NCBI GenBank assembly: GCA_945878065.1
Contig: CAMDXA010000022.1
Coordinates: forward strand, 1-34,257
Reading direction: 5' to 3'
From: Bordetella parapertussis
GTDB taxonomy: Bacteria > Pseudomonadota > Gammaproteobacteria > Burkholderiales > Burkholderiaceae_C
Length of the DNA stretch: 34,257 bases
Part shown: positions 1 through 34,257 of the stretch, one piece after another
Position numbering within the stretch: the stretch's first letter is position 1
Layout of the letters: every line of letters starts with the position of its first letter
Translations under genes and position numbers: made by a program
Notes under the pieces: generated by a model
The model's input: the letters and a program-made list of their open reading frames with translations, nothing else
Databases searched by the model: none
What the model was told of the DNA's origin: nothing

Positions 1-1
1 T

Positions 2-697
2 TCAGCCAGAGCGCGTTTAGACGCATTCCTTGATCCCGAGGGCCGTTATGAAATTGGGCAAGAGGTTTTGCCCATGGACCCCTTGAAGTTCAAGGACAGC
101 CGCAAGTACCCCGAACGCCTCAAAGAAGCACTGGAAAACACGGGTGAGACCGACGCCTTGGTGGTCATGGGCGGTGCGGTACACAGCATCAATTTGGTGG
201 CTGCGTGTTTCGAATTCGACTTCATGGGCGGCTCCATGGGTTCGGTGGTCGGCGAACGCTTTGTGCGTGGTGTACACGCTGCCATCGAACAAAAAGTGCC
301 CTTCATTTGCTTTACCGCCACCGGTGGCGCTCGCATGCAAGAGGGTTTGCTGTCACTCATGCAAATGGCCAAAACCAATGCGTCGCTCACACGTTTGGCG
401 CAAAAAGGTCTGCCCTACATCAGCGTGCTCACCGACCCCACCATGGGCGGCGTGTCTGCTGGCTTTGCCTTCATGGGCGACATCGTGATTGCCGAACCCA
501 AGGCCTTGATTGGGTTTGCCGGTCCGCGTGTGATCGAGAGCACGGTGCGGGTGACCCTGCCCGAAGGCTTTCAGCGCTCAGAGTTCCTGATGGAAAAAGG
601 TGCGCTCGACATGATTTGCGACCGCCGCGATTTACGCAAAACCATTGCCAACGCACTGGCCATGTTGACCCGCCAATCGGCGGATTCGGTCAGCTGA
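2..697 (+). CDS. accD: Acetyl-CoA carboxylase carboxyltransferase subunit beta, 5'-truncated by window edge
   Basis: Beta subunit of the carboxyltransferase that, with AccA, moves the carboxyl group from biotinyl-AccB to acetyl-CoA to make malonyl-CoA, the first committed step of fatty-acid synthesis in the cytosol. The frame is open from base 2 and reads [16 protein letters not shown], then [17 protein letters not shown], the usual AccD segment that follows the zinc finger. Crotonase-fold motifs are clear: [33 protein letters not shown] (acyl-CoA/oxyanion region) and [16 protein letters not shown]. About 230 residues are present of the usual 290 or so; the N-terminal CxxC zinc ribbon lies outside the window. 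The internal TTG and ATG codons near 68-76 are not the start, because the homology continues upstream of them. The stop is one base from that of the convergent gene. Confidence 0.96.
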
Positions 698-698
698 T

Positions 699-947
699 TT
701 ACCGGTAAAACACCTCAACCCGCCCTTTGAGTTTGAGCAACAGCGGCTTGCCTTTGCGGTCCAGCGTTTTGCCCGCAGGCACTTTGATCCAACCCTCGCT
801 GATGCAATATTCCTCCACATCGGTGCGCTCTTTGTCGTTGAAGCGAATGCCTATGTCGTGGTGAAAAACAGCTTCCAAGTAATGCGGGCTGCTGGGTTCG
901 ATGGACAAATGGTCGGGCAGTTCGGGGCGTGTTGGCTTGTCGCTCAT
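699..947 (-). CDS. DUF3297 family protein
   Basis: Small protein of 82 residues recognised as the DUF3297 family from the segments LPDHLSIEPSSPHY, GIRFNDKERTDVEEYCISEGW and GKPLLLKLKGRVEVF. The family is soluble and widespread in proteobacteria, and its biochemical function is unknown to me. The start at 947 gives MSDKPTRPELPDHLS, which fits the family N-terminus; an in-frame ATG at 980 would add 11 residues and cannot be excluded, since neither start has a strong ribosome site. The gene is convergent with accD (one base between stops) and divergent from lysS. A 12-base palindrome, TTTACCGGTAAA at 698-709, overlaps its stop codon. Confidence 0.85.
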   Translation of the reverse strand: MSDKPTRPELPDHLSIEPSSPHYLEAVFHHDIGIRFNDKERTDVEEYCISEGWIKVPAGKTLDRKGKPLLLKLKGRVEVFYR

Positions 948-1083
948 AGTTAACTCAATGAAATCGTTTGAAAAAGCCATTGTCGGCGAACTCTTAGAAT
1001 GAAAGAACTCTTGACGGCAAGTTCCATGTTCTGCCCGTCTTATTTTTCAGTTTAACCGGCAGCATGGCTGCCCACTCTTACCC

Positions 1084-2622
1084 ATGACCGACAACACACC
1101 CGCCCCCGCACCAGTCGATGAAAACCAACTGATCGCCGAGCGCCGCAGCAAGCTGCACGCCTTGCGCCAGCGCCAAGCGGCTGGCGGCGCAGTGGCCTTT
1201 CCCAATGATTTCAAACCGGCGCATCACGCCGACGCCTTGCACACCGCGCATGGCGCCAAAACCGCAGAGGCTTTGGCCGAGGAAAAACACTTGGTGCGCA
1301 TCGCCGGTCGCATGGTGTTAAAGCGGGTCATGGGCAAAGCCAGTTTCGCTACTTTGCAAGACGGGACAGGCCGCATGCAGGTGTATGTCAAAGGCGAAGA
1401 AATCGGTCTCGAGCATTACGAAGAATTCAAACACTGGGACTTGGGCGACTTTGTTGGCGCAGTCGGTCATGTGTTCAAAACCAAAACCGGCGAGTTGTCG
1501 GTGCATGTCACTGAACTGCGTTTGCTGACCAAAAGCCTGCGCCCCTTGCCCGACAAATTCCACGGCGTGCATGACCAGGAAATCAAATACCGCCAGCGCT
1601 ATATCGACCTGATCACCGACGAGACTGCGCGCGAACGTTTCAAGGCGCGCAGCAAAGCCATCAGCAGCATCCGCGACTTCATGGTGCAACACGATTTCCT
1701 CGAAGTCGAAACGCCCATGCTACACCCGATTCCCGGCGGCGCGAACGCGCGTCCTTTCGAGACGCACCACAACGCCTTGGACCAGCAAATGTTTTTGCGC
1801 ATCGCGCCCGAGTTGTATTTGAAACGTTTGTTGGTCGGTGGTTTCGAGCGGGTATTTGAGATCAACCGCAATTTCCGCAACGAAGGTATTTCGGTGCGGC
1901 ACAACCCCGAATTCACCATGATGGAGTTTTACGCAGCCTACTGGAACTACCAGGACCTGATGGGTTTCACCGAATCGCTGATTCGCGACGCGGCGCAAAA
2001 AGCAGTGGGCAGCCAGTTGCTGACCTATGACGGTAAACCGGTGGATCTGTCGCAACCCTTTGCGCGTTTGACCATACGCGAAGCCATTTTGAAGTACACC
2101 GAAGCTGGTGACAACGTGGACAACACCACTTGGCTGATCAATGCCTTGAAAAAAGCAGGCCTGTCTGAAGACAAACACCAACTCAGCAAGCGCAGTCTGG
2201 CCGGTTTGCAAGTCATGTACTTCGAAGAAACCGTGGAAGACAAACTCTGGCAACCGACATTCATTTGCGAACACCCGGTGGAGATTTCTCCTTTGGCGCG
2301 TGCCAACGATGCCCGCCCGGACGTGACCGAGCGGTTTGAGCTCTACATCACCGGGCGCGAATTCGGCAACGGGTTTTCAGAGCTGAACGACGCCGAAGAC
2401 CAAGCAGCCCGTTTTCAGTCGCAAGTCGATGCCAAAGAAGGCGGCGACGTGGAAGCCATGTATTTCGACCACGACTTTGTGCGTGCGCTGGAATACGGCA
2501 TGCCCCCAGCAGGTGGTTGCGGCATTGGTATAGACCGCTTGATGATGCTGCTGACCGACAGCCCCAGTATTCGCGATGTCATTCTTTTCCCGGCATTGCG
2601 CCGCGAATCGTCACACGCTTAA
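1084..2622 (+). CDS. lysS: Lysine--tRNA ligase, class II
   Basis: Charges tRNA-Lys with lysine using ATP, in the cytosol. The length of 512 aa matches the class II bacterial family. The N-terminal anticodon-binding OB fold occupies roughly residues 60-170 ([21 protein letters not shown] and following). The catalytic domain shows motif 1 around [21 protein letters not shown], motif 2 as [20 protein letters not shown], and motif 3 as [15 protein letters not shown] near the C-terminus. The ATG at 1084 is the first in-frame start and gives a typical disordered N-terminal tail; no strong Shine-Dalgarno is visible. It is divergent from the DUF3297 gene (136 bases between the starts, no convincing promoter identified) and convergent with the four-cysteine protein gene, with a shared hairpin between them. 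Confidence 0.98.
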
Positions 2623-2654
2623 TGTCTAGTCAACCCAAGCTGCATAAACACAAA

Positions 2655-2687
2655 CACCTGCCGACCGGCTAAGCGGTGCAGCAGGTG
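2655..2687. terminator. Imperfect hairpin between convergent lysS and the four-cysteine gene
   Basis: CACCTGC (2655-2661) pairs perfectly with GCAGGTG (2681-2687), with a possible inner ACCG/CGGT pairing. Read leftward it is followed by TTTGTGTTTATG, read rightward by CTGTGGGTAAAA, so the T-tract is better on the minus strand. Its place between two converging genes suits a bidirectional terminator. Confidence 0.5.
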
Positions 2688-2710
2688 CTGTGGGTAAAAG
2701 CGAAGAGGGT

Positions 2711-2965
2711 TTAAGCGGCTTTGGTGTCAGCTGCCGGGGCAGCAGGTGCAGCTGGTTTCGGCGGTTTGCAGTCATGACAGAAAAAAGCCAGACTGCCTGC
2801 GAAACGTTGTTGGCTGCCTTGGCGACGGGGTTTGTGCATGCCGCACTTGATGCACGACATGGTTTCACCCATTTTGCCCATTCCCGCGAAGGGGGAGCCA
2901 TTTTCACGACTGGTAAAACGAAGACCACTCTCGTCAACAGAGGTTTTGCCAGATTTGGTTGCCAT
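2711..2965 (-). CDS. Small four-cysteine (putative zinc-binding) protein of unknown function
   Basis: Protein of 84 residues that I do not recognise as a named family. It has an N-terminal segment (SGLRFTSRENGSPFAGMGKM), then CIKCG near residues 38-42 and FCHDC near 62-66. Two CxxC pairs about 20 residues apart are the usual layout of a zinc ribbon. The tail is Pro/Ala-rich and probably disordered. The ATG at 2965 has a good ribosome site (AAGGA six bases upstream). It lies downstream of nagZ on the same strand across a 96-base gap holding a perfect GCCCTG/CAGGGC inverted repeat, and it is convergent with lysS. The intact frame, good ribosome site and clean cysteine pattern argue for a real gene; zinc binding is inferred. 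Confidence 0.75.
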   Translation of the reverse strand: MATKSGKTSVDESGLRFTSRENGSPFAGMGKMGETMSCIKCGMHKPRRQGSQQRFAGSLAFFCHDCKPPKPAAPAAPAADTKAA

Positions 2966-2988
2966 GGGATTCCTTATGCTAGACGACA

Positions 2989-3005
2989 GCCCTGTTGGTC
3001 AGGGC
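2989..3005. repeat. Perfect 6-bp inverted repeat between nagZ and the four-cysteine gene
   Basis: GCCCTG-TTGGT-CAGGGC. There is no T-run on either side, so it is not a classical terminator. It lies upstream of the ribosome site of the four-cysteine gene and could be an mRNA hairpin between two co-transcribed genes or a protein-binding site. Confidence 0.35.
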
Positions 3006-3061
3006 AAGTCAACTATTTTAACCGCTTATGGGCGGCCAGCCTCGGCTGTCCCGGCAAAAGT

Positions 3062-4165
3062 TCAGGGTAGCAAGGCCAAAGCCTGTAAATACGGGGCTTG
3101 GCGCATCAATAGGTCCCAGTCCAGCGCCGGGATGACGGGCAATAAAGCGCGGCGGCGGGCTTCGCTGGCGGCGGATAAACGCCATTCGCCCGCTTTTTCC
3201 GCCTGCTGCAAACCGTCGAGCAGCTGATCTACCGCTTGGCCGCCGCCTTCGCTGTTGGCCGTGCTTTGGTTACAAAGCAGCACCAGATCACAACCTGCGT
3301 TCAATGCGGTCACTGCCGCTTGCGTGTAGCTGACTTGCTCGCCGTCGATCAGCCGTGCGCCCGCCATGGACAAATCGTCGCTGAACACCGCACCCTGAAA
3401 ACCGAGTTGCTGGCGCAAGATGTCTTGCAGCCAGCGTTTGGAAAATCCAGCCGGGCGGCTGTCGACTTTGGGATAAATGACGTGGGCAGGCATGACGCTG
3501 TTCAAACTGCTGTTGAGCCAACCGTAAGGCAGCGCATCATCGCTGAGTATGTTTTTCAGGCTGCGTTTGTCCACCGGTATTTCAGTGTGCGAATCGGCTT
3601 TGACAAAGCCATGCCCGGGAAAATGCTTGCCGCAGTTGGCCATGCCGGCTTGCAACAAACCGTGCATCAGGCTTTTGGCCAGCAGACTGACGATGCGCGG
3701 GTCGCGTGCGAATGCGCGGTCGCCGATGACGCCGCTGCTGCCGAAGTCCAGGTCCAGCACCGGGGTGAAACTCATGTCCACGCCGCAGGCGCGCAACTCG
3801 GAGGCGAGCACATAACCGCAAGCCGTGGCCGCGTTGGTCGCGTGCATGGCGTCGCTGCCTGGCAGCCCGGCGTCATCTTGCAGCCACAGTTCACCAAAGG
3901 CGCGCATAGGGGGCAAGTGGGTGAATCCATCGGTGCGAAAACGCTGCACCCGACCACCTTCATGGTCAACCAAAATCAACAAGTCCTGTCGCACCGATTT
4001 GATGTCAGCGCACAGCGCCGTCAATTGCGCGCGGTCCGTCCAGTTGCGGGCAAACAAAATCATGCCGCCAGTCAAAGGGTGCGCGAGGCGACGCCTGTCT
4101 GTGTCGGTCAATGCGGTACCCGCGATATCCAAAATCAAAGGGGCGTGTGTGTGTAAATGGCTCAT
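3062..4165 (-). CDS. nagZ: Beta-N-acetylhexosaminidase (peptidoglycan recycling)
   Basis: Cytosolic glycoside hydrolase family 3 enzyme that removes N-acetylglucosamine from GlcNAc-anhydromuropeptides during cell-wall recycling. The protein is 367 aa, in the single-domain NagZ size range. [12 protein letters not shown] is at about residues 65-76, the loop motif KHFPGHG at 180-186 followed by [11 protein letters not shown], and [10 protein letters not shown], which carries the catalytic aspartate, at 261-270. Its ATG overlaps the acpS stop as ATGA, so the two are probably translationally coupled. In the wider operon it is the last well-known gene of the lepA-to-nagZ series. Confidence 0.96.
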
Positions 4166-4566
4166 GGTTCTGCTTGTTCAACAATGACATAACTGGTGGC
4201 GTAATCGCTTTCGTCGCTGAGCGACACATGGGCACTCAACTGTTTTTTGTCGCACCATGCTTTGAGTACACCGTGCAACACGATGGTCGGCTGGCCGCTG
4301 GGTTTGCGCCCGACTTCACAAAGCCGCCAGGTCATAGGCATGCGCATACCAAGACCAATGGCTTTGCTGAAAGCTTCTTTCACAGAAAACCGTGTGGCTA
4401 AGAAACGAACACCACGGTCCGGCCAGCGCGCACTGCGGGCGCGAAAGGTGTGCATTTCCGCTTCGCTCAAAATTTTCAGCGCAAAGCGTTCGCCATTTTT
4501 TTCCCAGGCAGCGCGTATGCGGCGTATGTCACAAATATCTGTGCCAATGCCGTAAATACGGCTCAT
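4162..4566 (-). CDS. acpS: Holo-[acyl-carrier-protein] synthase
   Basis: Transfers 4'-phosphopantetheine from CoA to the conserved serine of acyl carrier protein; its substrate AcpP is encoded about 10 kb away in the same orientation. The protein is 134 aa, typical of Acp[16 protein letters not shown] near the N-terminus carries the metal-binding Asp, and [15 protein letters not shown] carries the conserved Glu. The start at 4566 is chosen because it overlaps the pdxJ stop as ATGA and gives [10 protein letters not shown]; an ATG at 4578 would add only four residues. The downstream junction with nagZ is also ATGA. Confidence 0.96.
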
Positions 4567-5297
4567 GGTTTCAAACAATCCAAATAGGCTTGTACTGTCG
4601 CGGCGTAGCCGATCTCGAGCGCGTCGCCCATGAGCGCGTGTCCGATAGACACTTCTTTCACGTCAACCACGGCTTTCACAAACTCACGCAGGTTAAATAA
4701 ATTCAAATCGTGACCCGCGTTGACTTCAAGTCCGGCATGTTGCGCGGCCAAAGCGGCGGCGCTGAACATTTGCAACACACTGGCGTGCATGGGCGTGCCA
4801 TGCGCCTGAGCATAAGGCTCGGTGTACAACTCCACCCGATCTGCGCCCACTTCAGCCGCAGCACCCATCTCGCGTGCGTCTGCATCCATGAACAAGCTGA
4901 CGCGTGCACCCAAGTCTTTGGCCTCGGCGATCAGGTCTTTCAGTTTGTCGGCGTCTTGTGGAAAGCGCCAGCCGTGGTCTGAGGTGAACTGGTTTTCACC
5001 GTCAGGCACGAACGTGACTTGATGCGGGCGCACCTGACGCACCAAGTCCATCAGGTTGTGAAACGGATTGCCTTCGATGTTGTATTCGCGGTCCGGCCAA
5101 TCTTTGAGCAACGCTGCCAAGTCGTGCACATCGCCGGGGCGTACGTGCCGCTGGTCCGGGCGAGGGTGCACGGTGATGCCGTGCGCACCAGCTTGCAAAC
5201 ACAAAGTGGCAGCGCGGGTGACGCTGGGAATACCCAGCAAACGTGTGTTGCGCAACAGCGCGACTTTGTTCAGATTGACAGACAAATGTGTTTTCAT
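4563..5297 (-). CDS. pdxJ: Pyridoxine 5'-phosphate synthase
   Basis: Condenses 1-deoxy-D-xylulose 5-phosphate with 3-amino-1-hydroxyacetone phosphate to pyridoxine 5'-phosphate, the last ring-forming step of the DXP-dependent vitamin B6 route. The protein is 244 aa, a TIM barrel. Motifs are [13 protein letters not shown] at the N-terminus, [37 protein letters not shown] and [14 protein letters not shown] (phosphate-binding end). The frame stays open 61 codons further upstream inside recO, but the true start is the ATG at 5297, which overlaps the recO stop as ATGA and matches the family N-terminus. The recO-pdxJ-acpS order is common in proteobacteria. Confidence 0.97.
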
Positions 5298-6088
5298 AGG
5301 GCTTGCAATTCCATCATCACTTGGCGGGTACGCAAGCTGTTGACACCGCAATGGTAGTGCAACAGATTGCGCAACTGGGTTTGCAGGGCTGCGCGGTCTT
5401 CGCTGCTCCATTGTGCACAAACACGCAACAAACGGGTCAATGCATCGGCTTGCTCGAGTGCGGCATGCAATTGCAACCATTGCGTGCCACTCAAAAAAGG
5501 CGACTGCGAGCTGGCGCGCAAACCGGCTTCTGCAAGCAAGGCATAGCTTTTGTCGGTTTGCAATGGTTGCAAGGTCAGGGTTTGCAAAGCCAAGTCTGGC
5601 AGAAAACCAATGTCACGCAGCAGCAGCAATTCAAAAGCACGCAGTAAAGGCGCAGTGGTATTTTCCAGACCACTTGCCAGCACTTGAACTGTCTGACGGT
5701 ATACATCAAACAATGCAGCATGCGGATCGTCTCGCGCCAACAACCGCAACACCAGTTCATTCAAGTAATAGCCCGACAGCAGCGCGTCACCGGTGGGCAT
5801 GACGTGACCGCCTGCCCAGTCGGCTGCCTTGAGGGTGCGGATTTCGCCTTCGCCACCAAAGTTCACGGTGATGGGTTGCAATGGGAGCAACACCGCACGT
5901 AGCTGCGATGTCGGTCGCTTGGCACCCTTGGCCACCAGCGCCACCCTGCCCCAATGGCGGGTAAAAACTTCCAGAATCAAACTGGACTCGCTCCAGTCAT
6001 AGTGATGCAGGACAAACGCCGGTTCGTCCAGCACGCGTTGGGCGGTGCTTCTATTCGTAGCCAAAGCTGCGCACCCGCGCTTCGTCAT
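5294..6088 (-). CDS. recO: DNA repair protein RecO
   Basis: Recombination mediator that, with RecR, loads RecA on SSB-coated single-stranded DNA. The protein is 264 aa. The N-terminal OB-fold is recognisable from [20 protein letters not shown] and [20 protein letters not shown], followed by a helical domain containing [22 protein letters not shown] and [15 protein letters not shown]. The start at 6088 lies inside the last 38 bases of era; there is no clear ribosome site, consistent with coupling to era translation. pdxJ follows with an ATGA overlap. There are no obvious zinc-cysteine clusters. Confidence 0.94.
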
Positions 6089-6974
6089 CGGCCCAACCGG
6101 AGCGCACCTTCACCCACAGCTCTAAAAAAACTTTGGCATCCATCAGCTTTTCCAACTCCTGACGCGCCAGTGTGCCGATTTGTTTCAAACGCTCGCCACC
6201 CTCACCAATCACCATGGCTTTGTGGCCGTCACGCTCGACGATGATGGTCGCCGCCACACGTACCATGCGAGACACGGTTTTGCCCGGCTCTTCGGTGAAT
6301 TTATCGATCACCACCGTGGAGGTGTAAGGCAGTTCGTCACCGGTCAAGCGAAACAGTTTTTCGCGGATCATTTCGCTCACCAGAAATTTTTCACTGCGGT
6401 CGGTCAGCTCGTCAGCGGTGTACCACCAGGCTTGTTCGGGCAAATATTTTTCGCATTGCACCAGCAGGCGTTGAATGTCTTTAGCGTTTTTCGCTGACAT
6501 CGGCATCAACTCGGCAAACCCGTGCTTCTCTTGCATCTCTTGCAACCACTGCGCGATTTCATGCCGCTGATTCACTTTGTCCAATTTGTTGGCTACCAAA
6601 ATGCACGGAATGTTTTTGCTGAGCAAGCGCAGTACCTTGGCGTCTGCATCGGCAAAACTGCCGGCATTGACCACGAACAACACCAGGTCCACATCACCCA
6701 CTGCACCGAGCACGGTTTTATTCAGCGAGCGGTTCAAGGCATTGGCATGCGCAGTTTGAAAACCGGGTGTGTCGACAAAAATAAATTGGGTGTTGTCGGC
6801 ATTGTGTATGCCGGTGATGCGGTGGCGCGTGGTCTGAGCCTTGCGCGAGGTGATGCTGATTTTCTGGCCGACCAAGGCGTTGAGCAAGGTGGATTTGCCA
6901 ACGTTGGGTTTGCCGACGATGGCGACGGTGCCGCAGCGTTGCGGGCCTGGATTTGGTTCAGTGCTGTCTGTCAT
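6051..6974 (-). CDS. era: GTPase Era
   Basis: Essential GTPase for 30S ribosomal subunit maturation that binds the 3' end of 16S rRNA through a C-terminal KH domain. The protein is 307 aa. G1 is GKPNVGKST, the switch region holds [10 protein letters not shown]3 is DTPGF and G4 is NKLDK. The KH domain includes [20 protein letters not shown] near residues 235-260, followed by [15 protein letters not shown]. The start at 6974 is chosen because it overlaps the rnc stop as ATGA; an upstream start at 6995 would add seven residues inside rnc. rnc-era-recO is a widely conserved order. Confidence 0.97.
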
Positions 6975-7669
6975 TGCGGATGCTCCTTGAGCCATTGGAG
7001 CATGGCGAGTGCAGCGGCTTGCTCGCCACTGCGTCTGGAACTACCGATGCCGCGCTGCGACTGCTTTAGCTCGGCCACTTCGCATTCCACATCAAAGGTT
7101 TGCTGGTGTGCTGCGCCGGTGGTACCCACCACGCGGTACACCGGCAACTGCCAACGGCGCGCCTGCAACCATTCTTGCAATTCGGTTTTCGGGTCTTTGG
7201 CAGAGACGGTCATGCTTGGCGACAAATCGACCTTGTCGAACAATCGCAGCACCAGTTGTTGTGCAGCGTCATAGCCTGCGTCCAAAAAAACCGCGCCGAT
7301 CACGGCTTCAAGGGCATCCGCAAGAATGGAAGGCCGATGCTGGCCTCCCGAGCGCATTTCACCTTCGCCCAAGCGCACCATGCCTGTCAAACCGAGTTCA
7401 GTGGCGAGTTTGTGCAGGGTTTCTTGCTTGACCAGATTGGCGCGTACGCGTGACAAATCACCCTCAGGCAGCTGATGCAATGCTTGATAAAGCATGCGCG
7501 ACACCGCCAAGTTGAGCACCGAATCACCCAAAAACTCTAGGCGCTCGTTGTGCGGGTTGCCAAAACTGCGGTGCGTGAGTGCCAGCGTCAGCAATTTGTC
7601 ATCGACAAAACGGTGTTGCAAGCGAACTTGCAAAGCCTCATGGGTTTTGGCATCAGACACCTGCCCCAT
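6971..7669 (-). CDS. rnc: Ribonuclease III
   Basis: Double-strand-specific endoribonuclease that processes rRNA precursors and structured mRNAs. The protein is 232 aa. The N-terminal endonuclease domain carries the signature [12 protein letters not shown] (catalytic Glu/Asp) and, further on, [17 protein letters not shown] with the second acidic cluster. A C-terminal double-stranded RNA-binding domain starts near residue 155 ([20 protein letters not shown]) and ends with [17 protein letters not shown]. The start at 7669 lies two bases beyond the lepB stop. No DUF4845 gene separates lepB from rnc here, although one is found at that place in some betaproteobacteria. Confidence 0.97.
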
Positions 7670-7671
7670 GT

Positions 7672-8673
7672 TCAGTCGAAACTGCCGATACGCGACGGGT
7701 TGGAGAAATTCATCCAGACAAAAAAGGCTTTGCCGACGATATTTTTGTCAGGCACAAACCCCCAATAGCGCGAATCCAAGGAATTGTCGCGGTTGTCACC
7801 CATCATGAAGTAATGACCAGCAGGCACTGTGCATTCCAAGCCTTCGACACTGTAGGTACAGTTTTCTTTGAAAGAAAAATCTTCGATACCGCTGACAAAG
7901 TTGGGCGCACTCTCTTCATTGAGCAAGCGAATTTTGCGCAAGGTCTTCATATCAGCGGGCGCGCTGCCAATCGGCATGTCTTCTTCGAACTGTTTGCTGT
8001 AGCGCATATTGTCCGCATCAAAAAACTCAGGGATGGCCACTTTGCTAACGGGCTGGCCATTGATGGTCAATTTTTTGTTCAGATAAGCAACTTTGTCCCC
8101 TGGCACGCCCACCACGCGCTTGATGTAATCAAGGCTGGGCTTGGGCGGATAGCGAAATACCATCACATCGCCACGCATGACCGGGGTGCCGGATGTGACT
8201 TGGTAATTGATGACGGGCAATCGGATACCGTAGTGGTACTTGTTCACCAAGATCAGATCGCCGACATGCAAGGTGGGAATCATGGAGCCGGAAGGTATTT
8301 TGAACGGCTCAAACAAAAATGAGCGCAAGAAAAATACCGCTGCGATGACGGGAAACAAGCCGGCGGTCCAATCCATCCACCAAGGTTGGCGCAGCAGTTC
8401 TTCACGCGAACGGTGAAAAGCCTCTTCGTTGTCGGCTGCGGTGATGCCTTGGTTTTTCAATTCAACCAGGCGGCTGGCATGCTGGGTATCGAGTTGCATC
8501 ACCGCGGCGCGGCGGCGTGGCAGGTAAAACAATTGTTCAGCCAGCCAATACACACCGCTCACGACCGTGGCCAGGAACAACAGCAATGCAAAAGAACCCT
8601 CAATGCGGCCGCTGTACCAACCGATGGCGTAAGCCACAAAGCCACTGAGGACGATGGCGGTGAGGGTCGACAT
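7672..8673 (-). CDS. lepB: Signal peptidase I
   Basis: Inner-membrane serine protease that removes signal peptides from exported proteins. The protein is 333 aa. There are two hydrophobic N-terminal segments (about 4-20 and 26-50), a cytosolic loop rich in charged residues, and a third hydrophobic segment just before the catalytic site (FPVIAAVFFLRSFLFEPF). The nucleophile is Ser130 in PSGSM and the general base is Lys185 in DYIKRVVGVPGD. The late box MGDNRDNSLDSRYWGFVP is intact. The ATG at 8673 overlaps the lepA stop as TGATG; a TTG one codon upstream is less likely. lepA-lepB coupling is conserved across proteobacteria. Confidence 0.97.
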   Translation of the reverse strand: MSTLTAIVLSGFVAYAIGWYSGRIEGSFALLLFLATVVSGVYWLAEQLFYLPRRRAAVMQLDTQHASRLVELKNQGITAADNEEAFHRSREELLRQPWWMDWTAGLFPVIAAVFFLRSFLFEPFKIPSGSMIPTLHVGDLILVNKYHYGIRLPVINYQVTSGTPVMRGDVMVFRYPPKPSLDYIKRVVGVPGDKVAYLNKKLTINGQPVSKVAIPEFFDADNMRYSKQFEEDMPIGSAPADMKTLRKIRLLNEESAPNFVSGIEDFSFKENCTYSVEGLECTVPAGHYFMMGDNRDNSLDSRYWGFVPDKNIVGKAFFVWMNFSNPSRIGSFD

Positions 8674-10481
8674 CAATCTTCCACCTGCAATATCGCCAAA
8701 AAGGCTTCTTGGGGCACTTCCACTGATCCGATTTGTTTCATGCGTTTCTTACCTGCTTTTTGTTTCTCTAGAAGTTTGCGCTTGCGGCTGATATCGCCGC
8801 CATAGCATTTTGCCAGCACGTTTTTACGCAAGGCTTTGATGGTTTCTCGTGCAATGATGTTCGCACCAATCGCGGCTTGAATGGCCACGTCAAACATTTG
8901 ACGGCTGATGATTTCGCGCATCTTGGCCACCACCGCACGGCCTCGGTACTGAGATTGGGCACGGTGCACGATGATAGACAGTGCATCAACCCGTTCGCCA
9001 TTGAGCAAGATGTCGACTTTCACCACATCGGCCGCGCGGTATTCCTTGAACTCGTAGTCCATGGAGGCATACCCTCTGCTGACGCTTTTGAGCTTGTCAA
9101 AGAAGTCGAGCACGATTTCGCCCAGCGGCATTTCGTAAGTCAGCATGACTTGGCGGCCGTGGTAGGCCATGTTCAATTGCACACCGCGTTTTTGGTTGGC
9201 CAAAGTCATGACCGCGCCCACATAGTCCTGCGGCATGTACAAATGCACGGTGACGATGGGCTCGCGGATCTCTTCCATCTTGCTGGCTTCGGGCATCTTG
9301 GAAGGGTTCTCCACCATCACCAATTCACCATCTGCACGCATCACTTGGTAGACCACGCTGGGCGCGGTAGTGATCAGGTCTTGGTCAAACTCCCGCTCAA
9401 GGCGTTCTTGCACGATTTCCATGTGCAACAAACCTAAAAAACCGCAGCGAAAACCAAAGCCCAGCGCTTGCGATACCTCAGGCTCATAGCGCAAGGAGGA
9501 ATCATTGAGCTTGAGTTTTTCCAATGCGTCGCGCAAGGCATCGTATTGGTTGGCTTCTGTGGGGTACAAACCGGCGAATACCTGTGGCTGTATTTCTTTG
9601 AAGCCGGGCAAAGCCTGTTCTGCGGGTCCCAAGTTGTTGGGCAGCTTTTTTTCCAATGTGATGGTGTCGCCCACTTTGGCCGCTTGCAGTTCTTTGATGC
9701 CCGCAATGACATAACCCACTTCACCGGCTTGCAAAGCATCGCGCGGTTCGTTGGCCGGCGTGAACACACCAAGGTTGTCGGCGTTGTAGACCGTCCCGGT
9801 GGCCATCATTTTGAAACGCTCACCTTTGTTCAGATGTCCGTCAACCACGCGCACCAGCATGACCACACCTACGTAGGTGTCGAACCAACTGTCAACGATC
9901 ATGGCGCGCAGCGGCGCGTCCGGCTTGCCTTTGGGTGCCGGGATTTTGGCCACCACGGCTTCGAGGATCTCTTCAACGCCCATACCGGTTTTGGCGGAAC
10001 ACGGGATGGCATCGGTGGCATCGATGCCAATCACGTCTTCAATTTCAGTTCTGGCGTTGTCAGGATCGGCAGAAGCCAAATCCATTTTGTTGAGCACGGG
10101 CACCACTTCAACACCAAGGTCTAGCGCGGTATAGCAATTGGCCACCGTCTGCGCTTCCACACCTTGGCTGGCATCCACCACCAGCAACGCGCCTTCGCAT
10201 GCTGACAACGAACGGCTGACTTCATATGAAAAATCGACATGACCGGGCGTGTCGATCAAATTGAGGTTGTAAATCTGTCCGTCTTTGGCTTTGTAACGCA
10301 GTGCAGCGGTCTGTGCCTTGATGGTTATCCCACGTTCTTTTTCGATGTCCATCGAGTCCAGCACCTGTGCTTCCATCTCTCTGTCGCTCAAGCCGCCGCA
10401 GCGCTGAATGATGCGGTCTGCCAGCGTAGATTTGCCGTGATCTATGTGCGCGATGATGGAAAAATTTCTGATGTGGTTCAT
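8673..10481 (-). CDS. lepA: Elongation factor 4 (back-translocating GTPase LepA)
   Basis: Ribosome-binding translational GTPase (EF4) affecting initiation and stalled or mis-translocated ribosomes. The protein is 602 aa, full length. G1 is AHIDHGKST at the extreme N-terminus, the switch region contains [12 protein letters not shown]3 is DTPGHVDF and G4 is NKMDL. LepA-specific C-terminal segments are present, for example [20 protein letters not shown] and [20 protein letters not shown]. The start is the ATG at 10481 ([16 protein letters not shown]); a TTG at 10484 is one codon upstream. It has no strong Shine-Dalgarno. A strong Rho-independent terminator ends only 46 bases before the start codon (see 10527-10557), so either a promoter in this short gap or readthrough must feed lepA. 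Confidence 0.98.
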
Positions 10482-10526
10482 CAATGCAAGCTGTTAAGTA
10501 ATTGAATTTACAGAGGAGAAAGCCAT

Positions 10527-10557
10527 AAAAAAGGGCGCGTCAGGTGATGACGCGCCC
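10527..10557 (-). terminator. Rho-independent terminator just upstream of lepA
   Basis: GGGCGCGTCA (10533-10542) and TGACGCGCCC (10548-10557) form a perfect 10-bp stem around a five-base loop. Read leftward the stem is followed at once by six T residues (10532-10527), the textbook intrinsic terminator. Read rightward there is no T-run, so it acts on leftward transcripts. It must end either a short RNA made from this gap or mucD readthrough. Confidence 0.88.
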
Positions 10558-10667
10558 GGAACCAACAATCTATGGCAACTGCGATAGTTGGGACTTCATT
10601 GTAGGCAGAAAGCCCGCCGAGGTGGCCCCCAAAAAGCCTTGCCCAACCCCGTTGCAAGTCAACGATA
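10527..10667 (-). ncRNA. Candidate structured small RNA or attenuated lepA leader
   Basis: Leftward RNA of roughly 135-140 nt, inferred from a promoter-like TTGTTA/TATGCT pair (10694-10667) and the perfect terminator ending at 10527. Between them the sequence folds into a long arm: GTTGGG pairs with CCCAAC (10642-10647 with 10587-10592) and, below an internal loop, GCAAC pairs with GTTGC (10651-10655 with 10575-10579). Within the apical part GGCGGG-CTT-TCTGCC forms a six-pair hairpin with G-U pairs. There is no convincing open reading frame. I cannot assign it to a known RNA family; it does not look like tmRNA or a tRNA, and I see no 6S resemblance. I saw no alternative antiterminator partner for the terminator stem, which slightly favours a free small RNA over a riboswitch. 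Confidence 0.5.
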
Positions 10668-10694
10668 GCATATTTATACACAGTTTATTAACAA
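10667..10694 (-). promoter_or_regulatory. Possible promoter for the pre-lepA RNA
   Basis: Minus-strand TTGTTA (10694-10689), a 16-base spacer and TATGCT (10672-10667), within an AT-rich run that also contains TATAAA at 10678-10673. Transcription would begin near 10660-10666. The spacer and TATAAA overlap a perfect DnaA-box match at 10674-10682. This is a consensus match only. Confidence 0.4.
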
Positions 10695-10779
10695 TTCAGT
10701 TTAAGAAAAATCAGGATAACTTGTGGGTGATCTGTGGATCAATATGTACAAGTCGACAATCATGCCATATTGTGAATAA
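10674..10779. promoter_or_regulatory. AT-rich cluster of DnaA-box-like sites
   Basis: Two sites match the R-box consensus TTATNCACA exactly: TTATACACA at 10674-10682 (+) and TTATTCACA on the minus strand at 10771-10779. TGATCCACA on the minus strand at 10733-10741 has one mismatch, and TCACCCACA at 10722-10730 has two. The intervening sequence is AT-rich (TTATTAACAATTCAG, TTTAAGAAAAATC), unlike the GC-rich genes around it. This resembles a small DnaA-binding regulatory or titration site; it is unlikely to be oriC because dnaA, rpmH, parAB and gyrB are absent. Confidence 0.4.
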
Positions 10780-10951
10780 ATTGCGGTGACATATACCCAG
10801 ATTCACAGTTTGATACCCTGACTTAGATTGAAATTCATTTTTTTTGACACCGAAGTTAGCTTGCGCTTACATCAAAAATATTTTTCAGGCCGTTGGAAGA
10901 ATCCATCATTCGCCCAAATCAAGGGTTAACCCTTAACTCGGATGAACTGGC
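10780..10951. other. Rest of the mucD-lepA gap, with a 14-base palindrome
   Basis: AT-rich non-coding sequence downstream of the mucD stop. It contains AAGGGTTAACCCTT at 10921-10934, a perfect 14-base palindrome 17 bases beyond the mucD stop, and an A/T-rich imperfect inverted repeat (TTTTTGA near 10840 with TCAAAAA near 10872). Neither has the T-tract orientation of a leftward terminator. The short open frames here look random. Confidence 0.4.
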
Positions 10952-12436
10952 TCATCGGGGTCGAATCACGGTGTATTGCGACCACTCGCCACGACGCAAC
11001 AACACGCTGACTGCCTTGGCTTTGTCCAGTTTGGACAGGACCTGGGCGAATGCTTTGGTGTCATTGACTTCAGAGTTGGCGATTTGCGTGATCACATCCC
11101 CCTCACGGATACCGGCTCGCAACGCTGGCTCAGCCACAGCATCCACCCTGACGCCACCGCGCAATTTCAATTCTTTTTTCAAGGCCTCAGACAGATCACT
11201 GACCGTCAAACCCAGCAGTTGCGCGGCGGTGTTGGTCTCCGGTGCTTTTTCTGCGGCAGCGGGCTTGGCAGCCACTTTGTCCGGCTCAAACTCGCCCACC
11301 GTGATGGCCACTTCACGGGTCGCACCACGGCGCAACACGGTGAGCTTGCTGTTCGTGCCGGGCTTGGTATTGCCCACGGTACGCGGCAAATCAGAGGATT
11401 TTTCGATGGTCTTGCCATCGAACTTGAGAATGATGTCGCCCGCCTCGATGCCGACTTTTTCAGCCGGCGAACCAGGCTCAACGCTGCTGACAAATGCACC
11501 TTGGGGTTTGGCCATGCCCAGCGACTCGGCCACTTCTTTGGTGACTTCACCAATGCCCACACCAAGCCGTCCGCGTTGCACGCGCCCACTGGCACGCAGT
11601 TGGTTGCTGACATTGGCAGCCTCGTCAATCGGAATAGCAAAGGAAATGCCCATAAAGCCGCCGGAGCGGGAATAAATCTGGCTATTGATACCAATGACTT
11701 CGCCGCGCATGTTGATCAAGGGTCCACCTGAATTGCCGGGGTTGATGGCCACATCGGTCTGGATGAATGGCAAGTAGTCACCGGTGTCACGGCCTTTGGC
11801 ACTGACGATACCCGCGGTGACGGTGTTCTCTAAACCGAAGGGAGAACCAATCGCCATGACCCACTCGCCCACTTTGAGTTTGTTCGGGTCGCCCAGTTTG
11901 ACAGGAGGCAAGCCGGTGGCTTCAATTTTCACCACCGCTACATCGGTGCGTTTGTCAGAGCCAACAATGCGGGCAATGAATTCGCGTTTGTCGGTCAGGG
12001 TCACAATGACTTGCTGTGCGCCGTCCACGACATGGGCATTGGTCATGATGAAGCCGTCTGCCGTCAAAATGAAGCCGGAGCCCACACCGCGAGGCTGGTC
12101 CTCGGGCTGCTGCTGGGGCCGGTTAGGGCGCTGTTGGCGCGGTGCATTCGGCATTGGGACACCAAAAAACCGGCGGAACAACTCTTGCATCTCTTCGTCT
12201 TGCGGATCACCACCGGGTGGATTTTGGGCCGCCGTCTGTGGCGCCGCTTTGTCGACAGTACGGATATTGACCACGGAGGGGCCTACTTGCTCAACCAAAT
12301 CGGTGAAGTCTGGCAATGTGCGGTTTTGCGCCAAAGCCTGCGACTGCATACCGGGCAGGCCAGCCGCAGCGAAAGTCACCAGCAACACTGCCAGTAAAGA
12401 AAAAACATGTTTGCGAACGTACAAAGAATGAAACAT
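10952..12436 (-). CDS. mucD: Periplasmic serine protease, Do/DegP (MucD) family
   Basis: Envelope quality-control protease and chaperone of the HtrA family. The protein is 494 aa from the ATG at 12436, chosen because it begins a clear signal peptide (VRKHVFSLLAVLLVTFAAAG, cleavage probably after QALA) and has GGGAG about ten bases upstream; the open frame continues 31 codons further without homology. The trypsin-like domain shows the triad His135 (TNAHVVDGA), Asp165 (RTDVAVVKI) and Ser236 (GNSGGPL). A Gln/Pro/Arg-rich linker lies at 95-116. Two PDZ domains follow, beginning near GRLGVGIGEVTKEVAES and LLGLTVSDLSEALK. It sits between fabF and lepA. In many betaproteobacteria rpoE, rseA and rseB precede it; none is present here. 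Confidence 0.95.
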   Translation of the reverse strand: MFHSLYVRKHVFSLLAVLLVTFAAAGLPGMQSQALAQNRTLPDFTDLVEQVGPSVVNIRTVDKAAPQTAAQNPPGGDPQDEEMQELFRRFFGVPMPNAPRQQRPNRPQQQPEDQPRGVGSGFILTADGFIMTNAHVVDGAQQVIVTLTDKREFIARIVGSDKRTDVAVVKIEATGLPPVKLGDPNKLKVGEWVMAIGSPFGLENTVTAGIVSAKGRDTGDYLPFIQTDVAINPGNSGGPLINMRGEVIGINSQIYSRSGGFMGISFAIPIDEAANVSNQLRASGRVQRGRLGVGIGEVTKEVAESLGMAKPQGAFVSSVEPGSPAEKVGIEAGDIILKFDGKTIEKSSDLPRTVGNTKPGTNSKLTVLRRGATREVAITVGEFEPDKVAAKPAAAEKAPETNTAAQLLGLTVSDLSEALKKELKLRGGVRVDAVAEPALRAGIREGDVITQIANSEVNDTKAFAQVLSKLDKAKAVSVLLRRGEWSQYTVIRPR

Positions 12437-12455
12437 CTTTTTTGATCTCCCAAAA

Positions 12456-12484
12456 GGTATAGCAACAGTTTTAACGCGAAACAA
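12456..12484 (-). promoter_or_regulatory. Possible mucD promoter
   Basis: Minus-strand TTGTTT (12484-12479), 17-base spacer, TATACC (12461-12456), twenty bases before the mucD start codon. It resembles a weak housekeeping sigma promoter rather than a sigma-E promoter (no GGAACTT/GTCAA pattern seen). It would give a very short leader that still contains the GGGAG ribosome site. Confidence 0.35.
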
Positions 12485-12514
12485 GCATTCGAGGCGGACG
12501 CGCTTCAATAGCCC

Positions 12515-12526
12515 CTGACATGTCAG
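12515..12526. repeat. Perfect 12-base palindrome upstream of mucD
   Basis: CTGACATGTCAG, in the 104-base fabF-mucD gap and about 30 bases upstream of the possible mucD -35 element. The position suits a regulator site, but no binding protein can be named from the sequence. Confidence 0.35.
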
Positions 12527-12540
12527 CATTTGCTGCCAGA

Positions 12541-13785
12541 CTAGATACGCTTGAATAAAAGCGTACCGTTGGTCCCGCCGAAACCGAAATTGTTTTTCAC
12601 GGCCACGTCAATGCGCATGTCGCGTGCCGTGTTGGCGCAGAAATCCAGATCACATTCGGGGTCGGGATGCTGCAAATTGATGGTGGGGGGAGCTTTTTGC
12701 TCATGCACCGCCAGCACTGTGAACACGCTTTCGATCCCGCCAGCGCCTCCCAACAAATGTCCGGTCATGGACTTGGTGGAACTGATGACCATCTTGTGCG
12801 CATGGGCACCGAAAGCCGCTTTGATGGCGTGGGTTTCATTGATGTCGCCCAAGGGCGTGGATGTGCCGTGTGCGTTCAGGTAATCCACTTGGTCTGGTGA
12901 CATTTGCGCATTTTTCAAAGCAGCCAACATAGAGCGACGCGGGCCGTCCATATTGGGCGCAGTCATATGACCCGCGTCAGCACTGCGGCCATACCCTGCA
13001 AGTTCGGCGTAAATGCGCGCACCTCTGGCTTTGGCGTATTCATACTCCTCCAGCACCAGCACGCCTGCGCCCTCGCCCAAAACGAACCCATCACGGTCTT
13101 TGTCCCAGGGGCGGGAAGCGGTTTTGGGGTCGTCATTGCGGGTAGACAAAGCGCGCATGGCGGCAAAGCCACCCAAGCCCAATGGCGAAATAGTGGCTTC
13201 CGCACCACCGGCGACCATGACATCCGCGTCACCGTATTCGATGATGCGGCCGGCTTCGCCAATGCTGTGCAATCCCGTGCTGCATGCTGTGGCGATGGCC
13301 AGATTGGGGCCCTTGAAGCCACAACGCATAGAAACATGACCGGAGATCATGTTGATGATGCTGGCGGGCACAAAGAAAGGAGAAATACGCCGGGGGCCGC
13401 GCGCCATGAGTTCGTCCCGCATGTTCTCGATCAGCGGCAAACCACCAATACCCGAGCCAATCAGGCAACCGATACGGTGCGAGAGTTCTTCGTCCAACGC
13501 GTCGCCAATAGGCAAGCCGGCATCGGCCACGGCCTGCAAACCCGCGGCCACACCCAAATGGATGAAGCGGTCCATGGTGCGGGCATCCTTGGGCGAGATG
13601 TACTCATCCAAGTTGAAGTTTTTAACCTCACCTGCGAAATGACAGGCGAAAGCAGACGCATCAAAATGGGTGATGGTGTCTATGCCGGATTGACCGGCCA
13701 GAATTTGCTTCCAGGACGCTTGGGCAGTGTTTCCAACCGGAGACACACAGCCCAAACCTGTCACGACAACGCGACGACGACTCAT
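12541..13785 (-). CDS. fabF: 3-oxoacyl-[acyl-carrier-protein] synthase II
   Basis: Elongating condensing enzyme of type II fatty-acid synthesis, joining malonyl-ACP to acyl-ACP. The protein is 414 aa, full length. It starts [18 protein letters not shown]. The active-site Cys168 lies in [14 protein letters not shown], and the two catalytic histidines in [11 protein letters not shown] and [12 protein letters not shown]; the C-terminal [14 protein letters not shown] is typical of KAS II. It lies 14 bases downstream of acpP, the usual acpP-fabF pairing. It is the last fatty-acid gene of the leftward series. Confidence 0.98.
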
Positions 13786-13799
13786 GGGGAACCTCAGCG

Positions 13800-14060
<261 letters not shown>

Positions 14061-14066
14061 TTAGAA

Positions 14067-14090
14067 GTCCGCGATTTTAGCCGCGCGGAC
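14067..14090 (-). promoter_or_regulatory. Inverted repeat and -10-like box in the acpP leader
   Basis: GTCCGCG (minus strand 14090-14084) and CGCGGAC (14073-14067) form a perfect 7-bp inverted repeat. The ten-base spacer contains TAAAAT, five of six matches to a -10 box. If TAAAAT is the -10 element the repeat is a DNA site flanking it, possibly an operator; if transcription starts upstream it is an mRNA hairpin. No good -35 was found. Confidence 0.45.
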
Positions 14091-14123
14091 GAAACGGCTG
14101 ACTACTGGCTTATACCAAGGCCG

Positions 14124-14873
14124 TTAAGCCATGTACATGCCGCCATTGACGTGCAATTCTTGACCGGTGATGTAGGCCCCGCCGTTTCCCGCCAAAAATG
14201 CCACTGCCTGCGCCACATCTTCGGGTTGGCCGAGGTGCCCCAAGGGGATTTGACCCAGCAATGCCTGCTGCTGCTCAGGCGGCAATCCTGCTGTCATGTC
14301 GGTCTCGATAAATCCTGGAGCGACGCAATTGACCGTGATTCCGCGACTGCCCAGCTCTCTGGCCAAGGCCTTGGTCATACCAGCTACGCCCGCTTTGGCT
14401 GCCGCGTAATTGGCTTGGCCGGGGTTGCCGGAGGCGCCAACCACGCTGGTGATGTTGATGATGCGGCCAAAACGCTGTTTCATCATCGGGCGCATCACCG
14501 CGCGGCACAGACGAAACACGGCCTTGAGGTTGGTGTCGATGACATCGTCCCAATCGCTGTCTTTCATGCGCATGGCCAAGGTGTCACGCGTGATGCCGGC
14601 GTTGTTGACCAACACATGCAAGCCACCGGTTTGCTCCACCAAACGGTCCACTACCGCTTGCAACTGGTCGGCATCGTTGACTTGCAACACCACGCCTTGG
14701 CAACCAGCAAACGCCGCCAATGACCCGGCGATGCGTGACGCCCCTTCCTCACTGGTGGCAGTGCCACACACATGAAAACCTTGGCGTGCCAAATGCAAGG
14801 CAATGGCGGCACCAATGCCACGAGAAGCGCCGGTGACCAGCGCGGTCTGGGGAGAAATGGAGGGTGTTCCCAT
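14124..14873 (-). CDS. fabG: 3-oxoacyl-[acyl-carrier-protein] reductase
   Basis: NADPH-dependent short-chain dehydrogenase that reduces 3-oxoacyl-ACP in fatty-acid elongation. The protein is 249 aa. The nucleotide-binding motif is TGASRGIGAAIA near residue 15, NNAGITRDTLAMRM marks the active-site Asn region, and catalytic Ser and Tyr-X3-Lys occur in NITSVVGASGNPGQANYAAA followed by KAG. The C-terminus GQELHVNGGMYMA is typical. The ATG at 14873 lies two bases after the fabD stop; a TTG two codons upstream is less likely. It sits in the standard fabH-fabD-fabG-acpP-fabF order. Confidence 0.98.
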   Translation of the reverse strand: MGTPSISPQTALVTGASRGIGAAIALHLARQGFHVCGTATSEEGASRIAGSLAAFAGCQGVVLQVNDADQLQAVVDRLVEQTGGLHVLVNNAGITRDTLAMRMKDSDWDDVIDTNLKAVFRLCRAVMRPMMKQRFGRIINITSVVGASGNPGQANYAAAKAGVAGMTKALARELGSRGITVNCVAPGFIETDMTAGLPPEQQQALLGQIPLGHLGQPEDVAQAVAFLAGNGGAYITGQELHVNGGMYMA

Positions 14874-14875
14874 GG

Positions 14876-15829
14876 TCAAGTCTTTAAGAAAGCAAAGGTT
14901 TCAGTCAGGGTCACCGGGTCGTACAAGGCATGCGACTGCAGGTCTGGCGAAATCCGCTTGACCATGCCCGATAGGACTTTGCCGGGGCCGCATTCAACCA
15001 CGTGGCTGACGCCGAGTTGTTGCATGCGCTGAATGGTTTCTACCCAACGCACCGGGCCAAACGCTTGTCGAAAAAGCGCATCGCGTATGCGTGCCGGGTC
15101 GGTTTCTTGGGCCACATCGATGTTGTTGATGACCGGAATTTGTGGCGCGCCCAATGACAGGTCTGCCAAATGACTGCGCAAGCGCTGCGCGGCAGGTTCC
15201 ATCATGGCGCAATGAAACGGCGCTGAAACCGGCAACAGCAAAGTGCGTTTGGCGCCAGCAGCTTTGAGCAATTCGCAGGCTTTTTCAACCGCTTGTTGAC
15301 TGCCTGAAATGACGGTCTGACCGGGGTCGTTGAAATTGGCAGCTTGGACAACTTCGCCGCTGTCAGGCGCAAACTCGGACTGGGCTTGCGCACAAATCGC
15401 CACCACTTGGGCCGCTTGCAAACCCAACACGGCGGCCATGGCCCCTGCACCAACGGCAACCGCCTCTTGCATAGCCTGGGCGCGCAATCGCACCAAAGGC
15501 ACCGCTTGCGACAAACTGAGAACCTCGCTGGCCACCAATGCCGAATATTCGCCCAAAGAATGCCCAGCCACAAACGACGGCCTTGCACCGCCCTCTGCCA
15601 TCCAAACGCGGTAGGCAGCGACCGCCGCCACCAGCATCACCGGCTGGGTGTTGGTGGTCAGCGCCAATGTTTCTTTGGGGCCTTCGTGAATCAGTTGCCC
15701 CAGATCTTGGCCGAGCGCCTCACTGGCTTCTTCGAGCGTGGCTTCAACCACCGGGTGGTCGTTCCACGCGTCCAGCATGCCCACCGACTGTGAGCCTTGA
15801 CCGGGAAACACAAAAGCAAATGTTGTCAT
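14876..15829 (-). CDS. fabD: Malonyl-CoA:acyl carrier protein transacylase
   Basis: Moves malonyl groups from CoA to ACP to supply the elongation cycle. The protein is 317 aa. It starts MTTFAFVFPGQGSQSVGML (the oxyanion-hole Gln region). The nucleophile is Ser91 in AGHSLGEYSALVAS, and the catalytic His lies in VSAPFHCAMMEPA near residue 203. GPGKVLSGMVKRI near the C-terminus is conserved. It sits nine bases downstream of fabH and two upstream of fabG, so translation is probably coupled. Confidence 0.98.
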   Translation of the reverse strand: MTTFAFVFPGQGSQSVGMLDAWNDHPVVEATLEEASEALGQDLGQLIHEGPKETLALTTNTQPVMLVAAVAAYRVWMAEGGARPSFVAGHSLGEYSALVASEVLSLSQAVPLVRLRAQAMQEAVAVGAGAMAAVLGLQAAQVVAICAQAQSEFAPDSGEVVQAANFNDPGQTVISGSQQAVEKACELLKAAGAKRTLLLPVSAPFHCAMMEPAAQRLRSHLADLSLGAPQIPVINNIDVAQETDPARIRDALFRQAFGPVRWVETIQRMQQLGVSHVVECGPGKVLSGMVKRISPDLQSHALYDPVTLTETFAFLKT

Positions 15830-15838
15830 ATATGTGAA

Positions 15839-16840
15839 TCAGTAGCGCAGAAGAACTGAGCCCCACGCGAAGCCGCCGCCCACCCCTTCGAGCATGACCA
15901 GTTGACCGGGCTTGACTTGACCGGCGCGAACCCCTTTGTCCAACGCCAGCGGAATGGATGCCGCCGATGTGTTGCCATGCTCGGCCACCGTCAACAACAC
16001 TTTTTCCATGGGGAGTTTCAATTTTTTTGCCGTGCTTTGAATGATGCGGATATTGGCCTGGTGCGGCACCAACCAATCAAGGTCGCTGTCATGCAGTCCG
16101 GCTTTGGCCAACACTGCACGGGCCGTGTCTTCCAACACACCCACCGCCAGCTTGAACACGCCTTGGCCGTCCATTTTCAACACCGGATCGCCCAAAATTT
16201 CACCCCCCTGCACATGTCCGGGCACGCACAATAAACCCACATGCTTGCCATCAGCATGGATGTCTGTGGCCAAAATACCGGGCTGTGATGAAGCTTCCAG
16301 CACCACCGCGCCAGCCCCATCGCCAAACAACACACAGGTGGTGCGGTCCTTGAAATCAAGCAGTCGTGAGAACACCTCTGCGCCCACCACCAAGGCCCGC
16401 TTGGCATTGCCCGCGCGCAGCATAGCGTCAGCCACACTCAAGGCATAAATAAATCCCGCGCAAACAGCTTGCACATCAAAGGCAGGTGAACCGGCGATTC
16501 CCTTTGCCTCGGGGCTGAGTTGCGCGAGTTTGTGTTGCAAAATGCATGCGGTGGATGGAAAAACCATGTCAGGGGTTGACGTGGCCACGATCAATAAATC
16601 GATGTCTTGCGGGCCCAGTTGCGCAGCTGACAGGGCTTGCTTGCAGGCTTCAAAGGCCAAATCGCTGCTGAACACCCCTGGCGCAACGAAATACCGGGCG
16701 CCGATGCCAGTGCGCTCGACGATCCATTCGTCAGAGCTCTCCACACCTTTGGCAGCCAATTCGGCCACCAAATCGGCATTGCTCAGTCGGCGTGGGGGCA
16801 AGTAGCTGCCGGTGCCAACAATTCGGGAATACAAGCTCAT
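15839..16840 (-). CDS. fabH: 3-oxoacyl-[acyl-carrier-protein] synthase III
   Basis: Initiates fatty-acid synthesis by condensing acetyl-CoA with malonyl-ACP. The protein is 333 aa. The active-site Cys127 is in [13 protein letters not shown], His in [12 protein letters not shown] and Asn in [15 protein letters not shown]; the C-terminus [15 protein letters not shown] is conserved. The ATG overlaps the plsX stop as ATGA. Full length with no sign of damage. Confidence 0.98.
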
Positions 16841-17880
16841 GCAGGGTCTGTGATGTGGTTCAACGGCGGCGAAGCCGCCAGCAAAGGGGCGGCATGGGCC
16901 AACTGGGACCGCACACGCGCCAACAAATCGTGGTCGGCCGCATCATACGCGCGCTGCAAGGCGGTCAAAAATGCCAATTCGTCGGCTGATCCATGGCTTT
17001 TGAACACCAAACCCTGCAATCCCAGCAAAGCAGCGCCATTGTGACGCCGGTGATCTACCAATTTTTTAAAGCCAGATAACGCCGGATAAGCAATAAAGCC
17101 TGCAATTAAAGTATAAATATTGCGAGAAAAGCTCTTTTTCAAGAAACCAGAAATCATGACCGCAAGCCCCTCGCTGGCTTTCAGTGCCACATTGCCGACA
17201 AATCCATCGCAGACCACGATATCCGTGGTGCCCTTGAAAATATCATTGCCTTCAACATTGCCATAAAAATTTAAATCGCCGGAGTTAGCGGCAGATCGAA
17301 GCAATTCACTGGTTTTTTTGATATTTTCATTGCCTTTGATGGCTTCTTCGCCAATATTTAACAAGCCGACACTGGGTTTCGCAACCCCAGTCAACACAGA
17401 CACCAAGGCAGAACCCATCAGCGCAAATTGCAACAAATGCTCGGGCGTTGAGTCGACGTTGGCACCCAGATCTAGCATGGTGGTGCCGCCACCCTTGGCA
17501 TTTGGCATTTGTCCGGCAATGGCAGGCCTGTCGATGCCATCCAAAGTTTTGAGAACATAACGCGCAATTGCCATCAATGCACCGGTATTACCAGCAGATA
17601 CCGCCGCATCGGCATGACCATCGCGGACCTGCTCGATGGCAATCCGCATGGAAGAATCTTTTTTGCGGCGCAAAGCCACCTCAATCGGGTCGTCCATTTC
17701 GACGACTTCACTGGCCTGGACCAAGGTGGCCCGGGGGTGGGAAAAATGGGACAGGGCTTGGGGTAGGCCTACCAGCAACAGTTTGGCACTGGGGTTGCGG
17801 TCAAGAAAAACACGGCAAGCTGGCAATGTGACCTTGGCTCCGTGGTCACCGCCCATACAGTCAACAGCCAGTGTCACCAT
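16837..17880 (-). CDS. plsX: Phosphate acyltransferase PlsX
   Basis: Makes acyl-phosphate from acyl-ACP and phosphate, the donor for PlsY in phosphatidic-acid synthesis; a peripheral membrane protein. The protein is 347 aa from the ATG at 17880 ([17 protein letters not shown]), which matches the family N-terminus; the frame stays open 16 codons upstream, into the hairpin region behind rpmF. Conserved segments include [53 protein letters not shown] and [19 protein letters not shown]. The part at 17041-17350 is clearly more AT-rich than its neighbours although the protein motifs are intact. rpmF-plsX-fabH is the standard order. Confidence 0.97.
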
Positions 17881-17926
17881 GAGAATTGCAGTGTTTGACA
17901 GGTCAAAAACATGGGGGCCATCAAGC

Positions 17927-17959
17927 AAAAGGCCCGCGACAGATTCACTGTGACGGGCC
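17927..17959 (-). terminator. Hairpin with short T-run between rpmF and plsX (possible attenuator)
   Basis: Read leftward, GGCCCG-TC-ACAG, loop TGAAT, CTGT-CG-CGGGCC forms a stem of 4 plus 6 pairs with a two-base internal mismatch, followed by TTTTGC. The T-run is short, so it probably acts as a partial terminator or an mRNA-stabilising hairpin that lets rpmF be expressed more strongly than plsX and the fab genes. Confidence 0.5.
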
Positions 17960-17976
17960 CAGATGCTGAAGCAAGT

Positions 17977-18159
17977 TCAGGCTTCAGACTTGGTTTTCAG
18001 CACTTTTCGTCCACGGTAAAAACCGGTCGGGCTGATGTGATGACGCAAATGCACTTCGCCAGTGGTGGGTTCAACGGCCAAACCGGGGACATTCAACGCA
18101 TTGTGTGAACGGTGCATGCCTCTTTTGGAGGGAGATTTTTTGTTTTGTTGGACAGCCAT
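17977..18159 (-). CDS. rpmF: 50S ribosomal protein L32
   Basis: Small basic ribosomal protein of 60 aa. The N-terminus [20 protein letters not shown] is diagnostic for L32, followed by [20 protein letters not shown] and RGRKVLK. There is no zinc-binding cysteine set, so it is the cysteine-free form. The ribosome site AGGAG lies six to seven bases upstream. It is transcribed with plsX and the fab genes downstream and follows yceD, as in many proteobacteria. Confidence 0.98.
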
Positions 18160-18235
18160 GGCAGGCTCCTGAATATCGTTGGTTCAAATGGATGGCCAAA
18201 TCAGGATGCTTCACCCTGAGACCAAAGAATCGAAG

Positions 18236-18264
18236 ATTATAGCCATAAGCGATTTATTCGCCCG
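18236..18264 (-). promoter_or_regulatory. Possible rpmF promoter (-10 TATAAT)
   Basis: A perfect minus-strand TATAAT at 18241-18236 lies 77 bases before the rpmF ATG, in the 108-base yceD-rpmF gap. The -35 position (CGGGCG at 18264-18259) is poor, so an activator or an alternative spacing would be needed. A promoter here would uncouple rpmF-plsX-fab from yceD. Confidence 0.4.
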
Positions 18265-18267
18265 CCT

Positions 18268-18795
18268 TCACGGTTTGGGCAGTTTCAGGCCCGCCAGCGC
18301 AGCAAAAGGATGCGGCAAATCGTCGCCCAAAGCCGCACTGGACGGCGGTTGGCAACTGCCATGACTGACGATCAGCGGCATGGCCAGCAACAACTCATCC
18401 TCCAACAGATTCAGGGCATCAAATTCGCTGGAAATAGCCAATAAATCCTCTTCACAGGTATCGTCCTCGGCCAAAGCCGTGGCTTCGTCCGCCACAAAGC
18501 GGAACCACCGGTCGATAGACAAAGGCACCGCCATGGGTTCCAAGCAACGCTGGCAGCGCTGTGTCAGGGTCAACGTTGCTTGCAAATGCAGCCAGTTTTG
18601 CGCTCTGGCAGCACTGCCCCGGGTCTGGCCCAGCAAGGACCAATCACAGACCGACGAATGATCAACAGCCAACCCGGGTTCACACACCGCTTGCACCCGC
18701 GGCAAGCCGCTCAATGGTGTTTGCCAGTGACCGTGTACGCCCAGTTCGGCAAATCGTGCAGTATCTAGAGCGCGGGTATTCCATTCGTTTGTCAT
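18268..18795 (-). CDS. yceD: YceD/DUF177 family protein (23S rRNA accumulation)
   Basis: Protein of 175 aa of the DUF177 family, in E. coli linked to 23S rRNA accumulation. The family core is seen in LHLQATLTLTQRCQRCLEPM, with the CxxC pair CQRC, and in the acidic stretch around EEDLLAISSEFDALNLLEDE, followed by LLLAMPLIVSHGSC. It lies directly upstream of rpmF, the usual family context. It starts 27 bases from the divergent maf gene, so the two promoters must overlap the genes or each other. Confidence 0.88.
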   Translation of the reverse strand: MTNEWNTRALDTARFAELGVHGHWQTPLSGLPRVQAVCEPGLAVDHSSVCDWSLLGQTRGSAARAQNWLHLQATLTLTQRCQRCLEPMAVPLSIDRWFRFVADEATALAEDDTCEEDLLAISSEFDALNLLEDELLLAMPLIVSHGSCQPPSSAALGDDLPHPFAALAGLKLPKP

Positions 18796-18822
18796 ATCGG
18801 GCAGTGTAAGAGAATGGGTTGC

Positions 18823-19422
18823 ATGAGCATGGCTATTTTTGATCGTCCCCTGATCTTGGGGTCCACGTCGGTATACCGCCGCGAACTACTGCAGCGATTG
18901 CGACTGCCATTTGAAGTGGTCGCCCCGCATGTTGATGAAACCCCAATGCAAGGCGAAAGCCCGCAAGCCTTGGCCCAGCGACTGACCATGGCCAAAGCGC
19001 AAGCCGTGGCTAAGTTGCACCCGCATGCAGTGGTGATCGGCTCCGACCAAGTCGCCGATTTGGACGGTGAGCCCTTGGGCAAACCGGGTAACCACGAGCG
19101 TGCCGTGCTTCAATTGCAACGGATGCAGGGCCGCACCGTGGTGTTCCAAACAGCGGTGGCGGTGGTGTGTCTGGAAAGCGGATTTGCCAGCCAGGCGTTG
19201 TCGCAAGTCATGGTGCGCTTCAGGCCCTTGACCGACCAAGCCATCAACGCTTATTTGCACGCCGAACAACCTTATGACTGTGCCGGCAGCGCCAAAAGTG
19301 AGGGCTTGGGCATCGCACTGTTGGATAGCATCGATAACCAAGACCCGACGGCTTTGGTGGGCTTGCCACTGATACATACATGCCGGTTGCTGCGGGCAGC
19401 CGGTGTTCCTTTGCTGGACTGA
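18823..19422 (+). CDS. Maf-family nucleotide pyrophosphatase (YceF type, 7-methyl-GTP)
   Basis: House-cleaning nucleoside triphosphate pyrophosphatase. The protein is 199 aa from the ATG at 18823. Maf motifs are ILGSTSVYRRELLQRLRLPF, the substrate loop VVIGSDQVADLDGEPLGKPG with catalytic Asp, and CAGSAKSEGLGIALL. The YceF subgroup (m7GTP) rather than YhdE (dTTP/UTP) is suggested by SDQVA and the AKSEG segment, and by the position beside yceD-rpmF. Start choice is uncertain: in-frame ATG codons occur at 18814, 18823 and 18829; 18823 has AAGAG at a usable distance. It is followed after six bases by a methyltransferase gene. Confidence 0.9.
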   Translation: MSMAIFDRPLILGSTSVYRRELLQRLRLPFEVVAPHVDETPMQGESPQALAQRLTMAKAQAVAKLHPHAVVIGSDQVADLDGEPLGKPGNHERAVLQLQRMQGRTVVFQTAVAVVCLESGFASQALSQVMVRFRPLTDQAINAYLHAEQPYDCAGSAKSEGLGIALLDSIDNQDPTALVGLPLIHTCRLLRAAGVPLLD

Positions 19423-19428
19423 GCTGCG

Positions 19429-20202
19429 ATGCCAACTTCCACCCACGCTCTGGGTCGTTTGTATCTGGTGCCAGCACCGCTGGATTTCATGTGTGAGACG
19501 CAGGTTCCGCTGACGCAGGTCATGCCCTTGCACACCTTGCAAATCGCTTCTGAGTTGTCGCACTGGGTATGCGAGAACGCCAAATCCACCCGCGCTTTGC
19601 TCAAACGCATTGATGCGGTATGTCCGTTGAAAACCCCTTTGCAGTCGCAACAACTGGTGGAATTGCCCAGATTGGTTCACAAAAAGGGCGACCATGCGGC
19701 AGGCGTTGACACCAGCGGCTTGCTGGCAAACGCTTTGGCCGGCCACGACATGGGTTTGGTGAGCGAAGCGGGCATGCCGGCGGTGGCCGACCCGGGTTCC
19801 TCTCTGGTCCGCGCTGCCCATGATGCTGGCGTTGAAGTGATTCCGTTGGTGGGACCTTCATCGTTGTTGTTGGCCCTGTCGGCCAGTGGCCTGAACGGCC
19901 AGCAATTCGCATTTGTCGGCTATTTGCCGCAAGACGCCTCAGAACGGGCACAGCGTATTCAGGCGCTGGAGAAACACGCGCTTAAAACTGGCGAAACACA
20001 AATATGTATAGAGACGCCTTACCGCAACCAAGCGCTGTGGCAGGCCTTGCTTGGTCACTTACAGGCCAACACCCGTTTGTGCCGCAGCAGCAACCTGAGC
20101 CTGCCAGAGATGCAAACCGTGAGCAAACGCGTGGCTGACTGGCGAAAGGCCCCGGGCGAACTCGACAAACACACGCCGGTGGTGTTCGCGTTCGGCCCTT
20201 GA
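19429..20202 (+). CDS. SAM-dependent methyltransferase, tetrapyrrole-methylase fold (RsmI-like paralogue)
   Basis: Protein of 257 aa resembling the RsmI/tetrapyrrole methylase superfamily: GRLYLVPAPLD at the N-terminus, GLVSEAGMPAVADPGSSLVR near residues 104-123 and VIPLVGPSSLLLALSASGLN near 136-156 are the SAM-binding and substrate-pocket segments. It differs from true RsmI (16S rRNA 2'-O-methylation of C1402), which usually begins with a GTLYVVATPIGN-type motif and is longer; here the second segment is replaced by an unrelated VPLTQVMPLHTL stretch. It is probably the RsmI-related group of unknown substrate. It follows maf by six bases, suggesting co-transcription, and converges on sppA with seven bases between. 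Confidence 0.85.
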   Translation: MPTSTHALGRLYLVPAPLDFMCETQVPLTQVMPLHTLQIASELSHWVCENAKSTRALLKRIDAVCPLKTPLQSQQLVELPRLVHKKGDHAAGVDTSGLLANALAGHDMGLVSEAGMPAVADPGSSLVRAAHDAGVEVIPLVGPSSLLLALSASGLNGQQFAFVGYLPQDASERAQRIQALEKHALKTGETQICIETPYRNQALWQALLGHLQANTRLCRSSNLSLPEMQTVSKRVADWRKAPGELDKHTPVVFAFGP

Positions 20203-20209
20203 AGCCATG

Positions 20210-21235
20210 TCAGCGCAAATGCGGCACCCCGTGGAGTGAGGTTTTGACCATGGCTTCGCCCATGGCCGCACCAAAACGCTTGACCAAGCGTTCAGCCACG
20301 TTGTCTTGTCGTGTGTAGTCCACGATATCTTCTGCTTTGACCACATCGCGTGCCACACTGTCCAAGGTGCCATAACCATCAGCCAGACCCAGATCGATGG
20401 CTTGTTGGCCGCTCCAAAACAGCCCGCTGAAAATCTCTGGCGTATCTTTCAATCGGTCGCCACGTCCTTCGCGCACCACTGCAATGAATTGTTGGTGGAT
20501 TTGGTCCAGCAAATTTTGCGCATGCGCTTTTTGTGTTTTGGTGGGGTTGCTGAACGGGTCTAAAAAACCTTTGTTTTCGCCTGCAGTCATCAATCGCCGC
20601 TCGACACCGACCTTGTCCATCAAACCGGTGAAGCCGAAACCATCCATCAACACACCAATGCTGCCGACGATACTGGCTTTATCGACGAAGATTTTGTCGG
20701 AAGATGCCGCAATGTAGTAAGCGGCAGAGGCACAGGTTTCCTCCACCACCACATAAACAGGTTTTTGATGCAAGGCTTTTAAACGTTTGACTTCGTCACT
20801 GATCATGCCGGCTTGAACAGGGCTGCCGCCAGGAGAATTGATACGCAACACCACCGCCTGCGCCCCTTCATCTTCAAACGCCTGACGCATCGAATCAATG
20901 ATCCACTCGGCATTGGCATTCGCCTCGGCGTCGATTTCGCCTTTGATCTCGATCAATGCCGTGTGTGCGGTCGGGTGAGCCGTGTTGGCCGTATTTTTGC
21001 CATGGTGAAAGGAAAACCACAGCACCCCGAACACCAGCAATATCCAAAAAAATCGAAACCCAATGCGCCAGCAACGGGCACTGCGTTGCTCATGGATTTG
21101 CGCCATCACCAAGCGCTCCAAGGTGTCACGTTCCCAGTGGCTGCTGTTTTGCGCAGCAGGCTCGCTGGCAGAGGGGGCGGCAACCGCTTTGACTGGGTCA
21201 GCGTCTTGAGCGGGTGATGTCTGTTCGTCTTGCAT
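20210..21235 (-). CDS. sppA: Signal peptide peptidase SppA, S49 family (short form)
   Basis: Inner-membrane serine protease that degrades released signal peptides. The protein is 341 aa, the short single-domain form rather than the E. coli double-domain form. The cytosolic N-terminus is Ala/Ser-rich, one transmembrane helix spans about 58-77 (FFWILLVFGVLWFSF), and the protease domain contains RINSPGGSPVQAG, then ETCASAAYYIAASSDKI with probable nucleophile Ser170, VGSIGVLMDGFGF, and GENKGFLDPF with probable catalytic Lys222 (assignments by family analogy). The ATG at 21235 is preferred over a TTG at 21241; it lies two bases beyond the Rieske gene stop. Confidence 0.93.
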   Translation of the reverse strand: MQDEQTSPAQDADPVKAVAAPSASEPAAQNSSHWERDTLERLVMAQIHEQRSARCWRIGFRFFWILLVFGVLWFSFHHGKNTANTAHPTAHTALIEIKGEIDAEANANAEWIIDSMRQAFEDEGAQAVVLRINSPGGSPVQAGMISDEVKRLKALHQKPVYVVVEETCASAAYYIAASSDKIFVDKASIVGSIGVLMDGFGFTGLMDKVGVERRLMTAGENKGFLDPFSNPTKTQKAHAQNLLDQIHQQFIAVVREGRGDRLKDTPEIFSGLFWSGQQAIDLGLADGYGTLDSVARDVVKAEDIVDYTRQDNVAERLVKRFGAAMGEAMVKTSLHGVPHLR

Positions 21236-21237
21236 AT

Positions 21238-21606
21238 TCAAAATTCCAAAGGCTTGAGGTTGTAGGCAGTATGCCAGTGCACCACGCCCTGACTTTCACT
21301 GAGGTTAATCTTCACCAAGCCACCGCGACACGGGCCACCGACACATTCGCCGGAGTGCGGGGAATAGGTGGCGCCGTGGGTGGCGCACAGCAACCAGCGC
21401 CCCTCGGTGTCAAAAAAACGGTCGGGCTGAAAATCCATTTCCATGGCCACATGGGTGCAGCGGTTTATGTAGGCTTGCACTTGCCCCTCGAAACGCACCG
21501 CGAATGCGCGACAAGTCTGGCCCGCATACACCACATCAAAAGGCACAGCCAAGCCGCTGTCAGCCAAGTCGGCGCTGTTGCACAGGGGAATCAATTCATC
21601 AGCCAT
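21238..21606 (-). CDS. Small Rieske [2Fe-2S] domain protein
   Basis: Soluble protein of 122 aa consisting of one Rieske ferredoxin-like domain. The cluster ligands are Cys50 and His52 (CTHV) and Cys74 and His77 (CATHGATYSPHSGEC), spaced as in stand-alone Rieske ferredoxins of dioxygenase type, though no oxygenase lies nearby. No signal peptide is seen. Its ATG overlaps the phosphatase stop by eight bases, and sppA follows at two bases, so the four genes rluC, phosphatase, Rieske and sppA look like one operon. The physiological partner is unknown. Confidence 0.9.
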   Translation of the reverse strand: MADELIPLCNSADLADSGLAVPFDVVYAGQTCRAFAVRFEGQVQAYINRCTHVAMEMDFQPDRFFDTEGRWLLCATHGATYSPHSGECVGGPCRGGLVKINLSESQGVVHWHTAYNLKPLEF

Positions 21607-22270
21607 GTCCGATCAACCAGTCGTGCAATTCGCCGACGTTGTGCGCCACTGTCAGCGGTTTCCATCGTCCAAAATCAGAGGTGCCGTGCGCGCCATAACT
21701 GACGGCGACGCTGGCGCAACCGGCGTTGTGCGCCATTTCCAAATCGTGGGTGGTGTCGCCGATCATCAAGGTGCGTTCAGGCGGGACGCCAAACTCGGCC
21801 ATCAATTCATTCAACATGCGTGGGTTCGGTTTGCCCGCGGTTTCGTCTGCGGTGCGCGAGCCGTCAAACATGCCGCGCAACGCCACCTGGTGTAAAGCAT
21901 CATCAAGGCCTTGGCGGCTTTTGCCGGTGGCGACAGTGAGCAAATGCTGTCTCTCACGCAAAGCCTGCAGCATCGGCAAGATGCCATCAAACAAAGACAA
22001 GTCATTGTGATGCGCTGCGTAATAGTGCCGGTAGCGCTCACCCAACATGGGGTATTTGTCTTTGGGCACATCGGGTGCGGCATGCGCCAGTGCCGGCATC
22101 AACGCCATGCCGATCACGTAAGCCGCTTGTTCATCCGTGGGCTTTTGTCCACCGACATCCACCACGGCGGACTGTATGCAACGCACGATGATTTGGGTCG
22201 AGTCGTACAGCGTACCGTCCCAGTCGAAAGCGATCAGATCAAATCGGCGCGGGCGCAGGGGGTTGGACAT
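21599..22270 (-). CDS. HAD-family hydrolase, phosphoglycolate-phosphatase-like
   Basis: Protein of 223 aa with the haloacid-dehalogenase fold. Motif I is LIAFDWDGTLYDST, with nucleophile Asp16 and acid/base Asp18; a helical cap domain follows; motif II is LTVATGKS, motif III is the lysine in AGKPNPRMLNELM, and motif IV is TLMIGDTTHDLEMAHNAG. It is closest in appearance to Gph and PpaX-type phosphatases, and the exact substrate cannot be read from sequence. The start at 22270 lies 32 bases inside rluC; there is no later start that keeps motif I. Confidence 0.9.
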   Translation of the reverse strand: MSNPLRPRRFDLIAFDWDGTLYDSTQIIVRCIQSAVVDVGGQKPTDEQAAYVIGMALMPALAHAAPDVPKDKYPMLGERYRHYYAAHHNDLSLFDGILPMLQALRERQHLLTVATGKSRQGLDDALHQVALRGMFDGSRTADETAGKPNPRMLNELMAEFGVPPERTLMIGDTTHDLEMAHNAGCASVAVSYGAHGTSDFGRWKPLTVAHNVGELHDWLIGHG

Positions 22271-23237
22271 GGTCTATGAAACTTTGTAGTTCGTCAGGCA
22301 ATGCAGCTTCCACAGTTTCGCTGCGGCCAGTTTGCGGATGCAGGAACTGTAACCGCCACGCATGCAAAAACATGCGTTTCATGCCTTGCGAGGCCAAGCG
22401 TTTGTTCAATTCGAAGTCGCCGTACTTGTCGTCACCAACGATGGGATAGCCTTGGCTGGCCAAATGCACGCGTATTTGATGGGTACGCCCGGTTTTGATG
22501 GTGACTTCCAGCAAACTGTAGTCGCCCACCAGACGAGACACCCGCACCAGCGTGATGGCGCGCTGGGCATTGGCATCGTCTTTGGCGGCGATGCGCACCC
22601 TGCGTTCCCCCTCGCCCACGCCACTGGGAATCAAATAGCGTTGCAGCGGCAGGTCGATCACTTTTTTATTCGACGGCCATTGGCCTTTGACCAGCGCCAT
22701 ATAGGTTTTGCCGGTTTCGCGGTCACGGAACTGGTCTTGCAAGCGCGTGAGCGCGCTGCGTTTTTTGGCGATCAGCAACACGCCCGAGGTGTCGCGGTCC
22801 AGCCGGTGAACCAACTCCAGCATGCGTGCGCCCGGTCTGGCCTGGCGCAATTGTTCGATCACGCCAAAACTCACGCCGCTGCCGCCATGCACCGCCACGC
22901 CCGCAGGCTTGTCGATGGCCATCATTTGCTCGTCTTCCATCAACACCGGGAATTCGCGTCCGGGCGCGACCGGCTCATTGACGTCCACCGTGGCGACCCG
23001 CACCGGCGGCAGGCGCACCATGTCACCGGTTTGCACCCGCGTGTCGGCGTTGACGCGGCCCTTGTTGATACGCACTTCACCCGTGCGGATGATGCGGTAC
23101 ACATGGGTTTTAGGCACGCCCTTCAAGTGGCGCAACAAAAAGTTGTCAAGCCGCTGACCGGCGGATTCTTCGTCGACCATCAAGGTCTTGACCGCTGCCG
23201 CTTTGTCTGTGTCAGGTGTGTCTATAATCTGCTTCAC
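22239..23237 (-). CDS. rluC: 23S rRNA pseudouridine synthase RluC
   Basis: Makes pseudouridines in 23S rRNA (955, 2504 and 2580 in E. coli). The protein is 332 aa. The N-terminal S4 RNA-binding domain contains AGQRLDNFLLRHLKGVPKTH and GEVRINKGRV. The catalytic domain has ELVHRLDRDTSGVLLIAKK with the catalytic Asp, and later KTGRTHQIRVHLASQGYPIV. The start is assigned to GTG at 23237; a TATAAT sequence overlaps this region and belongs more likely to rne. Starts further in (TTG or ATG near 23180) would still keep the S4 domain. It is divergent from rne, the conserved arrangement. Confidence 0.95.
   Translation of the reverse strand: MKQIIDTPDTDKAAAVKTLMVDEESAGQRLDNFLLRHLKGVPKTHVYRIIRTGEVRINKGRVNADTRVQTGDMVRLPPVRVATVDVNEPVAPGREFPVLMEDEQMMAIDKPAGVAVHGGSGVSFGVIEQLRQARPGARMLELVHRLDRDTSGVLLIAKKRSALTRLQDQFRDRETGKTYMALVKGQWPSNKKVIDLPLQRYLIPSGVGEGERRVRIAAKDDANAQRAITLVRVSRLVGDYSLLEVTIKTGRTHQIRVHLASQGYPIVGDDKYGDFELNKRLASQGMKRMFLHAWRLQFLHPQTGRSETVEAALPDELQSFIDHVQPPAPAPI
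23223..23228 (+). promoter_or_regulatory. Possible rne promoter -10 box inside the rluC 5' end
   Basis: Plus-strand TATAAT, perfect -10 consensus, with only a weak -35 counterpart (GCTTTG 17 bases upstream). Transcription would start near 23235 and give rne a leader of about 520 nt, comparable in kind to the long rne leader of E. coli (361 nt). Confidence 0.4.
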
Positions 23238-23752
23238 CAGTGTCCGGTTCTAAGTGCTTGATTTGAATAAGAGATTAGAGCACGTCCCACCTGCACTGAG
23301 AGGTCGATGCCCATGGTGGCCGCCGCAAGCCTCACCGCCCAATTGCGGTCTGCCCTGCGGTCACCCAAGCCTATGCCTTGGAAAACGCTGAAACGGAATA
23401 CCTCCCATTGCAGGTTTGTTGTGAGCCTGCAAGGACCAAAGTGAGATTGACGATACACATGAACCTGATCTGGGTGCTTATCAAAATGTGCTTCTCCTGG
23501 CTTTTGCCGGTTGAAGAGCTGCGCATTTCCCGCACTTTTGCAGTTTCTTTAATGAACCCCATGGCTGTGTTTGCCATGCCTGTTCGCCTTCAACTCGCCC
23601 ACATCCACCCGCCTCCTGCCCGACGCCATCGCTAACGCGGTGTGACTCGTGCATTTTTGCGCGGTATTCCTTTTCCTTTTTCAAGCATAAGCCCGCGGCA
23701 TCGTTGGGTCCACAGAGGCCCTGTGTTGTAACGCTATGAAAAGGAACGCATC
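23238..23752 (+). promoter_or_regulatory. Long rne leader with several perfect short hairpins
   Basis: This 515-base stretch between rluC and rne holds no convincing gene. Perfect inverted repeats are ACCGC/GCGGT at 23334-23349 (six-base loop), TTGCAGG/CCTGCAA at 23408-23432 (eleven-base loop) and CATGGC/GCCATG at 23560-23578 (seven-base loop); CACAG/CTGTG also occurs near 23711-23725. In E. coli RNase E represses its own synthesis through hairpins in the rne 5' untranslated region, and this leader is a likely functional counterpart. The rne ribosome site AAGGA lies seven bases before the ATG at 23753. Confidence 0.5.
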
Positions 23753-26479
23753 ATGAAACGGATGCTGATCAACGCCACGCAAGCTGAAGAGCGCCGCCTG
23801 GCCATCGTCGACGGACAAAAACTGCTCGACTACGAAATCGAAATTGAAGGGCGCGAACAGCGCAAAGGCAATATTTACAAAGCCGTCGTCACTCGCGTCG
23901 AGCCCTCACTGGAAGCCTGTTTTGTCGATTACGGCGAAGAACGCCACGGCTTTTTGCCCTTCAAAGAAATCTCCAAACAGTATTTCTCCAGCAACGTGTC
24001 TGCTTCCCAAGCGCGTATCCAAGATGTGATCCGTGAAGGCCAGGAACTGCTGATCCAAGTGGAAAAAGAAGAACGCGGCAACAAGGGCGCGGCGCTCACC
24101 ACGTTCATTTCACTGGCTGGCCGCTATGTGGTGCTGATGCCTAACAACCCGCGCGGCGGCGGCGTCAGCCGTCGCATCGAAGGCGATGACCGGGCCGAGC
24201 TCAAAGAAGCCATTGACCAGCTGGAATACCCCAACGGCATGTCCATCATTGCGCGCACCGCCGGTATTGGCCGCAGCGCTCCTGAGTTGCAATGGGACTT
24301 GAATTACCTGCTCAAGCTGTGGACCGCCATCGACGGCGCAGCCAAAGGCGGCAAGGGCGCGTTCCTGATTTACCAGGAATCCAGCTTGGTCATTCGCGCC
24401 ATCCGCGATTACTTCAACAATGACATCGGCGACATACTGATAGACACCGACGACATTTACGACCAGGCGCAGCAGTTCATGGCGCATGTCATGCCCGAGC
24501 ATGCCGCGCGTGTGAAACGCTACCGCGACGACACGCCGTTGTTCAGCCGATTCCAGATCGAACACCAGATCGAATCCGCATATGCCCGCACCGTGACCCT
24601 GCCCTCGGGCGGCGCGATTGTGATTGACCACACTGAAGCGCTGGTGTCGGTGGACGTGAACTCGGCCCGCGCCATCAAAGGCGGCGACATCGAAGAAACC
24701 GCCACCCGCACCAACTTGGAAGCCGCCGACGAAGTCGCGCGCCAAATGCGTTTGCGCGACTTGGGCGGCCTGATCGTCATCGACTTCATCGACATGGATG
24801 AATCGAAAAACCGCCGCGAAGTGGAAAACCGCTTGCGCGACGCGCTGCGCCAGGACCGCGCACGTGTGCAATTCGGCACCATCAGCAAATTCGGTTTGAT
24901 GGAAATGAGCCGCCAGCGCTTGCGCCCGGCGCTCTCAGAAGGTGCATCGATTCCCTGCCCGCGTTGCGGCGGCTCCGGCCATGTGCGCGACACCGAAAGC
25001 TCGGCGCTGCAAATTCTGCGGATCATCCAAGAAGAGTCGATGAAGGAAAACACCGCCGCCGTGCACGCGCAAGTGCCGGTGGAAGTCGCTTCGTTCTTGT
25101 TGAATGAAAAGCGTCCTGAAATCGCCAAGATCGAGTTAAAGCAACGCACCCATGTGCTGCTGATCCCAAACAAAGGTTTGGAAACACCGAACTACAAACT
25201 CGAGCGCCTGAAACACGACGACCCGCGTTTAGACAGCATCCAAGCCAGCTACAAAATGGCCGAAGAGATCGAAGACCCTACCGCGGTCACCCGCCGTTCG
25301 CAAGAACCGACCAACAAACAAACACCGGTCATCAAAGGTGTTTTGCCGGACATGCCGGCACCGGCGGCAGAGGCGCGTCCCGCACGCGCTGCGGACACAC
25401 GCGGTGCACCTGCGAAACCAGCGACAAGCGCCCCGGCTCCTGCTGAAAAAGGCTTTTTCGGCTGGCTCAAGGGCTTGTTCGGCGGCGACAGCACGCCTAA
25501 CAAACCGACCACAGACAAAAACGGCACCAGCGCCAAACCCGGCGAACGCAGCGATGGCCGCAGCGGTGGTCGCGGCGGCCAGGATGGTAGACGCGGCGGA
25601 CGGCGTGGTGAGCGCGGCGGCGAAGGCCGTGGCGAGCGTACAGAGCGCACAGAACGTGGCGAACGCACTGAACGAGGTGACAAGCCGGATGCACGCGGTG
25701 GCGAACGCCCCGAAGGCCGCCCAAGCCGCAACGCTAGAGGTGAGCGACCAGATCGTCAACGCCAAGAGCCCCGCTTGGATGACAGTGGCAATCAAGACGC
25801 ATCTGCGCAACCCGCAGAACTGGCGGACAACGCCAATGGCGACAGGTCACCACGCCAAGGGCGCGAACGCAGCGACGGCAGACGTGGGCGCACACGCCGT
25901 GGCGAGCGTTCTACACAAATGCCGGTTGGCGAAACAAACACATCAGCAGATGAAGCGATTCACGCCCCTGAAGCAGACCTCCATGCAACACAACGCATCG
26001 AAGATGGTCAATCCGTGTCGCCACAAGGCGAGCGCAGCAATGAACGCCGCGAGCGCCGTGGTCGCGAGCGTCCCGGGCGTGAGCGCCAAGCCAGAGCGGG
26101 TCTGTCAGACGACGGCATGGCATCGCATGCATCTGACACCGCTCATGCACCAGTCGCACAAGAACATGCGCATACGACAGCGGCAGTGCACACGACAGTG
26201 GCCTCCCCATCCACGGCCATGCCCAAGGTCGGCGCGTTTGCTTTACCCGTAGAGCAGTTGCAACAGGTCGCGCAGTCCAGCGGTCTGGAATGGATCAACT
26301 CCAACCCAGAGCGCATTGCCATGGTGAAAGCAGCAATTGCTGCCGAGCCGCGGCCTGTTCATGTGCCACGCGAGCGTCCAGCGCCCGTGGTGTTAGACGA
26401 AGGCCCGCTGATTCTGGTGGAAACCAAGCGCGATTTGTCGCAAATGCACATGCCATTCGAGGAAAACCGCGCACCATAA
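23753..26479 (+). CDS. rne: Ribonuclease E
   Basis: Main endoribonuclease of mRNA decay and rRNA/tRNA processing and scaffold of the degradosome. The protein is 908 aa. The catalytic half has an S1 domain (about 35-125), the DNase I-like site with Asp301 ([13 protein letters not shown]) and Asp344 (VIDFIDM), and the zinc-link CPRCGGSG with Cys402 and Cys405; all four residues are exactly two positions earlier than in E. coli. At 567-578 [12 protein letters not shown] looks like the amphipathic membrane-anchoring helix. The C-terminal half is disordered, with an Arg/Gly/Glu-rich region (about 598-670) for RNA binding. The last 60 residues ([19 protein letters not shown] to [13 protein letters not shown]) are a compact conserved-looking tail, perhaps a partner-binding site. 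Confidence 0.97.
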
Positions 26480-26515
26480 CCCATTGCAGGACTGGCTGGT
26501 CCTAACAGTTGTCGG

Positions 26516-27805
26516 TCACACCTTGGCCGATAGCTTCCAGCAAGCCAGTGCCTGTGCGGTATCGCCCTTGTGTTCAGCCAATTCAGCCAAGGCCCGCCAA
26601 GCCTGCCGTTGCAACAGCGCCGATGATGCCAGCCGGGGTGCCACTTGCTCGAGCATTTGCTGAGCTTTGCCCCACAAACCATGGCGCAAGCACACCATGC
26701 CGCTGAGGTATTGCAGTTCTAAGCTGCGCGGGTTGACCAGACGGGCTTGCTCTATACGGGACAACCACTCGCTGTCAGGTTCCATTTCGTGAAGCGCATC
26801 TGACAACACTTGCACCAGTTTTTGTCGTTGTGCGCCAGCCAATGTGTCATCCGCATTCGTCAATTGTTGCCACACTGGCGTGATCCATTTCAACGCCAAT
26901 TGCGGATCGCCACGCAAGACCAGCAAACGTTGCGCAGCATGCAGCGCAATATCTGCCATGGTCTGTTCATCGGGTTGCAACAACACCCAACTTGACTGCA
27001 ACTGACTGCTGTCATGGCATTCATCCAAACAAGCGATGGCCAATCCGCGCAACAAACTGCGGGCCGCAGACGCTGAAAATGCGCCGTGTTTGGCAAGCAA
27101 GCGTGCTGTGTCAAGCGCCGGCAAATGTTGTTGTCCCAGTCGATCTGCCTTCAAGCGCAAACGCAAGGCCACTGTTCGGCGCGATGCACCCAGCGGCAAC
27201 TGGGACAAAAACTGTTGGGCTTGCTGGCTGTCACGGTCATGCAATGCCCAGCGAGTGGCATTCAAGTAAGCGGCGTCACGCAATTCAAGACGCTGCTCCA
27301 TGCGCGTACCAGGCGCATGGTCTAGGGCCTGTTGGAAATGCGCATCGCGGGCCGCTTGGTCGCGCAAAGCATGCGCACTTTCAGCGGCCAGCAAATGCAA
27401 CAAACTGCGCATGAGTCGCCACGCTGGTTGATGGGGGGATTCGCCATGCAACAGCAATTGTTCGACCTGCCCCAAAGACTGCAACGCCGCCTTGCGCGAA
27501 CGCAAGAAGCGCCCCGCCATCCACATCACCATGGCGTTGAGCAAGCCCTGCTGTGCCGCATGTTCTCTTTGCTGTGAACGCCACCTGCGGGCCTGCACCG
27601 GCAATTCCATGAAGCCAAGTACGCCGCGCAGTGCCAAATAGCACAACACAAAACCGAGCAACAAACCCAAAATCACCAGGTTGAGCGACAGGTCTACTCG
27701 ATAGGGGGCAATGAACACAGTGACAGTGCCCCATTGCAAACTCAAACCCAAGGCCGTGGCCACCGCCACACCAAACAGCGCCAACAGCCACAAAGACCAA
27801 CGCAT
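26516..27805 (-). CDS. hemY: HemY family protein (haem operon TPR membrane protein)
   Basis: Protein of 429 aa with the HemY N-terminal domain: two hydrophobic helices (about 4-24 and 41-64, NLVILGLLLGFVLCYLALRG) followed by the conserved RRWRSQQREHAAQQGLLNAM segment, then a long helical region with tetratricopeptide-like repeats. This is the proteobacterial HemY of the hemCDXY cluster, not the protoporphyrinogen oxidase of the same name in Bacillus; its exact function is unsettled. Its ATG lies one base after the hemX stop. It converges on rne across a 36-base gap that holds only a weak 5-bp inverted repeat (AGGAC/GTCCT, 26488-26503). Confidence 0.92.
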   Translation of the reverse strand: MRWSLWLLALFGVAVATALGLSLQWGTVTVFIAPYRVDLSLNLVILGLLLGFVLCYLALRGVLGFMELPVQARRWRSQQREHAAQQGLLNAMVMWMAGRFLRSRKAALQSLGQVEQLLLHGESPHQPAWRLMRSLLHLLAAESAHALRDQAARDAHFQQALDHAPGTRMEQRLELRDAAYLNATRWALHDRDSQQAQQFLSQLPLGASRRTVALRLRLKADRLGQQHLPALDTARLLAKHGAFSASAARSLLRGLAIACLDECHDSSQLQSSWVLLQPDEQTMADIALHAAQRLLVLRGDPQLALKWITPVWQQLTNADDTLAGAQRQKLVQVLSDALHEMEPDSEWLSRIEQARLVNPRSLELQYLSGMVCLRHGLWGKAQQMLEQVAPRLASSALLQRQAWRALAELAEHKGDTAQALACWKLSAKV

Positions 27806-27806
27806 A

Positions 27807-28871
27807 TCAGCGCCCCGCCGCCGCTGTCGCCAACGCTGACAATGAACTGTCCAAGCGCGGCATATCGGTTTGCAGGATTTGCGACTGAACTTGCTTCATC
27901 AAAGTTTTTGCAGATTGGCCCTGGCGGTTGTTGAGGTCAAAAAATTGAAGCAACTCGCGCTCGGCCAATGCCAAATCGTTACGGGCCGATGACATTTGGC
28001 GTGACAACAAACCGAGACGGGCATTGAGCAGCCGCAGTTTCAGGTTTTCACGCACAAAAAACCCTTGCTCGGGCGACAACATCACAGCGTCAGGTTGCTC
28101 GATACGGCTGACTCGCACCAAACCTGACAACTCTGCCCACACACGCTGCCCCAGCCCTGACCAATCTTTGTTTTGCCAAATCAGTGGCCAAGTGGGCAAT
28201 GGTTTGCTTTGCAGGTTTTGTGCAGACCGGTTGGCATTGCCCACCGCATTGAGCAAGGACAGTTTTTCGACCAAGACCACCAATTCATCCAAGCGAATAA
28301 GCAAACCGGGAATGTCTGTGGTCGATGCCGATTGCAAGCGTTCGATGTCGTGCTGAATCGCACGCATCACTGGCGCGAGTCTGGGCTGAGGCACTTTCGC
28401 CAAACGTTTCTGTGCGGTTTGCAAAGCCGCCAACATCGGCTGAACACTGCCGGTCAACTCGGCCTGTTGTTGCGCCAACCCCAAGGCAGATTCAATATCA
28501 ACCACCAGGTTTTCATCGCGGGAACGCGACAAGCTTTGGATCAGTTCTTCGAGTTGGGTGCGTTGCAGCGCCACTTCGTTCAAGCGCAAGTCGAGCAAGG
28601 TGACCTTGGCTGCTGTCTCCTGGGTAATTTCTTCGGCACGTTTGGCCAAGCTGTTGGCCTGCAAGGACAACTGGGTGGCATCCGCACTTTGCCGTGCCAA
28701 TTGCTCTTGTATGGTGGAGAGTTTGATCCACAACTGCAAACAAGCGAGTGCGCACAACACCACCAACACCAGCGTCAGCCATGGCAAGCGTTGACGCCAC
28801 CAAGGTGTGTGCATAGTCGACGGCGGGGTTGCAGTGAAAGGGGAAGGGTCTTTGTCGGGGGCACTGCTCAT
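27807..28871 (-). CDS. hemX: HemX family protein (uroporphyrinogen-III methylase-like, probably non-catalytic)
   Basis: Protein of 354 aa with a short Pro/Ser-rich cytosolic N-terminus, one transmembrane helix at about 29-48 (LPWLTLVLVVLCALACLQLW), and a periplasmic coiled-coil (heptad-like IQEQLARQSADATQLSLQAN and following). The C-terminal part contains WAELSGLVRVSR and SPEQGFFVRENLKLRLLNAR, typical HemX motifs. Databases often label this family uroporphyrinogen-III C-methyltransferase, but no SAM-binding tetrapyrrole methylase domain is visible here. The ATG overlaps the hemD stop as ATGA. Confidence 0.92.
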   Translation of the reverse strand: MSSAPDKDPSPFTATPPSTMHTPWWRQRLPWLTLVLVVLCALACLQLWIKLSTIQEQLARQSADATQLSLQANSLAKRAEEITQETAAKVTLLDLRLNEVALQRTQLEELIQSLSRSRDENLVVDIESALGLAQQQAELTGSVQPMLAALQTAQKRLAKVPQPRLAPVMRAIQHDIERLQSASTTDIPGLLIRLDELVVLVEKLSLLNAVGNANRSAQNLQSKPLPTWPLIWQNKDWSGLGQRVWAELSGLVRVSRIEQPDAVMLSPEQGFFVRENLKLRLLNARLGLLSRQMSSARNDLALAERELLQFFDLNNRQGQSAKTLMKQVQSQILQTDMPRLDSSLSALATAAAGR

Positions 28872-29659
28872 GCCAGCGATTCTAATGACGACAGCAATTC
28901 GCTCAGCGCAGGTTTACAAACCACCACATTGCCAACACCCAGTTGAACGGCAGCATGCGCAATTCGGTCGTGGGTGGCGATCGCCTTGGCCGCCTTCCAA
29001 AGCACATCTGGCAGCAGTTGTTTCAAATGGGCAATCGCTTGAGAACTGGTAAATACCCACACGCTGCCATCGCTGGCGGCCGCAGTGGCCAGAGCGACTT
29101 GCGCTGGGTCCCAGTGTGGACACACCCGTTGGTAGACCGCCAATGTTTTCACCGGCACACCGGCTTTGAGCAATTGCTGCATCAACCAGTCGCGCCCCAC
29201 GCCTTCCATCGCAGATTCGGTGTGATCGGCATCTGCACCGCGCAATATCCAGACAGTCTGGTGGGCTTGCACTTGGCGCTGTACCTGTTGCCACAGGGCC
29301 TCGGTGTCAAATTGAATGGCATCGGCAGGCGGCGCATCAATACGCGCAGCAGGCACCCCACTGTCCAGCAAGGCTTGACGGGTGCCGGGGCCGGTCGCCC
29401 AATAACGTGGGCCGTTTTCCTTGGCCACTTGCAATCCTGCGGCAAATGCATGCGTGACCGCATTGCGACTGACAAACATGACGGCTTGGCAACTGGATGC
29501 ACTGGCAGCCATGTCGAGAATAGATTGGGTGTGTTGAACCGGTGCAATATCTATCAACGGCCAATGCATGACTTGGTAGTGGGCCTGCTGCAAGCCATTG
29601 ACCCACGCCAGGCTGTCGCTGCTCGGACGGGTCAAGATGACACGGCGTCCGTGTCCCAA
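28868..29659 (-). CDS. hemD: Uroporphyrinogen-III synthase
   Basis: Closes and inverts ring D of hydroxymethylbilane to give uroporphyrinogen III. The protein is 263 aa. This family is poorly conserved, but VILTRPSSDSLAWVNGLQ, HWPLIDIAPV, MFVSRNAVTHA, YWATGPGTRQALLDSGV and SVWVFTSSQAIAHLKQL fit it, and the position between hemC and hemX settles it. The start is a TTG at 29659 directly abutting the hemC stop (TGATTG); no ATG or GTG precedes the first conserved strand. The 3' end overlaps hemX by ATGA. Confidence 0.93.
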   Translation of the reverse strand: MGHGRRVILTRPSSDSLAWVNGLQQAHYQVMHWPLIDIAPVQHTQSILDMAASASSCQAVMFVSRNAVTHAFAAGLQVAKENGPRYWATGPGTRQALLDSGVPAARIDAPPADAIQFDTEALWQQVQRQVQAHQTVWILRGADADHTESAMEGVGRDWLMQQLLKAGVPVKTLAVYQRVCPHWDPAQVALATAAASDGSVWVFTSSQAIAHLKQLLPDVLWKAAKAIATHDRIAHAAVQLGVGNVVVCKPALSELLSSLESLA

Positions 29660-30571
29660 TCAACCCGCTCCCTGCGCCCGCAGTTGGCGTGCCGCCGACA
29701 AGCCCAAGGCTTCCGCATCTTCCAAGCTAGTCACTTCGCCTTGGCTGTGCGCCCGAACCAAAGTGGTGTTGGTCAGGTCGGGGTTGCCCCAGGCGGCGTG
29801 CAAATCGAGGACATTGCCATGCAACACCGCATGCGCTGCCAGCGGCATGGAGCAACTGCCGCCCATGGCACGGCTGACAGCACGCTCAGCGGCAACGGCC
29901 AACCAAGTGATTTGGTGTGCGAGCGGCTGCAAAACATTGCGTACATCGTCGCGCGCAGCGCGAATTTCGATACCCAAAGCGCCTTGACCGGCGGCGGGCA
30001 ACATTTCGGTGACATCAAAAATATGCCGGATACGTTCGCCCAACCCGAGCCGCTTGAGGCCTGCAGCAGCCAACACAATGCCGGCGTAGTGACCTTCGTC
30101 CAATTTGCGCAAGCGCGTGTCCAAGTTGCCGCGCAAGGGTTCAATCTGCAAGTCGGGGCGCAAATGGCGCAGCAACACCGTGCGGCGCAAACTTGACGTG
30201 CCCACCACCGCGCCTAAAGGCAAATCTTGCAAGCTGGCATATTGCGATGACACCCACGCGTCTCTGGGGTCTTCACGTTCCATGACACAGGCCAATTCAA
30301 AGCCTTCGGGCATGTCCATGGGCACATCTTTGAGTGAATGCACCGCCAGATCAGCTCGGCCTTCTTCCAGCGCCACTTCGAGTTCTTTGACAAACAATCC
30401 CTTGCCGCCAACTTTGCTGAGTGAGCGGTCAAGGATTTGGTCGCCTTGGGTGGTCATGCCGAGTATGTCGACCTGACATCCGCGCGCGCGAAGCAGGTCT
30501 TGCATATGGTGTGCCTGCCATAAGGCCAGGCGACTTTCGCGCGTCGCAATGGTGAGATGTGGTGTGCTCAA
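29660..30571 (-). CDS. hemC: Porphobilinogen deaminase (hydroxymethylbilane synthase)
   Basis: Polymerises four porphobilinogens into hydroxymethylbilane. The protein is 303 aa. The N-terminal strand is [15 protein letters not shown], the catalytic Asp82 is in [13 protein letters not shown], arginines that bind the substrate chain lie in [18 protein letters not shown] and [12 protein letters not shown], and the dipyrromethane cofactor is attached to Cys240 in [13 protein letters not shown]. The start is a TTG at 30571; the in-frame codons upstream (Ser-Leu-Val) do not offer a better start with homology. It is the first gene of hemCDXY, divergent from ppc across about 93 bases. Confidence 0.97.
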
Positions 30572-30664
30572 AACAAGTGACCAAAGGCCGTCTGCTGATG
30601 GGTCTGGTCGATGCTAGCATGCACGCATCTCGTGGTTTTCCTCTATAGCCAGCAGATTCCGCCC

Positions 30665-33484
30665 ATGATGCCCAAGCCCCAACGCCCGCCCGCACGCCAG
30701 TCCAACTCCCCCGCTTTATCCAGTCACGAAAGGCCCTTGGTCGACGATATCCGATGGCTCGGGCGCATATTAGGCGACATCATTCGCGAGCAAGAAGGCG
30801 ACAAAGCGTTTGCATTGGTTGAACAAATTCGCCGTTTGTCGGTGGCCTTTCGGCGCGATGCGGACACCCAAGCCGGGACCGCCTTGAAAAAACTCCTGGC
30901 CGCACTCAGCAGCGACCAAGCCGTCAGCGTGATTCGTGCCTTCACGTATTTCAGCCACCTGGCCAATCTTGCGGAAGACCAACACCATATCCGCCGACAG
31001 CAAGCGCATGACCGCGCCGGTGATGTGTATCCGGGCAGCCTGACCTCTTCATTGGGCAAACTCAAGGCCGCAGGGGTCAGCACCAAAGCCATCCGACAAG
31101 CGCTGGAACATGCCCATATTTCGCCGGTGCTGACCGCACACCCTACTGAAGTGCAACGCAAAAGTATTTTGGATGCTGAGCGCGGCATTGCTGCTTGTTT
31201 GCAAAGCCGGGACGACATCGTCTCGCGCGGTCAAGATGCCACCAGCACGCGTCAATTGGCGCAAGTCGACGCCTTGGTAAGAGCCCGTGTTTTACAACTG
31301 TGGCAAACACGTTTGCTGCGGTTCACCAAACTCACCGTGGCCGACGAAATTGAAAATGCCATGGGCTATTACGAATCCACTTTTTTGGCAGAAATCCCCA
31401 AGCTCTACGCTGATTTAGAAAACGAATTGGGCGGTCAACCGATTGCGTCCTTTTTTCGCATGGGCCAATGGATGGGCGGAGACCGAGACGGCAACCCCAA
31501 CGTCAATGCAGACACGCTTGACTTGGCCATGAAACGCCAATGTGAAGTGGTGTTGCGCCATTACCTGACCGAGGTGCATTGGCTGGGCAGCGAGTTGTCT
31601 ACCTCGGCCATGTTGGTAGGCGTGCCCAAAACATTGCAAGCACTGGCTAACTCATCGCCAGACACCAATGCACACCGACAAGATGAACCTTATCGGCGAA
31701 GTTTGACGTTCATATATGCACGGCTGGCCGCCAGTTTGCTGCACCTCACCGGAAAACAAGCCTCGCGCCACGCCTTGCCGCCACAGCAGCCTTATCCCGA
31801 TGCCGATGCCTTTGTGAACGACTTACAAGTGCTTAACAATGCCTTGAGCGAGCAACATGCCCAAGCCTTGGCCTTGCCGCGTTTGCGGCCCCTGATACGC
31901 GCGGTGCAAGTGTTTGGTTTTCACCTTGCCACGGTCGATTTGCGCCAAAGCTCGGACCAGCATGAACTCGTCATCGCAGAGTTATTCAAAGCCGCAGGCA
32001 TTGAAGCCAACTATTTGAAGTCAAACGAAAAAACACGCCAATCATTGTTATTGCAAGCCTTGAATGACCCGCGTCCGCTGCGCATTCCCGGCCACGCTTA
32101 CAGCGCGCACAGCGTGTCTGAATTAACGATATTTGAAACCGCCCGGCGTATTCGCCAACAACATGGCAAAGCGGCCATTCGACACGCCATCATCAGCCAC
32201 ACCGAAACCGTCAGCGATCTGTTGGAAGTGCTGTTGTTACAAAAAGAAACCGGGCTGCTGCAAGGCAGTTTGGCCAGCGGTGCGGTGGCAGAGCTCATCG
32301 CTGTGCCATTGTTTGAAACGATTGAAGACTTACAGCAAGCACCGCAGATCATGCGCGACTATTTTGCATTGCCGGGCATGGCGGCGCTGTTGGCGCGCAG
32401 CGGCGGCGAACAAGACATCATGCTCGGCTACTCGGACAGCAACAAAGACGGCGGCATCTTCACCAGCAACTGGTCTCTTTATCAGGCCGAAATTGCCTTG
32501 GTCGAAGTCTTCAACACACTGGAAGCATTGCACGGCATCACCTTGCGCTTGTTCCATGGGCGCGGTGGCACGGTCGGGCGTGGCGGCGGCCCCAGTTTTG
32601 ACGCCATATTGGCACAGCCCCCGGGCACGGTTCGCGGTCAAATCCGGCTGACCGAACAAGGTGAAGTGATCAATTCGAAATATGCCAACCCAACACTGGG
32701 GCGGCGCAACTTAGAAACCCTGGTGGCGGCCACGCTTGAAGCCACCTTATTGCCTGCGCAGCGGCGTGCGCCGCGGAGTTTCATCGAAGCCGCCGAACAG
32801 TTGTCGCGGCACAGCATGACAGCCTACCGCGCGCTGGTTTACGACACACCCGGCTTCAGCGAGTATTTTTTTCAAGCCACGCCATTGCGTGAAATTGCCG
32901 GCTTGAACATTGGTTCGCGCCCGGCCTCGCGCAAACCCTCGCAACGCATCGAAGACCTGCGCGCCATTCCCTGGGGATTCAGCTGGGGCCAGTGCCGATT
33001 GACCCTGCCCGGTTGGTTAGGGTTTGGGTCGGCGGTACATGCGTTTTTAAATGATCACCCGTCGATGTCTCGCGCACAGGCCTTGGCCATGTTGCGCCGC
33101 ATGCACAAAGACTGGCCTTTCTTTCGCACCCTGCTCTCGAACATGGACATGGTGATGGCCAAGTCAGACTTGGCGCTGGCTTCTCGTTATGCCGAATTGG
33201 TAGAAGATGCCAAGTTGCGCAAAAAAATCTTCAAAGCCATTGAAACCGAATGGCAACGCACTTCAGAAGCCTTGCAATGTATCACCGGTAACAAGCAGCG
33301 CTTGGCCAATAACCCGTCGCTGGCACAGTCCATCAAACACCGTTTTCCCTACATCGATCCTCTGCACCATTTACAAGTCGAACTGATTCGCCGTTACCGC
33401 ACTGGCATCAGCGACGAACGGGCGCAACGCGGTATCCATTTGTCTATCAACGGCATTGCAGCGGGCTTGCGCAACACCGGCTAA
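30665..33484 (+). CDS. ppc: Phosphoenolpyruvate carboxylase
   Basis: Anaplerotic enzyme that makes oxaloacetate from phosphoenolpyruvate and bicarbonate. The protein is 939 aa from the ATG at 30665 ([12 protein letters not shown]); the frame is open further upstream from 30611 but without homology. The catalytic His159 is in [12 protein letters not shown]. Further motifs are [12 protein letters not shown], the glycine-rich active-site loop [14 protein letters not shown] and the C-terminal [13 protein letters not shown], with the final -RNTG needed for activity. It shares a short intergenic region with hemC, which carries the palindrome ATGCTAGCAT at 30611-30620. Confidence 0.98.
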
Positions 33485-33561
33485 GGCAGCGCCCTGGCAA
33501 TTAGGCCCCAGCCATTTCGTCAAGCGACGTCCTTTGGCTTGAGGCCTAGGAAGGCAATTGC
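33485..33561. other. Short convergent gap between ppc and the small membrane protein gene
   Basis: Contains TCAAGC/GCTTGA (six pairs, eleven-base loop) near 33520-33542 and GCAATTGC near 33553. Neither is followed by a good T-run, so no confident terminator can be named. Confidence 0.3.
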
Positions 33562-33771
33562 TTATTTGCCAGCTGGTGCTGGAGCGGCCGCAGGAGCGGC
33601 AGGCGCGTCAGTTGCCGCTGCAGGTGCTGCGGCAGGCTGGGTATCTTCGGGAGCATGCACTGCTTCTGCACCGTGCTTTTCACCGCTCATGTCCACTTTG
33701 TCGCCCGCTTTGAAAATCACAAACAATGACAAAGCCGCAAACACGACAAACCCCAAAACAATTTTCCACAT
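33562..33771 (-). CDS. Small single-pass membrane protein with Ala/Pro-rich tail
   Basis: Protein of 69 aa that I do not recognise. It begins MWKIVLGFVVFAALSLFVIF, a single hydrophobic helix, then a charged stretch (KAGDKVDMSGEKHG) and a tail made almost only of Ala and Pro (AAPAAATDAPAAPAAAPAPA). The start at 33771 has GAGGAG nine bases upstream, whereas the longer open frame upstream to 33981 lacks support. The tail is probably periplasmic and disordered. It converges on ppc and is divergent from the toxin-antitoxin genes. An intact frame with a good ribosome site supports a real gene; the function is unknown. Confidence 0.72.
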   Translation of the reverse strand: MWKIVLGFVVFAALSLFVIFKAGDKVDMSGEKHGAEAVHAPEDTQPAAAPAAATDAPAAPAAAPAPAGK

Positions 33772-33902
33772 GATGCAAGTCTCCTCAAAAGTGTTTCCCA
33801 AGTGCGGGGTTGAGACGGAATTTAGCACCCAAAGTCCTGAGCTTGGCTTACGACATTGCTGCGTTTTCAACGGTGAAGAACATGACAGTGACAAATGCTT
33901 GA

Positions 33903-33931
33903 TTGACATACATCCATTTAGGAACCAAAAT
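33903..33931 (+). promoter_or_regulatory. Possible promoter of the toxin-antitoxin pair
   Basis: TTGACA (33903-33908), perfect -35 consensus, a 17-base spacer and CAAAAT (33926-33931), four of six -10 matches, 21 bases before the antitoxin ATG. Such modules are usually repressed by their own antitoxin-toxin complex at this place. Confidence 0.45.
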
Positions 33932-33952
33932 GAAACCAATTGAGGGCGCAAT

Positions 33953-34198
33953 ATGTCTACCACCATCACTCTAAAGGGCATTCCGGAGAATATTTACGAT
34001 CAGTTGAAATCTTCCGCCGAGGCGAACCGGCGAAGTATCAACAGCGAAGCTATTGCTTGCTTGGAAACCGTCTTGTTGCCGCGCAAAACCAATGCATTGG
34101 CACATCTCGAGAAAGCAAAGTCGATTCGAGACAGCTTGATACCTAGGCAGTTCAAGCCCGAAAACATAGACCAATTCAAAAAGTCCGGGCGCTCATGA
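33953..34198 (+). CDS. Ribbon-helix-helix antitoxin, FitA/VapB-like
   Basis: Protein of 81 aa. The N-terminal 45 residues (TITLKGIPENIYDQLKSSAE, ANRRSINSEAIACLE) are an Arc/FitA-type ribbon-helix-helix DNA-binding domain: one strand, then two helices with the typical RSINSEA turn. The C-terminal part is charged and likely wraps the toxin. GAGGG lies six bases before the ATG. Its stop overlaps the next start as ATGA, the usual coupling of antitoxin and PIN-domain toxin. The real start is the ATG at 33953; an overlapping frame from 33940 is noise. Confidence 0.88.
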   Translation: MSTTITLKGIPENIYDQLKSSAEANRRSINSEAIACLETVLLPRKTNALAHLEKAKSIRDSLIPRQFKPENIDQFKKSGRS

Positions 34199-34257
34199 TC
34201 GTTGTCGATGTCAACGTACTCGCCTATCTTTACTTGCCCGGGCCCTTCACGGCATCT
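34195..34257 (+). CDS. PIN-domain ribonuclease toxin, VapC/FitB-like, 3'-truncated by window end
   Basis: Only 21 codons are visible, reading MIVVDVNVLAYLYLPGPF and onward, open to the last base. A hydrophobic strand followed by Asp (VVDVNVLAYL) is the standard N-terminus of PIN domains, with Asp5 as the first metal-binding acidic residue. The ATGA overlap with a ribbon-helix-helix antitoxin supports the call. The rest of the domain lies outside the window, so activity cannot be judged. Confidence 0.8.
   Translation, partial: MIVVDVNVLAYLYLPGPFTAS

Follow-up and report, generated by a model that had tools for sequence, protein, structure and literature searches.

Why should an intrinsic terminator stand directly in front of a gene that is transcribed in the same direction? 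The question is raised by lepA in the window, the whole 34,257-nt stretch of Bordetella parapertussis DNA analyzed here (contig CAMDXA010000022.1 of assembly GCA_945878065.1). A mucD/degP-like gene (12529-10952, minus strand) is followed by a 470-base gap and then by lepA, downstream of which lie, on the same strand, lepB, rnc, an era-like gene, and recO; in Bordetella pertussis, lepA is described as the first gene of the rnc operon in PMC8386462. The terminator, GGGCGCGTCA-TCACC-TGACGCGCCC at 10557-10533 of the minus strand, has 10 pairs, 8 of them G-C, and its TTTTTT runs to 10527; the lepA ATG at 10481 is 45 bases 3' of this U-run. The initial annotation had seen the 10-bp stem and the six T residues correctly and had named the right pair of options, a small RNA or a lepA attenuator. 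A terminator pattern scan finds 8 sites vs. 7.1 expected, a count not above chance, among which the site in the lepA leader has the longest stem. The evidence favors an independent trans-acting small RNA (sRNA) superimposed on a lepA leader terminator, which itself has the wider distribution of the two: the likely reading is a ~67-nt RNA that would mask the start codons of SWIB, HC2, and HU-like mRNAs, with a control by DnaA suggested by upstream sites and with lepA expressed by read-through.

Which RNA would end at this terminator? Its putative promoter has a conserved -10 box, TACAAT, and no recognized -35 element; because of the position of this box (Table 1), the start, placed from sequence, is likely at 10593-10590, which makes the RNA ~67 nt long. 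The promoter-like pair that had been proposed ~140 bases upstream disappears on closer analysis: a consensus scan gives no minus-strand promoter in 8000-13000, and the TATAAA-like string is part of TGTGTATAA, kept in relatives as a DnaA-box-like site and not as a promoter. The proposed GTTGGG/CCCAAC arm is absent from the fold predicted for the claimed span, where its GTTG/CAAC part pairs locally as a small hairpin, and of 75 sequences, counting the window, 7 have GTTGGG in the 60 nt preceding the conserved core; instead of pairing around the RNA, GTTG/CAAC is conserved as a dyad upstream of the promoter. The 141-nt extent folds with z = -1.97 (8 of 200 shuffles are as good), vs. z = -5.18 (0 of 200) for 10596-10527, where two hairpins are predicted in ~67 nt. 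What stands of the initial annotation is an unnamed RNA before lepA with a real terminator, while its promoter, 5' end, length, and structure had to be redrawn; the observation is partly confirmed and its interpretation partly supported. Its failure to place the RNA in a known family is borne out, as no Rfam 15 family reaches its gathering score anywhere in the window; with no such match, the RNA would define a new sRNA family. A leader peptide starting from the ATG in TACAATG was considered and rejected: the frame over the loop varies between groups, and some loci have no ATG.

Table 1. Features of the lepA leader region, in window coordinates.
Feature	Position	Strand	Basis or remark
lepA, first gene downstream	8676..10481	-	TIGR01393; probably transcribed by read-through
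Predicted ~67-nt small RNA	10527..10593	-	Conserved unit, fold z = -5.18; 5' end placed from the -10 box
Intrinsic terminator, 10-bp stem + six U	10527..10557	-	Sequence, terminator scan
Hairpin 1 (CCAAC/GTTGG, ATC/GAT)	10562..10591	-	Fold and pair counts
Loop GCAGUUGCCA, putative seed for pairing with target start codons	10573..10582	-	Loop conservation and target sites
-10 box TACAAT	10598..10603	-	TACAAT, in a few TAGAAT/TAAAAT, precedes the core in LepA loci
GTTG/CAAC dyad, possible operator	10651..10663	-	Gap of 5 in the window; most relatives have 8
DnaA-box-like site TGTGTATAA, proximal	10674..10682	-	Box counts in relatives
DnaA-box-like site TGTTAATAA, distal	10685..10693	-	Box counts in relatives

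How constant is this unit? A LepA search provided the best 80 loci among the matches listed, from Comamonadaceae and the Roseateles/Rubrivivax/Aquabacterium group, each with up to 1000 nt of upstream sequence (shorter at contig ends). The core, GCAGTTGCC, lies upstream of lepA in 74 of these best 80 loci and GCAGTTGCCA in 73; GCAGTTGCC is missing from L031, L035, L037, L045, and L073, and from L043, which has just 81 nt of upstream sequence. Most loci read ..CCTACAATGAAG-CCAAC-TATC-GCAGTTGCCA-..-GTTGG-TTCA-GGGCGCGTC..GACGCGCCC-TTTTTT. Most loci have 42-65 nt between the U-run and lepA; the distance is 93-156 nt in loci of the Roseateles/Rubrivivax/Aquabacterium group, falls to 19 nt in L054 and 30 nt in L068, and is 0 in three loci. 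Since this spacing varies, the RNA is the constant thing, not its distance to lepA. Where the lepA ATG directly follows the U-run (L046:1534-1610, L065:2930-3005, and L070), there is no space for a separate leader. In L037 (Rhodoferax antarcticus), the element is altered: a palindromic GGCAGCTGCC replaces the GCAGTTGCC loop, and the SWIB gene still starts with ATGGCAACTGC. Beyond the LepA loci, model R2 was run on 399 genomes of the order with stricter filters and 12 candidates scored per genome, a setting in which misses are possible; it gives strong matches (72.6-90.8 bits) in 12 genomes, all 12 between mucD and lepA. Seventeen weak matches in 17 genomes (26.4-30.9 bits; 16 further genomes and one of the 12) have neither lepA nor mucD within ~1.5 kb on either side and were discarded as family members. 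Model R1 finds one strong match in each of six genomes, and the RNA family looks single-copy and syntenic.

Is its structure conserved as well? When 31 sequences are aligned with no reference to structure, pairing holds in 96.8% of pair cells, and three pairs are doubly changed (4 cells). Three such pairs are reached by 3 of 500 shuffles, sliding by +1 yields 2 pairs with 6 cells, and inner pairs break in 2-7 of the 31 sequences. By itself, the covariation from this alignment is weak. A covariance test of the redrawn structure on related mucD-lepA gaps used 47 sequences (alignment A4), which were aligned with the model and are thus biased toward the structure: 97.5% of pair cells pair, and 7 of 17 pairs are doubly changed (30 cells), values that, like the covariation score, 0 of 500 shuffles match (1 of 500 matches the number of pair types) and of which the best slid control reaches 3 pairs and 10 cells. 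Conserved structure with covariation is thus found on the model-aligned set and is weaker on the unaided alignment. The Roseateles group has CCAACAA/TTGTTGG in place of CCAAC-TATC/GAT-T-GTTGG, with the loop unchanged. This loop has an unpaired probability of 0.45-0.95, and opening its ten bases has a computed cost of 0.6 kcal/mol, vs. -17.0 kcal/mol for a 10-bp duplex of loop and target.

What might control the RNA? The DnaA box consensus is TTATNCACA, with the fifth base free. In most sequences, boxes of the form TGT(G/T)NATAA lie at -111/-110 and -100/-99 from the core, 11 bp apart; the proximal one matches TGTGNATAA with at most one mismatch in 57 of 73 sequences and the distal one in 58 of 73, the fifth base being free as in DnaA boxes. 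The stretch from -125 to -85 from the core contains at least one box (at most one mismatch) in 68/73 sequences and two in 48/73, vs. 1-20 of 72 for neighboring windows, and perfect boxes occur within 420 nt upstream in 50/77 vs. 8/770 shuffles. Box spacing is constant relative to the core and varies relative to lepA. Among loci of the order that lack the core, 2/57 have such a box within 400 nt, and boxes are absent from the five LepA loci without the exact core (0/5); L049, L054, and L068, in which the core is present and the box absent, are counter-cases. Between boxes and promoter, about -84 from the core, 52/73 sequences have a GTTG-N8-CAAC dyad (with any gap of 3-12, 53/73 vs. 12/730 shuffles), a possible operator of some regulator. 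The tandem boxes, ~90-100 bp upstream of the predicted start point, suggest DnaA control. A further perfect DnaA-box-like site, TTATTCACA, is found at 10779-10771 (minus strand) in the AT-rich mucD-lepA gap; the boxes also raised the possibility of a replication origin, which was rejected as the GC skew has no switch at the gap.

And what would the loop recognize? The segment GCAGUUGCCA(U) is antisense to (A)UGGCAACUGC, a start-codon region (AUG GCA ACU GC) of which the loop is the exact complement. In 17 genomes with the sRNA, the loop complement TGGCAACTGC occurs at 10-37 sites each, so the majority of copies lie away from target starts. When 76 TGGCAACTGC sites from four genomes were examined for context, those recurring at start codons across genomes belonged to K/A-rich genes beginning MATAKK; six representatives are two SWIB (PF02201), two histone H1-like HC2 (PF07382, NF038053), and two HU-like (PF00216) proteins. 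The search pattern ATGGCNACNGCNAARAAR, which leaves the codons free, was applied to 40 genomes, of which 35 have the exact core, and to 300 genomes of the order. In sRNA-positive genomes, ATGGCAACTGC is exact in 65 of 70 MATAKK starts, and each of the 32 genomes with a pattern match has at least one exact site, vs. 16 of 71 genes and 13 of 59 genomes among those of the order that lack a strong sRNA match. The sRNA-positive genomes form one broad group, so that the contrast is not phylogenetically independent and is overstated by its Fisher p of 1e-18. Among sRNA-positive genomes without a pattern match, G445 and G457 carry the exact site at the start of SWIB genes with a different continuation, and G448 has no SWIB match. 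SWIB starts are exact in all 11 sRNA-positive genomes with a match. In the five genomes without the exact core, as judged at the lepA region, two SWIB starts are exact (L073 and R. antarcticus), and in the other three the site is changed to ACA (two Extensimonas and the L045 genome). The SWIB genes L428, L430, L433, and L438 have an in-frame ATG further upstream, and their start is a predicted one. L001 has a 70-nt element identical to the window's and a LepA 95% identical; in its genome, a SWIB gene and a K/A-rich MATAKK gene (cut by the contig end) both have the exact site. A cis target near lepA was sought and dismissed: most GGCAACTGC occurrences in LepA loci are simply the complement of the element itself, and seven loci have an additional copy. 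The loop is an accessible, conserved seed complementary to unlinked mRNAs.

Could this complementarity be fortuitous? If ATGGCAACTGC starts were kept for another reason, such as efficient initiation or inheritance, the loop match would be a coincidence, and the RNA would have other targets or bind a protein. There is something to this: GCA is the commonest codon 2 also in genomes without a strong sRNA match (42/71), the full site is present in the 16 genes counted there, and part of the site conservation is by descent because the target genes have a common N-terminal protein sequence. The pattern of constraint nevertheless makes coincidence unlikely. In genes of sRNA-positive genomes, codons 2 and 3 have wobble entropies of 0.32 and 0.29 bits, and codons 4-6 of 1.15, 0.97, and 0.93 bits, vs. 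1.61 and 1.81 bits and then 1.65, 0.89, and 0.98 bits in other genomes; the synonymous constraint ends at the pairing boundary. Codon 3 is ACT in 67/70 vs. 25/71 genes, a codon that is rare further down in 25 target genes (9 of 139 Thr codons; GCA makes up 260 of 1182 Ala codons) and in other GGAG-ATGGCNACN contexts (9/144, or 10/145 with G139:C52, not a known target, in the first 150 matches listed from five sRNA-positive genomes, many of them not true starts). The site also survives changes in the residues that follow it, as in MATAAKK, MATATKK, and MATAKTP.

A stronger rival takes the terminator at face value: the element would be a lepA attenuator, a 5' leader alone, in which most transcripts end, with the upper hairpin as the sensor of a signal and lepA mRNA as the product of read-through. 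To this reading we give somewhat short of an even chance. Of 59 genomes sampled from the order, 32 have a terminator in the 150 nt preceding lepA (30 of the 57 that lack the sRNA), vs. 6/295 shuffles, 2/59 at -300 to -150, 3/29 before lysS, and 2/30 before fabF; in a class sample of 28 genomes (all but one of 29 loci), it is found in 4, vs. 1/140 shuffles. Of the 32 terminator leaders in the order, 26 have TANAAT at a distance of 11-30 nt upstream of the stem (the background in 40-nt windows is 8/354). In 19 of them, no more than 25 nt separate the end of the stem from the lepA ATG, which leaves no place for a second promoter, so that lepA would be transcribed through the terminator. The -10-like box and terminator persist at the five LepA loci where the core is missing; this frame, present in core-less loci and genomes, thus has a wider distribution than the sRNA and probably predates it as an old betaproteobacterial lepA leader. 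By sequence, then, lepA transcription must pass a leader terminator, and lepA is probably expressed by read-through; a Shine-Dalgarno-like match precedes lepA in 2/59 genomes and in 1 of the best 80 loci listed, vs. 20/30 for fabF. What an attenuator leaves unexplained is the near-invariant loop, its fit to start codons, and the boxes that keep step with the core; the minimum-energy folds, which were the folds examined, contain no antiterminator. Attenuation is probably true of the frame, incomplete for the core-bearing family, and compatible with the sRNA explanation. A simpler idea, that this is the ordinary terminator of mucD with structure upstream of it by chance, would fit a mucD that is upstream on the same strand, but the gene ends at 10952, ~395 bases away, and hairpin and loop recur in 74 of the best 80 loci listed, making this reading extremely improbable.

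How, then, would the trans-acting sRNA work? From what has been computed (a conserved structure, a near-invariant loop, exact complementarity, synonymous constraint in the targets, and upstream boxes), we infer that the RNA is made at this size, pairs in the cell, and represses its targets, that DnaA controls it, and that lepA is read through. RNA polymerase would run from just 3' of TACAAT to the intrinsic terminator. Formed by CCAAC/GUUGG and AUC/GAU, the first hairpin would expose the loop, GCAGUUGCCA, for pairing with UGGCAACUGC over the start codon of mRNAs for nucleoid-type proteins, most of which begin MATAKK. By analogy to known sRNAs, of which IhtA-hctA is the closest, pairing would block 30S binding and less protein would be made. 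Through the tandem boxes, DnaA may act on the sRNA promoter, and lepA would be transcribed by read-through past the terminator. It is a more tentative idea, possible rather than probable, that an sRNA born in an old lepA leader ties the replication initiator DnaA to chromatin-protein synthesis as a convergent counterpart of IhtA-hctA. If true, these proposals would define a testable regulon of one loop, one 10-nt site, and three DNA-packaging protein families, extend start-codon masking of histone-like genes beyond Chlamydia, possibly link DnaA to nucleoid composition, and provide a case of an sRNA apparently built into a pre-existing mRNA leader with its promoter and terminator. A separate question arises from the leader: how is the synthesis of LepA (EF4) set when lepA, nearly devoid of Shine-Dalgarno sequences, lies behind a promoter-proximal terminator in about half of the genomes sampled?

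How does this RNA compare with known ones? A survey of the open-license PMC literature yielded no sRNA upstream of lepA, and lepA does not occur in the main text of PMC5688073, PMC3521395, or PMC4603805. NcS25 (RF02869) of Burkholderia is likewise short, with hairpins on its 5' side and a terminator rich in GC; it is the best weak Rfam match spanning the element, at 17.1 bits vs. a gathering score of 46, and membership was rejected. According to PMC10117139, NcS25 adjoins a porin gene and represses a porin. The S17 family (RF02278) of Bordetella and Burkholderia is also betaproteobacterial, with a short form of ~70 nt that represses several genes, and differs in that it lies between BP3151 and coq7 and is processed by RNase E (PMC11722255); membership in this toxic sRNA family was rejected, as 10470-10960 has no covariance match at E <= 10. 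The Burkholderiales-1 candidate motif (Weinberg 2010), from the same order, is listed without an Rfam accession (PMC2864571). The nearest parallel is IhtA of Chlamydia trachomatis (PMC4355289): on the mRNA of hctA, a histone H1-like gene, its hairpin loop covers the AUG (CAUGGCG in IhtA-hctA, AUGGCAACUGC here) and leaves the Shine-Dalgarno unpaired, as is predicted here, and it likewise has a 3' intrinsic terminator. At the sequence level, a loop over the AUG of a histone-like mRNA is what the present element has. The two RNAs differ in pairing length (7 nt in IhtA vs. 10-11 nt here), size and shape (107 nt and three stem-loops vs. ~67 nt and two hairpins), targets (hctA and CTL0322 vs. three protein families), and phylum. 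The ~67-nt betaproteobacterial RNA would thus work like IhtA without being a member of its family.
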